Shown piece after piece: positions 1 through 64,000 of a stretch of DNA of 64,000 bases; position 1 is the stretch's first letter; every line of letters begins with the position of its first letter. Source of the stretch: Anaerolineales bacterium (GTDB lineage Bacteria; Chloroflexota; Anaerolineae; Anaerolineales; Villigracilaceae); assembly GCA_014860745.1 (NCBI GenBank), contig JACZJC010000064.1:62001-126000 (forward strand), written 5' to 3'. The notes under the pieces were generated by a model. That model saw only the letters and a program-made list of their open reading frames with translations, was not told the origin of the DNA and ran no database searches. Made by a program: the position numbers and the translations under genes.

Positions 1-410
1 ATGGCAATCCAGCTTTCATTGAACAACAGATCGAGTATTTCGTTCGGATTTGGACCGGGAGTTTTCCAGGGCACGGTAAGTTCCTGCCCGTTCCGTTCCA
101 TGATAACGGGGATGATCTCCCCTTTTTCGGGCATGTAAATTTTTGACCAATAGCGAGATTCAAAATCAACCAGGTTCATTGGGCCGATTTGAATGATGCG
201 GTCTTTGACTTGCAATCCATCCTGCCCGGTATAGATCGCGGTAATTTCCTGCGTGCCGGCATCCCAGCGAAAACCGTAATAGGGATGCTCAAAAAACTTG
301 GCATATGTGTACAGCAGCAAAATGGAAAACACCGCCCAGGGCAGGATATGAATGAGCGCTTGGTTATTAAGGGGTTTCTGACCAGGTGTGTTTGGGTGGG
401 AGTTTTGCAT
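1..410 (-). CDS. Sensor histidine kinase, N-terminal part (ComP-like), runs off the window
   Basis: Reading the minus strand from the ATG at 410 gives an open frame of 136 codons that leaves the window at base 1. It begins MQNSHPNTPGQKPLNNQ, then has one hydrophobic segment (about residues 18-42, ALIHILPWAVFSILLLYTYA). A soluble loop follows with a PDZ-like pattern (GLQVKDRIIQIGPMNLVDF and, later, VIMERNGQELTVPWK). One membrane segment followed by a PDZ-like outside loop is how ComP of Bacillus subtilis begins; the kinase core would lie outside the window. It is divergent from the small peptide gene and the isoprenyl-transferase-like gene, and a LuxR-type regulator lies nearby, so a sensor role is inferred. 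No kinase motif is visible, so another PDZ-containing membrane protein remains possible. Confidence 0.6.
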   Translation of the reverse strand, partial: MQNSHPNTPGQKPLNNQALIHILPWAVFSILLLYTYAKFFEHPYYGFRWDAGTQEITAIYTGQDGLQVKDRIIQIGPMNLVDFESRYWSKIYMPEKGEIIPVIMERNGQELTVPWKTPGPNPNEILDLLFNESWIA

Positions 411-527
411 ATCGTATAAACCTGAGTCTATTTGCATAAAGGAAAGGAGGTGACGATTATAAGGCTTATATTTGCATTTCACAAGAACGATCGTTTTCAA
501 TTCAATAGCCAAAAAAGGAGACCCATC

Positions 528-698
528 ATGTTGACAATGGAAGGTTTTTATAAAAGGATTTCGCGCCAGACGGCTGGCGGGAATCGATACCTGAAAATGC
601 TTTTCGCGGTGACACGCGCCAGCCGCGCCCAGCTGGATATCTTGAAAAGCGATCTGGCCTGGCAGGAATGGACCACGGTTGAAAAGGCCGGGGAGTAG
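528..698 (+). CDS. 56-residue peptide, candidate ComX-like pheromone precursor
   Basis: A short frame starts at an ATG with a good ribosome site (AAAAAAGGAG, ending 7 nt before the start). It encodes 56 residues: a basic, amphipathic N-terminal half and a C-terminal segment with two tryptophans, W45 and W48 (DLAWQEWTTVEKAGE). ComX precursors are about 55-70 residues long and are isoprenylated on a Trp close to the C terminus. Here the enzyme-like gene is directly downstream. I see no clear sequence match to the N-terminal half of Bacillus ComX, so the call rests on size, the Trp position and neighbours. An upstream GTG at 450 in the same frame, also preceded by a purine-rich site, would give an 82-residue form; 528 is preferred because of spacing and size. 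Confidence 0.5.
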   Translation: MLTMEGFYKRISRQTAGGNRYLKMLFAVTRASRAQLDILKSDLAWQEWTTVEKAGE

Positions 699-700
699 AA

Positions 701-736
701 AGCGGGGGCCGGTTGTTTCAACAGCCGGCCCCCGCT
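701..736 (+). terminator. Strong hairpin between peptide gene and isoprenyl-transferase gene
   Basis: Arms 701-717 and 720-736 form a 17-bp stem with one G-U pair and a 2-nt gap at the tip, so the real loop is a little larger. It starts two bases after the peptide stop codon and ends at the ribosome site of the next gene. No T-run follows, so it is more likely a partial terminator, attenuator or RNA-stability element that keeps peptide mRNA above enzyme mRNA than a full terminator. Confidence 0.55.
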
Positions 737-751
737 GGAGGATGATTTATC

Positions 752-1729
752 ATGGATATTTATCAATCAACGCTGGATTATCTGATGCAATTTCCCGTTT
801 TTGACATGTGGCCTGGAATGAAATCCGTTTTGGAGCGGGTCGCGTGCGGCCGGCCGCATGCCTGGCGGCTCCCGATGATTCTTTGCGAAGCTGTGAGCGG
901 GTCCCGTGAGGCTGCTATCCCGGCTTGCGCGGCTTTGGCTTGCGCGCAAATTTCAATCATATTGGTGGACGATATGCTGGATGAAGATTCGCGCGGCGAA
1001 TATCGCAGCATTGGGTTTGGCAGGGCCTCCAACTTTGCGATTGCATTTCATTCGTCGGCGTTGGACGCGCTTTGTTTTTGTGAAGCAGGCGCAAGGGTCC
1101 GGTTTGAGGCGGTGGAGAGTCTTAATCGCATGTTGCGGGAGACGGCCTTTGGCCAGGAACTGGATGTTCAAAATCCATCCGATGAGGATGCCTATTGGCG
1201 CGTTGTAAAAAACAAGAGCGCGCCGTTTTATGGGTCGGGTTTTTTCCTTGGCGCCTTGCTGGGGAAAGCGCGAAAAGCGACAGCCGCCCGACTTGATACG
1301 CTTGGGCGGCTTTATGGAGAGATGATCCAGATTCACGATGACTTGAATGATTGCATGGCCGTGCCTGCGAACCCGGACTGGTTGTTGGGGCGCAAGCCCC
1401 TGCCCATCCTTTTTGCCCAGACGGTGAATCATCCAGAGCGTTCAAAGTTTATTGATTTATGCGGGGATGCCGGCAGCCAGGAATCGTTGACTCGCGCGCA
1501 GGAAATCCTGATTCGCTGCGGCGCGGTAAGTTACAGTATCGATTGTCTGGCGGGGAGATACCGGGATGCGCGGGCAATTTTGAAAGATACGGCGCTCTTA
1601 TATGAAAACGATGTTGAGGCATTGCTGGAGGAACTTATAATGCCGGTTCGAAATCTGTTCGAAGTTTTGGGAGACGGGCTGCCCGGGTTTAATTTGTTTG
1701 TTTCGGAGTCTCAGGCGGAAACGGGGTGA
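752..1729 (+). CDS. Isoprenyl diphosphate synthase family protein, ComQ-like
   Basis: 325 residues of the all-helical trans-isoprenyl diphosphate synthase fold. Visible motifs are the first Asp-rich motif DDMLDED (residues 73-79), GQELDV (134-139), NKS (154-156) and the second Asp-rich motif IHDDLND (194-200), followed by GRKPLPILFA (213-222). Both metal-binding motifs look intact, so it should bind a prenyl diphosphate. ComQ is the member of this family that prenylates the ComX Trp. A chain-elongating polyprenyl synthase is the alternative. Position decides: it follows the small Trp-ending peptide by 53 nt and sits between a PDZ-loop sensor and a LuxR-type regulator. The start ATG has GGAGG at 737-741. 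The 3' end overlaps the convergent regulator gene by 41 bp. Confidence 0.75.
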   Translation: MDIYQSTLDYLMQFPVFDMWPGMKSVLERVACGRPHAWRLPMILCEAVSGSREAAIPACAALACAQISIILVDDMLDEDSRGEYRSIGFGRASNFAIAFHSSALDALCFCEAGARVRFEAVESLNRMLRETAFGQELDVQNPSDEDAYWRVVKNKSAPFYGSGFFLGALLGKARKATAARLDTLGRLYGEMIQIHDDLNDCMAVPANPDWLLGRKPLPILFAQTVNHPERSKFIDLCGDAGSQESLTRAQEILIRCGAVSYSIDCLAGRYRDARAILKDTALLYENDVEALLEELIMPVRNLFEVLGDGLPGFNLFVSESQAETG

Positions 1730-2381
1730 TCAACCCCATGTGCCGCGCCTTGGCGATGGCGGCGGCGCGGTTTTCCACTTCCAGTTTGAAATACGCATTC
1801 GAAAGCAGGTTCCGCACGGTGGAATGACTGATGTTCATTTTCTTGGCCAGCTGATAGGTGGAAGTGCCCGGGTAGGCGGCGCACAGCGAGAGCGCTTCCA
1901 ATTGGCGGGGGGAGAGGCTGCTTTTTTCGACGGATAGGAATTTGGCGTAGGACTCATGCGCGGCCTGGCTGAACTGGATGCCGCCGCCGGCAACGGCTTT
2001 CACCACGCTTCCCAGATTCTTAAGAATGGTCTGGTCGTCTTTCACGATGTATCCGCTCGCCCCGGCATCCATCACGGCGCGGATTAATCCGCGTTCGGTA
2101 TGCATGCTGATGACGAGAATGTTGAGGTCTGGATGCGCCTGCAATAAGAGCGGGATGGCATGCAGGATGGGATAGGGATTCAGGTTTTCGCTGGAAGTGG
2201 GGACGTTCACATCCAGCAGAAGCACATCGGCCGGGCGGTCTTGCAGGATGGTTTCCAGTTCATCGCCATAGCTCATCTTGGCGGTGATCTCGATCTGCGG
2301 GTCTTTCTCCAGCCGATAAACATACCCGTCCACTATGGAGATGTGGTCGTCTAAGATCGCCACACGGATTTTTTGGTTCAT
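1689..2381 (-). CDS. LuxR/NarL-type response regulator, ComA-like
   Basis: 230 residues. The receiver domain begins at VAILDDHISIVDGY; the phospho-acceptor Asp is in DVLLLDVNVP, with conserved Ser/Thr and Lys sites in ISMHTERG and GYIVKDD. The C-terminal LuxR helix-turn-helix runs from LSPRQLEALSLC through NISHSTVRNLL. The start chosen is MNQKIRV, because a purine-rich GAGGGAG lies 8-14 nt upstream; an ATG nine codons earlier (2408) is possible. It is probably phosphorylated by the sensor at the left edge of the window, as ComA is by ComP. Its last 41 bases are antisense to the end of the ComQ-like gene. Which promoters it binds cannot be told from here. Confidence 0.85.
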   Translation of the reverse strand: MNQKIRVAILDDHISIVDGYVYRLEKDPQIEITAKMSYGDELETILQDRPADVLLLDVNVPTSSENLNPYPILHAIPLLLQAHPDLNILVISMHTERGLIRAVMDAGASGYIVKDDQTILKNLGSVVKAVAGGGIQFSQAAHESYAKFLSVEKSSLSPRQLEALSLCAAYPGTSTYQLAKKMNISHSTVRNLLSNAYFKLEVENRAAAIAKARHMGLITPFPPETPKQTN

Positions 2382-2700
2382 GTCAAATACTCCCTCTTTC
2401 ACTTTCATTCAGGGTAGCAGAAAGAATACTCGATTGCAAGCCCCCCGCGGCGGAAAACAGTACAACTGCCTATGCCATGTATCTCCGCTGTCTATTGAAG
2501 ACGGGGTTGGAAACCCCTACAATGACGGAAGCAATGTGAAGATACCAGACTTTGCGTCCGGGGGTATGACCCATTGTTCTCACTTCCACTTGCCAAGCGG
2601 GGAAGGGGATAGGATGTGCTTCAATCTCCGGGCGGATCGAACGTCAGTGGTCTGGCGGAGGAGGTTGAAGCACGTCTGGGTATGAAGAGAAAATTGGGGC
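2382..2700. other. Gene-poor spacer with a small palindromic element
   Basis: No convincing gene. A short GC palindrome (GGGGTT, three bases, AACCCC) at about 2503-2519 resembles the inserted element seen at 51855-51873. An open frame spanning 2616-2828 exists but is interrupted functionally by the near-consensus promoter at 2701-2729, so it was not called. Confidence 0.5.
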
Positions 2701-2729
2701 TTGAAATTGTGGAGAAAAACTTGTATGAT
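2701..2729 (+). promoter_or_regulatory. Sigma-70-type promoter
   Basis: TTGAAA at 2701-2706, a 17-bp spacer, then TATGAT at 2724-2729. Each box differs from consensus at one position. It faces the small gene starting at 2831 and predicts a leader of about 95 nt. Confidence 0.7.
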
Positions 2730-2830
2730 GTTAGGCATGTTGGGCGGCCATTGAAGATGTACTGCCCACCAGGAGATTTTTCAAGCGACGCAATGGATTT
2801 TATTCGTTATACCCACGATGGGAGGTGACT

Positions 2831-3040
2831 ATGAAAAATCAGGAGCCAGAAAACAGAGCTCCGCTGCCCGCCGACCTGAAATTGTACAAGCTGACCCTTG
2901 AACAGATCAGGCGGATCGACGAGATGCTCGACGATCTTGGCGAATACGGCGAGGTGCACATTATTGTACAAAGAGGCGAATTGAGGTATATTAACAAAGT
3001 TGAAAGCTACAAGCTCTGGGATAGGGAAGACAGCGATTGA
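2831..3040 (+). CDS. Small DUF2292 (YezD-like) protein
   Basis: 69 residues from an ATG with GGGAGG centred about 9 nt upstream. A helix-rich N-terminal half (LTLEQIRRIDEMLDDL) is followed by a beta segment GEVHIIVQRGELRYINKVES. That pattern, a GxVxIxVqxGxixxIxkxE core in a very small protein, matches the YezD/DUF2292 family. The family's function is unknown to me, although it is often found near sulfur-assimilation genes; none is here. It is a single-gene unit with its own promoter and a possible terminator downstream. Family assignment is by eye. Confidence 0.6.
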   Translation: MKNQEPENRAPLPADLKLYKLTLEQIRRIDEMLDDLGEYGEVHIIVQRGELRYINKVESYKLWDREDSD

Positions 3041-3120
3041 CCTGTAGTAAGTTCTCCTGAACCCCCAACTGATAACTTAATATTCACCTGGCTTTGGCGA
3101 GGACGAAAGATTTCCGGAAG

Positions 3121-3160
3121 TCATGACACATCCTGATGTGGGTGTCGTCGTGGCTTTTTT
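3121..3160 (+). terminator. Possible intrinsic terminator
   Basis: CACATC (3127-3132) and GATGTG (3135-3140) can pair, or alternatively GACAC (3125-3129) with GTGTC (3142-3146). A run of six T follows at 3155-3160. The stem is short and there are unpaired bases before the T-run, so this is tentative. The spacer 3041-3242 otherwise holds nothing recognisable. Confidence 0.35.
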
Positions 3161-3242
3161 GTTGTTTAATGAGCCGCCGATATGTGCGAACCAATAAAAA
3201 TCTTTATTAAATTATTTCCTTAATTGAAAGGAAGATGTAGCA

Positions 3243-4295
3243 ATGCGTCATAGAAGCAGTTATAGTGTTTTTTTAGCAGCTTGTTATTTGTTTGCTTTAT
3301 TAGCACTTTTTGTTTCAAGTTGTAAAGTTGGTAACGTTTCAGATATTACTGGCATCACTCCTACACCCATGACTCCATCCCCTACACCCAGGGTGTGCCC
3401 GCCTAATATTAATCTTGATGGTTTGGATGGCTTGAAGATTCAACCTACATTTATTGTGGTTTTGTTTGATGCAAACTCTATTTACACAAAACCTATTGAA
3501 TATATATCGGGAAAAAAAACAACAGATGCAATGGAGTTTGTTGGAAAAATTCTTCCTGAACTGCTTGGTCCTGGAGACCAATACTCTATATTTAGTCTTG
3601 GCTTTAGACATTATGAAGCAGCAAAGTTGGACAGATACAGTTCGAAAATATCCGAAGCACCAGAAATTGTTTCAACTCCGGAGCCTCATATAACGCTGAC
3701 CATTATACCCACCCCCACTATTTCTGGTGCAGTGCTTGAAAATCAAGTTGCAAAAAATGAGTATGAAGAGAATGTTGATTCTCAGAATGCGACTGCTACA
3801 CAGTCAGCTTTTGAATACAACTGTGAATTGTTAGCATACGATACCACCTATAAACTAACAGCTACAGCCTGGGGCGTTACAAAACAAGCTGAGGCAAATG
3901 AAATAGCGACACAAATTGTAGTGGCTCAGAGTGACAGGGAAGAAAAAATACAGATAATGGAGACACCCTTTGCGCCTGACAATGTGTACGAAGGGCTTTC
4001 CCATGTAACGGTTGATTTTGAAAACCAGTGTAAAAATTATGATCGCTGTATTCTGATCTTATTTGATGATCTCGTCGATTGGAGGCCTGATACTCCCGAT
4101 TATTTAGATATTAACCTTGAAGGGGTGGATGTTATTTCTATTCTTCCTCAATGTGAAGATATTATTCAACCAAGCTGCAAACGTGTACAAGATATCTGGC
4201 GTCCTTTATTTGTATCGTATAAGGCAAAGTCTGTTGAATACTACAACGGTGAGCGCCTTGAGGAAGCTTTGATTAATTATTTTGGAGGCAAATAA
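3243..4295 (+). CDS. AT-rich-island lipoprotein with a degenerate VWA-like fold
   Basis: 350 residues. The N terminus is a lipoprotein signal peptide ending in VSSC (lipidated Cys27), followed by a Thr/Pro-rich linker. Residues 68-120 contain the strand FIVVLFDANSI, placed like the metal-site strand of a von Willebrand A domain but with an incomplete DxSxS. A later strand-helix block (CILILFDDLVDW, GVDVISILPQC) fits the same fold, with a long insertion of about 100 residues between. A surface-anchored VWA-like protein is an inference. It is first of four co-directional genes that all share low GC and membrane or surface location. SD AAAGGAAG lies upstream of the ATG. I do not recognise the family. 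Confidence 0.65.
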   Translation: MRHRSSYSVFLAACYLFALLALFVSSCKVGNVSDITGITPTPMTPSPTPRVCPPNINLDGLDGLKIQPTFIVVLFDANSIYTKPIEYISGKKTTDAMEFVGKILPELLGPGDQYSIFSLGFRHYEAAKLDRYSSKISEAPEIVSTPEPHITLTIIPTPTISGAVLENQVAKNEYEENVDSQNATATQSAFEYNCELLAYDTTYKLTATAWGVTKQAEANEIATQIVVAQSDREEKIQIMETPFAPDNVYEGLSHVTVDFENQCKNYDRCILILFDDLVDWRPDTPDYLDINLEGVDVISILPQCEDIIQPSCKRVQDIWRPLFVSYKAKSVEYYNGERLEEALINYFGGK

Positions 4296-4296
4296 A

Positions 4297-5316
4297 ATGG
4301 CTGAAATTTTCTACAACCTTTTCAATTCGCAGGCGTTTTGGGTGGTTATGGCAGTATGGGCTTTCATTTGTATCGCCTGGACCGAAAGATGGAAGCCTGT
4401 TCTGGAACGTCTTGGAAGACTAGTAATCAAACCATTAATATTCAAAAAAGATGCAAATCCTGATAATGTCCCTTTTTACCCAAGATCTTTTTTGGAAGAT
4501 AGCGCCAATGGGTTACGAGATACATTGAAACAACCTTTTACAGACTTAATACGAGTAGTTTCAGGTTGGTTTAGCAATCTTGCTAATATTATTTACTCCA
4601 AAGACCACCCATTCAGAACGCTTGGATACTTGCTTTTACTGGCTTGTTTCCTATTTTTTGTGTTGGCGGATTCCATTGCTGTGGCAAATACATTGGTTGT
4701 ATTGGATCTGTGGTCTGGTACTTTGCCGGAACTTTTAGGCCGGTTTGATATCGCAGTATTTGGCGGTTCTCTGCTTGCTTTGATTATCGGGATGGCGTTG
4801 GTGTTTGAAATTAGAAGTAACAAGAGTGAGTTCTCACAATGGTCTGAAAGAGACGATCGAACAAAAGCCCTCGCACTAGGAGTTGCTCTTCTGGTGACTC
4901 TGCTTTCCTTGATAACTTTAATAGCATGGGCCCTTTTCAGGTTGATTGAATTGGGACAATTAAATTCGAGTCCCTTCCTGGATGGAATCCTGAACTGGGT
5001 CTTGTTTGGTTTGGTGCCTATTAATAGTGCCCTTGCTGCTGCTATAACATTTTTGGAGGCGCTGAGGGGGCTTTTAGTGGTGGTGGTTCTGCTAGGTTGG
5101 ATCATAATCGCGGTTTTGTACTTAGTCAATTATGTTGTAACTATTCTTGGGTCAGTCGTTCCATTCCTTTTTGATATTCTATATCGACTCGTATATATTG
5201 CAATAGATATTTCACAATGGCTAATTTCAACGCCAATTCAGGCGGTTGTCTGGCCATTCCAAAAAATAGGTGATGTATTTACTAGTTCGCCCCCAAACGT
5301 ATCAGGTAAAAAATAA
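4297..5316 (+). CDS. Integral membrane protein of unknown function
   Basis: 339 residues. The start ATG lies one base after the previous stop, with GGAGG at 4284-4288. An N-terminal membrane segment (about residues 7-25) is followed by a soluble stretch. Then come segments around FRTLGYLLLLACFLFFVL, IAVFGGSLLALIIGMALVF, LGVALLVTLLSLITLIAWALF and two or three more towards the C terminus. The end, PPNVSGKK, is short and basic. No known family is recognised. Tight spacing with the lipoprotein upstream suggests that the two are co-translated and may form a complex at the membrane. Confidence 0.7.
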   Translation: MAEIFYNLFNSQAFWVVMAVWAFICIAWTERWKPVLERLGRLVIKPLIFKKDANPDNVPFYPRSFLEDSANGLRDTLKQPFTDLIRVVSGWFSNLANIIYSKDHPFRTLGYLLLLACFLFFVLADSIAVANTLVVLDLWSGTLPELLGRFDIAVFGGSLLALIIGMALVFEIRSNKSEFSQWSERDDRTKALALGVALLVTLLSLITLIAWALFRLIELGQLNSSPFLDGILNWVLFGLVPINSALAAAITFLEALRGLLVVVVLLGWIIIAVLYLVNYVVTILGSVVPFLFDILYRLVYIAIDISQWLISTPIQAVVWPFQKIGDVFTSSPPNVSGKK

Positions 5317-5400
5317 TTCCCCTCGTAACTAAGCTTTCCTTCCTATTGATCATCACTAATTAGTTGGTAAGGATAATACGACATGGGAGGATTACATAAG

Positions 5401-7263
5401 ATGAAATATTCTTTTTATACAAGTGTTGCTATTCTTGTTGTATTAGTTGTCACCTCATGTGAACCAGCAGCACCAGACGAGACTTTGACCACACTTAATA
5501 TACCATCAGCAGAAAGTGTGTTGACACTTGTGCCTGCTTATAGTGCTGTGCCAGAAAAGACCTCGGTTTATTTTTTGATAGATAATTCCAATTCCATCAA
5601 ACGGGAGTGCGGTGAATTAGATGGGAGAAGATTTGATTTTGTGAGCTACATCTTAAATATACTAAATACGATTCCTGAGCCGCTTTCACACAACCTTTAT
5701 ATTGGTGCAGGAAGTTTTGGAAATGATTCGGGTAATCATGTATCAATAATTTTTCCTGAGTTGGTAAGCCCATCACTTCAGTTATTTAAAAAACCCGATA
5801 ATACAGGCGATTATCAAAATTATAGTGACGGAATCCAAAGCTCTATAAATGATATGAATAACCTATCTGTCCAAAAGAAATATCTTTTCATTATCACTGA
5901 TGGCGAATTTTCATCTGAGCTTGTAGGTGATGTGCAGAAAAAGATTGGAGAGATAACTGCCAATGGGGATGTTTCAGTTCTTGTTGGATTAATTTGTCCA
6001 GAGAAACCATCTCTTCGGGCTGATATATCAGAATGGCAAACTAAAATTAATGGGATAAATGGAGCAGCGTATCTTTATAATACTATTGAGGATGCAGGTA
6101 GGCAATTATTAGAAAACCTGAATTTATTTCTTCCTCATAGTATAGCTAAATCACCTGGAAATTATCAAATTCCGATATCAATATCTGGGAGCTATACATC
6201 TTCCCAGTTTCAATATTGGAACAGAGACCGTAATAATATCATCCTTAACAATATAACCGATAGCACTGCCGGAGAATCTTGGGATGTTTCAGAAACTCAA
6301 CACGTCCAAACAATTCGTCCTCTGAATGGATGCCCCAAACATGATTTTTCAATTCCAAATCCAGGTGACCATTGGCTTCTATTTATTCAAGCTCGGACAT
6401 TTCAGGAGTTGAAATTGATACTAACGACTGAGGCTGGAAAGCCGCTTGAAGTTGTTAATAATAATTCTTTAATTTTTAATGTCCAAATAGACGATAGCTT
6501 ATTTCCTGAATACGATTTGCGAAATTGGAGTGATTGTTTCCTAATAGGTTTGGTTAGTAAAAATGGTGAGCCTATAAATGGCTTTGTTACCCCAATTCCT
6601 TATGAGGGTTCCCGTTACATGCGGCCTGATGATGTGTTTGAAAAACTGTATGGAAATTTACAATGGTATCCACCGCCGTTTACTAACCCCGGGGAGGTCG
6701 AAATTAAAATAAATCTTAGGGCAAAAGATGGCTTTGGTCCTACTTGGGAAGGCGTTTACTCCCTCCCTATTAAATTTGAGTCGGTATATTATCCTTTGAA
6801 TAACACTCCAGTGGTTGTCACCGAAGAGGATGTTATCCAAAGAAGTATTACCTTTGTTAATGTTGCTTCTCAACCTGAGATTTATTTGGTGACTGATTTA
6901 AGTCAAGATAAGTTGATACAAATAAGAAATGAGGATGTCAATAGACAATTTCAAAAACTTGATTACCTTGTTGATGAAAAAGAGGCTGCTAGTTTATTGA
7001 CCTCCGACCACTGCCAACTTTCAGAAGAAATCTTATTTGAAACGTATGTGTGTGTGCTCTTGTATTCAAATCAAATACCGACATCGTTTACATATATATT
7101 TAACTCTTTCGAGCACATTGTTAAGGAATATCATTTCAACAAGTTGCTTTTTGTTTGGAAGGAAGAGAATGGTGCTAAGGCGAAAGCCTGGATGTGTAAC
7201 GTTGATCTGGCTATAGTAACATGCGATAGCTTAATGGCAATTCCAAGGATCGAAAAGAAATGA
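5401..7263 (+). CDS. Lipoprotein with von Willebrand factor A domain
   Basis: 620 residues. MKYSFYTSVAILVVLVVTSC is a lipoprotein signal (lipidated Cys20). A VWA domain follows at about residues 50-235: FLIDNSNS gives the metal-site DxSxS (D-N-S-N-S), the later strand is KYLFIITDGEF, and VLVGLIC comes next. The remaining about 380 residues look like beta-rich domains without a recognised family. The ATG at 5401 is preferred to one at 5383, because GGGAGG at 5385-5390 sits ten bases before it and the signal peptide then starts cleanly. VWA domains with an intact metal site usually bind a protein ligand outside the cell. It is third gene of the AT-rich cluster. Confidence 0.8.
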   Translation: MKYSFYTSVAILVVLVVTSCEPAAPDETLTTLNIPSAESVLTLVPAYSAVPEKTSVYFLIDNSNSIKRECGELDGRRFDFVSYILNILNTIPEPLSHNLYIGAGSFGNDSGNHVSIIFPELVSPSLQLFKKPDNTGDYQNYSDGIQSSINDMNNLSVQKKYLFIITDGEFSSELVGDVQKKIGEITANGDVSVLVGLICPEKPSLRADISEWQTKINGINGAAYLYNTIEDAGRQLLENLNLFLPHSIAKSPGNYQIPISISGSYTSSQFQYWNRDRNNIILNNITDSTAGESWDVSETQHVQTIRPLNGCPKHDFSIPNPGDHWLLFIQARTFQELKLILTTEAGKPLEVVNNNSLIFNVQIDDSLFPEYDLRNWSDCFLIGLVSKNGEPINGFVTPIPYEGSRYMRPDDVFEKLYGNLQWYPPPFTNPGEVEIKINLRAKDGFGPTWEGVYSLPIKFESVYYPLNNTPVVVTEEDVIQRSITFVNVASQPEIYLVTDLSQDKLIQIRNEDVNRQFQKLDYLVDEKEAASLLTSDHCQLSEEILFETYVCVLLYSNQIPTSFTYIFNSFEHIVKEYHFNKLLFVWKEENGAKAKAWMCNVDLAIVTCDSLMAIPRIEKK

Positions 7264-7289
7264 TAGTTTTTAAAATTTAGTGAGGAAAA

Positions 7290-8435
7290 ATGGACAATCT
7301 GCCTATCCCCAATATGCGATCAAGTTGGGTCGCTGCATTAATTAATACTTTAATAATCTTTTTTCTGTATTACTTATTTCTTTTTGGGGTCTTACTGGAA
7401 GAGTATAGAGAACATTTCATATCAGGATCTTTTAATAAAAGCAAGGAGAAGCTTGTCGTTTGGGTTGACGTTCCGCGTTACTTTTATGCGGCAGGATCAG
7501 CCACAGTGCATGTTCATGTAAAAAATGAAAGCAAAAATTTATTTAATGACGTAAAGGTTTATCTGATAACGCAGCCTGACCCCAAATCGCCTACCTTGCT
7601 AATACCAAATGTGTTTAATGAAGATGTTTATTCGAGCTTGGTGGAGTTTCCAGTGATAGAACCTCTTTCGATTTCGACTGGGCGTGTATCATTTATAACG
7701 CAGTCAAATACAAGTATAACCAGCGTTTTAATAAAGGTAGGAGAAGATGACCCGGAACAACTTTCTGCGATTCCGGAGATAAGGTTTGCAGAGTCGAGTC
7801 CAAAAGCACTTCAAATTGATTTCTTAGAACATGTCTTATTGCCACCTTGGTCAAATGGCTTTATTTTAGCTTTGGTTTTACTTTCAACATTTCTTGTTCG
7901 CACTGACCCAGAAGAAAAAAAAGAAGAAAAAATCTTTATTTCGGGCTATAAAATTAATCCTGTCTGGGGGAGTGAGTTTATTAAGGACTACACCAGATCG
8001 TCTTTTCTAATCTGTATAATGGTTTTGATAACCATAATTGTTTATTTATTACTTGGGTTTGTGGATGGCTATACAGCACCCCCGTTTGTAGGCATAGCAC
8101 TATTTACCTGGCTTATAATTACAGAAAGGTCTCGAATACCAAAAGCACATTTACGATCCTTGTCGCCAGTAATAATTTTTTTAGGTTTTGTGTTTATAGT
8201 ATTAGCTGTCATTCTGATGTTTCTTGCTCCTCTAAATTTTATCTCGCTAGCAGGCAGGATTCTATGGGTATTGTTGGGATTGGAAGGACTTGTAGCGTTT
8301 ATTTGGTATTACGGAAGACAGTTTTCTTCCGAGAATAAATATTTAGCCTCTGACAAAGACACCCAGAAACTAGATGTCCCGGTCAATAATAACCCGTCTT
8401 TTTCGCAATCCAAAAAGAATAGACAAAAAAAATAA
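7290..8435 (+). CDS. Membrane protein with an extracytoplasmic beta domain
   Basis: 381 residues. One N-terminal membrane segment (residues 13-35) leads to a soluble domain of about 150 residues (LVVWVDVPRYFYAAGSATVH, later SPTLLIPNV) that reads like an Ig-like or adhesion-type beta sandwich. Another membrane segment lies near residues 190-205, and four more follow towards the C terminus. The tail is polar and very basic (SKKNRQKK). It is last of the four-gene island, 26 nt after the VWA lipoprotein, so the operon seems to make two lipoproteins and two membrane partners. Function is unknown. Confidence 0.7.
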   Translation: MDNLPIPNMRSSWVAALINTLIIFFLYYLFLFGVLLEEYREHFISGSFNKSKEKLVVWVDVPRYFYAAGSATVHVHVKNESKNLFNDVKVYLITQPDPKSPTLLIPNVFNEDVYSSLVEFPVIEPLSISTGRVSFITQSNTSITSVLIKVGEDDPEQLSAIPEIRFAESSPKALQIDFLEHVLLPPWSNGFILALVLLSTFLVRTDPEEKKEEKIFISGYKINPVWGSEFIKDYTRSSFLICIMVLITIIVYLLLGFVDGYTAPPFVGIALFTWLIITERSRIPKAHLRSLSPVIIFLGFVFIVLAVILMFLAPLNFISLAGRILWVLLGLEGLVAFIWYYGRQFSSENKYLASDKDTQKLDVPVNNNPSFSQSKKNRQKK

Positions 8436-8467
8436 ACCCCTCGTTCTGTTTATCCTAAAAAACGTAC

Positions 8468-8511
8468 TGTAAATATGTAAGAACCGACAGAAATGTTCTT
8501 ACATATTTACA
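8468..8511. repeat. Perfect 17-bp inverted repeat, 10-nt spacer
   Basis: Arms at 8468-8484 and 8495-8511 are perfect reverse complements. It sits 33 nt after the last island gene, where the composition returns to GC-rich. It may be a terminator without a T-run, an operator, or the scar of a mobile element; the sequence alone does not decide. Confidence 0.7.
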
Positions 8512-8560
8512 CATTGCCAAACGCTAACAAAACTCAAATTTCCTAGAATCTCTCCCATGC

Positions 8561-8589
8561 TATAATCCCTTTCACGGAAAGGGATTATA
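8561..8589 (+). promoter_or_regulatory. secA -10 box inside a palindrome that also covers the start codon
   Basis: TATAATCCCTTT (8561-8572), five bases, then AAAGGGATTATA (8578-8589) is a perfect 12-bp inverted repeat. The left arm begins with a consensus -10 box. The right arm holds the likely ribosome site (AAAGGG) and ends on the first base of the secA ATG. No clear -35 box was found. Confidence 0.55.
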
Positions 8590-11500
8590 TGCTTAAGAAC
8601 TTCGTAAAACTATTCAGTGGCGACCCCACCAGGAAGACAATCGAACAATACGGCGCGCTCGTGGAGCAGGTGAATGCTTTAGAGGCGAAGTACGAGTCTC
8701 TCAGCGATGAGGCCCTGCGCGCGAAGACGGATGAATTCAGGGCTCGTGTAGCCCAGGCGCTCCCTCACCCCATCCCCTCTCCCAACGGGAGAGGGGTGTC
8801 CGAAGGACGAGGTGAGGGGGATGACAAGGAACTTCACAAAGCCGAGCAGGATGTATTAAATGAAATCATGCCTGAGGCCTTCGCATTGGTACGTGAGGCC
8901 TCCAAGCGCGCGATAGGATTGCGTCACTATGATGTGCAGATCATCGGCGGAGCTGCTTTGCACAGCGGACAGATCGCCGAGATGCGCACAGGCGAAGGCA
9001 AGACCCTCGTGGCCACTTTGCCCGTCTACCTCAATGCGTTGACGGGACGCGGCGTCCATTTGATAACGGTCAATGATTATCTGGCGCGGCGCGATGCGCG
9101 TTGGATGGCTCCCATTTATCATGCGCTGGGTTTGTCTGTGGGTGTGCTGCAAATGGCGGCGGTGACCGAGAACGGCAAGAAGGCCTTCCTTGTGGATTTC
9201 GAGCGCGAGTCACCGCATGAAGACCAGGAACACCTGCGCATGGTGGACCGGGTCGAAGCCTACAGTGCGGATGTCACTTTTGGCACCAACTCCGAATTCG
9301 GTTTCGACTATTTGCGCGACAATATGGCCATGCGTTTGGACGCGCGCGTCCAACGCGGCCATTACTATGCCATCGTGGACGAAGTGGATAACGTGTTGAT
9401 CGATGAAGCGCGTACGCCGCTCATTATTTCGGGTCCCGCCTCCGGTGATTTGGAATGGTACGGCCGCATGGCGCAGGTGGTAAAACAACTCAAGCCCGAA
9501 GATTACGAAGTGGATGAAAAGAATCGCAGCATCACGTTGACCGAGATCGGGATCAGCCGCGTCGAATCCATTTTGGGCACGCAGCTTCTCGATCCAGACC
9601 GACCCGAAGATTTAACTCCCGAGCAGGCGCGGTTGACCGGCTATCTCGAACAGGCCTTGCGCGCGCAGTATCTCTTCCATCGCAATAAGGATTATCTTGT
9701 GCTGGGCGGCAAGGTTGTCATTGTGGATGAGTTCACGGGCCGCCAGATGCCCGGCCGCCGCTGGAGTGACGGGCTGCACCAGGCGGTGGAAGCGAAGGAA
9801 GGCGCGAAGGTCGAGCCCGAGTCGGTTACGTATGCGACCATCACGCTGCAAAATTATTTCCGCATGTATCAAAAGCTGGCAGGCATGACCGGCACCGCGC
9901 TTACCGAAGCGGAAGAGTTCAATAAAATTTACAAGCTTGAAGTCGCACCGATTCCACCGAACCTTGAATATCAATCCTATGGCAAGGGCGCGCCGCTGAC
10001 GGAGATCAAAGCAAAAGACGACGATGGGTATGGGTATTCCTATTTTGCAAAGGCGGGCGAATCCGAACCGTTATTCTATCGCCGCAAAGATTACCCTGAT
10101 GTCATCTACCGAACCGTCGAAGCGAAACTGCGTTCGATCGTTACCGAGATCGTTCGCTACCATGTGCTGGGACGTCCGATGCTGGTGGGCACTACTTCTG
10201 TTGAATCATCCGAAAGGCTTTCGAATCGACTCAAAGCGGAATCGGTGCGGCGTTTGATGCAGTTGACCCTCGTCCGCGACCATTACCTGCGCGCGAATAA
10301 TTTGGAGGAAGACGGGCGCCTCATTGCGGAACTCGTGCCGTTCAGTGAGCCGATCGACAAAATCTCCCCTGACGCTTTGCGCAGTTTCATCAAGCCGCAC
10401 GGCATGACCAGCATCAGCCTCGAAGATGACAATAATTTAAAGACCCTGCTGGATATTTTACGATTGCCGGAGACATCAAAAGACCGGCTAAAGTCGGTGC
10501 TGCAAGGCGGGGTGGCGCATCAGGTGTTGAACGCGCGCAAGCATACCGAAGAGTCGCAGATTATTGCGGGCGCGGGCGCGTTCGGCGCGTTGACGATTGC
10601 CACCAACATGGCGGGCCGCGGTGTGGACATCAAACTCGGCGGCGAGATCGCGGAGGAAGTGATCTCGGCAGTCAACCGTGTGCTGGGCAAGGCTGGTTAC
10701 AAAGACCCCTTCGATATGACCTTGCAGGAACGCCGCGAAGCCCTGCAAAAGACAGACCCCTCCAATTATGGAATTTACGATGCGGAAGTAAAACTCTTCC
10801 TGAATTATTTTGAAGAGATGGAAAGTGTGAAGCAGCTGGGCGGATTGCACGTCATCGGCTCGGAACGTCACGAAGCGCGCCGTATCGACAACCAGTTGCG
10901 CGGTCGTTCTGCGCGTCAGGGGGATCCCGGTTCCTCTCGCTTTTATCTTTCCCTGCAGGATGACCTGATGCGCCTGTTCGGCGGCGAGCAGGTGAGCGGA
11001 CTGATGGAACGCCTCAAAGTGGACGACTCGCTTCCATTGGAAGTGCGCATGGTGAGCAATATCATCGAAAGCTCGCAGACCCGCGTGGAAGGCGCGAACT
11101 TCGATGTGCGCAAGCATTTGCTGGAATATGACGATGTGCTCAATAAACAGCGCGGACAGATCTACAGCCAGCGCGACCGTATCTTCGTCAAGGAGGATTT
11201 GAGCGAAGACATAGCGGACATGCTTGAAGCCGAAGTGATCAAACGGGTCGACATCGGCATGGCCGATGAAGAAGGCCCCTGGCGATTGATCGCCTGGCTG
11301 GACCAGGTGCAGCCTGCCTTCGAATCGAAAGATGGCTTGTTTCCTTCGTTTGGATTTAAGTTATTGGTGGATGAAATCGACGAGAACATTCAAGCATCCA
11401 CCCTGCGCCTCGTCTCCAAATCCATCGAAACCGAATATGCCCATGCCATGCGGGCTATCGAGGCATTGATCGATAAGACCGAAGAGTCACTCGAACAGCA

Positions 11501-12626
11501 GATCGACGAGCGCGAGGATGCGCTGGATGCCTACTTCCAGGGATTGCGCGATTTGGAAGAGCTTCCTCGTCCACAGAAGATATTGGAGGAAGTGAATGGA
11601 CTCGTCCATTTGCCGCTGCGGTTCAACAATGAAATTCAAAAGACGCTGGCGGATGATCCTGAGGACGCGAAGGAAGATATCCAGGAACTCGTATCCAGTC
11701 AGTTGGTTGAAATAAATGCAAAACGCGTGATCGGAGCCATTCAAACCCGCATTGGCGAGCAGATCCAGTGGCCGAGTCCCCTGCCTTCGGATTGGGATGA
11801 ACTGGCCGGCATTTTGCTGAACACGGCGCGCGAAGCCTTCGAGAAAAAACGGGAGCGCTTGAACACCCAGATTGCCCGTGATATTGAAGTTCTATTACAG
11901 CGTGAACCTGTGAATGACGACGCGGGCAAACTGCGTTTACTGTTGACCCTTTCCCAGGGGACGCGCACGGGCTTCGACCACAAGACTCACAAGCAAGTTA
12001 AACAGGTTTTTTCGCGTTTCACGTATGTCTTTTATGCGGCGCAAATGCTGGAAGGCAGGGACGCAGAGTCCATCGTTGAGGATGTGATGAGTCACCTTGA
12101 GGAGGCGGAAGCGGCTTTGCGCGAGACCTGGGGGCAAAGCGAGTTCAGCCGCCTGAACCAGAATGCGACCAAGCTCGCGGATTTTGGCCCCGCGGCGCGA
12201 ATCGCTTTCGGGGAAGAGAGGTTGAACGAAGCAGTATCAACTCTCAGTGAGTCCGAGAGGACGGCAATGGCCGAATCCATCGGGAAGTATGTCTTGAATG
12301 AAGTCCATCGCCAGTTGTTGCTCGGCGCATTCACCGAGTTGTGGGTGGAGTATCTCACCAAGGTGGAGGCCTTGAGAGTTTCGATCGGCCTCGAGGCTTA
12401 CGCACAGCGTGACCCGCTGGTACAATATAAAGGCCGCGCATCTGAAATGTTCGCTCAATTATTGGAGGATGTGCGCGGTTTGGTGATTGGCCGTGCGTTT
12501 GCAGCCCGGCCGCGCCGTGTGGAGATCACACCGATCGAAACTGCGGAAGTGGCAAATGTGCCGGGTGATACAGCGGTTCAAATTGGCGGTAAGACCAGCG
12601 GTAAAAAGAAGAGGAAGCGTCATTAA
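8589..12626 (+). CDS. secA: Preprotein translocase ATPase SecA, unusually long
   Basis: 1345 residues against about 840-900 in E. coli and Bacillus. SecA is the ATPase motor that drives secretory proteins through SecYEG. Visible motifs are Walker A MRTGEGKTL (about residue 132), FGFDYLRDN, VDEVDNVLIDEARTPLIIS, VIVDEFTGRQMPGRRWSDG, MTGTA, TNMAGRGVDIKLGG and QLRGRSARQGDPGSSRFYLS. Three departures stand out. Residues 59-78 are the translation of an inserted palindromic repeat. About 90 residues (roughly 548-639) lie between GTTSVESSERLSNRLKAE and VAHQVLNAR, which are nearly adjacent in standard SecA. A long helical C-terminal region (about residues 830-1320) expands the scaffold and wing part. 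The C-terminal zinc motif is absent; the protein ends KKKRKRH. Confidence 0.97.
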   Translation: MLKNFVKLFSGDPTRKTIEQYGALVEQVNALEAKYESLSDEALRAKTDEFRARVAQALPHPIPSPNGRGVSEGRGEGDDKELHKAEQDVLNEIMPEAFALVREASKRAIGLRHYDVQIIGGAALHSGQIAEMRTGEGKTLVATLPVYLNALTGRGVHLITVNDYLARRDARWMAPIYHALGLSVGVLQMAAVTENGKKAFLVDFERESPHEDQEHLRMVDRVEAYSADVTFGTNSEFGFDYLRDNMAMRLDARVQRGHYYAIVDEVDNVLIDEARTPLIISGPASGDLEWYGRMAQVVKQLKPEDYEVDEKNRSITLTEIGISRVESILGTQLLDPDRPEDLTPEQARLTGYLEQALRAQYLFHRNKDYLVLGGKVVIVDEFTGRQMPGRRWSDGLHQAVEAKEGAKVEPESVTYATITLQNYFRMYQKLAGMTGTALTEAEEFNKIYKLEVAPIPPNLEYQSYGKGAPLTEIKAKDDDGYGYSYFAKAGESEPLFYRRKDYPDVIYRTVEAKLRSIVTEIVRYHVLGRPMLVGTTSVESSERLSNRLKAESVRRLMQLTLVRDHYLRANNLEEDGRLIAELVPFSEPIDKISPDALRSFIKPHGMTSISLEDDNNLKTLLDILRLPETSKDRLKSVLQGGVAHQVLNARKHTEESQIIAGAGAFGALTIATNMAGRGVDIKLGGEIAEEVISAVNRVLGKAGYKDPFDMTLQERREALQKTDPSNYGIYDAEVKLFLNYFEEMESVKQLGGLHVIGSERHEARRIDNQLRGRSARQGDPGSSRFYLSLQDDLMRLFGGEQVSGLMERLKVDDSLPLEVRMVSNIIESSQTRVEGANFDVRKHLLEYDDVLNKQRGQIYSQRDRIFVKEDLSEDIADMLEAEVIKRVDIGMADEEGPWRLIAWLDQVQPAFESKDGLFPSFGFKLLVDEIDENIQASTLRLVSKSIETEYAHAMRAIEALIDKTEESLEQQIDEREDALDAYFQGLRDLEELPRPQKILEEVNGLVHLPLRFNNEIQKTLADDPEDAKEDIQELVSSQLVEINAKRVIGAIQTRIGEQIQWPSPLPSDWDELAGILLNTAREAFEKKRERLNTQIARDIEVLLQREPVNDDAGKLRLLLTLSQGTRTGFDHKTHKQVKQVFSRFTYVFYAAQMLEGRDAESIVEDVMSHLEEAEAALRETWGQSEFSRLNQNATKLADFGPAARIAFGEERLNEAVSTLSESERTAMAESIGKYVLNEVHRQLLLGAFTELWVEYLTKVEALRVSIGLEAYAQRDPLVQYKGRASEMFAQLLEDVRGLVIGRAFAARPRRVEITPIETAEVANVPGDTAVQIGGKTSGKKKRKRH
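8762..8819. repeat. CCCTCACCC-type palindromic element inserted in frame in secA
   Basis: The outer arms CCCTCACCCC and GGTGAGGGGG enclose an inner hairpin CCCCTCTCCC, four bases, GGGAGAGGGG. The element is read through as a Pro/Gly-rich stretch of about 20 residues between two conserved SecA helices. The same family recurs at 13780-13853, 28752-28796 and 49926-49974. Confidence 0.85.
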
Positions 12627-12630
12627 ATAA

Positions 12631-12714
12631 TGTCATTGCGAGCGTATTGACCCGCAGCAATCTACGATACGACGGGGTTGCTCTGTAGAAAAAAGCACCC
12701 TGCTTGCACTGACA
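12631..12714. repeat. TGTCATTGCGAG-type element, degenerate copy
   Basis: The left end TGTCATTGCGAG is at 12631-12642, an internal GCAATCTAC follows, and a decayed right end CTTGCACTGACA is at about 12703-12714 (10 of 12 positions match the inverse of the left end). It fills the gap between secA and adenosine deaminase and stops two bases before the latter's possible GTG start. Better copies lie at 54495, 60162 and 61329. Confidence 0.65.
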
Positions 12715-12715
12715 G

Positions 12716-13777
12716 GTGAGAACTTTAGAGGCAGTGTTGTTCAAAGATGAAACCGCTCCCCTGAATAAGTATTTTGCCCTTCCCAAAGTTGACTTGCATC
12801 GTCATCTGGAAGGGTCTCTGCGGCTTGCGACGATGCTCGATATTGCGCGGCAGCACGGGGTGACGGTTCCTGTTTCGATGCTTAATCTCAGCGGGCTGGT
12901 GCAGGTACAGGACCAGGACCCGATGACCTTTACGAACTTTCTCGATAAGTTCAAAACCCTGCGTTTATTTTACAAATCACCGGATGTCATTCACCGCGTC
13001 ACGCGCGAGGCGGTGGAGGATGCGGCGAAAGACAATTGCCGCTACCTCGAACTGCGCTTTACGCCTGTGGCCTTGAGCCGCGCGGAAGGCTTCCCCCTGC
13101 ATGATGTGATGGATTGGGTGATCACCAGCGCGCAGGAAGCGGCGAAGAAATATAAAATAAAAGTCGGGTTGATCGCTTCGGTGAACCGGCACGAAAGCCC
13201 GGAACTGGCCGAACAGGTGGCCTGGCTTGCGGCGGAACACATCAAGAATGGATTGACCGGCCTGGATCTGGCTGGCAACGAAGCGGAGTTTAAGTCCAAC
13301 CCCTTCCATGGGCTTTTCAAGGAAGCGAAGCAGGCCGGCCTGCATGTGACCATCCATGCCGGGGAATGGGGGCCGGCGGAAAATGTCCGCGATGCGATCG
13401 AGAATTTGGGCGCCGAGCGGATCGGGCATGGGGTGCGCGTGCTCGAAGACGAGAATGTGACCGCGCTTGCGAAGGAACGTGAATCGGTGTTTGAAGTTTG
13501 TGTAACGAGCAATTATCAATCCGGTGTGATCAAGTCGCTGCCGGAGCATCCGCTTTCACGGATGTTCGAAAAAGGGTTGAAAGCCACGGTCAATACGGAC
13601 GACCCAAGCGTTTCGCGGATTACGCTCGCGCACGAATACCAGCATGTTGTGGAAGACCTTCATGTATCGATGGATGATTTGAAGAATTCTGTGATCGTCG
13701 CGGCGCAGGCTGCGTTTTTGCCTGAGGTAGAAAAACAGAAGCTGGTTGCGTCGCTTAAGAAGGAAATGAAGTTGTAA
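12716..13777 (+). CDS. add: Adenosine deaminase
   Basis: 353 residues if started at the GTG at 12716. It converts adenosine (and deoxyadenosine) to inosine in purine salvage. Family motifs are all present: the zinc pair in KVDLHRHLEGSL, HAGEWGPAEN (third zinc His and catalytic Glu region), RIGHGVRV, VTSNYQSG, and NTDDPSVS with the metal-binding Asp. Length fits the roughly 330-350 of bacterial enzymes. The start is uncertain: a repeat element runs up to 12714, no good ribosome site precedes the GTG, and a TTG at 12737 has AGAGG five bases upstream. An adenine deaminase of the same superfamily cannot be fully excluded by eye. Confidence 0.93.
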   Translation: MRTLEAVLFKDETAPLNKYFALPKVDLHRHLEGSLRLATMLDIARQHGVTVPVSMLNLSGLVQVQDQDPMTFTNFLDKFKTLRLFYKSPDVIHRVTREAVEDAAKDNCRYLELRFTPVALSRAEGFPLHDVMDWVITSAQEAAKKYKIKVGLIASVNRHESPELAEQVAWLAAEHIKNGLTGLDLAGNEAEFKSNPFHGLFKEAKQAGLHVTIHAGEWGPAENVRDAIENLGAERIGHGVRVLEDENVTALAKERESVFEVCVTSNYQSGVIKSLPEHPLSRMFEKGLKATVNTDDPSVSRITLAHEYQHVVEDLHVSMDDLKNSVIVAAQAAFLPEVEKQKLVASLKKEMKL

Positions 13778-13779
13778 GA

Positions 13780-13853
13780 CCCTCACCCTGCCTCCTCCCA
13801 AAGGGAGAGAGGGAAGATAACCCAACAATTAATTGCCAAAATCAGGGTAAGGG
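13780..13853. repeat. CCCTCACCC-type palindromic element, imperfect copy
   Basis: CCCTCACCCTG (13780-13790) pairs with CAGGGTAAGGG (13843-13853) with one mismatch. An inner CCTCCTCCC, three bases, GGGAGAGAGG hairpin lies between. About 29 bp of unrelated sequence is inserted on the right side. It lies directly after the adenosine deaminase stop codon. Confidence 0.6.
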
Positions 13854-13956
13854 AGTTCGAGTTAATCCCACCACACAGTTTCCCTGGAAAACCGCCAGGA
13901 CGCTGCAAGGATATCAAAGGCGCTCCTTTATGTTCTTCGCAAGTTGTGGTGTGAGT

Positions 13957-13982
13957 GTAAGTCGAAATTAATTTCGACTTAC
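13957..13982. promoter_or_regulatory. Perfect 26-bp palindrome upstream of aconitase
   Basis: GTAAGTCGAAATT followed at once by its exact reverse complement. It ends 28 bp before the aconitase start codon, in the place expected of an operator, but could also be a remnant of the 7-nt repeat tracts described elsewhere. Confidence 0.5.
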
Positions 13983-14010
13983 GAAATCCTCATCACCAAA
14001 GGAGTATCCT

Positions 14011-16707
14011 ATGCAAGACCTATTTAAGTCCCGCGACGTATTGAAAGTGGGGAAGAAGGAATACGTCATTTTCCGCCTCGATGCGCTGGAGAAGGCAGGT
14101 TTAACGAAACTTAACAAGCTGCCTTATTCCATCCGTATCGTACTGGAAGCCGCCCTCCGTCAATGCAACGACAGGGAGATCACGCAGGACGATGTGAAGA
14201 ATATCGCCTCGTGGACTCCGAAAGGCGCGCGCCCCGGTATTCCATTTTTGCCCGGTCGCGTGGTCATGCAGGATTTTACCGGCGTGCCCGCTGTCGTTGA
14301 CTTGGCCGCGATGCGCGCCGCCGTTGCCCGCCTCGGCGGCGACCCGAAGAAGATCAACCCGCTCGTGCCCGTTGACCTCGTCATCGACCATTCGGTACAG
14401 GTGGATTTTTTCGCCACAGCCGATGCGCTTAACCGCAATACCGAAATTGAATTCCAGCGCAACCGCGAGCGCTATGAGTTTTTGAAATGGGGGCAAAAGG
14501 CATTCACCAACTTCCGTGTTGTGCCCCCGATGACCGGTATCGTTCATCAAGTGAACCTTGAGAATCTCGCCGAGGTTGTGATGACCAAAGTGGATGGCAA
14601 GGATGTCATCGCCTTCCCCGATACCCTTGTCGGTACCGACTCACACACCACCATGATCAACGGACTCGGCGTTGTCGGCTGGGGCGTGGGCGGTATCGAA
14701 GCCGAAGCCGTCATGCTTGGCCAGCCCATGGATATGCTGCTCCCTGATGTCATCGGTTTCAAACTTTTCGGCAAATTAAAAGAAGGAGTTACAGCCACCG
14801 ACCTTGTGCTCACTGTGACTCAAATGCTGCGCAAGAAAGGGGTCGTCGATAAATTCGTCGAATTTTATGGCGAAGGTCTCACTACCATGTCCCTGACCGA
14901 CCGCGCCACCATCGGCAACATGGCTCCCGAATATGGCGCCACGATGGGCTACTTCCCTGTGGATGAAGAGACGCTTCGCTATATGCGTCTAACCGGCCGC
15001 TCCGAAGAGACCATCGCCCGCACCGAAGCCTACATGCACGCGCAGGGACTCTTCCGCGAAGCAAATTCCCCCGACCCCGAATTCACCGACACGCTCGAAC
15101 TCGACCTTGCATCTGTCGTCCCTTCTTTGGCTGGCCCCAAGCGACCACAAGACCGCGTCGCGCTAACCGATATGCAGGATACATTCCGAAAGGCATTGAC
15201 CGCCCCGGTAAAGGATCGCGGCTATGAGCTTTCCGGTGATGCCTTGAATCGCGAAGCCACCTTTGGTACCAACGGCGGCACACAAAAGATGAGACATGGC
15301 GCGGTGGTGATCGCGGCCATCACCTCCTGCACAAATACGAGCAATCCATCCGTGCTGATCGCGGCGGGACTCGTTGCCAGGAAAGCCGTTGAAAGAGGAT
15401 TGAACGTCAAGCCGTATGTCAAAACGTCTTTGGCTCCCGGCTCCCGCGTGGTAACCGAATATCTCAAAAAGGCCGGCCTGATCGACCCGCTCTCCAAACT
15501 TGGATTCAACGTCATTGCCTATGGATGCACGACTTGTATCGGCAACTCCGGCCCGTTGCCCGGCGAAGTTGCCAAAGCGGTGACAGGTTCCGACCTGGTG
15601 GCGGCCGCAGTCATCTCCGGCAACCGTAACTTTGAAGGCCGTGTCCATCCGCTGGTGAAGGCGAACTATCTCGCGTCTCCACCATTGGTGGTTGCCTATG
15701 CCCTCGCCGGCACCGTGGATATTGACCTGAACAATGATCCGCTTGGCACAGACAAAAACAATCAACCTGTATATCTCAAAGAACTGTGGCCCAGCCAACA
15801 GGAAATCAGCGATGCGATTGCCGCGAGCGTCAAGGCTGAAATGTTCAAGGATAAATATTCGGACGTGTTCTCGGGATCGGAGATGTGGAAGGAGATCAAG
15901 ATCAAGGAAGGCGACCTGTTCGAGTGGAGTGAAGAATCCACCTACATTCACCACCCGCCTTATTTCCAGACCTTGACTCTCGAAGTACCTTCGATTCAAG
16001 AGATCAAAAACGCGCGTGTGCTCGGTGTATTCGGAGATTCAATTACCACCGATCATATTTCCCCGGCCGGCAACATTGCCGCGGATTCTCCCGCTGGAAA
16101 GTTCCTGCAGGAACGCGGTGTTCAACCAAAAGACTTTAATCAATATGGCACGCGCCGCGGTAATGACCTGGTGATGGCGCGCGGCACGTTTGCGAATATC
16201 CGTTTGAAGAATGTGATGGTTGCGCCGAAGGAAGGTAATTGGACCAGGCATCAACCCGACGGCGCAGAGATGTCTATTTTTGATGCCGCGATGAAATATA
16301 AAGAAGACGGTGTTTCTTCGATTGTGCTTGCGGGCAAGGAATACGGCACAGGCTCCAGCCGTGACTGGGCTGCGAAGGGGCCGATGCTGCAGGGCGTGAA
16401 GGCCGTCATCGCCGAATCATTCGAGCGGATTCACCGCTCGAATTTGGTCGGCATGGGCGTGCTTCCGCTGCGTTTCGCTGACGGGAAAAACGCCGAATCC
16501 CTCGGTCTGGATGGAAGCGAAGTATTTACCATCGAAGGCCTGAATGACCAGATCAAGCCGCAAAGTGAAATAACGGTCAAGGCGAAGAAATCCGATGGCA
16601 ATGTGGTTGAATTCAAGGCGACGGTGCTGTTGAATACCGATGTGGAGGTGAATTATTACCGCAACGGCGGCATTTTGCACACCGTGCTGCGAAATTTGGT
16701 GAAATAA
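14011..16707 (+). CDS. acnA: Aconitate hydratase (AcnA type)
   Basis: 898 residues, the usual length of the AcnA/IRP1 class. It interconverts citrate and isocitrate with a [4Fe-4S] cluster in the TCA cycle. Signatures are [44 protein letters not shown] (first cluster Cys, about residue 442) and [14 protein letters not shown] (two further cluster Cys, about 507 and 510). The swivel-domain motifs are [13 protein letters not shown] and [15 protein letters not shown]. The start ATG has AAGGAG at 13999-14004. It is followed by a strong terminator and therefore looks monocistronic. Confidence 0.97.
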
Positions 16708-16735
16708 TTCGCTTAACCGAAAACAAGAAAACGAA

Positions 16736-16765
16736 ACGAAACCTGCCTGCGCGGGTTTCGTTTTT
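16736..16765 (+). terminator. Intrinsic terminator of aconitase gene
   Basis: An 11-bp stem (16736-16746 with 16751-16761, one G-U pair), loop CTGC, and five T ending at 16765. Confidence 0.85.
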
Positions 16766-16804
16766 AGTTGCTGGTGGTAAGGGCTCAAACCAATGGAGGC
16801 AGTT

Positions 16805-18373
16805 GTGACAAAAAATATTTTCATGAGTTATTCGCGGCGCGAACTGGGGTTTGTCGATGATTTGGTGAAAAAGCTTGAAGATGAAAAATACAACGTCTGG
16901 CTGGATTATCGTGCGTTAGTTCCCGGTTCGCCCTGGAATGTGCAGATCGATAAAGGACTGAAGGAGGCGGATACGGTGCTTTTGGTCGTTTCCAAGGCGG
17001 CGATTGCCTCTGAGTATGTGGCATTGGAATGGCGTCACTTTTTGGAATCAAAAAAGCGTGTCATTCTTTTGATCTTCGAAGCCGTGGATCTGCCGAAGGA
17101 ATTGGAAAAATATGAGTGGGTGGATTTTCGCAGCAACTATAAAGCGGGTCTGAAAGAATTATTCTCCCAGTTGAAACAGCCGATTCAGGAGGAACACCCG
17201 GTGCCGGAGACCGGCTTCAAAGCTCCGTGGATCGTATGGGCGGCCGTAGCCGTCAGCGTGGTGGTGGCGCTTTTGTCCCTTTTAGAGTATTGGACTTTGT
17301 TCATCCCATGGATTTTGGTTCCCCTGCCTTATAAGATATTCAAACGCAATTTCAATTTTACGAATGTACAGACTTCTCTGTGGGCGCTGCCGATTGCTTC
17401 CGTGCTTTCCGTGATCGTATATGAAGACCCATCGTTGGATGCTGTCGTATTGTTGGGTCTCGTTTTTGGGCTGATCCTGCTATTCATCCTTCGCTCTCCT
17501 GCCATGCAGCGGTGGGGAAAACCGGAAGCCATCATTCCGAAATATATCAACCCTCATGATGCGAAGATCCAAAACCCAACCCCCGTTCCCTTTTATGTCG
17601 ATTATGCTGTTCAAGACCGCGTCATCGCGGAGGATTTGATCGCCACCTTGAAGAAATATGGGCATCCCCAGGTAAATTCCATTAAGGAGGCGAAGGCGGT
17701 ATTTGCTTTAATTTCCCGCTTCAAATCCGATACGGAAGCGGTTCCTGAAAAACAAATGCTCTTTCCGATCCTGGTTCAAACGAATAACAACATCTCAAAG
17801 ACTTTATCCAGAATCCAATGGATCGACTTTCGACCCGGCGTGCGCGGACTGGATACGATTGCCCAGCTCCTGCCAAACCCGAAAGAACTTCTTAAGGCTC
17901 TTGGGATGAGACCCGTCAGTTCCCAGTCTGTGTATTCGCCCCTGATTACCGCCTTGTACTACTTCATTATCTTCCTGACCGTGGTCAATATCGGCGCATC
18001 CTTGAATTATGTGATCTCTCCTCCAGTCCCCCTGATCCCCTCGGATTTTGTTGAGCTTGTCGCAAACATGGCTTTGTTTGGTGGACTCGCCTATTTCATG
18101 GTGAGAGGGTTGACCGGCCGAAAAGGCCCGTTCTCCAGTTTGTGGCAGATCCTGCTGGGTGTTGTTGGAATGGGTCTCCTGACCTATTGGCAAAAAGATC
18201 TGGATGGCAGGATAATCAATGAGATCGCCGAGGCAGGAATTGATGTGGAAACCATTGCCTATAACTTTGTCAATATTGCGGAATATATCTATTTGATCGG
18301 AATAGCTGTGACGGGATTTATATACTTCAGAAACAGACATGACGCAAAACAGTGGTTCCCCGCAAGAAAATAA
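16805..18373 (+). CDS. TIR-domain membrane protein
   Basis: 522 residues. The N-terminal TIR domain (about 1-135) has FMSYSRRE, VWLDYRALVPG and the helix SKAAIASEYVALEW, whose Glu75 lies where the catalytic Glu of NAD-cleaving TIR domains sits. Membrane segments follow (about residues 140-225). A second soluble block (about 250-355, VPFYVDYAVQDRVIAEDLI ... WIDFRPGVRGLDTIAQLL) reads like a worn TIR domain, and four more membrane segments lie at the C terminus. The GTG at 16805 with TGGAGG five bases upstream is preferred over an ATG at 16793. It stands alone between two terminators. Many TIR proteins act in NAD depletion or cell signalling; which applies here is open. Confidence 0.85.
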   Translation: MTKNIFMSYSRRELGFVDDLVKKLEDEKYNVWLDYRALVPGSPWNVQIDKGLKEADTVLLVVSKAAIASEYVALEWRHFLESKKRVILLIFEAVDLPKELEKYEWVDFRSNYKAGLKELFSQLKQPIQEEHPVPETGFKAPWIVWAAVAVSVVVALLSLLEYWTLFIPWILVPLPYKIFKRNFNFTNVQTSLWALPIASVLSVIVYEDPSLDAVVLLGLVFGLILLFILRSPAMQRWGKPEAIIPKYINPHDAKIQNPTPVPFYVDYAVQDRVIAEDLIATLKKYGHPQVNSIKEAKAVFALISRFKSDTEAVPEKQMLFPILVQTNNNISKTLSRIQWIDFRPGVRGLDTIAQLLPNPKELLKALGMRPVSSQSVYSPLITALYYFIIFLTVVNIGASLNYVISPPVPLIPSDFVELVANMALFGGLAYFMVRGLTGRKGPFSSLWQILLGVVGMGLLTYWQKDLDGRIINEIAEAGIDVETIAYNFVNIAEYIYLIGIAVTGFIYFRNRHDAKQWFPARK

Positions 18374-18393
18374 AAAAAGAAATGATTTTGAGA

Positions 18394-18429
18394 TGACGGT
18401 CACCTTCCCGAAGGTGACCGTCACTTTTT
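18394..18429 (+). terminator. Intrinsic terminator of TIR gene
   Basis: A 12-13-bp perfect stem (18394-18406 with 18411-18423), loop CCCG, and five T at 18425-18429. Confidence 0.88.
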
Positions 18430-18514
18430 AATCGGGTATACTTCGTTTCGCTTACAGGGCAGAAACCATCTCTTTGTAGTAGACTTTTAATAGGAACGAA
18501 CTTCTGAAAGCCGT

Positions 18515-20314
18515 ATGACCGACCACATCCGTAACTTTTGTATCATCGCCCATGTCGACCATGGCAAATCCACGCTTGCAGACCGCCTGCTTCAATTAAC
18601 AGGCGCCATCTCCGAGCGCGACATGACCGAGCAGGCCCTCGACTCGATGGACCTCGAACGCGAAAAAGGCGTCACCATCAAGGCCTCGGCTGTGCGCATG
18701 TTTTACAATGCCAATGACAACCAGCGTTATGAACTTAACTTGATCGACACGCCCGGGCACGTCGACTTTGGCTACGAAGTCAGCCGCGCGCTCAAAGCCT
18801 GTGAAGGCGCCATTTTGGTTGTGGATGCGACTCAGGGAATTGAAGCGCAGACACTGGCGAATCTTTATCAGGCGCTCGATGCCGACCTGACAATTGTTCC
18901 TGTGATCAATAAAATTGACCTTCCCTCAGCCAGTCCCGACGAAGTGGCTGAAGATATAGGCTCCCTGCTCGGGGTCGATCCCGATGCGGTTCTGCGCGTT
19001 TCGGCGAAGGAAGGCATTAATGTCGAGCGAATCCTAGAAGCCATTGTTGAACGCGTCCCTCCTCCAAAAGATGCAGACGATGCGCCGGTCCGCGCATTGA
19101 TCTTTGACGCCCATTATGATTCATACAAAGGCGTCATCGCCTATGTCCGCATCATGGAGGGCAAGATCAAATCCACAGATGTGCTGCGCATGTTGGCCAC
19201 GAAATTGGATCTGCGTCCCGTTGAAATTGGAATCTTTGTGCCTGGCATGCAGCCGGTTGAAACCCTCGGCTCCGGCGAAGTGGGCTACATCGCCACGGGA
19301 TTCAAGACTGTGCACGAATGCCGCGTCGGTGACACGATCACGCTTGCCTCTGCGCCCGCGGCGGAACCTTTGCCCGGATATTTCACGCCCAAGCCGATGG
19401 TCTTTGCCGGTATCTATCCCGTCGAAGCGGACGATTACACCACCCTGCGCGAATCGCTGGAGAAATTGCAGCTCAACGATGCCTCCTTGAGTTTCCAACC
19501 GGAGACCTCGCAGGCTCTTGGTTTTGGATTCCGCGCTGGTTTTCTCGGCCTCTTCCATATGGAAATCATTCAGGAACGCATCGAACGCGAATACGATTTG
19601 GATGTTTTATTCACTGCGCCTTCCGTCGAATACGAAGTATTGATGATTGGCGATGAAGTTGTAAAAGTGGATTCGCCCGCTGAACTTCCCGACCCGGGCA
19701 AGATCCTCGAAGTCCGCGAACCGTGGATGAACATCGAGATCATCACCCCGACCGATTATTACGGTCCCATCATGGATTTGGTGACCAAGCGCCGCGGCAT
19801 CTTCAAACAGCAGGAATATCCCGCCCCTCACCGCGTCCAGCTTGATTTCGAGATTCCGCTCTCCGAGATCATCATTGATTTCTTCGATCATTTGAAATCA
19901 CGCACCAAAGGCTACGCCTCGCTCGATTATCAATTCCTCGAATACCGCTCCGACAAATTGCAAAAGCTGGAGATCCTCGTCAACGGAGAACCGGTGGATG
20001 CGCTCGCAGCCATCGTCCATGAGAAGGATGCGTATCACAAAGGCCAGCGCCTCATCACCAAGCTCAAGGACTTGATCCCGCGCCAGTTGTTTGATGTTGC
20101 CGTTCAGGCTTCTTCGGGCGGTCGAATTATTTCGCGTGCGAATGTCAAAGCCACGCGTAAAGATGTTCTTGCAAAATGCTACGGCGGCGATATCTCGCGT
20201 AAAAAGAAATTGCTCGAGAAACAGAAGAAGGGCAAGAAGCGCATGAAGATGGTCGGCAGTGTGGAAATTCCACAGGATGCGTTCATGGCCGTGCTTAAAT
20301 TGGATGATGAATAA
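18515..20314 (+). CDS. lepA: Elongation factor 4 (LepA GTPase)
   Basis: 599 residues, the LepA length. It is a ribosome-bound GTPase related to EF-G, thought to act in back-translocation or 30S biogenesis. G motifs: AHVDHGKST (about 12-20), the switch I region LDSMDLEREKGVTIKASAVR, DTPGHVDF and NKID. The C-terminal LepA-specific domain is clear (SRTKGYASLDYQF, HEKDAYHKGQ, DVAVQASSGGRIISRANVKA, KKLLEKQKKGKKRMK). The Ser-Met-Asp form of switch I and this C-terminal part separate it from TypA/BipA. A 12-bp hairpin follows the stop codon. Confidence 0.97.
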   Translation: MTDHIRNFCIIAHVDHGKSTLADRLLQLTGAISERDMTEQALDSMDLEREKGVTIKASAVRMFYNANDNQRYELNLIDTPGHVDFGYEVSRALKACEGAILVVDATQGIEAQTLANLYQALDADLTIVPVINKIDLPSASPDEVAEDIGSLLGVDPDAVLRVSAKEGINVERILEAIVERVPPPKDADDAPVRALIFDAHYDSYKGVIAYVRIMEGKIKSTDVLRMLATKLDLRPVEIGIFVPGMQPVETLGSGEVGYIATGFKTVHECRVGDTITLASAPAAEPLPGYFTPKPMVFAGIYPVEADDYTTLRESLEKLQLNDASLSFQPETSQALGFGFRAGFLGLFHMEIIQERIEREYDLDVLFTAPSVEYEVLMIGDEVVKVDSPAELPDPGKILEVREPWMNIEIITPTDYYGPIMDLVTKRRGIFKQQEYPAPHRVQLDFEIPLSEIIIDFFDHLKSRTKGYASLDYQFLEYRSDKLQKLEILVNGEPVDALAAIVHEKDAYHKGQRLITKLKDLIPRQLFDVAVQASSGGRIISRANVKATRKDVLAKCYGGDISRKKKLLEKQKKGKKRMKMVGSVEIPQDAFMAVLKLDDE

Positions 20315-20316
20315 AA

Positions 20317-20347
20317 CTGAAGGGGCGGAGTCTTCCCGCCCTTTCAG
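20317..20347 (+). terminator. Hairpin after lepA, no T-run
   Basis: A 12-bp stem (20317-20328 with 20336-20347, one G-U pair). The next bases are A/T-mixed rather than a T-run, so it may only attenuate transcription into the following gene. Confidence 0.45.
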
Positions 20348-20366
20348 AAAATTATATGGTGCATAA

Positions 20367-21368
20367 ATGAAAGATATCAAACGCTGGCTTCCCGGTGCAT
20401 TGATCAGCATTGCGATCATTGCCGCCATTCTATATTATGTCGACTTCCAAGCCATGTGGAATTCCATTCGCGCGGCAGATTATCGCCTTCTGCTGGGCTC
20501 CACAGTACTATCCTTTTTATGGTTGATCGTGCGGGCCAAAGTGTGGCAAACCTTATTGCGTGACAGACCTACATACAAAGATGTCTTGCTCACCACGGGG
20601 GAAGGATATTTGCTCAACAACTTTTTACCCTTTCGTCTCGGCGAGCTCGGGCGGGCATTTTTATTAAGTAGAAAATCAGGCGGAATGCAATTCAGCGAGA
20701 TTTTGCCGACCATCTTTATCGAACGCGCTGTTGACCTTGTCTTTTCCGCCGTGATATTTCTGGTCTCATTGCCTTTCGTTGCCGGTTTCGACGGCTCCGA
20801 GCGCATCGGTTACATCGTTGGCGTGATTGTCGTGATCGGCCTCGTTTTCATGTATATCCTCGCGCGCAATAATCAATGGGCATTGGATTTGTTCCACAAA
20901 CTCAGCGCGCGCTGGCCGTCCCTGCAAAAATTCGGCGGTAGTTTTCTCGAATCTTTTTTTCAGGGTCTTGGCGTATTGACCGACGGCTGGCTTTTCCTTC
21001 GCTTTTTATTTTGGATGACTCTCGACTGGGCGATTGCCCTGGTCGCTTATTACATCATCACGCTGGCATTCTTCCCGCAGGCCGAGATCATTTGGGGCGC
21101 CTTCATCCTTGGTGCGGCGGCATTCGGTGGAGCCATTCCTTCCCTGCCCGGCGCGGTCGGCACATTTGATGGCGCGATTGCAGGCGCATTAACCCTCCTC
21201 ACTGGTGACCAGTCCACTGCGCTGGCGGTAGCCCTGACGGCCCGCTTGTACAATTATCTCAACAGCGGTGTAATTGGCGGCATCGGCCTCATGAGCGAAG
21301 GTCAAACACTTTCGAGCATCTACCGGCAATTGATGAATTTTAGGAATAAAGAGAAAAAAGACGAATGA
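20367..21368 (+). CDS. Flippase-like membrane protein (lysylphosphatidylglycerol synthase TM-region family)
   Basis: 333 residues with seven to eight membrane segments. The pattern, including GEGYLLNNFLPFRLGELGRAFLLSRKSG, FIERAVDLVFSAVIFL and GAIPSLPGAVGTFDGAIAGALTL, matches the YbhN/AglD-like family (the integral membrane part of MprF). Members move lipid-linked substrates or act in envelope glycolipid formation. Its end overlaps the epimerase start by 4 bp (ATGA), so the two are translationally coupled, which supports a role in sugar or glycolipid metabolism. Confidence 0.85.
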   Translation: MKDIKRWLPGALISIAIIAAILYYVDFQAMWNSIRAADYRLLLGSTVLSFLWLIVRAKVWQTLLRDRPTYKDVLLTTGEGYLLNNFLPFRLGELGRAFLLSRKSGGMQFSEILPTIFIERAVDLVFSAVIFLVSLPFVAGFDGSERIGYIVGVIVVIGLVFMYILARNNQWALDLFHKLSARWPSLQKFGGSFLESFFQGLGVLTDGWLFLRFLFWMTLDWAIALVAYYIITLAFFPQAEIIWGAFILGAAAFGGAIPSLPGAVGTFDGAIAGALTLLTGDQSTALAVALTARLYNYLNSGVIGGIGLMSEGQTLSSIYRQLMNFRNKEKKDE

Positions 21369-22390
21369 AAAAGAATTATCTTATTACCGGCGGCGCAGGG
21401 TTTATCGGTTCGAATTATGTCCACCGCCTGTTGACTCGCGGTGAAAAAGTGACCATCTACGATAATCTTGTCCGCGCGGGGGCGCCGCGCAACCTGGAGT
21501 GGTTGAAAAAGGAATTTGGAGACGACGCCTTCGACGTAATTGTCGGGGATGTGCGCGATGCGGATAGAATAACGGAAGCAGGCCGGGGCGCGGATGTGAT
21601 CGTGCATCTGGCGGGTCAGGTCGCAGTGACCACATCGGTTGTAAATCCGCGCGACGATTTCGAATCCAATGCGATCGGTACCTTCAATGTTTTGGAAGCT
21701 GCGCGGCTTTCGGGCAGGCATCCAATTGTGATCTACGCCTCCACGAATAAAGTATATGGCGGCATGGACGATGTGGAACTGTTCGAGGAAAAAACGCGCT
21801 GGCGTTACAAGGATTTGGTGAAGGGCTGCCCCGAAACCCAGCCGCTGGATTTCCATTCACCGTACGGCTGCTCTAAAGGGGCGGGCGACCAATACGTGCG
21901 CGATTATGCCCGCATGTATGACCTGCCGACGGTTGTCTTCCGTCAATCCTGCATTTATGGTCCGCGGCAATTCGGCATCGAAGACCAGGGCTGGGTGGCG
22001 TGGTTCATCATCGCCGCAGTGATGGAGAGACCGATCACGATCTATGGCGACGGCAAACAGGTCCGCGATATTTTGCACGTGGAGGACTTGATGAATGCCT
22101 ATGATCTCGCGATTGATAAGATCGCTGTGACGAGCGGTCAGGTCTATAACATGGGCGGCGGACCGGAGAATGTCATGTCTGTCTGGGCGGAGTTCGGTCC
22201 GAAGCTCGAACGATATATTGGCAGCTCCATTGAAGTAGCCCGCGGCGACTGGCGTCCCGGTGACCAACGTGTCTTTTATGCCGATATCACCAAAGCCGAA
22301 AAGGAACTCGGCTGGAAGCCCCGAATCGGTGTGGAGGAAGGCGTGCAGAAATTGTTTGAGTGGGTGAAGCAAAACAGAAATCTGTTTTAG
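21365..22390 (+). CDS. NAD-dependent nucleotide-sugar epimerase (CDP-paratose 2-epimerase-like)
   Basis: 341 residues of the extended short-chain dehydrogenase family. The Rossmann motif GGAGFIGS lies at residues 8-15. Catalytic Ser/Thr is in YASTNKVYGG, and catalytic Tyr/Lys in the YGCSK motif. PTVVFRQSCIYGPRQFG and YGDGKQVRDILHVEDL are typical of CDP-paratose/UDP-glucose epimerases; STNKVYGG is the TyvE-like variant. Substrate cannot be fixed from sequence. It is coupled to the flippase-like gene and ended by a strong terminator. Confidence 0.88.
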   Translation: MKKNYLITGGAGFIGSNYVHRLLTRGEKVTIYDNLVRAGAPRNLEWLKKEFGDDAFDVIVGDVRDADRITEAGRGADVIVHLAGQVAVTTSVVNPRDDFESNAIGTFNVLEAARLSGRHPIVIYASTNKVYGGMDDVELFEEKTRWRYKDLVKGCPETQPLDFHSPYGCSKGAGDQYVRDYARMYDLPTVVFRQSCIYGPRQFGIEDQGWVAWFIIAAVMERPITIYGDGKQVRDILHVEDLMNAYDLAIDKIAVTSGQVYNMGGGPENVMSVWAEFGPKLERYIGSSIEVARGDWRPGDQRVFYADITKAEKELGWKPRIGVEEGVQKLFEWVKQNRNLF

Positions 22391-22400
22391 TCGAATTGAA

Positions 22401-22435
22401 AAATCCGAAACCAAACATGGTTTCGGATTTTTTTT
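22401..22435 (+). terminator. Intrinsic terminator of epimerase operon
   Basis: A perfect 12-bp stem (22401-22412 with 22419-22430), a six-base loop, and a T-run through 22435. Confidence 0.92.
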
Positions 22436-22475
22436 ATTTACACCGTTACGTTATAATTTGCTGACGGAGAAACTC

Positions 22476-23294
22476 ATGCAGGAATATCTTTCCACTCTGG
22501 TTGAAAATATGGCCGCTTCCATCCCGAATATCGTGACTGCATTGCTTATCTTTCTTGTCAGTCTGTATATTGCTAGATGGCTGAGCAATGGAGTGAAACG
22601 CGTGCTGCTCAACCGCGATACAGATTCCGGCGTGACCCATCTCCTTGCGGACATCTTGCGCTGGACGATCGTCATCTTTGGCACGATCACCGCCTTGCAA
22701 AGATTTTTCAACGTCACTGCGTTTTTGACAGGACTTGGTATTCTCGGTTTTACCGTCGGTTTTGCCCTCCAAAATGTTACCCAGAATTTTGTTTCTGGCA
22801 TCATCCTGCTTATTCAACAACCGTTCAAGGTTGGGGATGAGATCAGCGTCATCAATTTCGAAGGCGTTGTCCTGCAGATCAACCTGCGGACGACCGAAAT
22901 GCAGACCCTGGATGGGCGCATCGTCATCCTGCCCAACGCGGAGGTGCTTGCCCATCCCATTGTCAACTACACCCGCGCCCACCGCCGCCGCGTCGACCTG
23001 CCGATGGCGGTCTCTCACGGAAAGAATCCCGAGAAGATCCGCGCCGCTCTCTTTGAGGCGATGAAGGCTGTTCCGGGATATGCAGCGGCTCCCGCGCCAG
23101 TTGTGGCCTTTACCAATTTCGGCACTGACTCATCCATTGAACTGCTTGCTTCTTTTTGGGTGGATACTTCCGCAACGACAGTGCCTCTTGCGAAGGATGC
23201 CGCCCTGCTCAAGGTGAAGGAAACCTTTGCGGCCGGGAAATTTCCAATCCCAGCCCGATTGCAAAAGAAGAGGACTAATACAACCATCGGTTAA
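22476..23294 (+). CDS. Small-conductance mechanosensitive channel (MscS family)
   Basis: 272 residues. Three membrane segments occupy residues 1-110. The pore helix and beta domain are recognisable: FLTGLGILGFTVGFALQNVTQNFVSG, followed by FKVGDEISV and GVVLQINLRTTEMQTLDGR. The protein relieves osmotic pressure by opening under membrane tension. ATG 22476 has GGAG seven to ten bases upstream. A TATAAT at 22452-22457 suggests a short leader of about 10-15 nt. Length is close to the E. coli MscS of 286. Confidence 0.93.
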   Translation: MQEYLSTLVENMAASIPNIVTALLIFLVSLYIARWLSNGVKRVLLNRDTDSGVTHLLADILRWTIVIFGTITALQRFFNVTAFLTGLGILGFTVGFALQNVTQNFVSGIILLIQQPFKVGDEISVINFEGVVLQINLRTTEMQTLDGRIVILPNAEVLAHPIVNYTRAHRRRVDLPMAVSHGKNPEKIRAALFEAMKAVPGYAAAPAPVVAFTNFGTDSSIELLASFWVDTSATTVPLAKDAALLKVKETFAAGKFPIPARLQKKRTNTTIG

Positions 23295-23296
23295 TC

Positions 23297-23333
23297 GAAA
23301 ATCCCCACGGAACATGTTTCCGTGGGGATTTTC
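23297..23333. terminator. Bidirectional terminator
   Basis: A 16-bp stem (23297-23312 with 23318-23333) with A-tracts on one side and T-tracts on the other. It serves mscS and the convergent gene at 23350. Confidence 0.85.
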
Positions 23334-23349
23334 TTCTGTCACTTGAGGA

Positions 23350-23751
23350 TTACCGGTTCAAAATATATTTCTTGACGAAATAGATGACGGCCAAAGTCAA
23401 CACGATGGGACCCAAATAAAACGAGAAGCCCAGGAAGAAGGCCGTGGCATATGCAACATATTCCGATTCGCCGGGCAGCGAGCGGGCGGCGGCGCTGAAG
23501 ATCATAAAACGCAGGCCGACGTTGATCAGATCGTCCGAATTGAAGTAGAAAATTCCAACGATCACGCCGATGGCCACAGACGTGTATATTAAAAAGCTGG
23601 GAATTGTAAAATCTGGATTGATCGCGAGCGCATTCACCACACCTGTGGCGACACCGCCAAAAATGAAGAGCCACTTAAGAACGAATTTCCAATTGGTCGC
23701 CGCGATGTCCGCCGGAGTTTCTTCAGTTTGAACTTTCTTTTTCTGTGCCAT
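23350..23751 (-). CDS. Small four-helix membrane protein of unknown function
   Basis: 133 residues. A basic, polar N terminus (MAQKKKVQTEETPADIAAT) is followed by four membrane segments: KFVLKWLFIFGGVATGVV, PSFLIYTSVAIGVIVGIFY, YVAYATAFFLGFSFYLG and VLTLAVIYFVKKYIL. SD AAGGA lies shortly upstream of the ATG. No family is recognised; it stands alone between a terminator and the divergent glycosyltransferase. Confidence 0.75.
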   Translation of the reverse strand: MAQKKKVQTEETPADIAATNWKFVLKWLFIFGGVATGVVNALAINPDFTIPSFLIYTSVAIGVIVGIFYFNSDDLINVGLRFMIFSAAARSLPGESEYVAYATAFFLGFSFYLGPIVLTLAVIYFVKKYILNR

Positions 23752-23868
23752 GATATGTCCTTTTTGAGAATTTATTTGTTCCGTTCAAATAATGTTCCCA
23801 ATTAAACCACAAAGTTCACCCAAACCCTGAAATTGACCGCGTTTGCGTGCGGTATAATTTTGCCGCTC

Positions 23869-25029
23869 ATGAAAATACTTACCGTCCTTACATATTATCG
23901 TCCCCATACGAGCGGACTGACCATCTATGCCGAGCGGCTTGCGCGCGCCTTCGTCAAACGCGGGCATCAGGTCACCGTGATGACAAATCAGTACGATCCG
24001 TCCCTTCCACTGGAAGAAATGATGGACGGGGTTAAAGTCATCCGCGTGCCGGTTGTGGCGCGCGTCAGCAAGGGGGTGCTTGCGCCAACCTTTGGCTGGG
24101 TCGCCACCAAACTGGCCTGGCAGCATGATGTCGTTCAACTGCATCTTCCACAGTTCGATGCGCCCGGCGTTGCCTTTCGCGCCCGACTCTTCGGCAAGCC
24201 CGCCGTGCTCACCTATCATTGCGACGTGCAGCTCCCGCTGGGATGGTTCAACCGGATCGTCAATTTCGTTTTGGATTTTCAAAACAACATGGCAGGGATG
24301 CTTGCGAATCATATCGTGACTTACACAAAAGATTACGCGGATCATTCGCTTTACCTCTCCCGCTACGCCTCAAAACTGACCCCGATCCTGCCTCCCGTCG
24401 AGATGCCTGTTCCCACTCCCAGGGCTGTTTCTGCCTTCGCTGAAAGACACCGCACAAAAGAACGCAAGCCGGTGATTGGGATGGTCACACGCTTTGCTTC
24501 TGAAAAAGGTGTGGAAATTTTGCTCGGCGCATTGCCGATAATTTTGGAAAAATATCCAAATGCGCAGGTTCTGTACGCAGGGCAGCATGAAAACGTGATG
24601 GGCGAACAGGCCTACTTCAACCGCCTCGCCCCGCGGATCCGCGAGTACGAAACCTCCGGTCACTGGACTTTCCTCGGCAATCTCGACCCGATTCAACTCG
24701 CGGCGGTCTACCCCAACCTGGATGTGATCACAGTTCCTTCACTCAACTCCACCGAAGCCTTCGGGCTCGTGCAGATCGAAGCGATGATGAATGGAGTGCC
24801 AAGCGTCCCCTCCGCTTTGCCCGGGGTGCGCCAGCCCGTCAACATGCACAGCATGGGTGAAATATCGGAGATAGGAAATTCCGAGAGCCTCGCCAATGCG
24901 ATTTTGAAAGTGCTCGACAACCCTGAAAAATATCGCGGTGACATCGCAGCCATCAAAACTGCCTACAACCCCGACTCCATCGCACAGGAATACGAAAAAC
25001 TATTTGCAAAATTGATGAGGAAGAAGTGA
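23869..25029 (+). CDS. Glycosyltransferase family 4
   Basis: 386 residues, GT-B fold. The N-terminal half starts MKILTVLTYYRPHTSGLTIY, with the acceptor region PAVLTYHCDVQLP. The C-terminal donor domain has KPVIGMVTRFASEKGVEILL and the EAFGLVQIEAMMNGVPSV signature with the sugar-nucleotide-binding Glu. It adds a sugar to a lipid or polysaccharide acceptor; donor unknown. The chosen ATG is ten bases after a TATAAT (23853-23858), so the mRNA may be nearly leaderless; no ribosome site is visible. Its stop overlaps the following methyltransferase GTG. Confidence 0.9.
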   Translation: MKILTVLTYYRPHTSGLTIYAERLARAFVKRGHQVTVMTNQYDPSLPLEEMMDGVKVIRVPVVARVSKGVLAPTFGWVATKLAWQHDVVQLHLPQFDAPGVAFRARLFGKPAVLTYHCDVQLPLGWFNRIVNFVLDFQNNMAGMLANHIVTYTKDYADHSLYLSRYASKLTPILPPVEMPVPTPRAVSAFAERHRTKERKPVIGMVTRFASEKGVEILLGALPIILEKYPNAQVLYAGQHENVMGEQAYFNRLAPRIREYETSGHWTFLGNLDPIQLAAVYPNLDVITVPSLNSTEAFGLVQIEAMMNGVPSVPSALPGVRQPVNMHSMGEISEIGNSESLANAILKVLDNPEKYRGDIAAIKTAYNPDSIAQEYEKLFAKLMRKK

Positions 25030-25817
25030 ACCACCGTCCATCGTCCATCGTCCATCGTCCATCAAAAGATTTCCTCTTCCTCCAACTGCGGGACCTGCCT
25101 TACTTCCGCGCATTTTTACGCGCCATCGAATCCTCCTATTATCAAGACCTGCCCATGCCCAGTCCGATCTATGATGTGGGCTGTGGAGACGGGCATTTCG
25201 CCTCCCTGACTTTTGATAACAAACTGGATGTAGGCCTCGACCCCTGGCATGGACCGATCCACGAGGCAAAACGATTCGGCGCGTACAAATCCCTTGTGGA
25301 AGCGGACGGCGCTCAAACACCCTTCCCTTCGAATCATTTCGCCAGCGGATTCAGCAACTCGGTGCTGGAGCACATTCCGCACATCGATGCTGTCTTGAAG
25401 GAAACCGCGCGCGTACTCAGGCCGAATGCGCCTTTTTACTTCTGCGTGCCGAATACGAGATATTTCAGTGAGCTTTCCATCTCCAAAATTCTCGGCAAAC
25501 CGTATGAGAATTGGTTCCGCAAGATCTCCCGCGTCCATCACGCGGATGAGCCCGATATATGGGAGCAGCGCCTCGAACGGGCGGGGTTCAAGCTCGAACG
25601 CTGGTGGCATTATTTTTCACCCGCTTCGATGCGCGTGTTAGAATGGGGGCATTATTTTGGCCTCCCCTCCGTGGTTGCGCGGGTCTTAACAGGCAGGTGG
25701 ATTATTTCACGCACAAAATGGAACCTGTCGCTCACCGAAAATTATGTAAAGAAATACGCCTCACCCACCCCCCTTGAAAATGGGACATTCACGTTTTATA
25801 TTGCGAGAAAAAAGTAA
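25026..25817 (+). CDS. Class I SAM-dependent methyltransferase
   Basis: 263 residues. Motif I is IYDVGCGDGHFASL, followed by the acidic residue in DVGLDPW and motif NSVLEHIPHID, then VLRPNAPFYFCVPN. The start GTG overlaps the glycosyltransferase stop by 4 bp and has GAGGAAGAA upstream. Residues 4-13 are encoded by four perfect copies of a 7-nt unit (25036-25063), so the N terminus is a repeat-derived extension. Glycan or lipid methylation is suggested by its neighbours. Confidence 0.85.
   Translation: MNHRPSSIVHRPSKDFLFLQLRDLPYFRAFLRAIESSYYQDLPMPSPIYDVGCGDGHFASLTFDNKLDVGLDPWHGPIHEAKRFGAYKSLVEADGAQTPFPSNHFASGFSNSVLEHIPHIDAVLKETARVLRPNAPFYFCVPNTRYFSELSISKILGKPYENWFRKISRVHHADEPDIWEQRLERAGFKLERWWHYFSPASMRVLEWGHYFGLPSVVARVLTGRWIISRTKWNLSLTENYVKKYASPTPLENGTFTFYIARKK
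25036..25063. repeat. 7-nt tandem tract, GTCCATC x4
   Basis: Four perfect tandem units within the first codons of the methyltransferase gene. Confidence 0.95.
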
Positions 25818-25826
25818 GCACACCCC

Positions 25827-26540
25827 ATGGCTTTCGACGAAAAATACTTCTCCACGCACACCTACGCAAATATTACCTTCTCCAAATACAGCATGTATTG
25901 GTGGTCCAATCGATTCTTCGGCATGTTGGCAAAACGCCATGGCCGGCGCGGAGCGCGTCTGCTGGAGGTGGGATCCGGCATGGGGCATTTGGTGGGCCAG
26001 TTGTCGGCTGGGTTCGAAGCGTACGGCATGGATTTGAATCACTGGGCAGTCAATCAATCCAAAAGATTTTCTGAAGCGGCTTCCCTGCAAACGGCGTCCG
26101 CACAGGAACTTCCCTATGAGGACGGCGTCTTTAATGTCGTGATCATCAAGCATATTGTGGAGCATTTGCCCGAACCCGCGAAAGCAATTCATGAAATTGG
26201 GCGGGTGACGGAAAAAGACGGCATTCTCATCCTTGCGACGCCGAACCTCGGTTCTTTGCTCAAGCCGTGGAAGGGCGACTGTTGGATCGGCTATCAGGAC
26301 CCGACGCATATTTCGTTGAAAGAGCCGCGGGAATGGCTGGCGTTGATTCAAGATGCGGGTTTTGAGTTGGTGCGCGTATTTTCGGACGGATTTTGGGACG
26401 TCCCTTACATCCGCTTTGTGCCGAAGCAGATCCAAAAATTGATCTTTGGCTCGCTGGGCGGTTTGCAGGCCATAAGCGGATTCGTCTTTTTGCCGATGAC
26501 ATGGGGCGAGAGCATCATCGTAATTGCAAGGAAGAAATAA
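25827..26540 (+). CDS. Class I SAM-dependent methyltransferase
   Basis: 237 residues. Motif I is RLLEVGSGMGHLVGQL; the acidic residue is in AYGMDLNHW, then ELPYEDGVFNVVIIKHIVEHL and DGILILATPNLGSL. It follows the previous methyltransferase by 9 nt. Both resemble polysaccharide-cluster methyltransferases rather than biosynthetic ones such as UbiE, and the surrounding genes are glycosyltransferases and membrane GT-C proteins. Substrate unknown. Confidence 0.88.
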   Translation: MAFDEKYFSTHTYANITFSKYSMYWWSNRFFGMLAKRHGRRGARLLEVGSGMGHLVGQLSAGFEAYGMDLNHWAVNQSKRFSEAASLQTASAQELPYEDGVFNVVIIKHIVEHLPEPAKAIHEIGRVTEKDGILILATPNLGSLLKPWKGDCWIGYQDPTHISLKEPREWLALIQDAGFELVRVFSDGFWDVPYIRFVPKQIQKLIFGSLGGLQAISGFVFLPMTWGESIIVIARKK

Positions 26541-26562
26541 CAAAAATCGTATAGAATCGCGG

Positions 26563-26591
26563 TTACGGATTACGAACTTCGTAATCCGTAA
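26563..26591. repeat. 7-nt palindromic tract
   Basis: Perfect 14-bp arms (26563-26576 and 26578-26591) built from TTACGGA- and TTACGAA-like units, just upstream of the start codon at 26595. A TATAGAAT at about 26550 may be the promoter. Confidence 0.9.
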
Positions 26592-26594
26592 TTT

Positions 26595-28751
26595 ATGAAA
26601 ACTACAGTTGAGACACTAATGGAACAAGACCAGCACAACCCCTCCGAACCAGAGCCCACCGTCCTCGACCTGTACAAGTCTGTGACCAAAGACTGGTCAT
26701 CCTTTTTTAATTTCATCCGTTCATTATGGGATGCGGGCAGACGCGAGGAGATTAACCAGGCGCTTGCGGCGGTATCGGCGCATCCCGTTGTGGAAGAGAA
26801 AGTAATCGAGCCGCCGCGTGCGGGATATTTTCCCTGGCGTTCATCCCTGGCTTTGCTGCTAGCGCTTGGCGCACAGGGATTTGTGGAACCTCCGAATCGT
26901 CAGGGTGGGTTTGCCCTGGCGCTTTATCTCTTTGCCGCGGGTATGCTGATCTGGGCTTATTTTAAAGATGAATGGCATCTGCCTGCCCTGCCTGCCGCGC
27001 GGCTGACTCCGGACCCGCTTTCCACCCGCCTTTTGCCTTTGATCCTGGCGGTGATCCTCGGGGTCTTCGCTTTTATGGATTTTGGCGACGGAAAGTTTAC
27101 GCTGCGCAATACTTCGCTTTGGCTGCTCTCCATCGGACTGCTCGCCTATAGTTTATGGCTGAAGACTCCAAAGACGATCCCTGCGCCCGAACCCGATGCA
27201 CGCCGTAAAAAAATGATCTGGACCGGGCTGGTGATCGTTGTGCTGGGGATTTCCATTTTTTATCGCTTGTCCAGGATCGATACCATTCCCATAGAACCGT
27301 TCAGCGACCATGCTGAAAAAATACTGGATGTATACGAAATTACCGAAGGCGAGACCTTCATCTTTTTCGAGCGCAACACCGGCCGTGAAGCCTTTCAAAT
27401 GTATTGGACTCTGCTGGTGGTTTATATTTTCAACACCGGCTTTTCGTTTTTGAGCCTCAAACTCGGCACAGTGTTGCTGGGTCTGTTTACGCTTCCTTAT
27501 GTATATCTGCTGGGAAAAGAATACGGGAATGAACGCGTTGCCTTCTTTGCGCTTTTCCTTTTTGGGATTGCAGCCTGGCCAAATATCATTTCAAGGATCG
27601 GATTGCGCTTTCCGCTCTATCCGCTCTTCCTTGCGCCCACGCTCTTTTATTTGACCCGCGGCCTGCGTACCCGCAACCGAAACGATTTCATTCTCTCCGG
27701 CATTTTTCTGGGACTCGGCCTTCACGGCTACAGTCCCTTCCGCATCGTGCCGATTTTTGTGGCGATTGCCGTATTCATTTATTTTTTGCATGCCAGATCG
27801 AAAGAGACCCGCGTGCAGGCGTTCTGGTGGCTCATCCTCATCGTTGTATTTTCTATTCTTGTATTCTCGCCACTCATGAGGTATTGGATATCCCGCCCCG
27901 ATTTGTTTGGGTATCGCGCTTTCACACGCCTGAGCAGCATTGAAGCGCCTTTGCCGGGTCCGGCCTGGCAGATATTTCTGTCGAATTTAAACAAAGGCAT
28001 GTTGTTGTTCAACTGGGATGACGGCGAGATCTGGGTGCATTCCGTTACGCACCGCCCCGCGTTGGATTTGGTGACCGCCGCACTCTTTTTACTCGGCATC
28101 ATTCTGTTGATCGTGCGTTACATCCGCCAGAGGGATTGGCGTGATATGCTCCTGCTCGTTTCCATTCCGGTGCTCATCATGCCGTCTGTGCTTTCGCTGG
28201 CGTATCCCGGGGAGAACCCGGCGTTGAATCGCGCAGGGGGCGCATCCGTGACGGCGATCCTTGTCAGCGCGCTGGCGCTCGATGGATTTGTATCCGCTTT
28301 CGGCGTGGAAAAGAGGCGGCAGTTCATCGCCTACGGGTTGACCGGGATTTTATTCGCCGCGTCCGCCTATTCCAATTACGACATTGTCTTCAATAAATTC
28401 ACCGATGCCTACACTCACGCGGTTTGGAATACTGCCGAAATGGGCAGGGTCATCAGCGAGTTCGAAGATGAATATGGACAGACCAACTCAGTCTGGATCG
28501 TGCCCTTCCCCTATTGGGTGGATACGCGTCTGCCGGGCGTTTGGGCGGGAATCCCCAACCGCGATTTTGCGCTCTTCCCGGACAGGCTGGCGGAGACCTT
28601 GACCATCCCTGCGCCGAAGATGTTCCTGTATTGGAACAAGGATGTTGAAACTGAGAAGATTCTTAAGGAACTCTACCCGAACGGGAAACTTCGCCGATAT
28701 ACTTCGGCGTTCGAAGGCAAGGACTTCTTTATTTTTATGATCGAGGAATAA
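26595..28751 (+). CDS. GT-C type glycosyltransferase (PMT/ArnT-like membrane protein)
   Basis: 718 residues. A soluble N-terminal stretch of about 80 residues is followed by two membrane segments, a linker, then about ten more. The key GT-C feature is an acidic loop after a membrane segment: IPIEPFSDHAEKILDVYEI (about residues 234-252). Such enzymes move a sugar from a polyprenyl-phosphate carrier onto an outside acceptor. The C-terminal about 130 residues form a soluble domain. It is followed by a CCCTCACCC palindrome and then by a related giant gene. Confidence 0.78.
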   Translation: MKTTVETLMEQDQHNPSEPEPTVLDLYKSVTKDWSSFFNFIRSLWDAGRREEINQALAAVSAHPVVEEKVIEPPRAGYFPWRSSLALLLALGAQGFVEPPNRQGGFALALYLFAAGMLIWAYFKDEWHLPALPAARLTPDPLSTRLLPLILAVILGVFAFMDFGDGKFTLRNTSLWLLSIGLLAYSLWLKTPKTIPAPEPDARRKKMIWTGLVIVVLGISIFYRLSRIDTIPIEPFSDHAEKILDVYEITEGETFIFFERNTGREAFQMYWTLLVVYIFNTGFSFLSLKLGTVLLGLFTLPYVYLLGKEYGNERVAFFALFLFGIAAWPNIISRIGLRFPLYPLFLAPTLFYLTRGLRTRNRNDFILSGIFLGLGLHGYSPFRIVPIFVAIAVFIYFLHARSKETRVQAFWWLILIVVFSILVFSPLMRYWISRPDLFGYRAFTRLSSIEAPLPGPAWQIFLSNLNKGMLLFNWDDGEIWVHSVTHRPALDLVTAALFLLGIILLIVRYIRQRDWRDMLLLVSIPVLIMPSVLSLAYPGENPALNRAGGASVTAILVSALALDGFVSAFGVEKRRQFIAYGLTGILFAASAYSNYDIVFNKFTDAYTHAVWNTAEMGRVISEFEDEYGQTNSVWIVPFPYWVDTRLPGVWAGIPNRDFALFPDRLAETLTIPAPKMFLYWNKDVETEKILKELYPNGKLRRYTSAFEGKDFFIFMIEE

Positions 28752-28796
28752 CCCTCACCCTAGCCCTCTCCCTTTGGGAGAGGGCTAGGGTGAGGG
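28752..28796. repeat. CCCTCACCC-type palindromic element, perfect copy
   Basis: 21-bp perfect arms (28752-28772 and 28776-28796) with a three-base loop. It is the cleanest member of the family in this window, placed in the 52-bp gap between two giant membrane-protein genes. Confidence 0.95.
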
Positions 28797-28803
28797 AGCG
28801 AGG

Positions 28804-31800
28804 ATGATCTTGAACGAAAAACGCGCATGGTTGTACGACCTGCTTTTTATTCTTGTCCTGCTGATGGCGGGATATTTGCGCATCGGAGGATATGGTTGGG
28901 GAGAGGGATACCATCAACACCCGGATGAATTATTCATGATGGGAGTGCTGGACAACCTGCGCGCCCATACCTGCGAAGACCCGCTCGTACCCGTGGAGGC
29001 CTGCCCGCCGGACCAAAAGCGCTGGATTACCCTGAAAAACTATTTTGACACAGGCACTTCGACCCTTAACCCCGGCAACCGTGGGCATGCCTTTTTTGTG
29101 TATGGGAATTTGCCAATGACCCTGGTGCGCGTCGGTTTGGAATTATCAGATAATGAGAATATCGGCTCTTCCAAATTTTTCGCGCGGCAAATGTCGGCGT
29201 TGGCGGATCTATTCACGATATTCCTGCTTTATTTGATGGTCTCGAATCTTTACGGACGGAAGGTGGGTCTCCTGGCGGCGGCATTTTCCTCGTTGACCGT
29301 GATGCAGATCCAGCAGTCGCATTTCTTCACGTCGGACCTGTTCGTGAACCTGTTCATGTTCCTTGCGCTGGCATTTGCGGTGAAGATCGTTGGAAGGGGC
29401 AGGGATGAGGGACAAGAAATAAGTAACGAGGGACAAGAAGCGAGTGATGAGGATTTACTCGTCACTCATCACTCGCTTCTTGTCCCTTCCATCTTCAAAA
29501 ACCCTCTCTTCTACCTCTCCATCGGCTTCGGCCTTGCCCTTGGCATGGCGATGGCATCCAAGATCAATGCCGCCGCGTTGGCAATAGCTCTGCCGGGTGC
29601 ATTCGCCATTCGCTATCTTATTCATGACCGCAAATCTACAAAGCTGGATACTGGTTACTGGTCACTGATCACTGCGCTGCTGATAACCGGCGGTCTTGCC
29701 ACCATCATTTCCTTCCGTATCTTTCAACCCTACGCCTTCGATGGCATTGGTTTGAACGAACAATGGGTGAAGAATATATCCGAGCAGCGCGCGCAGGCCA
29801 CCGGTACAGCCGACCTGCCTTGGAATTTGCAATGGGCGCGCCGTAATCATTTATATTCCTCTGTCAACTTAACCGTATGGGGGCTTGGGCTTCCGCTCGG
29901 CATTCTGGCATGGGCAGGCTTCCTGCTCATGGGCTGGAGAATCCTTCGAGGCGAATACAAGCATTTACTTCTCTGGGGTTGGACGGCTTTCTACTTCCTC
30001 TGGCAGTCGCTGCAATTCAATCCCACCATGCGTTATCAACTGCCGATCTATCCTCTGCTTGCGATGATGGCGGCATGGGTGATATTTGAGTTGCCGCAAA
30101 TGTTCAAATTACGTAATACGCATTACGTAATACGTAATATCGCAATTGTCATTGGAGCTGTTGTTCTCGCATCAACCGCCATCTGGGCCTTCGCGTTCCA
30201 AAGCATTTACCTGCGCGATGAAACCCGCATGGCCGCCTCGCGCTGGATTTTTCAGAACGTGCCAGGACCGGTCAACCTGCGCATCGAAACAACAGATGAA
30301 GGCACATACAACCAGCCCTTGTCCATGCCGCCGGACATGCTCATTACCGCAGGGACACCCTACACCTTAACCTTCATTCCCAACCGCGACGGGCAAATTA
30401 CGGAAGTGACTCTCGGCCACGCCATGGACCCTGTCCCCGGTGCGGTTATCGTTTCCATCTCCCCCGCCTCACAACCGGACCTGATACTTGCCCGGGCTTC
30501 CGAACTGCTTGATTCCACACGGACAACAGACCCGCGCGGCCCTTCCCTCACATTGACCCTGGACAGCACCGTGCCAGTGGTCGAAGAACAGTTGTATGTT
30601 TTGAAGATTGAAACCCTCGGCAGCGCTCTCACGTTGACCGGTTCCGCCATTGCCAACGAGACGGATTACGACTTCGGCCTGCCCTTCCGCGTGGACAGTT
30701 TCGATCCGTTTGGCGGAATATACAGCAACGATGATCTGACTCTGCAAGTCTATTGGGCGGATGACGCCAGCAAGTTGACCCGTTTTGTAGATGTACTCTC
30801 CAAAGCGGATTACATCGCCATCCCGACCAACCACCAATACGCGCAGATCACCCGCCTGCCGGAACGATATCCGCTGACAACGCTGTATTATCGCGAACTG
30901 CTGGGCTGCCCCGCGGACGAAAAAATCATCGAATGTTATCGCACTGCACAACCCGGTCAGCATGAAGGCAGTTTGGGTTTTGAATTGGTTAAAGTGTTCG
31001 AATCCTACCCCACGCTGGGGCCGCTGGTTATCAACGATCAGGCCGCGGAAGAGGCATTTACTTTTTACGATCATCCCAAAGTTTTGATCTTCAAAAAGAC
31101 AAATGACTTCCGCTCGGCGGAAGTCTTCGGAGTGCTCAGTTCCGTCGACCTGACCAAGGTTGTTCCACTCACCCCCAAGGAAGCCGCTGGTTTCAAGGAT
31201 CTGATGCTGCCGGAAACGCAGGCTGCCGGTCAACGCGCGGGCGGTACATGGTCCGAGTTGTTCGATTACGATTGGATTCAAAATAAATATCCGGGCGTTG
31301 GGGTTGTGGTCTGGTATCTCTTTATTTTTGTGCTGGGACTTTTCGCTTATCCGATTGCGCGGCTGGCATTGCCCGGCTTGAAGCAATATGCCTATCCATT
31401 GGGCAGGATCGTTGGTTTGATTCTGCTCGCGTGGATTGCGTGGATGGGCGGTTCGATTGGCGTGCCGTACACGCGAGTCTCCATCAGCGGGGCGTTTGTC
31501 CTTGTCGTGCTGGCAGGCGTCGGCTTGTGGATGAGGCGCAAAGAGCAGTTCAAGGAGGATTGGAATTCCAGCCGCAGATTCTTCGTTCTGGTGGAAATCC
31601 TGTTCCTTGTCTTCTTCCTGATCGATCTGTTGATCCGTTTGGGCAATTCGGATATGTGGCATCCAGCCAAGGGCGGCGAGCGGCCGATGGATTTTTCATA
31701 TTTCAATGCGGTTCTGAAGAGTACGAGTTTTCCGCCGTATGACCCGTGGTTTGCGGGCGGATATATCAATTATTACTATTACGGGTTTGTACTGGCGGGG

Positions 31801-33711
31801 ACGCCGGTGAAACTGCTCGGCATTGTGCCTTCGATTGCCTATAATTTTATTTTGCCCACCTGGTTTGCATTGGTGGCTATTGGCGCGTTTGCGATTGGAT
31901 ATCCGATGGTTGAAGGTCGAAGGTCAAAAGTCGAAGATGATGGACCTGCGACCTTTGACCTTCGACTTGTATCCGGGATTGCCGCCTCCTTCATGACCGT
32001 TTTGATCGGCAACCTTGGGACAATGCAGCTCATCTTCAATTCGTTCCAACGCATCGCGGCGCCGGGCGGGCTGGTGCCGGCCGATGCGAATTTTGTCCAG
32101 CGCTGGGGGTGGGCGTTCAAGGGCCTGTGGATGATGATTGCCGAACAGGCACAACTGCCGATCGGGCGTGGGGATTGGTATTGGTTCCCGAGCCGTGTCA
32201 TTCCGCCGGGGCCTGGCAACGAGATCACGGAGTTTCCGCTCTTCACCTTTTTATACAGCGATCTGCACGCCCACATGCTGGTGATGCCGCTGGCTTTGTT
32301 TATCATCGCCTGGGCGCTATCGTTCGTGCGCGCGCGGGCGCAGTTGACTCGCGGCGAGTGGATTGCGGCCTTTGGCATTGGCGCGCTGGCGATCGGCGCG
32401 TTGAAGCCGACGAACACCTGGGATTTGTATACCTATTATTTGCTTGCCGCGATTGCGGCGGCATATACGTTCGTCCGTTATTTCGATTGGAAGGATTATT
32501 TCAACCTGCCCGCCTGGCTTGGGAAGACCGGCCTGGCGGTGGGCGCGGCTGTTTTGCTGTACCTGCTCAGTTCCCTGTTTTATCTCCCGTTTTCAAATTG
32601 GTTTGGGCAGGCTTACACCTCTGTGAACTGGTGGCATGCTTCGCGCACACCTGTTTCCTCCTACTTCATTCAATGGGGCTTGTTCCTCTTTCTCATCACG
32701 GTCTGGCTGGCCTGGGAAACCCGCGAGTGGATGGCCGCCACACCTGTTTCGCATCTGAGTCGCCTGAGAAAATATTCGTTGTGGATCGAGATCGCGCTGG
32801 CGGTGGTCATAGCCTTGCTCGCGTACTTCGTTTATGAAGGGATATGGATCGGCTGGTTCGCGCTTCCGCTGGCTTTTTGGGCGGCGTTGCTGATCCTGCG
32901 CGCGGACCTGCCCGACGAAAAACGGTTCACGCTCTTCCTCATCGGTACCGGCCTGTTGATCAGCATTGTGGTGGAACTCATTTCACTGGTCGGCGATATT
33001 GGCCGCATGAACACGATCTTCAAATTATATTTGCAGGTGTGGATGCTGCTGGCTGTCAGCGCGGCCGCATCCTTCGGCTGGTTGTTGAATGTCTTTCCGT
33101 TCTGGCGGCTGCGCTGGCGCACGATCTTCCAGGCGGGTCTTTATCTTTTGCTGGCAGGCGCATTCATGTTTACCCTCACCGCCACCAGCGACAAGATCGC
33201 CGACCGCTTAACCACCACCGCGCCCCACACCCTCGACGGCATGGATTACATGAATTATTCCGAACTGTGGGACGGGCAGATCATGGACTTGAGCCAGGAT
33301 TATCGCGCCATCCGCTGGATGCAGGATCACATCGAAGGCTCGCCGGTCATTGTGGAGGCCAATTGTTCGGAATACCGCTGGTGTACCCGCATGACCATTT
33401 ACACCGGCCTGCCCGGCGTGGTCGGTTGGAACTGGCATCAACGCCAGCAGCGCGGCATTTTTGCCGGGCAGGTGCAGAGCCGTGTGGATGAAATCAACCT
33501 CTTCTACAATAGCCCGGAAGTTCAGACCGCGCTCAGCTTCATCCGGAAATATAATGTGCGGTACATTGTCGTCGGCCAGCTGGAACGCAACGTTTACCCG
33601 GCCATCGAAGGTCTGCCGGATGGACTGACGAAGTTCGAACTATATAATGGCAGGCATTGGCGAGACGTTTACAAGGACGAGAGCACAACCATCTACGAAG
33701 TCATTCAATAA
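28804..33711 (+). CDS. Giant membrane protein, GT-C-like half fused to DUF2298 (YYY) half
   Basis: 1635 residues. Residues 1 to about 770 look like a GT39-type GT-C protein with an acidic first loop (EGYHQHPDELFMMGVLDNL), membrane helices, and a soluble outside domain near 470-760. Residues from about 830 on form a DUF2298 membrane domain with the signature GGYINYYYYGF at about 985-995 and the loop FPLFTFLYSDLHAHMLVMPL. DUF2298 is known mainly from Chloroflexota and Archaea and often occurs with GT-C genes; its exact reaction is not established to my knowledge. Three 7-nt repeat tracts are read through in frame inside it (29407-29490, 30108-30142, 31912-31974). Confidence 0.85.
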   Translation: MILNEKRAWLYDLLFILVLLMAGYLRIGGYGWGEGYHQHPDELFMMGVLDNLRAHTCEDPLVPVEACPPDQKRWITLKNYFDTGTSTLNPGNRGHAFFVYGNLPMTLVRVGLELSDNENIGSSKFFARQMSALADLFTIFLLYLMVSNLYGRKVGLLAAAFSSLTVMQIQQSHFFTSDLFVNLFMFLALAFAVKIVGRGRDEGQEISNEGQEASDEDLLVTHHSLLVPSIFKNPLFYLSIGFGLALGMAMASKINAAALAIALPGAFAIRYLIHDRKSTKLDTGYWSLITALLITGGLATIISFRIFQPYAFDGIGLNEQWVKNISEQRAQATGTADLPWNLQWARRNHLYSSVNLTVWGLGLPLGILAWAGFLLMGWRILRGEYKHLLLWGWTAFYFLWQSLQFNPTMRYQLPIYPLLAMMAAWVIFELPQMFKLRNTHYVIRNIAIVIGAVVLASTAIWAFAFQSIYLRDETRMAASRWIFQNVPGPVNLRIETTDEGTYNQPLSMPPDMLITAGTPYTLTFIPNRDGQITEVTLGHAMDPVPGAVIVSISPASQPDLILARASELLDSTRTTDPRGPSLTLTLDSTVPVVEEQLYVLKIETLGSALTLTGSAIANETDYDFGLPFRVDSFDPFGGIYSNDDLTLQVYWADDASKLTRFVDVLSKADYIAIPTNHQYAQITRLPERYPLTTLYYRELLGCPADEKIIECYRTAQPGQHEGSLGFELVKVFESYPTLGPLVINDQAAEEAFTFYDHPKVLIFKKTNDFRSAEVFGVLSSVDLTKVVPLTPKEAAGFKDLMLPETQAAGQRAGGTWSELFDYDWIQNKYPGVGVVVWYLFIFVLGLFAYPIARLALPGLKQYAYPLGRIVGLILLAWIAWMGGSIGVPYTRVSISGAFVLVVLAGVGLWMRRKEQFKEDWNSSRRFFVLVEILFLVFFLIDLLIRLGNSDMWHPAKGGERPMDFSYFNAVLKSTSFPPYDPWFAGGYINYYYYGFVLAGTPVKLLGIVPSIAYNFILPTWFALVAIGAFAIGYPMVEGRRSKVEDDGPATFDLRLVSGIAASFMTVLIGNLGTMQLIFNSFQRIAAPGGLVPADANFVQRWGWAFKGLWMMIAEQAQLPIGRGDWYWFPSRVIPPGPGNEITEFPLFTFLYSDLHAHMLVMPLALFIIAWALSFVRARAQLTRGEWIAAFGIGALAIGALKPTNTWDLYTYYLLAAIAAAYTFVRYFDWKDYFNLPAWLGKTGLAVGAAVLLYLLSSLFYLPFSNWFGQAYTSVNWWHASRTPVSSYFIQWGLFLFLITVWLAWETREWMAATPVSHLSRLRKYSLWIEIALAVVIALLAYFVYEGIWIGWFALPLAFWAALLILRADLPDEKRFTLFLIGTGLLISIVVELISLVGDIGRMNTIFKLYLQVWMLLAVSAAASFGWLLNVFPFWRLRWRTIFQAGLYLLLAGAFMFTLTATSDKIADRLTTTAPHTLDGMDYMNYSELWDGQIMDLSQDYRAIRWMQDHIEGSPVIVEANCSEYRWCTRMTIYTGLPGVVGWNWHQRQQRGIFAGQVQSRVDEINLFYNSPEVQTALSFIRKYNVRYIVVGQLERNVYPAIEGLPDGLTKFELYNGRHWRDVYKDESTTIYEVIQ
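29407..29490. repeat. 7-nt palindromic tract inside giant membrane-protein gene
   Basis: Twelve consecutive 7-nt units (84 nt) with a perfect 22-bp inverted repeat (29430-29451 with 29465-29486). It encodes a polar stretch at about residues 202-229. Confidence 0.95.
30108..30142. repeat. 7-nt tract inside giant membrane-protein gene
   Basis: Five 7-nt units: ATTACGT, AATACGC, ATTACGT, AATACGT, AATATCG. Confidence 0.9.
31912..31974. repeat. 7-nt palindromic tract inside giant membrane-protein gene
   Basis: Nine 7-nt units (63 nt). The GAAGGTC-like left half pairs with the TTTGACC/TTCGACT-like right half; 17-nt arms at 31917-31933 and 31949-31965 have one mismatch. Confidence 0.93.
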
Positions 33712-33749
33712 TTACGGGTCACGCAGCGCGAAAGCCGTAAGGAGATAAT

Positions 33750-34118
33750 TTGATTTTACACATCACTTCAAAAGGGGAATGGCTTGCGGCCCGCCAGCGC
33801 GGTGAGTACACTGCGCCCAGCCTGGAGACCGAGGGCTTCATCCATTGCTCCACGGAAAAGCAGGTGCTGCATGTTGCCAATGCGTTTTATCGCGGGAAAA
33901 ATGACCTCGTGTTACTCGTGTTGAACGAAGCAGCACTCAAGCCCGGGCTTAAGTGGGAAGCGCCTGCGGGACCTTCCGCCGCGGGTATTTCCGAATCCGA
34001 TTCATTTCCGCACATCTTCGGCCCCATCAACTTAACCGCCGTCGCCTCTGTTCTGGACTTTGAGCCTGATCCCGTGTCTGGGACATTCATCCTTCCTTCA
34101 ATTCCCACTGGTTCCTGA
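33750..34118 (+). CDS. DUF952 family protein
   Basis: 122 residues from a TTG with AAGGAG five bases upstream. Family features are the N-terminal (M)ILHITSKGEW, GFIHCSTEKQV, LVLLVLNE and FPHIFGPINLTAV. DUF952 proteins are small, soluble and of unknown function, with an ADP-ribosyltransferase-like fold suggested for the family. It sits between two DUF2298 genes without evident connection to them. Confidence 0.88.
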   Translation: MILHITSKGEWLAARQRGEYTAPSLETEGFIHCSTEKQVLHVANAFYRGKNDLVLLVLNEAALKPGLKWEAPAGPSAAGISESDSFPHIFGPINLTAVASVLDFEPDPVSGTFILPSIPTGS

Positions 34119-34133
34119 TTTCTGTTTACTGAC

Positions 34134-36704
34134 ATGACTGCCTTCTTCGCCTGGTATATCACCCTCACCCTCCTTGGCTGGTTGACCTTTCCGCTGGTGT
34201 ACCGCCTCTTTCCCGCGTTGGCCGACCGCGGCTACACCCTCGCGCGCGCAGCGGGTTTGTTGATTTGGTGTTATGCCTTCTGGTTAATGGGTTCCCTTGG
34301 CGTTGCACAAAACGATGCAGCTGGAATCTTATTCGCCCTCGCGATTTTGATCGGCTTAAGTGTGTGGTCAATCATAAATCGGAAATCGGAAATCGTAGAT
34401 TTCCTTCAATCGAACAAATCCCTCATCCTCACCACTGAAATTTTATTTATCGCCGCGTTTGCATTTCTGGCTTTTGTCCGTTCGGCGAACCCGGAATTGA
34501 CCAGCACCGAAAAACCAATGGAACTGGCCTTCATCAACGGCATTCTGCGCTCGTCAGCTTTTCCTCCGCAGGATCCCTGGCTTTCGGGCTATGCCATTTC
34601 CTATTATTACTTTGGCTATGTGATGACCGCCATGCTCGCGAGAATTTCAGGCATCAACGGCAGTACCGCGCATAATTTAATGACTTCGCTGGTTTTTGCG
34701 CTCGGTACGCTCGGCTCATACGGAATTTTATTTAATCTATTAAATACAGGCCGCAGACAACAGCCAAAGGAGCATGAAGATTCTCCCAACCGCCCATTGT
34801 CCGTTGCCCATGGTTTGTTAGCTCCCCTTTTCCTGCTCCTTGTTTCCAACTTTGAAACTATTCTTGAAGTCCTTCACCGCCTGGGGGTGTTCTGGAAAAA
34901 AGACCCTGTCACCGGTCAATTCACCAGCGTATTTTGGACATGGCTGGATATGAAGGAACTGTCCCTTCCGCCTGTGGAACCGTTCGGCTGGGTGCCAGAC
35001 CGTTATCTATGGTGGTGGCGCGCCTCGCGGGTGATTCAAGATTACGATATGCTTGGCGGTCATCGTGAAGTGATCGATGAGTTTCCCTTCTTCTCCTTCC
35101 TGCTTGGCGACCTGCATCCGCATGTCCTGGCGATTCCCTTCGGCCTGCTTGCCATCTCCGTGGCGTTGAATCTCTTCCTCGGCGGCTCGCGCGGACAGGT
35201 CAATATGTTTGGGGCGCGCCTGCACATCAATATCCCAGGCTTTTTATTTTCAGCTCTTGTTCTTGGCGGACTTGCCTTTCTCAATACCTGGGACATTCTC
35301 ATTGCGGCGGCGTTGATCGTCTCAGCTTATGTTTTCTGGCGCGCAAATGAAGACGGCTGGAACTGGTTTCGCCTCGAAGATGCCTTTGTACTTGCCCTCC
35401 CGCTTGGGATCGTTTCTCTGCTGTTGTATTTTCCCTTTTATCTCGGATTTTCCTCTCAGGCGGGCGGACTCTTGCCGAACTTCATGTATCCCACGCGCGG
35501 AGTTCACTTATGGGTCATGTGGGGCACACTGCTCATCCCCATTTTTGCATATCTTATTTATCTTTTTTCTGGAGGATGGAAGCTAAATGCCCAGAATGGA
35601 TATGCTGCCACATCGGACAATGAGCTGTCCGATTCCACAATTAAACCCAATTGGAAACTCGGCCTTTTCCTTGGGCTAGGATTCACCCTGCTCCTTTTCG
35701 CCCTCACCTTCTTCGTCGGCTGGCTCGGCACCATTGTGGAAAAGGAATTCGTCGAATACTTCCTCGCCACACAGGGAATGAACGCATCTCAATATATCAG
35801 TGCAACCTCCCTGCGAAGGCTCGCATACATTGGAAGTTTAATCACCCTGCTTGCAGTCCTCATCCCATCCCTCTCCTTCCTCTTTACGAATCACGTATCA
35901 CAACCAATTACCAATCACCAATTACCAATCACCGATGACAAACCAATCGTCAATCGTCAATACCCTTCGGGCACGATGTCGTCAGTCGTCAATCAATTCG
36001 TTCTCCTCCTCCTCACCCTCGGCGCCATCCTCATCCTCGCCCCAGAATTCGTTTACCTGCGGGACCAGTTCGGCTATCGCATCAACACCGTCTTCAAGTT
36101 CTACTATCAGGCTTGGATGTTATGGAGTCTCGCCGCGGCATTTGGTGTGGCTGTCCTTTTGCAGAACCTGCGCGGAGCGGTCAATATCCTCTTCCGTATC
36201 CTCATCGGCATCGTCATTTTTGCAGGCCTGTTGTACCCGGTCTTTGGCTTGTTGACCAAAACAAATAGTTTCAACCCCTTGTACGGCTTCACCCTCGATG
36301 ACTTTGACCGCATCATCCGCGAGAACCCCGATGAAGCCGCGGCCATCCAATTCCTGCTGGCAGCTCCGGACGGAGTCGTAGCCGAAGCCGTCGGGGATGG
36401 ATACAGCGGCTATGCCCGCATCTCCATGTTCACCGGCTTGCAGACCGTCCTCGGCTGGCCCGGCCACGAAGCTCAATGGCGCGGGACGTTCGATCCGCAG
36501 GGCTCCCGCCGCGACGATATCGAAAGACTCTACAACACCACCCGCTGGGACGAAGCCGAGTCCATCATCGAGAAATACAACATCCGCTACATTTACATCG
36601 GCATTCTCGAACGCGTGTCCATGCCGGTCAATGAAGAGAAATTTCGGTTGCATCTCAAGCCGGTCTTTCAGCAGGGCGGCACCATCATTTACGAAGTGCC
36701 GTGA
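34134..36704 (+). CDS. DUF2298 (YYY) membrane protein
   Basis: 856 residues with about 14 membrane segments. The family signature is DPWLSGYAISYYYFGYVM (about residues 145-162), followed by NLMTSLVFALGTLGSYGIL and the loop FPFFSFLLGDLHPHVLAIPFG. It is homologous to the C-terminal half of the 1635-residue protein upstream. A soluble C-terminal domain (about 730-856) ends in IRYIYIGILERV ... IIYEVP, very like the end of the upstream protein (VRYIVVGQLERN ... TIYEVI). Two 7-nt tracts lie in frame (34372-34406 and 35884-36001). It overlaps the next gene by 4 bp. Confidence 0.88.
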   Translation: MTAFFAWYITLTLLGWLTFPLVYRLFPALADRGYTLARAAGLLIWCYAFWLMGSLGVAQNDAAGILFALAILIGLSVWSIINRKSEIVDFLQSNKSLILTTEILFIAAFAFLAFVRSANPELTSTEKPMELAFINGILRSSAFPPQDPWLSGYAISYYYFGYVMTAMLARISGINGSTAHNLMTSLVFALGTLGSYGILFNLLNTGRRQQPKEHEDSPNRPLSVAHGLLAPLFLLLVSNFETILEVLHRLGVFWKKDPVTGQFTSVFWTWLDMKELSLPPVEPFGWVPDRYLWWWRASRVIQDYDMLGGHREVIDEFPFFSFLLGDLHPHVLAIPFGLLAISVALNLFLGGSRGQVNMFGARLHINIPGFLFSALVLGGLAFLNTWDILIAAALIVSAYVFWRANEDGWNWFRLEDAFVLALPLGIVSLLLYFPFYLGFSSQAGGLLPNFMYPTRGVHLWVMWGTLLIPIFAYLIYLFSGGWKLNAQNGYAATSDNELSDSTIKPNWKLGLFLGLGFTLLLFALTFFVGWLGTIVEKEFVEYFLATQGMNASQYISATSLRRLAYIGSLITLLAVLIPSLSFLFTNHVSQPITNHQLPITDDKPIVNRQYPSGTMSSVVNQFVLLLLTLGAILILAPEFVYLRDQFGYRINTVFKFYYQAWMLWSLAAAFGVAVLLQNLRGAVNILFRILIGIVIFAGLLYPVFGLLTKTNSFNPLYGFTLDDFDRIIRENPDEAAAIQFLLAAPDGVVAEAVGDGYSGYARISMFTGLQTVLGWPGHEAQWRGTFDPQGSRRDDIERLYNTTRWDEAESIIEKYNIRYIYIGILERVSMPVNEEKFRLHLKPVFQQGGTIIYEVP
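34372..34406. repeat. 7-nt tract inside DUF2298 gene
   Basis: Units TCATAAA, TCGGAAA (twice), TCGTAGA, TTTCCTT, with GGAAATC/GATTTCC pairing. Confidence 0.85.
35884..36001. repeat. Long 7-nt tract inside DUF2298 gene
   Basis: Twelve consecutive 7-nt units from 35884 to 35967 (for example CAATTAC and CAATCAC alternating twice, TCGTCAA twice). After a short gap, TCGTCAG, TCGTCAA and TCAATTC follow (about 35981-36001). It encodes a polar linker of about 30 residues between membrane segments. Confidence 0.93.
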
Positions 36705-38437
36705 CCGACGCACGCAATCACCCGCCTAATTTACCGATTACAATTGCGCACATGACCTACCGACATTTCAAATACGAAGGCTGGCTCTACGCGCTGGCAT
36801 TCCTCCTTGCCCTTGGCTTGCGCCTCATCCAGCTCGGCGCCATGCCCCTCACCGACGCCGAAGCCGCACCTGCCCTGCAAGCTCTGCACATTACCCAGGG
36901 TCTCAAGCCTGCACTTGCCCCCCATCCCTTTTACATTTTATCCACCTCGATTCTTTTCTTCCTTTATGGCGGCGGGACAAATTTCCTCGCCCGACTCATT
37001 CCCGCCCTCATTGGAAGTCTCTTCGTTTTTGCTCCCCTCCTCTTTGCAAATCGCCTCAAACCCCGCTCGAGCCTGATCCTCGCCTTCTTCATCGCTCTTG
37101 ACCCCGGCCTGACAGCCCTATCGCGGCAGGCCGCGAGTTCCATTTTCGCAATTGTATTTTTTGTTTTTACCCTTGCATCACTGAACAAAAACAAATCCAA
37201 CCTTGCAGGCTTCTTCGCAGCCCTCTTTCTCCTTAGCGGGTCTTCCATTTGGCCTGGCCTGCTCGGCTTGGGAATCTCATGGGCCATCTTTCAGGCATTC
37301 AAACGCCCCCAACATTCAACCTCCGAACTTCAACCTTCATCCTTCTTCAACCTTTATCCTTCAACCTTTGCTACTTTTCTCATCACCTTCCTTGCCGCAG
37401 GAACTCTCTTATTCATAGCCCCAAAAGGATTAAGCTCCGCGCTCACCTCCATCTCCGCCTACTTTAATTCCTGGGTTACCCCATCCAATGTTCCCGCCCT
37501 GCGAGTCTTTCTTTCCCTGCTGGTCTATCAACCCCTGGCCTTTTTGCTCGCGCTGATTGCCATCGTCCGCGGTTGGGCCAATGGGATTCGACGCATTATT
37601 TTCCTGAGTATTTGGTTCCTTGTATCCCTGCTTCTTGTTGTCTTTTTGCCCGGCCGCCAAATTTCAGACCTTGCCTGGACCCTCCTTCCGCTCCTTTTGC
37701 TTGCTTCCATAGAATTGGCGCGTAACTTCAACATCTTTCCTGAAGAACGCAGTGAAGTCGCTGGTGTCGTCTTTCTAACTGCCTTTATCTGGGTCTTTGC
37801 CTGGCTGGATTTTTCCAGCATGGTCTGGTTCCCATCCAATACAAGCGATTATCTCCTCCGTTTCTGGCTGTTGATCGGTTCATTGTTCCTGATGGGGCTA
37901 AGCCTCGTTTTGGTTGCGGCAGGATGGTCCATTCGCATAGCCCGCCTTGGCGGTGTGTGGGGATTGGTGATTGCATTGGGCGTGCTCAGCCTCGGCGGCA
38001 CACTTGGCTCGGCAGGCCTGCGCGGACATGCCTTCCCCGAGTTGTGGTGGTCTCCGGCTATCCCCTTGCAGGCCGATCTATTGAAGAATACGGTACGCGA
38101 TATTTCAGAAATGGGCATGGGGAATGATACTTCCGCACCCGTGGTCATCGTTGGCGTGGATTCCGCGGCTCTTGAATGGACCTTGCGCGAACATGATGTT
38201 CAAGTTGTCGATGCTCTTGATGCCGGCACTTCCCCGTATTTTGTCGTCACACCTTTTGAAATGGACCCCGTGCTCGTAGCCGCCTATCGCGGACAGGATT
38301 TTTCGTGGCGCCAGTCTCCCATGTGGGATGCCGCCTTTCCTACAGATTGGATTCGCTGGATCACCCTCCGTGAAATGCCGCAGGCCGGTGAGACCATCAT
38401 CCTTTGGGCGCGTGACGATCTCTTCCTCGACAAGTAA
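36701..38437 (+). CDS. GT-C superfamily membrane protein
   Basis: 578 residues if started at the GTG that overlaps the previous stop by 4 bp; the ATG at 36752 (MTYRHFKYEGW) is an equally likely start. There are about 11 membrane segments. The first outside loop carries an acidic motif (LGAMPLTDAEAAPALQALHI), as in GT-C enzymes and the Agl23-like flippase-associated family that is commonly found with DUF2298. The C terminus is a soluble about 120-residue domain (VVIVGVDSAALEWTLREH). A 7-nt tract is translated at about residues 205-223. Confidence 0.75.
   Translation: MTDARNHPPNLPITIAHMTYRHFKYEGWLYALAFLLALGLRLIQLGAMPLTDAEAAPALQALHITQGLKPALAPHPFYILSTSILFFLYGGGTNFLARLIPALIGSLFVFAPLLFANRLKPRSSLILAFFIALDPGLTALSRQAASSIFAIVFFVFTLASLNKNKSNLAGFFAALFLLSGSSIWPGLLGLGISWAIFQAFKRPQHSTSELQPSSFFNLYPSTFATFLITFLAAGTLLFIAPKGLSSALTSISAYFNSWVTPSNVPALRVFLSLLVYQPLAFLLALIAIVRGWANGIRRIIFLSIWFLVSLLLVVFLPGRQISDLAWTLLPLLLLASIELARNFNIFPEERSEVAGVVFLTAFIWVFAWLDFSSMVWFPSNTSDYLLRFWLLIGSLFLMGLSLVLVAAGWSIRIARLGGVWGLVIALGVLSLGGTLGSAGLRGHAFPELWWSPAIPLQADLLKNTVRDISEMGMGNDTSAPVVIVGVDSAALEWTLREHDVQVVDALDAGTSPYFVVTPFEMDPVLVAAYRGQDFSWRQSPMWDAAFPTDWIRWITLREMPQAGETIILWARDDLFLDK
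37314..37369. repeat. 7-nt tract inside GT-C gene
   Basis: Eight 7-nt units such as ATTCAAC, CTTCAAC, CTTCATC, AACCTTT (twice), all on one strand without a long palindrome. Confidence 0.9.
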
Positions 38438-38442
38438 TCAAC

Positions 38443-39126
38443 ATGACAAAAACATCACCCCCCTCCATCATCGCCCTCGACGGCCCGGCCGCATCGGGCA
38501 AATCCACGCTGGGAAGCAAGCTCGCAAACTCGCTGGGCTATCTCTTCTTTGACACCGGTATTATGTACCGCGCCATCACCTGGATCGCCTTGCAGCATGA
38601 TATGAACCTGCGTGACGAAGCCCAGATCACCGAACTCGCCCAAAAAGCGCAGATCGACATCCGCCCGCCTTCGAAAAATGACGGCCGCTCCTGCGACGTG
38701 CTCATCGGTGACAGGGATGTTACCTGGGATATGCGCGGCGGCGAGGTGGATGCAAATGTCTCCGTTGTTTCGGCTTATGCAGGCGTGCGGCGGGCTTTAT
38801 CCGAACAGCAGCGCCGTATTGGGCTGCGTGGCAGGGTGGTGATGGTCGGCCGGGACATAGGCACAGTCGTTTTGCCGGAAGCAGACCTGAAAGTCTACTT
38901 GGATGCGAGCGCCGAGGAGCGTGCCAGACGCCGTTACGATGAGATTATTGCGCGGGGCGACAAAGCCGACTACGAAGAGATCCTGCAAAAAGTGATCGAG
39001 CGTGACCGCGTCGATTCCACCCGTGCCATCGCACCGCTTCGTCCGGCGGATGATGCAATCATCATCGACTCAGATAAAATGGATGCAGAACAGGTCTTTA
39101 TGCGCGTGCTGGATTTATGCAAATAG
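38443..39126 (+). CDS. cmk: Cytidylate kinase
   Basis: 227 residues. It phosphorylates CMP and dCMP using ATP. P-loop ALDGPAASGKST (about residues 11-22), LFFDTGIMYRAITW, VVMVGRDIGTVVLPEADLKVYL and the lid region RARRRYDE are all typical. It starts 5 bp after the previous stop and overlaps the following acyltransferase by 10 bp. The order cmk then plsC-like is common in bacteria. Confidence 0.96.
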   Translation: MTKTSPPSIIALDGPAASGKSTLGSKLANSLGYLFFDTGIMYRAITWIALQHDMNLRDEAQITELAQKAQIDIRPPSKNDGRSCDVLIGDRDVTWDMRGGEVDANVSVVSAYAGVRRALSEQQRRIGLRGRVVMVGRDIGTVVLPEADLKVYLDASAEERARRRYDEIIARGDKADYEEILQKVIERDRVDSTRAIAPLRPADDAIIIDSDKMDAEQVFMRVLDLCK

Positions 39127-39827
39127 AGAAATACCACATTCCCTTTCATAATCAAATTAATCGTATCTTTTTGCGTTCCTTCATTCGCACTCTCTTCCAC
39201 ATTCTGGGGCGTGTCACAATTGTGGGGGCGGAAAATGTCCCGTTCGGCAAACCGTATGTTATTGCCATCAATCACATTTCGATCTTCGACCCGCCGCTGG
39301 CAGTTTCCTTCTGGCCTGAAAAACCGGAAGTCATCGGAGCGGCCGATGTGTTCGAAAAAAAGGGACAGGGGCCATTACTGACGATGTACGGCGTCATTCC
39401 TGTGCATCGCGGCGATTATGACCGCGTGTTGCTTGAGAAAATTCTGGCTATCTTGAAGTCTGGCCGGCCATTGCTGCTGGCCCCCGAAGGAGGGCGTTCC
39501 CACAAGCCGGCCATGCGGCGCGCCATGCCGGGCATCGGGTATATCATCGAACATGCGCAGGTTCCTGTTTTACCGGTGGGGCTGGTGGGAACAACCGATG
39601 ATTTTTGGCAGCGGGCAAAAGCATACTGGTTGGGAAAACGCAGGGAAAGACCCGAATTGGAAATGCGGATTGGAAAACCCATTCACTTTCCGCCGATCAC
39701 CCAAAAAGGGGCGGAGAGACGAGCGGCGCGCCAATCGAATGCAGATCTCGTCATGCGTACCATTGCCGGGCTTTTGCCCGAGGAATATCACGGCGTCTAT
39801 GCAGGACAGGCCATCCATCCCACCTAA
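39117..39827 (+). CDS. plsC: 1-acylglycerol-3-phosphate acyltransferase (PlsC-like)
   Basis: 236 residues. The catalytic motif NHISIFDPPL (HxxxxD) is at about 57-66; motif III PEGGRSHKPAMR and motif IV VLPVGLVGT follow. It adds the second acyl chain to lysophosphatidic acid in phospholipid synthesis. Its start overlaps cmk by 10 bp, and it is followed by a second, more divergent acyltransferase. Confidence 0.88.
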   Translation: MQIEKYHIPFHNQINRIFLRSFIRTLFHILGRVTIVGAENVPFGKPYVIAINHISIFDPPLAVSFWPEKPEVIGAADVFEKKGQGPLLTMYGVIPVHRGDYDRVLLEKILAILKSGRPLLLAPEGGRSHKPAMRRAMPGIGYIIEHAQVPVLPVGLVGTTDDFWQRAKAYWLGKRRERPELEMRIGKPIHFPPITQKGAERRAARQSNADLVMRTIAGLLPEEYHGVYAGQAIHPT

Positions 39828-40518
39828 GCCCGTCAGCGAAGGATGGCGGCCGGAGTTGGTGCGCCTGCCCCGCCTGACGTTTGCGCGCCGCGCATTTCGC
39901 GCTTTTTCGCATGGCTTGATAAAACTCGTTGCAAAAATTTGTTTGAATGTGACTGCGGAAGGTTTGGAAAATTTCCCGCATAAAGGGCCGTTGCTGGTTG
40001 TAATCAATCATCTTGGGGATGCAGATGCGGTGGCCATCATTTCGGCGATGCCCGCTCCGCCGGATGCGCTCGGCAAGATCGAGTTGTACGACCTCCCAAT
40101 TCTTGGAAAATTAATCGACTGGTACGGCATCGTCTGGCTGCACCGCGGACGGTCGGATATCCGTGCCCTGCGCGCCGCGTTGGATGGTTTTGCGGAAGGC
40201 CGCATGATCGTCATTGCCCCGGAGGGGAGGTATTCCGTAACGGGCGCGCTGGAGGAAGGCAGCGGCGGAGCGGCGTATCTGGCGTATAAAGCGCGCGCGC
40301 CGATTTTGCCGATTGCCGTCACCGGCACGGAGAATGAAAATGTGTATGGGCATCTGAAACGATTCCGCCGGGCGCGAGTGCATGTCAAAGTGGGGAAGCT
40401 GTTTGGGTTGAGCGGGCAGGCATCGGCCAGGCAGGAAGCGGTGGACGAAGGGACGAGGCAGATCATGGCAGCGTTGGCATCCCTGCTCCCGGAAAAATAT
40501 CGCGGGGAATATTCCTAA
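39799..40518 (+). CDS. Second PlsC-like acyltransferase
   Basis: 239 residues. Acyltransferase motifs are VINHLGDADAV (HxxxxD), WLHRGRSDIRAL, APEGRYSVTGAL and ILPIAVTGTENEN. The start at 39799 overlaps the first plsC gene by 29 bp; the homologous region begins at about residue 30 of this frame, and no better ribosome site was found. Two tandem acyltransferases may have different acyl or head-group preferences; this one could act on another lipid. Confidence 0.83.
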   Translation: MQDRPSIPPKPVSEGWRPELVRLPRLTFARRAFRAFSHGLIKLVAKICLNVTAEGLENFPHKGPLLVVINHLGDADAVAIISAMPAPPDALGKIELYDLPILGKLIDWYGIVWLHRGRSDIRALRAALDGFAEGRMIVIAPEGRYSVTGALEEGSGGAAYLAYKARAPILPIAVTGTENENVYGHLKRFRRARVHVKVGKLFGLSGQASARQEAVDEGTRQIMAALASLLPEKYRGEYS

Positions 40519-40596
40519 CTTGTGAGAGTGCGACTCACCCTCTCACCTACAATCTTGTAAATGCAGATGGGAATTTTTGAGGCTATAATTCAAAAA

Positions 40597-43500
40597 ATGG
40601 AATTTATCTTCACGCTCCTTGCAGGCATCGCATTCCCCGCTCCGCCCACCCTCGCAGGTTGGTTTGTATGGGTGGGTCTGCTGGGGGTGATGGTGTATGC
40701 CTTGTTTCGCTGGCGGGTGTATCAGCCGGCCTGGAAGGGACGTGAATGGGGGCTTTTCGCCGTCTTTTTTATTTTGATTCCGCTCACCACATTATTCATT
40801 GGATTAAGACTTGCCTCCGCCTCCGCCCGACCTTTGCCCGGGGTGCCCGCCGATGCGCCTGGTTCTGCGCTGATGATTTTTTCTGCCATCCCCTGGCTGT
40901 TAGGCGGCGGTCTGCTGGGGCCGTGGGGCGCGGCTGTGCTTGGCGCATTTGCAGGCTTACTGCGAGGCGCATGGGATACATACTCGTTTTTTTCGATCCT
41001 TGAATTGGCGTTCATGGGTATGTGGTTTGCCGTGAACATGCGCCAGCGATACCGTACCTCGGCTTATAAATTATTGCGCCAGCCGATTGTGGGCGCGCTG
41101 CTTTTGATTCCCTTCCATCTTTTGTTTTACGTGATCAGTTCATTGTTCACTCAATGGGGCGTGGATGTTTCTCTGCCTGCCACGGCGCGGCTGGATTTTG
41201 CGTTGAGCAATGCCGGGATTACAACACTGGCCTTTGGCGGCGAGATGCTGGCGGGCGGCCTGGTGGCGCAGGTCATTTCCATGGCCTTCCCTGCCAGTTG
41301 GGGCGGAAAACAATCTTTGCAGCCTTCGCCGGGTGAGCGCAGTCTCGAATCCCGTTTTCTTTTTGCGGTCGGCACCTTCATATCCCTTTTGCTTTTAACT
41401 TTGCTGATCGGAGACTGGGTGGTGGCGGGACGGGCCGCGCGCGAAATGCTGGAAGACCGGCTTTCCAGCGCCGGTGAATCCGCCGCGCAGAGCGTGCCTT
41501 TCTTCCTCGAAACGGGACAGAACCTGGCCGTGCAGCTTGCCTCCGATCCGCGTCTGCTGGAGGCCACAGGGGAGGAATTAAAGTCCATCATCGGGCTGCG
41601 CATCAAGGCGGTTCCGTATTTCGACCAGATTTTTGTACTGGATGTGAATAACAAAAATATTTTAGCGGGGTATCCCGACGATGCCTTGAGCGGATTTAAA
41701 CTATTCCCCGATGAAGAAACGGGCATTTTGCTGGCCACCAATGGCGTGCTGACGCAGATCTATTCCATCCCGCCTTCATCGGTGGGGGAACCTGCGCGGG
41801 TATCCTTCCTCGTTGCCATTGTGGATGCGTTTGGCCAGGTGCATCGAATTTTAATTGGCCGCACCACATTGGAGACGAACCCGCTGACTCTCCCGCTGGT
41901 GGAAAGCATCAACAACATGACCGGTTTGGGCGGGACCGGCTTTTTACTGAACGAGAACAATCGTATTTTGTATCATTCCGACCCCGCGCAAGTGTTGACA
42001 ACCTACAGCGGTCATCGCGGCAGCGAAGCCTACTTTAATGATGATACAGCCGCGGACGGCACGCGCGAATTGGTGTATTACCAGCCGGTCATTGGGCGAC
42101 CCTGGGCAATTGTGTTGAAAGTCCCCGCCCAGCAGGTGCAGCAATTTGCGCTGGATATTGCCCTGCCGCTTTCGATCATGATCATCTTCCTGGCCTTCGT
42201 TGCCATGGTTTCATTGCGCCTTGGTTTGCGCGTGGTAACCGGGTCACTGCAAAGCCTGGCGGCGGAAGCCAACCGCATTGCGCAGGGCAATCTCGATAAC
42301 CCGCTGCAAGTGGACGGGGTGGATGAAGTCGGCCAGTTGCGCCGCGCGTTCGAACAGATGCGTTCCAGTTTGCAGGCGCGGCTGGAGGAGCTTAACCGTC
42401 TTTTGCAGGTGAGTCAGGGAGTGGCTTCCAGTTTGGAGATGCAGGATGCGGTCAAGCCGGTGCTGGAGGCGATCCTTTCCACGGGTGCCAACTCAGTCCG
42501 CGTGGTGCTCTCGCCGAGCATCCTTCCAGATACCTTTATCGAACTGCCTTCGCGTTTTTCATCAGGTGCGGCGCAGGATATGTATGCCCATCTTGACGAC
42601 CAGATCCTGGACCTGGCACAGAGTCAGGAAAAGCTCGTCCTCCCCAATTTAAGCCGCAGCCGTGAACTCAACCTCGACCCATCCATTGCCCAGCCGCTGG
42701 CGTTGCTTGCGGTGGCATTGAGCCATGAGAATCGTTATTACGGCGTGGTCTGGGCCGGCTTTGAACAACCGCGAAAATTCTCCGATTCAGATGTCCGCTT
42801 TGTAACCACGCTGGCTGGTCAGGCGGCGCTTGCCGTGGCAAATGCCCATCTCTATTTGAATGTGGAAGCCTCTCGAAGACAGTTGGAAGCGATCATTAAT
42901 TCCACGCCGGACCCCGTGCTTGTGACGGATCATCGCAACCGATTGCTGCTTGCCAACCGAGCGGCATCCTCTGCGCTGGGGCAGGGCATGGACGATGCCG
43001 GCAGCGGCATGGAAACCGAAAAGGTCATCAAGCTTAAGCCTTTGCTGGCGTTGCTGCAATCGGCCACCACCGAGCTCCAGTCTACAGAGCTTGTGCTGGC
43101 GAATAAACGAACCTATCTTGCAACCGCATCCTCCGTCACCGTGGATGGACGCCATATCGGCCGTGTGTGCATTATGCGCGATGTGACCCACTTCAAGGAA
43201 TTGGATTCGATGAAATCCGAATTCGTGGCAACCGTTAGCCATGACCTGCGTTCCCCGTTGACCCTCATGCGTGGGTATGCCACCATGCTTGAAATGGTCG
43301 GCGAATTGAACGAGCAGCAGCAGGGATATGTCAAGAAGATTATTTCCGGCGTGGAGAATATGTCCCGCCTCGTAAACAACCTGCTCGACCTGGGCCGCAT
43401 AGAGATTGGGGTCGGTCTTCAAGTCGAGCATGTCACCGTGCTGGATATCATCGAACGAGTCACCAGCGCCTTGCAATTGCAGGCCGCGCAAAAGAACATA

Positions 43501-43899
43501 TCCTTGAGCGTTGAACTTCCCAAGGATATGCCCCATGCTGTGGAGGCCGACCAGGCGCTTTTACATCAGGCCGTGTATAACCTCGTGGAAAATGGGATCA
43601 AATATACGCCGGAGGGGGGGCGCGTGGTCATTCGCACGCTTTCGCAGCCCGGTTATTTGATCTTTGCCATCGAGGATTCCGGGTTCGGCATTACCGCGGA
43701 AGATCTGCCGCGCCTTTTCGAAAAGTTTTATCGCGGAAAACAACGGGAGTCTCGCTCCCAGCCTGGCTCCGGGTTGGGTCTTGCCATTGTCCATTCCATT
43801 GCGACCAACCATGGCGGCCGCGTGTGGGTGGACAGTGTGCCCGGCAAGGGCAGCACCTTCTATTTGCAAATTCCCCTTAGCCAGCCCAGGCCCCTCTAA
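40597..43899 (+). CDS. Large membrane sensor histidine kinase (Cache-HAMP-GAF-PAS-HisKA-HATPase)
   Basis: 1100 residues. N terminus: about six membrane segments. A membrane helix near 270-290 precedes an outside sensor domain of about 240 residues (Cache-like), ended by a helix near 520-545. Then HAMP (ANRIAQGNLDNPLQVDGVDE), a GAF-like domain, a PAS domain (IINSTPDPVLVTDHRNR), HisKA with FVATVSHDLRSPLTL (His near residue 881), and HATPase with NLVENGIKYT, EDSGFGIT and GSGLGLAIV. The ATG at 40597 follows a TATAAT (40584-40589) by seven bases, so the message is probably leaderless; an ATG at 40561 would put this promoter inside the gene. No response regulator is adjacent, so its partner is elsewhere. 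Confidence 0.92.
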   Translation: MEFIFTLLAGIAFPAPPTLAGWFVWVGLLGVMVYALFRWRVYQPAWKGREWGLFAVFFILIPLTTLFIGLRLASASARPLPGVPADAPGSALMIFSAIPWLLGGGLLGPWGAAVLGAFAGLLRGAWDTYSFFSILELAFMGMWFAVNMRQRYRTSAYKLLRQPIVGALLLIPFHLLFYVISSLFTQWGVDVSLPATARLDFALSNAGITTLAFGGEMLAGGLVAQVISMAFPASWGGKQSLQPSPGERSLESRFLFAVGTFISLLLLTLLIGDWVVAGRAAREMLEDRLSSAGESAAQSVPFFLETGQNLAVQLASDPRLLEATGEELKSIIGLRIKAVPYFDQIFVLDVNNKNILAGYPDDALSGFKLFPDEETGILLATNGVLTQIYSIPPSSVGEPARVSFLVAIVDAFGQVHRILIGRTTLETNPLTLPLVESINNMTGLGGTGFLLNENNRILYHSDPAQVLTTYSGHRGSEAYFNDDTAADGTRELVYYQPVIGRPWAIVLKVPAQQVQQFALDIALPLSIMIIFLAFVAMVSLRLGLRVVTGSLQSLAAEANRIAQGNLDNPLQVDGVDEVGQLRRAFEQMRSSLQARLEELNRLLQVSQGVASSLEMQDAVKPVLEAILSTGANSVRVVLSPSILPDTFIELPSRFSSGAAQDMYAHLDDQILDLAQSQEKLVLPNLSRSRELNLDPSIAQPLALLAVALSHENRYYGVVWAGFEQPRKFSDSDVRFVTTLAGQAALAVANAHLYLNVEASRRQLEAIINSTPDPVLVTDHRNRLLLANRAASSALGQGMDDAGSGMETEKVIKLKPLLALLQSATTELQSTELVLANKRTYLATASSVTVDGRHIGRVCIMRDVTHFKELDSMKSEFVATVSHDLRSPLTLMRGYATMLEMVGELNEQQQGYVKKIISGVENMSRLVNNLLDLGRIEIGVGLQVEHVTVLDIIERVTSALQLQAAQKNISLSVELPKDMPHAVEADQALLHQAVYNLVENGIKYTPEGGRVVIRTLSQPGYLIFAIEDSGFGITAEDLPRLFEKFYRGKQRESRSQPGSGLGLAIVHSIATNHGGRVWVDSVPGKGSTFYLQIPLSQPRPL

Positions 43900-43978
43900 A
43901 AAAATAGGATTTGTACTATAATCCAGCCTTGTCCTTCCGCAGGGAGGGCTAAATTTTTTGTCCATAAGTTGGTAAATT

Positions 43979-45958
43979 ATGGTTAATCCAGAAGATAACT
44001 CGCAAACCTCAATTATCGAACGAACCACTGATTACAAGCCCCAAAAAAGCTGGCATTCCTGGCTGATTGGGCGTCCGCTTTCCACAGCGGATGCCGCACA
44101 TGAGACGATCGGCAAACGTGTCGGGCTTGCCGTGTTCGCCTCTGATGCTCTTTCTTCCAATGCATATGCCACCCAGGAAATTCTGGTGATTTTGGCGGTG
44201 GCAGGCACGCATGCTTTTGGGTATGTTTTTCCGATTTCATTAGCAATCGTTCTCTTGCTTGCGATCGTTTCCATCTCCTACGAACAGATCATTCACGCCT
44301 ATCCTGACGGCGGCGGCGCATATATCGTGGCGCGCGATAACATCGGTGAGATTTCCGCGTTGATTGCGGCATCGTCGCTTTTAATGGATTACATCCTCAC
44401 GGTCTCGGTATCCATCTCTTCCGGCGTGGCCCAGATCGTTTCAGCTTTTCCGGCCATGTATGAATATCGCATAGCGATTGCGGTGGCGGCCATCATGTTC
44501 GTTACAGTCATCAATTTGCGGGGCGTTAAGGAATCGGGCGCGGCGATTGCCATTCCAAGTTTCTTCTTCATTTTCATCATGTTGGCCACGATTGGAACTG
44601 GGATGGTAAAGTATCTTACCGGATCCCTCGATGTTGTGTTCGACCCGCCGGAACTTGTTGAAGTGCATGGTGCGCTGGCGGCCATTACACCTTTCCTGAT
44701 CCTGCATGCGTTTTCGAGCGGGACAGCAGCCCTCACGGGGATCGAAGCGATCTCCAACGGGATCACCGCATTCAAGGAACCACGCAGTAAGAATGCAGGC
44801 ATTACCTTGATCTGGATGGCTGTGATTCTCGCGAGCCTGTTTTTAGGAATATCCTTCCTCTCGGTTCAGATCGACGCTGTGCCGTCGGAATTTGAAACGG
44901 TCATTTCCCAATTGGCGCGCACAGTTTTCAACGGCCAGGGATTCTTTTACATCGCCATCATTTTGGCCACCACCGTAATCCTGCTGTTGGCCGCTAATAC
45001 AGCTTTTGCCGGGTTCCCTCGTTTAAGCGCCCTCATGGCGAAGGATGGTTTTCTGCCGCGCCAGTTAACGTATCGCGGCAGCCGGCTGGTATATTCCCGG
45101 GGCATCGTTGCCCTGGCAGTGATTGCCTCCATTCTGGTTGCAATCTTTCAGGCGAGTGTCACACGCCTTATTCCGTTATATGCGATCGGTGTGTTCCTTT
45201 CCTTCACTTTTTCACAGGTTGGTATGGCATTGCGCTGGTGGAAAAGCGGAAAACTAAAACCCGGCCAGGAAACCGTGGAACGGGGCTCCACGCTGCGGTT
45301 CGACCCGCTTTGGAAACTGAAGATGGTGACCAACGGCTTTGGCGCGCTTTGCACCGCAACCGTCATGCTGGTCTTCGCCGTGACCAAATTCCATGACGGC
45401 GCTTATATAGTTTTGGTGCTTATCCCGGCGCTGGTCGGCATTCTCTGGATGATCCATCGTCACTACAACAACCTTGCCAAAAAACTCTCCCTCGATAACT
45501 TTGGCGTAATTCCCCCCCATACCATCCGCCATCGCGTCATTATGCCGGTCAGCGGTGTGCATCAGGGAACCTTATCTGCGCTGCGTTATGCCCGCATGTT
45601 ATCGGAGGATGTGACTGCTGTGCACGTGGTTGTGGAGCCTGCCGATGCGGAGAAGGTCCGCGGTAAATGGGAGACCTGGGGGGAGGGGGTTCGCATGGTC
45701 ATGTTGGATTCGCCTTATCGCCTTTTCATTGAACCGATCCTCGGCTACATTGCCGAAATTGCGGAGCATCGCCAGCCCGGCGAGACCATCACCATCGTGG
45801 TGCCGGAGTTCGTTTCAGACAACCGTATGGCCGCCGCCTTGCATACCAATACAGCGGAAATATTACGCAGTCAATTAAAACATTTGCATGATATCGTGAT
45901 TACGAATGTGCCCTATCACGTCCACGAAGACGGCGGGCATGAAGGAGTAGTGGAATGA
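43979..45958 (+). CDS. kimA: KimA-like potassium importer (APC superfamily)
   Basis: 659 residues, about 12 membrane segments followed by a soluble C-terminal domain of about 160 residues. The N-terminal half matches KimA (YdaO) of Bacillus subtilis strikingly from memory: GRPLSTADA, SDALSSNAYATQEILVILA, QIIHAYPDGGGAYIVARDN, DYILTVSVSISSG and NLRGVKESG. The C-terminal domain also matches (VIMPVSGVHQGT, AVHVVVEPADAEK, VRMVMLDSPYR). KimA is a proton-coupled high-affinity K+ importer controlled by c-di-AMP. Two TrkA/KtrA-type regulator genes follow at once (4-bp overlap). I see no ydaO-type riboswitch in the 79-bp leader region. Confidence 0.85.
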   Translation: MVNPEDNSQTSIIERTTDYKPQKSWHSWLIGRPLSTADAAHETIGKRVGLAVFASDALSSNAYATQEILVILAVAGTHAFGYVFPISLAIVLLLAIVSISYEQIIHAYPDGGGAYIVARDNIGEISALIAASSLLMDYILTVSVSISSGVAQIVSAFPAMYEYRIAIAVAAIMFVTVINLRGVKESGAAIAIPSFFFIFIMLATIGTGMVKYLTGSLDVVFDPPELVEVHGALAAITPFLILHAFSSGTAALTGIEAISNGITAFKEPRSKNAGITLIWMAVILASLFLGISFLSVQIDAVPSEFETVISQLARTVFNGQGFFYIAIILATTVILLLAANTAFAGFPRLSALMAKDGFLPRQLTYRGSRLVYSRGIVALAVIASILVAIFQASVTRLIPLYAIGVFLSFTFSQVGMALRWWKSGKLKPGQETVERGSTLRFDPLWKLKMVTNGFGALCTATVMLVFAVTKFHDGAYIVLVLIPALVGILWMIHRHYNNLAKKLSLDNFGVIPPHTIRHRVIMPVSGVHQGTLSALRYARMLSEDVTAVHVVVEPADAEKVRGKWETWGEGVRMVMLDSPYRLFIEPILGYIAEIAEHRQPGETITIVVPEFVSDNRMAAALHTNTAEILRSQLKHLHDIVITNVPYHVHEDGGHEGVVE

Positions 45959-46620
45959 ATTTCATCATTGTCGGCTGCGGCAGGGTGGGAGCGGAATTGT
46001 CCTTCCGCCTGTTTAAAAATGGACACCAGGTTGTGGTTGTGGATAACGACCAGAAATCCTTCAACCGCCTCCATCCGGACTTTCGAGGGCGTACCGTCGA
46101 GGGGGAAGTTCTCTCCTCTGACGCATTGGAACGCGCCGGCATCAACAAAGCGGACGGGGTTGCCGTGGTCACCAATTCCGACACCATGAATGCAGTCATC
46201 GGGCATGCCATTCGCGTTCATTACCCCAATGTGAAGCAGGTGATCGTCCGCAATTATGACCCGGCCATGCGTGAAATGCTCGAAGCCTTTGGCCTGCAAT
46301 TGGTCAGTTCCACCGCCTGGGGCGCGGAGCGCGTGCAGGAATTATTGATCGACCCCTCCTTCCGTGCGGTTTTTTCCGCCGGCAATGGCGAGGTGGAAGT
46401 GTACGAGATGTATATCCCCCCAAAGTGGGACGGCCTGACCATCTCCAATTTGCTGGATGGATGTAACGACACCATCTGCGCTGCGCTCACTCGCGCAGGC
46501 CGCGCAGAATTACCAACCCAAAATACAATACTCAAAAGCGGCGATGTGTTGACCGTAAGCGCCACCCTCGAAGGCGTAAGATCCCTGCGGGCAAAATTGC
46601 AGGAAGGCAAGGAGGAGTAA
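45955..46620 (+). CDS. TrkA/KtrA-type potassium-uptake regulator (RCK domain)
   Basis: 221 residues. The N-terminal Rossmann nucleotide-binding RCK_N domain starts MNFIIVGCGRVGAELSFRL with the acidic ribose-binding end in VVVVDNDQ. The RCK_C domain comes after about residue 135 (VYEMYIPPKWDG ... LKSGDVLTVSA). Such proteins bind NAD(H) or ATP/ADP, and sometimes c-di-AMP, and gate K+ channels or transporters. Its start overlaps the KimA-like gene by 4 bp, so this subunit may regulate that transporter; a TrkH/KtrB pore elsewhere is also possible. Confidence 0.9.
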   Translation: MNFIIVGCGRVGAELSFRLFKNGHQVVVVDNDQKSFNRLHPDFRGRTVEGEVLSSDALERAGINKADGVAVVTNSDTMNAVIGHAIRVHYPNVKQVIVRNYDPAMREMLEAFGLQLVSSTAWGAERVQELLIDPSFRAVFSAGNGEVEVYEMYIPPKWDGLTISNLLDGCNDTICAALTRAGRAELPTQNTILKSGDVLTVSATLEGVRSLRAKLQEGKEE

Positions 46621-46621
46621 C

Positions 46622-47302
46622 ATGTACGTATTTATCGCAGGCGGCGGGCGTACCGGCGCGCAACTTGCTTCACAATTGCTGGCGCAAAATTATCAGGTGC
46701 GGCTGATCGAACACCGCCGTGAATTGCTCGGACGCCTGCATCATGAACTTCCCACCGAAGTGATCTATGAGGGACAGGCTACAGACCCCACCGTCTTAAG
46801 GCAGGCCGGCCTGGAAAAAGCGAATGTGATGGTGGCATGCACGAATGACGATGCCGCCAACCTGGTCCTGTGTTACCTTGCGCGGACGATGTTCAAAACC
46901 CGCCGCACGGTGGCGCGTATCAACAACCCGCGCAATGCCTGGTTGTTCGATAAAAACTTCCACGTGGATGAGACCGTCAATCATGCAGACGTGATGGCTC
47001 ATTTGATCCAGGAGGAAATGTCCCTTGGCGATATGATGACCCTTCTCAAACTGCGCCGTGGACGGTATGCCGTGGTGGAGGAGAAGGTGCCAAAAGGCGC
47101 GGAGGCGATCGGCAAGGAACTCCGGCATCTGGGATTACCCGACCAATGCGTGATCGCAGCCATTATCCGTAAAGGACAGATCACCCTGCCGCGCGGCACG
47201 ACCGCCCTCGAAGAAGGCGACGAGGTGCTGGCCGTGACAGACAACGAAGGCGCAAAGGAATTGGCAAGATTGCTCGAACCGCCTTCAAGGGATAATTTGT
47301 AG
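46622..47302 (+). CDS. Second TrkA/KtrA-type regulator (RCK domain)
   Basis: 226 residues, one base after the previous stop. RCK_N begins MYVFIAGGGRTGAQLASQLL with the acidic end in VRLIEHRREL, then GQATDPTVLRQAGLEKANV and VARINNPRN. RCK_C begins near residue 140 (VVEEKVPKGAEAIGKELRHL) and ends LEEGDEVLAVTDN. The pair of adjacent, non-identical RCK proteins suggests a hetero-oligomeric gating ring. A 21-bp hairpin terminates the operon. Confidence 0.9.
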   Translation: MYVFIAGGGRTGAQLASQLLAQNYQVRLIEHRRELLGRLHHELPTEVIYEGQATDPTVLRQAGLEKANVMVACTNDDAANLVLCYLARTMFKTRRTVARINNPRNAWLFDKNFHVDETVNHADVMAHLIQEEMSLGDMMTLLKLRRGRYAVVEEKVPKGAEAIGKELRHLGLPDQCVIAAIIRKGQITLPRGTTALEEGDEVLAVTDNEGAKELARLLEPPSRDNL

Positions 47303-47351
47303 AATCAAAAAGCGCCCGATGGAATTTTGATCCATCGGGCGCTTTTTGATT
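47303..47351. terminator. Strong bidirectional terminator
   Basis: 21-bp perfect arms (47303-47323 and 47331-47351) with A- and T-tracts at the ends and a seven-base loop. It terminates the potassium operon and, on the minus strand, the ABC exporter operon, whose stop codon begins it. Confidence 0.93.
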
Positions 47352-49165
47352 TACTTCCCAACCATCTCTTTGATCTGCTCGATATAGGCCAGGCTTTGAT
47401 GCCTGAAATAGGTGTTGTATAACTCGGCATAATGACCGTTCTGATTCAGCAGGCCGTCGTGGCTGCCTTGTTCGATGATGGTGCCTTTTTGCATGACCAC
47501 GATTCTATCCGCGGCCTTGACCGTGGACAGGCGGTGGGCGATCAAAATGCTGGTTGTGTTCTTCAAAATAAGATTCAACGCCTGCTGGATCTGCCATTCG
47601 GTGAAGGGATCGATGCTGGCAGTGGCTTCATCCAGGATGAAGATGGCGGGGTTCTGTACCAATACGCGCATCAAGGCCACGAGCTGGCGCTGCCCCATCG
47701 AAAGGCGATTGCCGCGCTCGCCCACCTCGGTGCGCAGGCCTTCGGGTAAAGTCTCCAGCCATTCGCCGTCGCCGATTCTTTTTGCAAGCTTGAGCATCTC
47801 CGCTTCAGGAACCCCGGGCGCGGCGTAGCGGATATTTTCTATGACCGTGCCTGAAAACAAAAATGGAACCTGCGAGACGATGCCAAGCTGGCGGCGGTAT
47901 TGCGTTAAATCGAAGGTGCGGATGTCGCGACCGTCGATCAGCAAGCGGCCTTGTTGATATTCGTAAAAACGCGCGATCAACTTCGCTATGGACGATTTGC
48001 CCGCGCCGGTATGTCCTACCAGCGCAAGGTTCTCTCCGGGTTGGATAATCAGGTCGAAGTCCGAAAGAACCGCTTCTTTATCCGAGTAGCGGAAATACAA
48101 ATGGTCGAAATGAATCTCGCCTTTAAGCCGCGGCACATCCTGTTTTTCTTTTTGAACCACATTCGGGTCTGCATCGATCAAAGCGAAGACTCGTTCCGCC
48201 GCCGAAAGCCCGCCCTGGATTTGCGCCCAAAAAGATGTGAGATTCAGAACGGGAAAGAAAAATTGGTCGAGGCTCATGATGAAAAGATACCACGCGCCGA
48301 TGCTCACCAGACCCTGCGCTGCGCTCAATCCGCCGACATACACCAGCACGCCGACGAAGATGCCGCCCAGCGCGTTAAGCGTTGGAAAGACAAGCGACAA
48401 AATGAAACCGCGCTGCACGTTGACTTGATACGACTGCTGGTTCGATTCGTCGAACGATTTGAAGATGCTTTCTTCCTGCCTGAAATTTTTTGCAATCGAA
48501 ATGCCGCTGATGGTTTCCTTGATGGCGGCGTTCACATCCGCCATGGCTTTCATGCCGCGTTTTGTCACGCGCCGCGCGAGCACGCGGAACCCGGAAGCAA
48601 TGGCAAAAATAATTGGCAGGAATCCGATCAGCAATAAGGCCATGCGCCATTCGGTGCGGAAGAGCACCACGGCGATGATAATGGCCTGAATGATCTGCGA
48701 GACCACATCCGTGATGATGACGACCAGTTGACCGAAATCATTGGTATCGGACGTAATGCGTGAGACGATGCGGCCCGATGAGAATTGGTCGTAGAACGAA
48801 AGGTCATGCTCGGCTGCAGCGCGGAAGGCGCGTGCGCGCATATCCAAAACGACATCGCCAACCGCACGGACGATCAGACTCCGCCGCAGCCAGTTCAACC
48901 CCCACATGCCGACGCCCACGCCGACAAGTGCCACCCCCGCCCAAACGATGGATGCGGTGGTTGGCTGCACCTGAATCAAATCCACCATGCGGCTGACCAC
49001 AATGGGCAGTGCCGCGCCGATGAATGCCAGCGCAATGATGGTAATGGATGCATACACAAGCCGCGCGGTCTGTGTGTTGAAATAGTTTGCCATGCGGCGC
49101 ACCAGTACCCGGTCGGTGTACTGGCGGTCATATTTTTCGTCGTTTAATCCTGCGAAGAAACCCAT
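47351..49165 (-). CDS. ABC exporter subunit with intact Walker B Glu, altered signature
   Basis: 604 residues: six-helix membrane domain (to about residue 330) then nucleotide-binding domain. Walker A GHTGAGKSSIAKL, signature LSMGQ (usual LSGGQ) and Walker B IFILDEATASID with the catalytic Glu present. Together with the partner gene upstream on this strand, it would form a heterodimer. Its signature is the degenerate one, while its Walker B is good. Members of this class export drugs, lipids or peptides. It is second gene of a two-gene operon; the spacer between them is a 7-nt tract (49170-49253). Confidence 0.93.
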   Translation of the reverse strand: MGFFAGLNDEKYDRQYTDRVLVRRMANYFNTQTARLVYASITIIALAFIGAALPIVVSRMVDLIQVQPTTASIVWAGVALVGVGVGMWGLNWLRRSLIVRAVGDVVLDMRARAFRAAAEHDLSFYDQFSSGRIVSRITSDTNDFGQLVVIITDVVSQIIQAIIIAVVLFRTEWRMALLLIGFLPIIFAIASGFRVLARRVTKRGMKAMADVNAAIKETISGISIAKNFRQEESIFKSFDESNQQSYQVNVQRGFILSLVFPTLNALGGIFVGVLVYVGGLSAAQGLVSIGAWYLFIMSLDQFFFPVLNLTSFWAQIQGGLSAAERVFALIDADPNVVQKEKQDVPRLKGEIHFDHLYFRYSDKEAVLSDFDLIIQPGENLALVGHTGAGKSSIAKLIARFYEYQQGRLLIDGRDIRTFDLTQYRRQLGIVSQVPFLFSGTVIENIRYAAPGVPEAEMLKLAKRIGDGEWLETLPEGLRTEVGERGNRLSMGQRQLVALMRVLVQNPAIFILDEATASIDPFTEWQIQQALNLILKNTTSILIAHRLSTVKAADRIVVMQKGTIIEQGSHDGLLNQNGHYAELYNTYFRHQSLAYIEQIKEMVGK

Positions 49166-49169
49166 AATG

Positions 49170-49253
49170 TTAGCCTTTAGCTTTCAGCGTCAGCAATCAG
49201 CTCGTGCGGTCTTGTTCTTACTGACCGCTGAAAGCTAATCGCTGATCGCTGTT
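49170..49253. repeat. 7-nt palindromic tract between ABC exporter genes
   Basis: Twelve 7-nt units (84 nt), with 18-nt arms pairing with a one-base deletion (49177-49193 and 49221-49238). It fills almost the whole spacer. Confidence 0.92.
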
Positions 49254-49254
49254 C

Positions 49255-51057
49255 TTAATCTCTAAATATTCTCGAATATGCTTCGGATGTCTGCATTAAT
49301 TCATCATGCGTGCCGATGGCGGCGATGCTTCCCTTGCGGAACACGATGATGAGATCGGCCCAGCGGATCTGGGAGAGGCGATGGGTGATGATGAAGGTGG
49401 TGCGTCCGCGGGCAGCATTGGCAATGGCTCGCTGGATTTTATCTTCGGTGGCGGAATCGATCGCGGAGGTGGAATCGTCCAGCACCAGCACGCGCGGGTC
49501 GGTGAGGAAGGCGCGGGCGAGGGCAATGCGCTGGCGCTGCCCGCCGGAGAGGGTGACACCGCGGTCGCCTACTGTGGTGGCGTAAGTCTGGTCGAAGTCG
49601 AGGATGAAGTCATGCGCTTGTGCAGCAATGGACGCGGACATGATCTCATCTTTCGTTGCGCCGGGTTTGCCAAAGGCGATGTTGTCGCTTAGCGAGCGTG
49701 AGAAAAGAAAGATATCCTGCTCGATGATGGAGATTTGTTCCCGCAGGGAAGCGAGATTCCAGTCACGCACATCCACACCATCCACGAGGATGTGGCCCGA
49801 GGTTACATCGTAGGTGCGGTTGATTAACTTTGCCAGCGAGGTTTTGCCCGCGCCCGTCTGCCCGACGAGGGCGACGGTCTGCCCGGGTTTCACTTTGAAG
49901 GAGATATCCTTGAGCACAAAATCGCCCTCACCCCTTGCCCCTCTCCCATCGGGAGAGGGGGTGGGGTGAGGGTAGCGGAACGAGACGCCGCGAAACTCAA
50001 TTTCGCCGACCATCTTCGAGGTCCGACCGGAGGCGTTTTGGTCAAGTTTGGTCTCGCTCTTGATCAGTTCTAAAATGCGGCGGGCGGAGGAAAGCCCCAA
50101 TGAGATTTGTGAATACGCCCAGGTGGAGGTAAACGTGGGGAAGCCTAAAAGCTGCAACATGCCAAAGTAGGCGATGACCGCGCCAATATCGATGAGTCCA
50201 TTGCGATACAAAACCAGCGCATGGACGAGTCCGCCGGCGAAGGCAAGGCCGAGCAACAGCATCGCAATGTAACGCGCTTCCAGATCACCCTGCAGCACAA
50301 AGGCATTCCGCACCTCGCGCGCGTTGGTGACAAAGCGTTCCACTTCCGCGCCTTCCTGCGCCGCGCCTTTCATGATCTCCACACCGTCCAGCGATTCGGA
50401 AAGATGGGTATTCATCCTGCCGAAGGAGCCGCGGACTTCATCGGTGATGGGCGCGAGTTGTTTGAGATAGCGCGCCAGCGCCACGAAATAAATAACCGCG
50501 AAAATCAGCGGCGTGATGACCAGCGAGATGTGATAACGCGGCGCAAAAAAGATGGGCATGAGGATGAACATGAATGAGCCCACCACCAGGTTCACGCCGG
50601 GGCTGAACATGTAGTTCACCTCGCGCACGTCGTTCGTGCTGCGCGCCATGGTATCGCCGACGGGTTGCAGGTTGTGGAAGGTCATGCTCTTGCCAAGCAG
50701 TGAAAGATACAGCTCGTCGCGGATGTCGCGTTCCATTTTTTGAGCCATCAGTTCCGCGCCGAAGTTGCGCCCCAATTGCAGCACGCCGCGGATGATCTGC
50801 GAGATCCCAATCGTCAGTGCGAGCGGCAGCAATACCGAGGTGTCGGGCGGAGTTTCGAGCATGGCGTTGAAGGCGTTGCCGGTCAACACCGGAACCACTG
50901 CCGCCAGCACGGCGTTCCCTATCGCGCCGACGACCATCATCACGACGATCCATCCATACGGGCGGGCATGGGAAAGCACCCAGCGCACGACCGAAGAGCG
51001 GTCAAATATATTTTTACGATGCAAGGTGAATTCTGCGGGAAGGTCTAAAGTTGTCAT
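49255..51057 (-). CDS. ABC exporter subunit with degenerate Walker B, intact signature
   Basis: 600 residues: membrane domain then nucleotide-binding domain. Walker A GQTGAGKTSLAKL, signature LSGGQ and Walker B VLVLDDSTSAID, where Asp replaces the catalytic Glu. This is the mirror image of the partner: pairing this Walker B with the partner's LSMGQ gives one degenerate site, while the other site is complete, as in TM287/288- and TmrAB-type heterodimers. A CCCTCACCC palindrome is read through in frame (about residues 362-378) before the first strand of the nucleotide-binding domain. A TACAAT at 51064-51069 on the minus strand lies six bases before the ATG. Confidence 0.93.
   Translation of the reverse strand: MTTLDLPAEFTLHRKNIFDRSSVVRWVLSHARPYGWIVVMMVVGAIGNAVLAAVVPVLTGNAFNAMLETPPDTSVLLPLALTIGISQIIRGVLQLGRNFGAELMAQKMERDIRDELYLSLLGKSMTFHNLQPVGDTMARSTNDVREVNYMFSPGVNLVVGSFMFILMPIFFAPRYHISLVITPLIFAVIYFVALARYLKQLAPITDEVRGSFGRMNTHLSESLDGVEIMKGAAQEGAEVERFVTNAREVRNAFVLQGDLEARYIAMLLLGLAFAGGLVHALVLYRNGLIDIGAVIAYFGMLQLLGFPTFTSTWAYSQISLGLSSARRILELIKSETKLDQNASGRTSKMVGEIEFRGVSFRYPHPTPSPDGRGARGEGDFVLKDISFKVKPGQTVALVGQTGAGKTSLAKLINRTYDVTSGHILVDGVDVRDWNLASLREQISIIEQDIFLFSRSLSDNIAFGKPGATKDEIMSASIAAQAHDFILDFDQTYATTVGDRGVTLSGGQRQRIALARAFLTDPRVLVLDDSTSAIDSATEDKIQRAIANAARGRTTFIITHRLSQIRWADLIIVFRKGSIAAIGTHDELMQTSEAYSRIFRD
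49926..49974. repeat. CCCTCACCC-type palindromic element inserted in frame in ABC exporter gene
   Basis: Outer CCCTCACCCC/GGGGTGAGGG arms and an inner CCCCTCTCCC, four bases, GGGAGAGGGG hairpin. It is translated on the minus strand as a Pro/Gly/Arg-rich segment of about 16 residues. Confidence 0.9.
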
Positions 51058-51175
51058 AGAACAATTGTATCATTTTCGAATATTTCAATTTCGCAACCTT
51101 TAATTTTGAAGGGGGTTAAATTAATTGGACCGGCAATTCGGCCGGTCCTAATTTCATCTTCAAGGAGAATGTAAA

Positions 51176-51325
51176 ATGAAAATAACGATGCCTCAGAGTA
51201 TTTCTGGTTGGTGCATGTGGTTGTTCTTCCTATGCACTGGGGTCGGTATGTTCGTTCCGTTCCTTCTCGCTATCGCCCCTTGGCTGGCTCTCGCTTACGC
51301 TGTTTTCTTCTTCATTGGAATGTAA
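51176..51325 (+). CDS. Small hydrophobic membrane peptide, 49 residues
   Basis: Begins MKITMPQSISGWCMWLFFLC and ends AYAVFFFIGM. It has two hydrophobic stretches, one or two membrane helices. The start ATG has AAGGAG eight bases upstream, and a strong terminator follows the stop, so it looks like a real one-gene unit. A GGACCGGC ... GCCGGTCC hairpin at about 51128-51149 lies in the leader. No family is recognised; it could be a small stress or transporter-associated peptide. Confidence 0.6.
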   Translation: MKITMPQSISGWCMWLFFLCTGVGMFVPFLLAIAPWLALAYAVFFFIGM

Positions 51326-51340
51326 TCCGATTTCAGAAAT

Positions 51341-51371
51341 GAAACCGCCTCCCTTCAAGGGAGGCGGTTTC
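51341..51371. terminator. Bidirectional terminator
   Basis: 15-bp complementary arms (51341-51355 and 51357-51371); in practice a 13-bp stem with loop TTCAA. Plus-strand ATTTTAAAT follows. It ends the 49-residue gene and the convergent APH-like gene. Confidence 0.8.
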
Positions 51372-51374
51372 ATT

Positions 51375-52283
51375 TTAAATCTCTGAAAACACCTTCGCGC
51401 AGTTCAGCGAATATTCCCAATCCATGTCATCCTGAAAATCCCACCAGGCGGATAAGACAGCATGGGCAACTGACCATTGGATGATTTTTTCCCGCTCCCA
51501 GCCCAACCTCTCCCTGAAGATATCCATGCGCCTCTCCGTCTGGACCTTGAAGCTGGTTCCGTCCGAAAGGCTGTTCCACGGATTGATCATCAGCGGCCCG
51601 ATCTCGTACCCCGCAGGCCCAATGACTCCCTTCGGGTCGATCGCCAGCCAGCCGCGCTCAGATTTGAGAATGTTGAAGTGGTGAAAGTCCCCGTGTATGA
51701 GATTCACATCCTCATCTGCGAACAACTCCGGTAAAAAAGATTCGACTCGTTCGAAAATTTCTTTTGGAAATGGCCCCGTCCTGCCGTCAAATTTTGAACG
51801 GACAGTTTTCAGATCGTCAAACCAGGCGGATAATTGAATAAATTTATTCTGTAAGGGCGGGGTAACCCCGCCCCTGCGAAATATTAAATTCTGCATCACA
51901 TCAATGGCAATGTGGGTGCGTTCGTCGTCATCTTTCAACTCTGCAAGCATGATTCCGGGATTGAGTCGTTCCAGCAGAAAAGCGCCTCGCTCCTCATCGC
52001 AATCCAGTAATTGACACGCTCCCTCTCCGTTGAATAACCTCAACGCCGCCATTTCGCTGGCTTGTTCAGAATTGGGAACTCCCATTTTGAGGATGACCTC
52101 TTCATCCCCCTTTTTTGCAAAAGCGACGAAATTGTAGGATAGATTTGGGACCGGCTGTATGTCCGTCAGACCCCAGCGTGTGGATGCATCCTTGATGAGC
52201 TGCGGGATGTTTTCAATAAACGCCCCCCCTTCCTTTCCAAAGACTTTCTGGATGGTTTGGATGAAATGGAGCGGGAGAATCAT
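51375..52283 (-). CDS. APH(6)-like small-molecule kinase
   Basis: 302 residues from the ATG at 52283, which overlaps the upstream gene by 4 bp. The kinase core is clear: NLIHGDFHHFNILKSERGWL (catalytic HGD...N) and AIDPKGVIGPAGYEIGPL, whose DPKG is typical of the APH(6)/hydroxyurea-kinase family. N-terminal phosphate-binding part: VILKMGVPNSE. The substrate may be an aminoglycoside, but chromosomal members often have other roles, so resistance is not claimed. A GC palindrome (51855-51873) is read through as RRGGVTPP between two helices. Confidence 0.82.
   Translation of the reverse strand: MILPLHFIQTIQKVFGKEGGAFIENIPQLIKDASTRWGLTDIQPVPNLSYNFVAFAKKGDEEVILKMGVPNSEQASEMAALRLFNGEGACQLLDCDEERGAFLLERLNPGIMLAELKDDDERTHIAIDVMQNLIFRRGGVTPPLQNKFIQLSAWFDDLKTVRSKFDGRTGPFPKEIFERVESFLPELFADEDVNLIHGDFHHFNILKSERGWLAIDPKGVIGPAGYEIGPLMINPWNSLSDGTSFKVQTERRMDIFRERLGWEREKIIQWSVAHAVLSAWWDFQDDMDWEYSLNCAKVFSEI
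51855..51873. repeat. GC-rich palindromic element in frame in APH-like gene
   Basis: GGGCGGGGT and ACCCCGCCC are perfect arms around one base. A decayed relative is seen at about 2503-2519. Confidence 0.75.
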
Positions 52284-53086
52284 TCCTTGTTGACGACTCT
52301 TAATGTAACGATTGGCTGCCCCTGTTTGCGGAATTGGATCACATCGGGATGGGAGGCTGCATAATTTGCCAGGCCATCGTTGTCCCATGAAACCCGTCCT
52401 TTTGTGTAACTCGCGCGATAGTACCCTGCGGAAACGCTCTCGCCATGCAAAAGTACGTCGGTCTTGATCTCATTTTCGAGCGCGGCGATATTCTCATCCG
52501 CAGATTCAAGGATCGGTTGATATTCAGAATCAAGGGCGTTCAGCTCGGTTTGAATTTGCTTCAGGATTTCCGCGCGTTTGGCTTCATAATCCAGCCGGGC
52601 CACATCCGCCGCACCGCGTAAATTGGTCAGGCGTACCAATTTTTCTGCAACGTGCTCGCGGGTGGGCCGCTCATTCATTTTTTCCAATTGGGCAACGACA
52701 ATGTATTTCAGGCTTTTCTTCAATTCCGCCTGCCAGGTTTTGCTCCTGCATCTCTGAAGGATCTCTTCGAACAACTGGCGCAAATACTCAGGGCTGTGAT
52801 TTTGTTTCCCCGCGATTGCTGAAAGTTGTTCGGGCGCCTCGCCATCCAGGCCGTAGCGGCGGCTCAGGATTTGATAATAGGAATCCCTGCCCGCATCGTT
52901 GGTCAACCTTTTGTGAATCACCTCCAAAAATTGAGAAACGACAGATTCGAGGTGGGTATCGCGCACCTGCTCAATTTGCGCCCCCTCAAATCCAAGCTCG
53001 CGAAGCAAAACGCTTAACTTCATCTCGTTTCCATAAATAATGGACAACAGCTCATTCAAGCCCGTAAGTTGTATTTTGAAATCCAT
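52280..53086 (-). CDS. Protein with sigma-70 region-4-like helix-turn-helix, unknown role
   Basis: 268 residues. Around residues 73-115, YYQILSRRYGLDGEAPEQLS, then IAGKQNHSPEYLRQLFEEI looks like a sigma region 4 domain (compare RFGLDG...ERVRQIE). A coiled region follows (about 165-215), then a C-terminal block KGRVSWDNDGLANYAASHPD, seen from memory in phage-type host-nuclease-related proteins. No sigma region 2 is present, so it is not a standard sigma factor. It is coupled by 4 bp to the APH-like gene. Confidence 0.65.
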   Translation of the reverse strand: MDFKIQLTGLNELLSIIYGNEMKLSVLLRELGFEGAQIEQVRDTHLESVVSQFLEVIHKRLTNDAGRDSYYQILSRRYGLDGEAPEQLSAIAGKQNHSPEYLRQLFEEILQRCRSKTWQAELKKSLKYIVVAQLEKMNERPTREHVAEKLVRLTNLRGAADVARLDYEAKRAEILKQIQTELNALDSEYQPILESADENIAALENEIKTDVLLHGESVSAGYYRASYTKGRVSWDNDGLANYAASHPDVIQFRKQGQPIVTLRVVNKE

Positions 53087-53116
53087 CTTCTCTCCTCTCT
53101 GATTCTTGAATACCGG

Positions 53117-54475
53117 TTACGACGGAAATAGCTTATCAAACACCTCGGGGCAATACTTCTGCACCATCTCCGAGGATATGCCGTTTTCCTTGCAAATCTC
53201 TGCGTAGAAATCTGCGCTTGGGCGTTTGATCCTTTTTTGAGAATCAACATCCAACTCCCACAGGCCGAAGCGGTACTTCCACCCGAAACCCCATTCGAAG
53301 TTGTCCACCAGCGACCAGTGGAAGTATCCCTTGATCGGCCAGTTGAAATTCACCGCCCGCCACATCTGGTGGATGTGTTGCGCGATGTAACGCGGACGCA
53401 TGACATCATCCGCGGAATTGATGCCGTTCTCCGTGACGAGAATAGGCAGGTTGGGGAACATACGGACGGTCCATTTCAGGCCTTCGAACATCCCCTCTGG
53501 TTCATTGGCTATAAAACCATCATCGCTAAGTTCGGCATCTTTTGGGTAGAAGTTTCGCCCAAACAGGGTGCCGGGTTTGCGAAGATCAAAGGCGGCATGC
53601 TCCCTTGTGTAGTAGTTGAAACCGTAATAATCCTGGGTGCCTTTGGCTTCTGGAATACGAACGGAACCGATGGGTGTCCGCATGACACCCTCAGCTAAAG
53701 CAGAGGGAAAGCCGAGGTTGATCGCGCTGAAAAAATTATTTGCCGCCCATTTGTCCAACGGCGACCAGGCATGATGCGGGACGATGGAGCGATAATGCTG
53801 CGCGAATCCCACGCGCGCTTCCGGTTGAATTTGATGGATGGCGCGATACGCGGCGGCATGCCCGCGGATCAGGTTGGCTTGCACCTGCATGGCCAGCTTG
53901 ATGTTGTTTTTACCGGGGGGGAAAGAGTCCACGCCGGTGACCATGTAACCGTTCAGCGCATACCCCGTCGGTTCATTGATCGTGCACCAGAGCGTGCAAT
54001 ATTCCTTCAACGCATCCACCGTTTTGCGGACGAATTTTTCAAACAGCGGCACAATGGCTTCCGTTTCCCAAGCCTGCCCTGAGCCTGTCGAATGGGCGCC
54101 GCGTTCGGTGACCCAAAGCGGATCGGTGAAGTGATGCAGGGTGACCATCGGCGTGATGCCGCGTTCCTTCAATCCGCGCAGCATGGCGCGGTATTTTTCG
54201 AGAGCTTCCTCGTCCCATGAATCAGGCGTCGGTTGGATGCGGCTCCACTCCACCGATAAACGATGCGCGTTCTGGCCCGTTTCAGCGGCGCGGTCAAAGT
54301 CTTCCCGCCAGCGTCCGCCCCACCAATCGGCGGCCAGACCAGCCTTCCCGTCGGTATGACCGTCCTGTTCCCACTTCCACCAATTGTTGTTGGTGTTGCT
54401 GCCCTCCACTTGATGCGAGGAGGAAGCCGTCCCCCATAAAAAGCCCTTTGGAAAATGATAAGTGCCTTGTGGCAT
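53117..54475 (-). CDS. Beta-glucosidase, glycoside hydrolase family 1
   Basis: 452 residues, the GH1 length. N-terminal signature FPKGFLWGTASSSHQVEG; acid/base Glu168 in CTINEPTGYALNG; nucleophile Glu349 in PILVTENGINS; aglycone-site DYYGFNYYT. It cleaves terminal beta-glucosides or related sugars and has no signal peptide, so it is probably cytoplasmic. Residues 129-135 (STGSGQA) come from an inserted TTCGACAGGCTCAGGGC element. Confidence 0.95.
   Translation of the reverse strand: MPQGTYHFPKGFLWGTASSSHQVEGSNTNNNWWKWEQDGHTDGKAGLAADWWGGRWREDFDRAAETGQNAHRLSVEWSRIQPTPDSWDEEALEKYRAMLRGLKERGITPMVTLHHFTDPLWVTERGAHSTGSGQAWETEAIVPLFEKFVRKTVDALKEYCTLWCTINEPTGYALNGYMVTGVDSFPPGKNNIKLAMQVQANLIRGHAAAYRAIHQIQPEARVGFAQHYRSIVPHHAWSPLDKWAANNFFSAINLGFPSALAEGVMRTPIGSVRIPEAKGTQDYYGFNYYTREHAAFDLRKPGTLFGRNFYPKDAELSDDGFIANEPEGMFEGLKWTVRMFPNLPILVTENGINSADDVMRPRYIAQHIHQMWRAVNFNWPIKGYFHWSLVDNFEWGFGWKYRFGLWELDVDSQKRIKRPSADFYAEICKENGISSEMVQKYCPEVFDKLFPS
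54071..54096. repeat. TTCGACAGGCTCAGG-type repeat inserted in GH1 gene
   Basis: On the minus strand, CATTCGACAGGCTCAGGGC is read as HSTGSGQ. This short element is widespread in bacterial genomes (established by recollection, not checked here). Confidence 0.75.
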
Positions 54476-54494
54476 GGGTTTCTCCTATGGATGA

Positions 54495-54610
54495 TGTCGT
54501 TGCGAGGAGGGCTCTTGCTCTTCCCGACGACATCGTACCCGAATGGGTAAGCAATCTCCTCTTAATTAGAAGATTGCTTCGGGCGAAAGTTCATCGCCCT
54601 CGCAATGACA
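54495..54610. repeat. TGTCATTGCGAG-type element
   Basis: Ends TGTCGTTGCGAGG and CCTCGCAATGACA, inner GCAATCTCC ... AGATTGCTTCGGGC inverted motif. About 116 bp, between rlmB and the GH1 gene. Confidence 0.9.
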
Positions 54611-54612
54611 TG

Positions 54613-55344
54613 TTATTTGCGATTCAAATACGCAAGATACAACGCGACAGACCCCGCCACCGCCGCATTCAATGATTCGATTTTCCCCTTCATGGGAAGT
54701 TTCAAAACGATGTCGCATTTCTTTCGGACGAGATCATGCAGCCCTTCGCCCTCCGAGCCGACGACGAGTCCCAATGCGCCTTTGAGGTGACGCGAATTCG
54801 CCTCGAGTTCCGCCCCGGCTTGATCCAGTCCGACGACCCAGATGTCATTCTCTTTGAGCGCGTCGATTGCTTGTGAGAGGTTCGACTGGGCGATGAGCAT
54901 GTGCTCGCTCGCGCCGGAGGATGCGTTGACGACGGCGGGAGTCACATCCACGGCGCGTGCCAGCGGGATGACAATGCCATGCACGCCCAGCGCCTCCGCT
55001 GTGCGGATGAGCGTGCCGAAGTTCTGCGGGTCTTGCAAAGAATCAAGCAAGAGCACAAAAGGCTGTTCGCCTTTGGCATGTTCGAGGATCTCGATCACAT
55101 CCGAGTATGGATACTTATCCACCTCGGCGACTACACCTTGATGGTTCTGGTGCACCTTATCCAGCTTGGGACGTGGCACGCGGCTGACTTTGATCTTCTG
55201 CTCTTGCGTAGCAGCCAGTTTGAGGATGTCTTCGATCCTGCCTTTGTCCTGCACGCCTTCGGCGATCTCAATCGAGAATATCTGCCTGCGTTTTGCGCGC
55301 AGGACTTCATAGACTGCATTGCGGGAGTAGATGAGTTCTTTCAT
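54613..55344 (-). CDS. rlmB: 23S rRNA 2'-O-methyltransferase family protein (RlmB/SpoU)
   Basis: 243 residues. An N-terminal substrate-binding domain (EVLRAKRRQIFSIEIAEG) leads to the trefoil-knot SpoU domain with its three motifs: LDSLQDPQNFGTLIRTAEALG, LVVGSEGEGL and LPMKGKIESLNAAVAGSVALY. RlmB methylates G2251 of 23S rRNA (E. coli numbering). A TrmH-family tRNA enzyme is the alternative; the N-terminal domain favours RlmB. A TATAAT on the minus strand (55358-55353) sits eight bases before the ATG and lies at the edge of a 7-nt tract. Confidence 0.9.
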   Translation of the reverse strand: MKELIYSRNAVYEVLRAKRRQIFSIEIAEGVQDKGRIEDILKLAATQEQKIKVSRVPRPKLDKVHQNHQGVVAEVDKYPYSDVIEILEHAKGEQPFVLLLDSLQDPQNFGTLIRTAEALGVHGIVIPLARAVDVTPAVVNASSGASEHMLIAQSNLSQAIDALKENDIWVVGLDQAGAELEANSRHLKGALGLVVGSEGEGLHDLVRKKCDIVLKLPMKGKIESLNAAVAGSVALYLAYLNRK

Positions 55345-55358
55345 ATCCCCTGATTATA

Positions 55359-55407
55359 ATTGGCAATTGACAATGGATAATTGACAATGGGCAATTGATA
55401 ATTCAGA
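55359..55407. repeat. 7-nt tract, left of four-helix-bundle gene
   Basis: Seven 7-nt units: ATTGGCA, ATTGACA, ATGGATA, ATTGACA, ATGGGCA, ATTGATA, ATTCAGA. Confidence 0.95.
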
Positions 55408-55419
55408 CAGGATGAAAAA

Positions 55420-55746
55420 ATGAAAAATAATGTTGTAAAGGAAAAATCTTTTGGATTTGCGATTCGGACGGTTGCTTTGTATAAATTTCTGACAAACGAA
55501 AAGAAAGAATTCATACTGTCAAAGCAAGTGTTGCGGTCCGGCACAGCCATTGGAGCATTGGTGCGTGAAGCAGAACAGGCTGAAAGTAAAAAAGACTTTG
55601 TGCATAAATTGGCGATTGCACTCAAAGAAGCCAACGAAACAGAATATTGGCTTGAGTTGTTATATAAGACTGATTATCTTGGGGATGCAGAGTATAAGTC
55701 AATTATAATGATGTTGTTGAATTGCTCAAATTGCTTACTAGCATAA
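55420..55746 (+). CDS. Four-helix-bundle protein (S23/IVP family)
   Basis: 108 residues with the family signature FAIRTVALYKFL, LRSGTAIGALVREAEQAESKKDFVHKL and KEANETEYWLELLYKTDYL. The family was first described from intervening sequences in 23S rRNA genes and also includes the Avd accessory protein of diversity-generating retroelements. Here there is no rRNA gene nearby. Instead the gene is framed by two 7-nt tracts sharing the ATTGACA unit (55359-55407 and 55766-55800), and is AT-richer than its neighbours. This looks like a small mobile unit; function unknown. Confidence 0.88.
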   Translation: MKNNVVKEKSFGFAIRTVALYKFLTNEKKEFILSKQVLRSGTAIGALVREAEQAESKKDFVHKLAIALKEANETEYWLELLYKTDYLGDAEYKSIIMMLLNCSNCLLA

Positions 55747-55765
55747 TAAAAACCAGCAAGGGAAA

Positions 55766-55800
55766 CAATTGACAATTATCATTTGATAATTGTCAATTAG
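55766..55800. repeat. 7-nt palindromic tract, right of four-helix-bundle gene
   Basis: Perfect 15-bp arms (55767-55781 and 55784-55798); the units read ATTGACA, ATTATCA, TTTGATA, ATTGTCA. Confidence 0.95.
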
Positions 55801-55801
55801 G

Positions 55802-57199
55802 TTATCCCCATCTCCATGTCGTGCTGTCTTTACTATCTTCGATGGTCACGCCCATCTCTTTCAGCTGGTCGCGGATCTGGTCGGAGCGCGCCCAATTTTT
55901 TTGTTTGCGGGCTTCATTGCGTTCCGCGATCAATGCATTCACCTGCGCTTCCTGTTCGCTTGAGCCTTTCTTTTCGACAAGGCTCAGTCCCAGCACGCCT
56001 GCCAGTTCGCTGAAAGTGGACTGGGCGGGTTTGAGCTGCTCATCCGTGGCGGAGTTGTCTCGCGCGGTGTTGATGAATTTGGAGAGTTCGAAGAGGGCGG
56101 CGATGGCGCCTGCGGTGTTGAAGTCACTGTCCATGGCTTCGGTGAAGCTGGCTTTTGCCGATTCGTTGGCGGCTGCGAGCGCGGAGAGTGAATCAGCGGG
56201 GAGTCCCTTTGCCGAAGGAGAAGCAGGCCGCAGGGCGGATTTGAGGCGTTCCACATTTTTTTCGGCGGCGTCGAGAGTATCGTCGTTGAACATCAACGGC
56301 GCGCGATAGGTCCCGTTCAAAACCAACATGCGCATCACATCGGCGGAACGCTTGGACAGGAATTCCTTGATGCTGATGATGTTGCCGAGCGACTTGGACA
56401 TTTTTTCGCCGCCGAGCTGCAGCATGCCGTTATGCACCCAGTAGCGGGAGAATTCCCTGCCGGTGTAGCTTTCGGTTTGCGCGATCTCGTTTTCGTGATG
56501 CGGGAAGATGAGGTCGTTGCCGCCGCCGTGGATGTCGATCTGTTCGCCGAGTTCGGCTAGGTTCATGGCCGAGCATTCGATGTGCCAGCCCGGGCGTCCT
56601 TTGCCCCAGGGACTATCCCATGAAATTTCGCCTTCTTTTGCAGCTTTCCATAAAGCGAAGTCCATTGGGTGATCTTTCGCTTCTTCCACTTCGATGCGTG
56701 AACCTGCCTGCATATCGTCTAATTTGCGGCCCGAGAGTTTGCCATAATCATCGTCACTGGTCACGCTGAAATAGACATCGCCATTGGACGCGGCGTATGC
56801 GGCTTCCTTTTGGATGAGGCCCTGAATGAATTCGATGATGAGCGGCATGGTCTTGCTGACCTGCGGATAGGATGTGGCGGGCAGGATGTTTAGGTTCTTG
56901 AGATCGTTGGTGTAATCTTCGATGTAACGCTGGGATAGTTTGAGCGGGTCTTCGTTGAGCTGTTTGGCGCGGTTGATGATCTTATCGTCCACGTCGGTGT
57001 AGTTCATCACGTGTTTGACGGTGTAGCCGCGATATTCAAGATAGCGGCGGATGATATCGAAGACCAGCGCAGACATGGCATGGCCGACGTGCGCGTCGTT
57101 GTAAACCGTGACTCCGCACACGTACATCTTGACGAGGTTCGGTTCGAGGGTTTGGAATTCTTCGGTCTTGCGGGTGAGGGTGTTGTAAATTTTCAGCAT
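55802..57199 (-). CDS. cysS: Cysteinyl-tRNA synthetase
   Basis: 465 residues. It charges tRNA-Cys. Class I signatures are present: zinc Cys and HIGH-like motif in [19 protein letters not shown], zinc-site WHIECSAM and [17 protein letters not shown], and KMSKSLGN for the KMSKS loop. Normal length. A minus-strand TATAAT at 57259-57254 may be its -10 box. Confidence 0.97.
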
Positions 57200-57302
57200 G
57201 TTTTTTTATTTACCACAAAGTGTCACGAAAGGGGATTTTTGTTTCGTGAGCCTATTATACACAGTTGGGTGTGGTGGGATGGAGTTTTGGGGTAAAACTA
57301 AA

Positions 57303-57380
57303 TTCTTTGAACCGCAAAGCACGCGAAGGGCGCTAAGAAAAATCTTTTAAACTTGGTGGTCTTAGCGCGCTTGGCGGTGA
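57303..57380. repeat. CGCAAAGCACGCGAAG-type imperfect palindrome
   Basis: ACCGCAAAGCACGCGAAGGG then GCGCTAAG pair imperfectly with CTTAGCGCGCTTGGCGGT across about 23 bases. It occupies the gap between btuD and cysS. Confidence 0.55.
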
Positions 57381-57390
57381 ACAGGTTTTT

Positions 57391-58155
57391 TTATTGTGGC
57401 AGGACTAAAGGGGAATCCATGAAGGGGTGTTCGACAACGTGGACGGGAAGACAGTAGGCGTGGGAGATGGCTTCGGCGGTGAGCACTTCGCGTGGGGCGC
57501 CGATGGAGGTGAGATGTCCGCCGACGAGCAGGGCGACCCTGTCCGCGTAACGAGCGGCGAGGTTGAGATCGTGCAGGGCGATGAGCACGGCGAGATTTTC
57601 GGTGTGCGCCAGTTCGCGGACCAACTCGAGCAGGCTGACTTGATATTGCAAATCCAAGTGTGCGGTGGGTTCGTCGAGCAAGAGGATCGGCGTGGACTGG
57701 CACAAGGCGCGGGCGAGCAACACACGCTGGGCTTCTCCGCCCGATAATTCGCCAACACGGCGATCGGCAAATGCCAAAGCGTTGACCTTGTTCAACGATT
57801 GGCGCGCCAGCTCCTCGTCGTGGGAAGAGGCGTTGCCGAGAAAACCCAGGTGTGGTGTGCGGCCCATCAAGACCGTTTCCCAAACCGTGAAAGCGGGCGG
57901 CAGTGAAATCGCCTGAGGCACAACAGCAAGATAGCGGGCCCGCCGCATGGGCGTGAGCGAATGAAAATCATCGCCGTTGGTGCGGACCTGTCCTGTTGAT
58001 GGAATCACACCGCTCGCGGCGCGAATGATGGTGGATTTTCCCGCGCCGTTGGGGCCGATGAGCGCAAGCACTTCGCCGCTGTTGACGTCAAAGGAAACTT
58101 CGTGCAACACTTGATGTCCGTGATAGGAGGCAGAGAGATTTTGAATTTTGAGCAT
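57391..58155 (-). CDS. btuD: ABC transporter ATPase for cobalamin (BtuD-like)
   Basis: 254 residues. Walker A GPNGAGKSTII, signature LSGGEAQRV, Walker B ILLLDEPTAHLD, H-loop IALHDLN. The sequence type (FecE/BtuD) serves vitamin B12, haem or siderophore uptake; the surrounding cob genes and the BtuC- and BtuF-like genes in the same operon point to cobalamin or cobinamide. It is the last gene on this strand, separated from its permease by five cob genes. Confidence 0.9.
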   Translation of the reverse strand: MLKIQNLSASYHGHQVLHEVSFDVNSGEVLALIGPNGAGKSTIIRAASGVIPSTGQVRTNGDDFHSLTPMRRARYLAVVPQAISLPPAFTVWETVLMGRTPHLGFLGNASSHDEELARQSLNKVNALAFADRRVGELSGGEAQRVLLARALCQSTPILLLDEPTAHLDLQYQVSLLELVRELAHTENLAVLIALHDLNLAARYADRVALLVGGHLTSIGAPREVLTAEAISHAYCLPVHVVEHPFMDSPLVLPQ

Positions 58156-58177
58156 ATGTACTTACCTTTTTTCGTGT

Positions 58178-58726
58178 CTACGTGCCTGTTTTTATATTCA
58201 TGGGAATTCCGGCCACCATGAAGATTACTTGATCCGCTTCGCGCGCAAGCTGTTGGTTGACTCCGCCGAGGGCATCGCGATACACCCGTCCCATTTGATA
58301 GGGCGGGACGAGTCCCATGCCGACCTCGTTCGAGACGATGATCCAATGTTGATTCGATTCGCCGATGGCCAAAAGCAGAGTATCCATTTCAGTTTGAACT
58401 GCTTGCATGAACGGCGCTTCGTCCACAAGGTCGTCCTTTACGAATTGCATCATCAAATTGGAAACAAGCAGGGTGATGCAATCGAGGATGACCACCTCGG
58501 ATTGTGTCTGTTTGGCAGAGGATGCGATGCCAAATGGAACTTCAAGCGTTTGCCAATGCGAGGGCCGTTCGGATTTGTGCTTTTGAATCCGCGCGGACAT
58601 TTCGTCATCGAACGCTTGCGCGGTGGCGAGGAATATGACCGATTTGTTTAAATCTTCGGCCAGCTTTTGCGCGTGGGATGATTTTCCGCTGCGCGCCCCG
58701 CCGAGGATGAGGGTGATGGTTGACAT
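58178..58726 (-). CDS. cobU: Adenosylcobinamide kinase / guanylyltransferase
   Basis: 182 residues, the CobU length. P-loop LILGGARSGKSSHAQKLAE, then FLATAQAFDDEMSARIQKHK, and VSNEVGMGLVPPYQMGRVYRD near the C terminus. It phosphorylates adenosylcobinamide and then attaches GMP, giving adenosylcobinamide-GDP, the substrate of CobS. Minus-strand order is cobS, cobC, cobU, btuD with short gaps. Confidence 0.95.
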   Translation of the reverse strand: MSTITLILGGARSGKSSHAQKLAEDLNKSVIFLATAQAFDDEMSARIQKHKSERPSHWQTLEVPFGIASSAKQTQSEVVILDCITLLVSNLMMQFVKDDLVDEAPFMQAVQTEMDTLLLAIGESNQHWIIVSNEVGMGLVPPYQMGRVYRDALGGVNQQLAREADQVIFMVAGIPMNIKTGT

Positions 58727-58737
58727 AAAGTTTTCCT

Positions 58738-59394
58738 TCAGACTTCGGAGGTCTCCGAATAACCTGCTCCTGGCGGCGGGAGCGTTTTATCAAGATGCGA
58801 TGTGTCGTTGAACAATTTCAACGCGGCATTGCCCTCATGAAAGCTGACGATGGTCAACGATGCCTGCAAGACGCGGAACTGCCAATAGCGTTTCAAATCC
58901 ATGCCGAGCAGAATGCAAAGGAGAGTCTGTATCGCTCCGCTGTGCGTGACGACCAGCACGGTTTGCTCCATATGAGTTGACTTCAACTCTTCCAAAGCGG
59001 ATTGGACGCGCTCCGCCAGTTGAAGCAGTGACTCGCCGCCGGGCGGGGATAGGTTCACCATATCCGCGTACCATTTTGCGGCTTCTTCGTGCCATTGCGC
59101 TTGAATCTCTTCGTGGTTGAGTCCCTCCCACTTGCCAAAGGAAAGCTCTCGCCAGCGGGGATCTTTTTGCAGAGGGATGGTCTCTTTTTGAGTCTTCAGG
59201 ATTTCCATGGCGGTATCCACCGCACGGGAAAGGTCGCTGGAATAGATGGCGTCAATTTTTTCGGAAGCGAGCCGCTTTGCCAGTTGCTTCGTCTGCCGAA
59301 GCCCGGTTTGATTCAAAGGAATATCGCTTTGGCCTTGATAGCGGTGGATGAGGTTCCAGTCCGTTTCGCCGTGTCGGGTGAGGAGAAGTTTCAT
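58738..59394 (-). CDS. cobC: Histidine phosphatase, probable alpha-ribazole phosphatase
   Basis: 218 residues from the ATG at 59394; a TTG three codons earlier is possible. The family signature LLLTRHGETDWN holds the phosphate-accepting His. RWRELSFGKWEGLNHEEI and LVVTHSGAIQTLL carry the second His. CobC removes the 5' phosphate from alpha-ribazole phosphate; the operon context supports this, though the sequence alone would also fit a phosphoglycerate mutase-like phosphatase. A 7-nt tract lies at its start. Confidence 0.88.
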   Translation of the reverse strand: MKLLLTRHGETDWNLIHRYQGQSDIPLNQTGLRQTKQLAKRLASEKIDAIYSSDLSRAVDTAMEILKTQKETIPLQKDPRWRELSFGKWEGLNHEEIQAQWHEEAAKWYADMVNLSPPGGESLLQLAERVQSALEELKSTHMEQTVLVVTHSGAIQTLLCILLGMDLKRYWQFRVLQASLTIVSFHEGNAALKLFNDTSHLDKTLPPPGAGYSETSEV

Positions 59395-59403
59395 GGGAGG
59401 CAA

Positions 59404-59431
59404 GTTCCAGGTTCCAGGTGTCAGGTTGGGA
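59404..59431. repeat. 7-nt tract at cobS/cobC junction
   Basis: Units GTTCCAG (twice), GTGTCAG, GTTGGGA. They cover the last codons and stop of cobS and the leader of cobC. Confidence 0.88.
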
Positions 59432-60152
59432 AAGCGGTGAATGCGGCGAGGATAAGCATTTCAACGAGAATGGTTACTGTGCCGTAGATATCGCCGGTGA
59501 GGCCGGGCAGGAGGCGCATGGCATACAAGGAAGTGAGAAATCCGACAGCGGCCGCGCCGAGCATGAATACAAATCCAAGCCAGCCAAGCATCACCCAGGC
59601 TGTGATTCCTGCGATCAACGTCGAAACCACAACCTCTTGCCAACGAACATTGCGCTTCATTTCGATTCCGAGTCCATCTTCACGGGCGTAGGGGAAGGCA
59701 TAGATCACGAGGGGCGATGCCCAACGTCCCAGCGTGGCGGCAAGCAAAATGGACGGAAACAGGTTTGTGGTCGAAGAAAGAGCCGAGTATTCGATCAGCA
59801 AAACCAAAATCCCGCCTGCAACGCCAAACGCGCCCATGCGCGAATCTTTCATGATTTCCAATCGGCGTTCAGGGGTAAATCCGCCAAAGAGACCGTCGCA
59901 GGTGTCCATGAATCCATCGAGGTGAAAGGCACGGGTGAAGATGATCCATGCGGACAAGGTGAGCGCGGCGGCAACTGTTGGAGGGAAGACCAAACGCGCG
60001 GCGTAATTCACGTCGAACAAAGAGAATCCCAGCACAACACCCACCAGCGGAAACCATCCCACGGCGCGCCCCATCTCCTGCGGGGTAAACATGCGCTTGA
60101 TGAGCGCGGGGAAGATGGTGAGGAATTGAAATGCGGCAATGATTGAAGTCAT
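59421..60152 (-). CDS. cobS: Adenosylcobinamide-GDP ribazoletransferase (cobalamin synthase)
   Basis: 243 residues, membrane protein with five to six segments. The signature FHLDGFMDTCDGLFGG (about residues 96-111) and the following ERRLEIMKDSRMGAFG are characteristic. It joins adenosylcobinamide-GDP to alpha-ribazole (phosphate), forming adenosylcobalamin (phosphate). The C-terminal residues are encoded within a 7-nt tract, so the tail may have been rewritten. Confidence 0.95.
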   Translation of the reverse strand: MTSIIAAFQFLTIFPALIKRMFTPQEMGRAVGWFPLVGVVLGFSLFDVNYAARLVFPPTVAAALTLSAWIIFTRAFHLDGFMDTCDGLFGGFTPERRLEIMKDSRMGAFGVAGGILVLLIEYSALSSTTNLFPSILLAATLGRWASPLVIYAFPYAREDGLGIEMKRNVRWQEVVVSTLIAGITAWVMLGWLGFVFMLGAAAVGFLTSLYAMRLLPGLTGDIYGTVTILVEMLILAAFTAFPT

Positions 60153-60161
60153 AATATTTTA

Positions 60162-60253
60162 TGTCGTTGTGAGGAGCGTATTTTGCGACGAAGCAATCTC
60201 AAAATAAAAAGGGAGATTGCCTCGGGCGAAAGATCATCGCCCTCGCAATGACA
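60162..60253. repeat. TGTCATTGCGAG-type element
   Basis: Ends TGTCGTTGTGAGG and CCTCGCAATGACA with the inner GCAATCTC ... GAGATTGC inverted motif. About 92 bp, between cobT and cobS. Confidence 0.9.
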
Positions 60254-60256
60254 TGA

Positions 60257-61312
60257 TCATCCTTTCTCACTAACTCCCGCTTCGCCAAACGTTGCCATCT
60301 CTTTCAAAATTTTTGTTGAAGCCTCAGCCAAATGGAAAGCCAGCGCCGCACCCGTGCCTTCGCCGAGCCGCAGGTTCAAATCGAGCAGGGGTTTCAAGCC
60401 GAGCCATTCCAGCATCATGGCATGGCCGCGTTCCTGCGAAACATGCGCGGCTATCATGTAATCATGGACGGCAGGCGCAAGCGCCGCCGCGATCATCGCC
60501 GCCGCCGTTGAAATAAATCCATCGATCACCACAGGTTTGCGATTCGCCGCGGAGGCCAGCATTACACCCGCCAACCCGCCGATCTCAAAGCCGCCCACTT
60601 TTTCAAGAACATCCAACGCATCTTCTGCATTTGGTTTGTTTATCTTCAACGCGCGCGTGATCACATGTATCTTTCTTTTCAACCCGTCATCATCCACGCC
60701 CGTGCCGCGCCCCGTTACACTTTCGGGAGATTGTTTCATCAACGCGCAGGCAACGGCTGCCGACGCGGTGGTATTGCCAATGCCCATGTCGCCCGTCGCG
60801 AGGATGTCTGCGCCTTGGGAGATTTCTGACTCTGCGATTTCGATTCCGCTTTGGATCGACGCCAATGCCTGTTCCCGCCTCATGGCTGGACCTTGAGCCT
60901 GGTTCATCGTCCCCGCGCCGACTCTCCGCCGAATCAATTTTCCGCTTTCGTCGTCGATCTCCACAGCCACGCCCATATCCACAACCACCACCCGCGCTCC
61001 CGCCTGACGCGCCAGCACATTGATCGCCGCGCCGCCGCGTAAAAAATTCAACACCATTTGCGAAGTGACCTCTGCCGGATACGCGCTGACTCCTTCGACA
61101 GTCACGCCATGATCTGCCGCCATCACAATCACAACTTTTCGTTCCAGAGAAGGAAACGGATTCGCTGTCATACCGGCAAGTTGAATCGAGAGTTCCTCCA
61201 GCCGTCCCAAGCTACCTGCGGGCTTGGTCAATATTTTCTGGCGGTCGCGCGCGCTTTGCATCGCGGATTCGTCCAGCGGGCGAATTCTTTTTACGATCTC
61301 TTCAAGTTGCAT
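60257..61312 (-). CDS. cobT: Nicotinate-nucleotide-dimethylbenzimidazole phosphoribosyltransferase
   Basis: 351 residues. Motifs: TKPAGSLGRLEELSIQLA, AADHGVTVEGVSAYPAEVT, NFLRGGAAINVLARQ, ATGDMGIGNTTASAAV and VIDGFISTAAAMIA. Catalytic Glu lies in LRLGEGTGAAL near the C terminus. It makes alpha-ribazole phosphate from the lower-ligand base. The ATG at 61312 is preferred because GGAG lies seven bases upstream; an ATG at 61324 exists. Confidence 0.95.
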   Translation of the reverse strand: MQLEEIVKRIRPLDESAMQSARDRQKILTKPAGSLGRLEELSIQLAGMTANPFPSLERKVVIVMAADHGVTVEGVSAYPAEVTSQMVLNFLRGGAAINVLARQAGARVVVVDMGVAVEIDDESGKLIRRRVGAGTMNQAQGPAMRREQALASIQSGIEIAESEISQGADILATGDMGIGNTTASAAVACALMKQSPESVTGRGTGVDDDGLKRKIHVITRALKINKPNAEDALDVLEKVGGFEIGGLAGVMLASAANRKPVVIDGFISTAAAMIAAALAPAVHDYMIAAHVSQERGHAMMLEWLGLKPLLDLNLRLGEGTGAALAFHLAEASTKILKEMATFGEAGVSEKG

Positions 61313-61328
61313 AAAGTTCTCCATGTCA

Positions 61329-61446
61329 TGTCATTGCGAGACGACGCACTTCCGACGAAGCAATCTCCGGTTAAGAGACATTGTTTGTTGATAAGATATT
61401 CCTGGTCAACGGGAGATTGCTTCGGGCTAGCGCCCTCGCAATGACA
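61329..61446. repeat. TGTCATTGCGAG-type element, best copy
   Basis: 12-bp perfect terminal inverted repeats (TGTCATTGCGAG and CTCGCAATGACA) and an inner CGAAGCAATCTCC / GGAGATTGCTTCG pair. About 118 bp, between cobO and cobT. Confidence 0.93.
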
Positions 61447-61448
61447 TG

Positions 61449-61985
61449 TTAAAACTCAATTCCCGCCTGCGCCTGAATCCCTTTTTGAAATGGATGTTTC
61501 ACTTCGACCATCTCCGTCACCAGGTCGGCGTAATCGACCAGCGCTTTGGGAGCATCCCGCCCGGTAATAACGAGGTGCATGTCTTCCGGTTTGTTGGCTT
61601 TGAGCCATTCGATCACCTCAGCCGAATCCAGCCAGCCGAAATGCAGGGCGTAGGTGAATTCATCCAAAACGATCAGGTCGTAATTTCGGCTGGAGATTTT
61701 TTCCTTTGCGATCTCCCAGCCTTGAAGCGCGCGGGCGACGGTCTCATCCATGTCCTTGGAAGTCCAGGTGAAGCCGTCGCCGGTGGCAAACCAGTCAATG
61801 CCGAGTTTTTTCGCAGCTTTGATCTCACCCCATTGCCCGGTCTCGGCTTTGATGAATTGCACCACGCACACGCGGAACCCGCGTCCCCACGAACGCAGCA
61901 GCATGCCGAAAGCCGAAGTGCTTTTTCCCTTGCCGTTCCCCGTATTGACGATGACCAATCCGTGTTTTATTTTTTGTTTGTTCAT
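61449..61985 (-). CDS. cobO: Cob(I)alamin / corrinoid adenosyltransferase
   Basis: 178 residues of the CobA/CobO/BtuR family. P-loop [42 protein letters not shown] and VITGRDAP. It adds the 5'-deoxyadenosyl group to reduced corrinoid. Its start is immediately after the stop of the permease gene (no gap), indicating a coupled operon. Confidence 0.96.
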
Positions 61986-62981
61986 CTACCATAATCCCTG
62001 ATTTTTCGAACGGCGCAGCACCCACAGAAAAAAGGGCGCACCCGCCAGGGCAGTGACAATACCCACCGGTAATTCCTGCGGCGCCAGCACAATGCGGGAT
62101 AACACATCTGCAAACAAAAGCGCGGATGCGCCCCCAAGAATGCTGAGTGGAATGATACGGCGATAATCCACTCCCCACCACATGCGCACCACATGCGGAA
62201 CGATGAGTCCCACAAAGCCGATGATGCCCGCGAACGAAACTGCCGCCGCCGTGACGAGTGAAGCCGCCGCAATGATGATGAATTTTGCGCGCCGCACATT
62301 CAATCCCATTTGGGTGGCCTGGTCGTCGCCGAATTGCAGGAGGTTCAATGCATATCCGCTCAAGACCAGTGTAGCCAGGCCAATGAACAGGTACGGAATG
62401 AGCGCCAGCGTGGCGTCCCAGCCCGCGAGGCTTACGCCTCCCAACAGCCAACCGATCGCGCGGCGAACTTCACCGGTTGAGCGGAGCACAAGAAAGGACG
62501 TCAGCGATGTGGCAAACGAAGAGACCGCCACGCCAGCCAGAATCAAGTTTGTGGTCGGCACGGTTCCACCGACATGCGCAAAGTTGTAAACGAGATAAAC
62601 CGTCAACAGGCTGGTGATGAAAGCCGCGAGCGGAATCGCCAACAGCCCAAGCGCAGTGTACGGCCAGTTGATGGACATGGCCATGATCGCCCCCAACCCC
62701 GCGCCCGAAGCGACGCCGATCAAAAATGGATCCGCCAGCGGGTTGCGGAAGAGTCCCTGATAGGCCGCGCCGCTGCCTGCCAGCGCCGCTCCCACCAACG
62801 CGATCAGCACCGTCCGCGGCAGACGGATGTCCCACAGAATGGTGCGGAAGGTTTCATTGTCTGTCGTTCCAATAATCGCATGCCAGACGTCCGCCGGCGA
62901 AATGAAAACGGAACCGATCGCGAGGCTGAGCAGCAGGGCGGTCAGAAGAAAGAGAGAGGAGGAGAGATAGGGATGGCGCAT
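61986..62981 (-). CDS. btuC: Cobalamin ABC transporter permease (BtuC-like)
   Basis: 331 residues with nine to ten membrane segments of the FecCD/BtuC family. DIRLPRTVLIALVGAALAGSGAAYQGLFRNPLADPFLIG is characteristic in pattern; GFVGLIVPHVVRMWWGVDYR contacts the ATPase. It follows the binding-protein gene after a 91-bp gap that contains a 7-nt tract. Context with cob genes argues for corrinoid rather than iron-siderophore transport. Confidence 0.93.
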   Translation of the reverse strand: MRHPYLSSSLFLLTALLLSLAIGSVFISPADVWHAIIGTTDNETFRTILWDIRLPRTVLIALVGAALAGSGAAYQGLFRNPLADPFLIGVASGAGLGAIMAMSINWPYTALGLLAIPLAAFITSLLTVYLVYNFAHVGGTVPTTNLILAGVAVSSFATSLTSFLVLRSTGEVRRAIGWLLGGVSLAGWDATLALIPYLFIGLATLVLSGYALNLLQFGDDQATQMGLNVRRAKFIIIAAASLVTAAAVSFAGIIGFVGLIVPHVVRMWWGVDYRRIIPLSILGGASALLFADVLSRIVLAPQELPVGIVTALAGAPFFLWVLRRSKNQGLW

Positions 62982-62985
62982 GGGG

Positions 62986-63027
62986 ACAGTTGACAGTGAC
63001 CAGTAATCAGTGGTCAGGCATCAGGTT
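62986..63027. repeat. 7-nt tract between btuF and btuC
   Basis: Six 7-nt units: ACAGTTG, ACAGTGA, CCAGTAA, TCAGTGG, TCAGGCA, TCAGGTT. Confidence 0.92.
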
Positions 63028-63072
63028 TTCTTGAATCTCCTTTTTTGACCATCCGACCACTCGAATATTCGA

Positions 63073-64000
63073 CTACTGAAACAAGTCCGGTCTCAGCAGT
63101 TTTGCCAACTCTTCGAGCGCATCCACCAGGCGCGGGCCGGGGCGGCTGACCAGATCGTCATTGAAAGGCACGACATTTCCGTTTTTTACCGCGCTCAGGT
63201 TTTCCCAACCGGGGCGCTGCGCGATGGTTTCAGCACTGACGCCATATCTTGCATCACCAAGAATGATGAAGGCCGGGTCCGCCGCCACCACTTGTTCAAG
63301 GCTCAGTTGGGGATAACCGTCAATATCGGAAGCGATGTTGTAGCCACCAGCGCGTTCGATCAACTGTGTGATGAAGGTGCCTTTACCGGCGGTGAAAGGC
63401 TTGGCGGGATCGGTGGCATCCAGTTCGTAAAAGACACTAAAGCGCGAGCTGATCGGCAGGAGTTTCTCATCCACTGCGGCCACACGTTCCTTCAGCGATT
63501 CGATCAAGGTGGCGGCTTCGGATTCTCGCCCGGTCAATTGGGCGACAATCTTAAGATTGTCGTACATTTCTTCAAGGGTGAGCGGGTTGCTCAAGTAATA
63601 AACCGTCAGTCCCAGGTCTTCAAGCTGTTTGACTTGTTCCGGCGTATTGATCTCCGCCGCCAAAATGAGATCGGGTTTCAAGGAAACGAGCAATTCCGTG
63701 TTCAAGGCTTCGAAGGCCGAGCCAATATCGGTGACGCCGGCCGCCTCGGCGGGATAATCCGAAAACTGGTCGCGTCCCACCAGCTGCGAACCTGCGCCGA
63801 TCGCGAAAAGGATTTCCGTATTCGATGGCGCAAGCGAGATCACGCGCTGGGCGGGGCCGTCCAGTTTGATCTCGCGGCCAAGGCCGTCGGTGAGATGAAT
63901 ATCCGTAGAAACAGGAGCAGGCGCTTCGGTCGGGGTCGAGGCGGGGGCGCATCCTGTGATGAAGAGCGCGAGCAGTAAAGTGAAAACTAAAAACTTGCGA
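63073..64000 (-). CDS. btuF: Cobalamin ABC transporter substrate-binding lipoprotein (BtuF-like), 5' end outside
   Basis: At least 308 residues are visible; the frame is open to the window edge and the start codon lies just beyond. The visible part begins RKFLVFTLLLALFITGC, a lipoprotein signal with lipidated Cys. It continues through a Pro/Thr linker to the periplasmic-binding-protein type III fold: DGLGREIKLDGPAQRVISLA, PSNTEILFAIGAG, LKPDLILAAEI, LSNPLTLEEMYDNL. It captures corrinoid outside the membrane for the BtuC/BtuD importer. First gene of the visible operon; any B12 riboswitch would lie outside the window. Confidence 0.92.
   Translation of the reverse strand, partial: RKFLVFTLLLALFITGCAPASTPTEAPAPVSTDIHLTDGLGREIKLDGPAQRVISLAPSNTEILFAIGAGSQLVGRDQFSDYPAEAAGVTDIGSAFEALNTELLVSLKPDLILAAEINTPEQVKQLEDLGLTVYYLSNPLTLEEMYDNLKIVAQLTGRESEAATLIESLKERVAAVDEKLLPISSRFSVFYELDATDPAKPFTAGKGTFITQLIERAGGYNIASDIDGYPQLSLEQVVAADPAFIILGDARYGVSAETIAQRPGWENLSAVKNGNVVPFNDDLVSRPGPRLVDALEELAKLLRPDLFQ

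Follow-up and report, generated by a model that had tools for sequence, protein, structure and literature searches.

The available text of PMC4990558 and PMC11270868 places IVP genes in rRNA insertions, and that of PMC4990558 describes the Coxiella 23S rRNA IVS as a 428-nt insertion, termed selfish, in which an S23 ORF lies between terminal inverted repeats. Heptamer repeats, in the available text of the respective papers, are described as TAACTGA in Beggiatoaceae, Cyanobacteria and Bacteroidetes (PMC4679880), as GGGAATC in Xanthomonas, often in inverted pairs (PMC4692102), as several families in Geobacter (PMC2700814) and as heptanucleotide hairpins in the Nostoc tRNA-Leu intron (PMC3488679). 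The term S23 does not occur in the available text of PMC4679880, PMC4692102 and PMC2700814, which names no S23 partner, and the top-ranked open-access literature, our scope here (subscription papers and preprints lay outside it), yielded no link between S23/IVP and heptamer arrays. For the protein, homology between S23 and Avd has been suggested, in the available part of PMC10053308, where the title cited for the 2GSC structure speaks of five four-helix bundles. A ring that reads one repeat per subunit is described in the available text on TRAP, whose 11 subunits read 11 RNA triplets with G or U as first base (PMC4027176).

The window analysed here is a 64,000-nt stretch of DNA from an Anaerolineales bacterium, and its S23/IVP unit (Table 1) has as minus-strand neighbours an RNA methyltransferase gene, whose start codon faces it, and cysS, whose stop codon does; we take the two neighbours to be these genes from their translations. 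The predicted four-helix-bundle S23/IVP identity is secured by profile scores of 86.3 bits against PF05635 (cut-off 33.8) and 89.1 bits against TIGR02436 (cut-off 24). PF05635 is the only Pfam match of the gene, with no catalytic domain and no transposase among its matches, and Y1_Tnp (PF01797) is absent from the window unit. From about residue 95 onward, the window copy departs from the reading frame of its relatives, and the family's last helix is read in its frame +2; either decay of this copy or an assembly error near residue 95 could be the cause. Intact relatives are found at loci L110 and L111.

Table 1 Features of the window, with positions counted from its first nucleotide.
Feature	Position	Strand	Description
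S23/IVP four-helix-bundle ORF	55420..55746	+	108 aa as read
5′ arm, tandem 7-nt units	55358..55403	+	form AATKGRY, seven AAT cores: AATTGGC AATTGAC AATGGAT AATTGAC AATGGGC AATTGAT AATT
3′ arm, inverted-orientation array	55767..55798	-	about five cores; 15-bp perfect palindrome (inverted repeat) with 2-nt spacer
Whole inserted unit, arm to arm	55358..55799	+	
Gene-less hairpin, GTCGAAG units	31898..31966	.	like the arms of S23 locus L003 of the same genome

As the original prediction had it, the gene is AT-richer than its neighbours (GC 0.367 versus 0.555 and 0.547), and the window sequence confirms related 7-nt tracts on both sides, with the right one palindromic over 15 bp. Local alignment of the right tract with the inverted left tract scores 20 over 32 nt; the right tract is thus the left tract inverted, which makes the two tracts terminal inverted arrays. 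Part of the 7-nt unit is AATT, which is self-complementary. These tracts are not chance, since lag-7 self-matches of at least 21/28 occur at 6 places in the 64-kb window and at none for lags 3 to 6 and 8 to 12. L040, the locus of the window's own genome at this site, shares the 15-bp palindrome of its 3′ arm with the orthologous L054, where a single base pair differs by a paired change (T-A to C-G).

To score inverted arms, we aligned the 200 bp upstream of each gene locally with the reverse complement of the 200 bp downstream, using a threshold of at least 15. The own genome carries 10 copies of PF05635, and 55 of the 57 genus genomes searched, own included, carry at least one, whereas 14 control genomes, including that of E. 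coli, have none. Of the 39 genus loci tested, comprising the own ten plus the best-scoring loci from other genomes, 25 reached the threshold (L029, also in the 39, scored 10), which extends inverted arms to S23 subfamilies other than that of the window; among control ORFs (90 aa or longer, taken from 399 kb of the own genome), 9 of 668 did so. Many genus loci represent one site in different genomes, and collapsing by flank similarity gives 19 sites, 15 of them with a majority at or above the threshold. Inverted arms were also detected in 11/19 loci from other Chloroflexota genera and in 11/18 S23 copies fetched from genome G077. When arms of different loci were paired, the threshold was reached by 12/190 pairs in the genus, 6/95 in other genera and 0/90 in G077, so that the two arms of one locus resemble each other much more than arms taken from different loci.

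Relatives of the window protein span at least eight phyla. From at least 486 confirmed relatives, the best 80 (54 to 82% identity) formed a cross-phylum set, assigned by record title to Chloroflexota, Bacteroidota, Cyanobacteria, Clostridia and other Firmicutes, Proteobacteria, Nitrospira, Planctomycetes, Spirochaetes and Fibrobacter; one 'Bifidobacterium' MAG contig in it is probably mis-binned. Inverted arms reach the threshold in 72 of the 79 loci of this best-relative set (L148, with too little flank, stands outside the 79), and in a majority of loci in 50 of its 56 site clusters. Mixed-locus pairs reach it in 157/474 cases, because the subfamily shares similar units. The association of S23 genes with tracts, chosen beforehand as the observation on which the proposal could fail, is therefore strong, in the genus and across phyla. 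Three further loci, L227–L229 (scores 46, 34 and 30), enter no arm-score count; they are listed among the individual loci and contributed to the Mantel test and to the tests on units and cores. The median arm-to-arm span of 458 bp leaves room for little besides the S23 ORF, unlike the full-length copy of an insertion sequence or MITE family, which encodes a transposase, and the S23 stop codon is inside the 3′ tract in 25 of the 67 cross-phylum loci having both tracts. A search of phage sequences gave two proteins related to that of the window, with clear 7-nt arms absent by eye at their genes, and no match for another S23 subfamily.

The arms have a strict period, with a lag-7 tract of at least 17/21 matches in 67/79 cross-phylum loci and 0–1 loci for every other lag from 4 to 12; 8- or 9-nt repeat spacing is seen in a few S23 subfamilies. 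The unit of the window subfamily has the form A-R-T-K-N-R-Y, and its position 4 is polymorphic for T/G in 58% of 139 tracts. Unit sequence varies between S23 loci, within single genomes too. Protein similarity is correlated with the 4-mer profiles of the arms, with a Mantel r of 0.57 over 122 loci with arms scoring at least 15 (0/2000 permutations), 0.51 within the own genome (8 loci, 70/2000) and 0.40 within G077 (11 loci, 19/2000), and the least related S23 pairs have an arm similarity of 0.12 in the same genome versus 0.11 in different genomes. Together, these values indicate that the arms travel and diverge together with the gene.

Next, we compared the window site in 30 genus loci, in 17 of which the methyltransferase gene and cysS are both within the stretch, with cysS outside it in the other 13. 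Four of the 17 (L040, L054, L066 and L067, of which L066 looks frameshifted) contain an S23 element with, by eye, the same start point, seven have a gap of at most 70 bp holding nothing but a short palindrome, and six have longer gaps with other sequence, which may or may not include S23. The gap palindromes of the empty sites, perfect and short, differ among genus members, as if hairpins had been exchanged (55345-55801; L041–L069). In a Nostoc edaphicum plasmid, an element separates the beta-subunit gene of ribonucleotide reductase from the alpha-subunit gene, an interval that is a 40-bp gap in Calothrix NIES-4105; similarly, an element lies between two secretion genes in Calothrix PCC 7716, with about 130 bp of other sequence at that site in two NIES-4105 plasmids. 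Pseudanabaena galeata and Anabaena sp. 90 have different elements between cas6 and cas4, an interval in which ABRG5-3 and Dolichospermum lack one. Six Alcanivorax records show an element flanked by two genes which we presume, from their end peptides, to be glyA and nrdR. Gene and ends are both absent in syntenic relatives, so they arrive as one unit, of which the arms are the outermost parts; by eye, their start often coincides with the neighbour's stop codon. No target-site duplication was seen among occupied and empty pairs, which are too diverged for exact junctions. With empty sites both at the window site and in cyanobacterial plasmids, the proposed candidate mobile unit is well supported. 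By eye, some S23 elements are inside defence operons (L262, L267, L270, L126, L150, L113), namely twice between cas6 and cas4, beside drmD of DISARM with PglX and, in Nitrospira and Brocadia, following apparent hsdS genes.

7-nt tracts also occur away from S23 genes. In the own genome (463 kb), 29 of 34 lag-7 tracts are not within 500 bp of S23, and at least six of these gene-less tracts form tight hairpins. Tract length has a median of 4.9 units with a wide spread, counted over a set of 26, in which 25 of the 29 are joined by one tract near an S23 gene and four are left out. A cosine of at least 0.7 to an own S23 arm is reached by seven of the 29, and the mean best similarity of the gene-less tracts to own arms is 0.431, versus 0.334 for sets of other genus loci and 0.273 for cross-phylum arm sets (0/300 sets reaching the own value in either case) and 0.392 for G077 arm sets (22/300). 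The idea of S23 as a putative trans-acting factor for the tracts is thus partly supported, by a resemblance to own arms that is clear as judged against the genus sets but less clear against G077. Tract density is 1.8 per 100 kb in five S23-free genomes (400 kb) and 4.5 in ten other S23-bearing genomes (353 kb), with 4.5–7.3 in S23-bearing genomes overall; the density in the five genomes without S23 is thus lower but does not fall to zero. A single GC-rich genome of these five, G073, supplies all 7 tracts; about four look like codon periodicity and three look real, and G073 also shows weak similarity to S23 (29% over 76 aa, E 4e-5). S23-bearing G005 and G007 have no 7-nt tract in the 20 kb sampled from each. 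Elsewhere in the own genome, seven 7-nt tracts are crowded into about 10 kb (L083:1479-11739), far above average density. In another Chloroflexota genome, with no S23 match at cut-off, two inverted 7-nt tracts flank an ordinary gene reading like panC (L246:8850-9970), which may represent cargo capture or a relic.

As modelled by AlphaFold2 (pLDDT 96.4), the window protein matches the S23 crystal structures 2RLD (Z 21.2), which is of the close relative BT_0352 from Bacteroides thetaiotaomicron, and 2GSC (Z 16.9), both of which contain five chains, and by analogy with these the window protein may be a pentamer. The kinship with Avd put forward in the original prediction is supported by fold at the level of the model (4DWL, Z 12.8; 8UB7, Z 13.4). 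Since the best unrelated bundle, a designed one, reaches Z 12.5, the Avd link rests on the fold match plus the available part of PMC10053308. The S23 protein is kept by purifying selection, as shown by dN/dS of 0.02–0.17 in six usable S23 pairs, with dS high or saturated; three of nine pairs were dropped as out of register, with pN 0.72–0.76 (L119/L122, L152/L181, L135/L140).

Arms of the cross-phylum set peak at a length of 30–33 nt, and the modal arm has five cores in about 31 nt. Counting ART cores at exact 7-nt spacing, we found five in 35/80 5′ arms (four in 14, six in 15) and in 43/80 3′ arms (four in 8, six in 4), and in 1/400 shuffled 5′ flanks; the ART core was defined after viewing the same arms as those on which it is counted. 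Exact-five arms make up about half, even in the window subfamily. A 5-letter core with flexible spacing gives a less sharp mode of 4–5, since an arm of 31 nt ends before its last core is complete, and outside the window subfamily the same core gives 3 to 19 cores, again with a mode of 4–5.

We favour, as probable though far from certain, a small selfish element of about 460 bp whose pentameric S23 protein recognises the element's own ends, with the gene-less hairpins as its non-autonomous kin. The element would comprise an S23/IVP gene between inverted 7-nt arrays and would have spread across bacterial phyla as a unit. Circling a five-bundle ring takes about 31 nt, by our estimate from its dimensions. 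A pentameric S23 ring could thus directly bind its own arm as a single strand, one repeat core per subunit, and this five-to-five fit might be the cause of the modal count. The ring-bound arms would then mark both ends for a recombination or reverse-transcription step of host or foreign origin, in which an enzyme of the host or of another source would cut and join the DNA. Gene-less hairpins with a matching unit would use the S23 protein in trans, and be mobilised by the same borrowed enzymes.

Two candidate movers were considered. A Y1 transposase was rejected, as S23 number is not correlated with Y1_Tnp (rho 0.16, p 0.23). A reverse transcriptase is a weak candidate, with a rho of 0.32 (p 0.015) between S23 number and RVT_1, which becomes 0.30 (p 0.076) when the 37 genomes with a completeness of 90% or more are taken. 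RVT_1 is absent in 12/36 genomes with five or more S23 copies; none is beside the window gene, and the own genome has a sole RVT_1 match, about 107 kb away from that gene along the contig they share.

An RNA-level account, in which the arms would pair in the transcript and RNase III would excise the S23 RNA from operon mRNAs, letting the element persist harmlessly, shares its gene family and inverted ends with the Coxiella IVS (as far as the available text of PMC4990558 goes). It also fits the several elements located inside operons, and the folding energies of -31 to -50 kcal/mol for seven gene-less hairpins taken with part of their flanks. However, the differences between arms do not lean to G-U-compatible changes of the sense strand, as a conserved RNA stem would have them, with 81 such differences versus 113 others in Chloroflexota and 65 versus 88 in the cross-phylum set. 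Unit order is at most weakly copied between arms: with the register re-chosen, 6/200 permutations reach the observed score in 49 cross-phylum loci, a borderline value, and 134/200 in 14 Chloroflexota loci. An earlier register test (0/1000, 1/1000) was discarded as biased, its register having been fixed from the best alignment. Also, Rfam searches of 99 distinct S23 loci (100 entries, with L205 present twice), including 1–3 kb of flank where present, gave no rRNA match at gathering score; tmRNA, a lysine riboswitch and a T-box, in three loci, were the only matches. The arms act largely as two independent arrays of one degenerate unit, as expected for ends read by a protein, and we consider excision at the RNA level unlikely.

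The 5′ array might alternatively be an operator through which S23 controls its own expression, the 3′ array serving as a terminator or decoy and ordinary recombination moving the unit. In its favour, the median distance from the end of the 5′ arm to the start codon is 10 nt (67 loci), five cores would suit a pentamer, and the S23 genes in cyanobacterial conjugation operons look resident. Such autoregulation nevertheless leaves unexplained the symmetric, inverted 3′ arm, the joint presence or absence of arms and gene and the many gene-less tracts, and strikes us as improbable. We give still less credence to passive insertion, whereby slippage would make 7-nt tracts between genes and S23 genes would land in them as hot spots. 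Tracts are indeed common without S23, and at one cas6/cas4 pair, the S23-less ABRG5-3 holds a different, gene-less 7-nt tract at the very spot, which is a point for the hot-spot idea. The unit, however, follows the S23 protein rather than the genome, the other empty sites are by eye without such a tract, and landing within a direct tract would yield direct arms, not inverted ones.

Under the favoured reading of a selfish element that recognises its own ends, a widespread small protein annotated as 'four helix bundle protein' gains a partner and a testable role, and the match of five repeats to five subunits makes for a sharp biochemical prediction. If true, this would show a way for an element that lacks any recognisable recombinase to cross phyla. 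The tie to S23 may also explain heptameric repeats that, in the available text of PMC4679880, PMC4692102 and PMC2700814, are without a settled origin. More tentatively, and with the balance of our judgement against it, the elements could constitute an undescribed class, with five-repeat ends read by a nuclease-less ring and moved by borrowed enzymes in at least eight phyla, that accounts for many otherwise unexplained bacterial heptamer repeats and has the rRNA IVS as a special case.

Among known systems, REP/RAYT has a Y1 transposase as its RAYT and a fixed REP sequence. The elements described here resemble it in having many gene-less hairpins and rarer gene-bearing copies flanked by them, but have no transposase and a tandem unit that is specific to the locus. 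Avd, a pentamer with a nucleic-acid role in diversity-generating retroelements, has the same fold in 4DWL and 8UB7; the window gene, unlike avd, has no adjoining reverse transcriptase. As in TRAP, a ring reading one repeat per subunit is proposed, and position 4 of the unit is G or T here; the S23 protein is unrelated to TRAP, and its binding to the array is suggested by analogy. The published heptamers, in the available text, are likewise tandem 7-nt units, many of them between genes, and TAACTGA itself is found beside S23 locus L037. The likeness is closest to the rRNA IVS, with an S23 ORF and terminal inverted repeats in about 460 bp here and 428 nt there. Whereas the rRNA IVS, as described in the available text, is inside rRNA helices and cut by RNase III, the elements here are located between protein genes in many phyla, and heptamer-array ends are a feature of theirs, the rRNA IVS being compared by its description.
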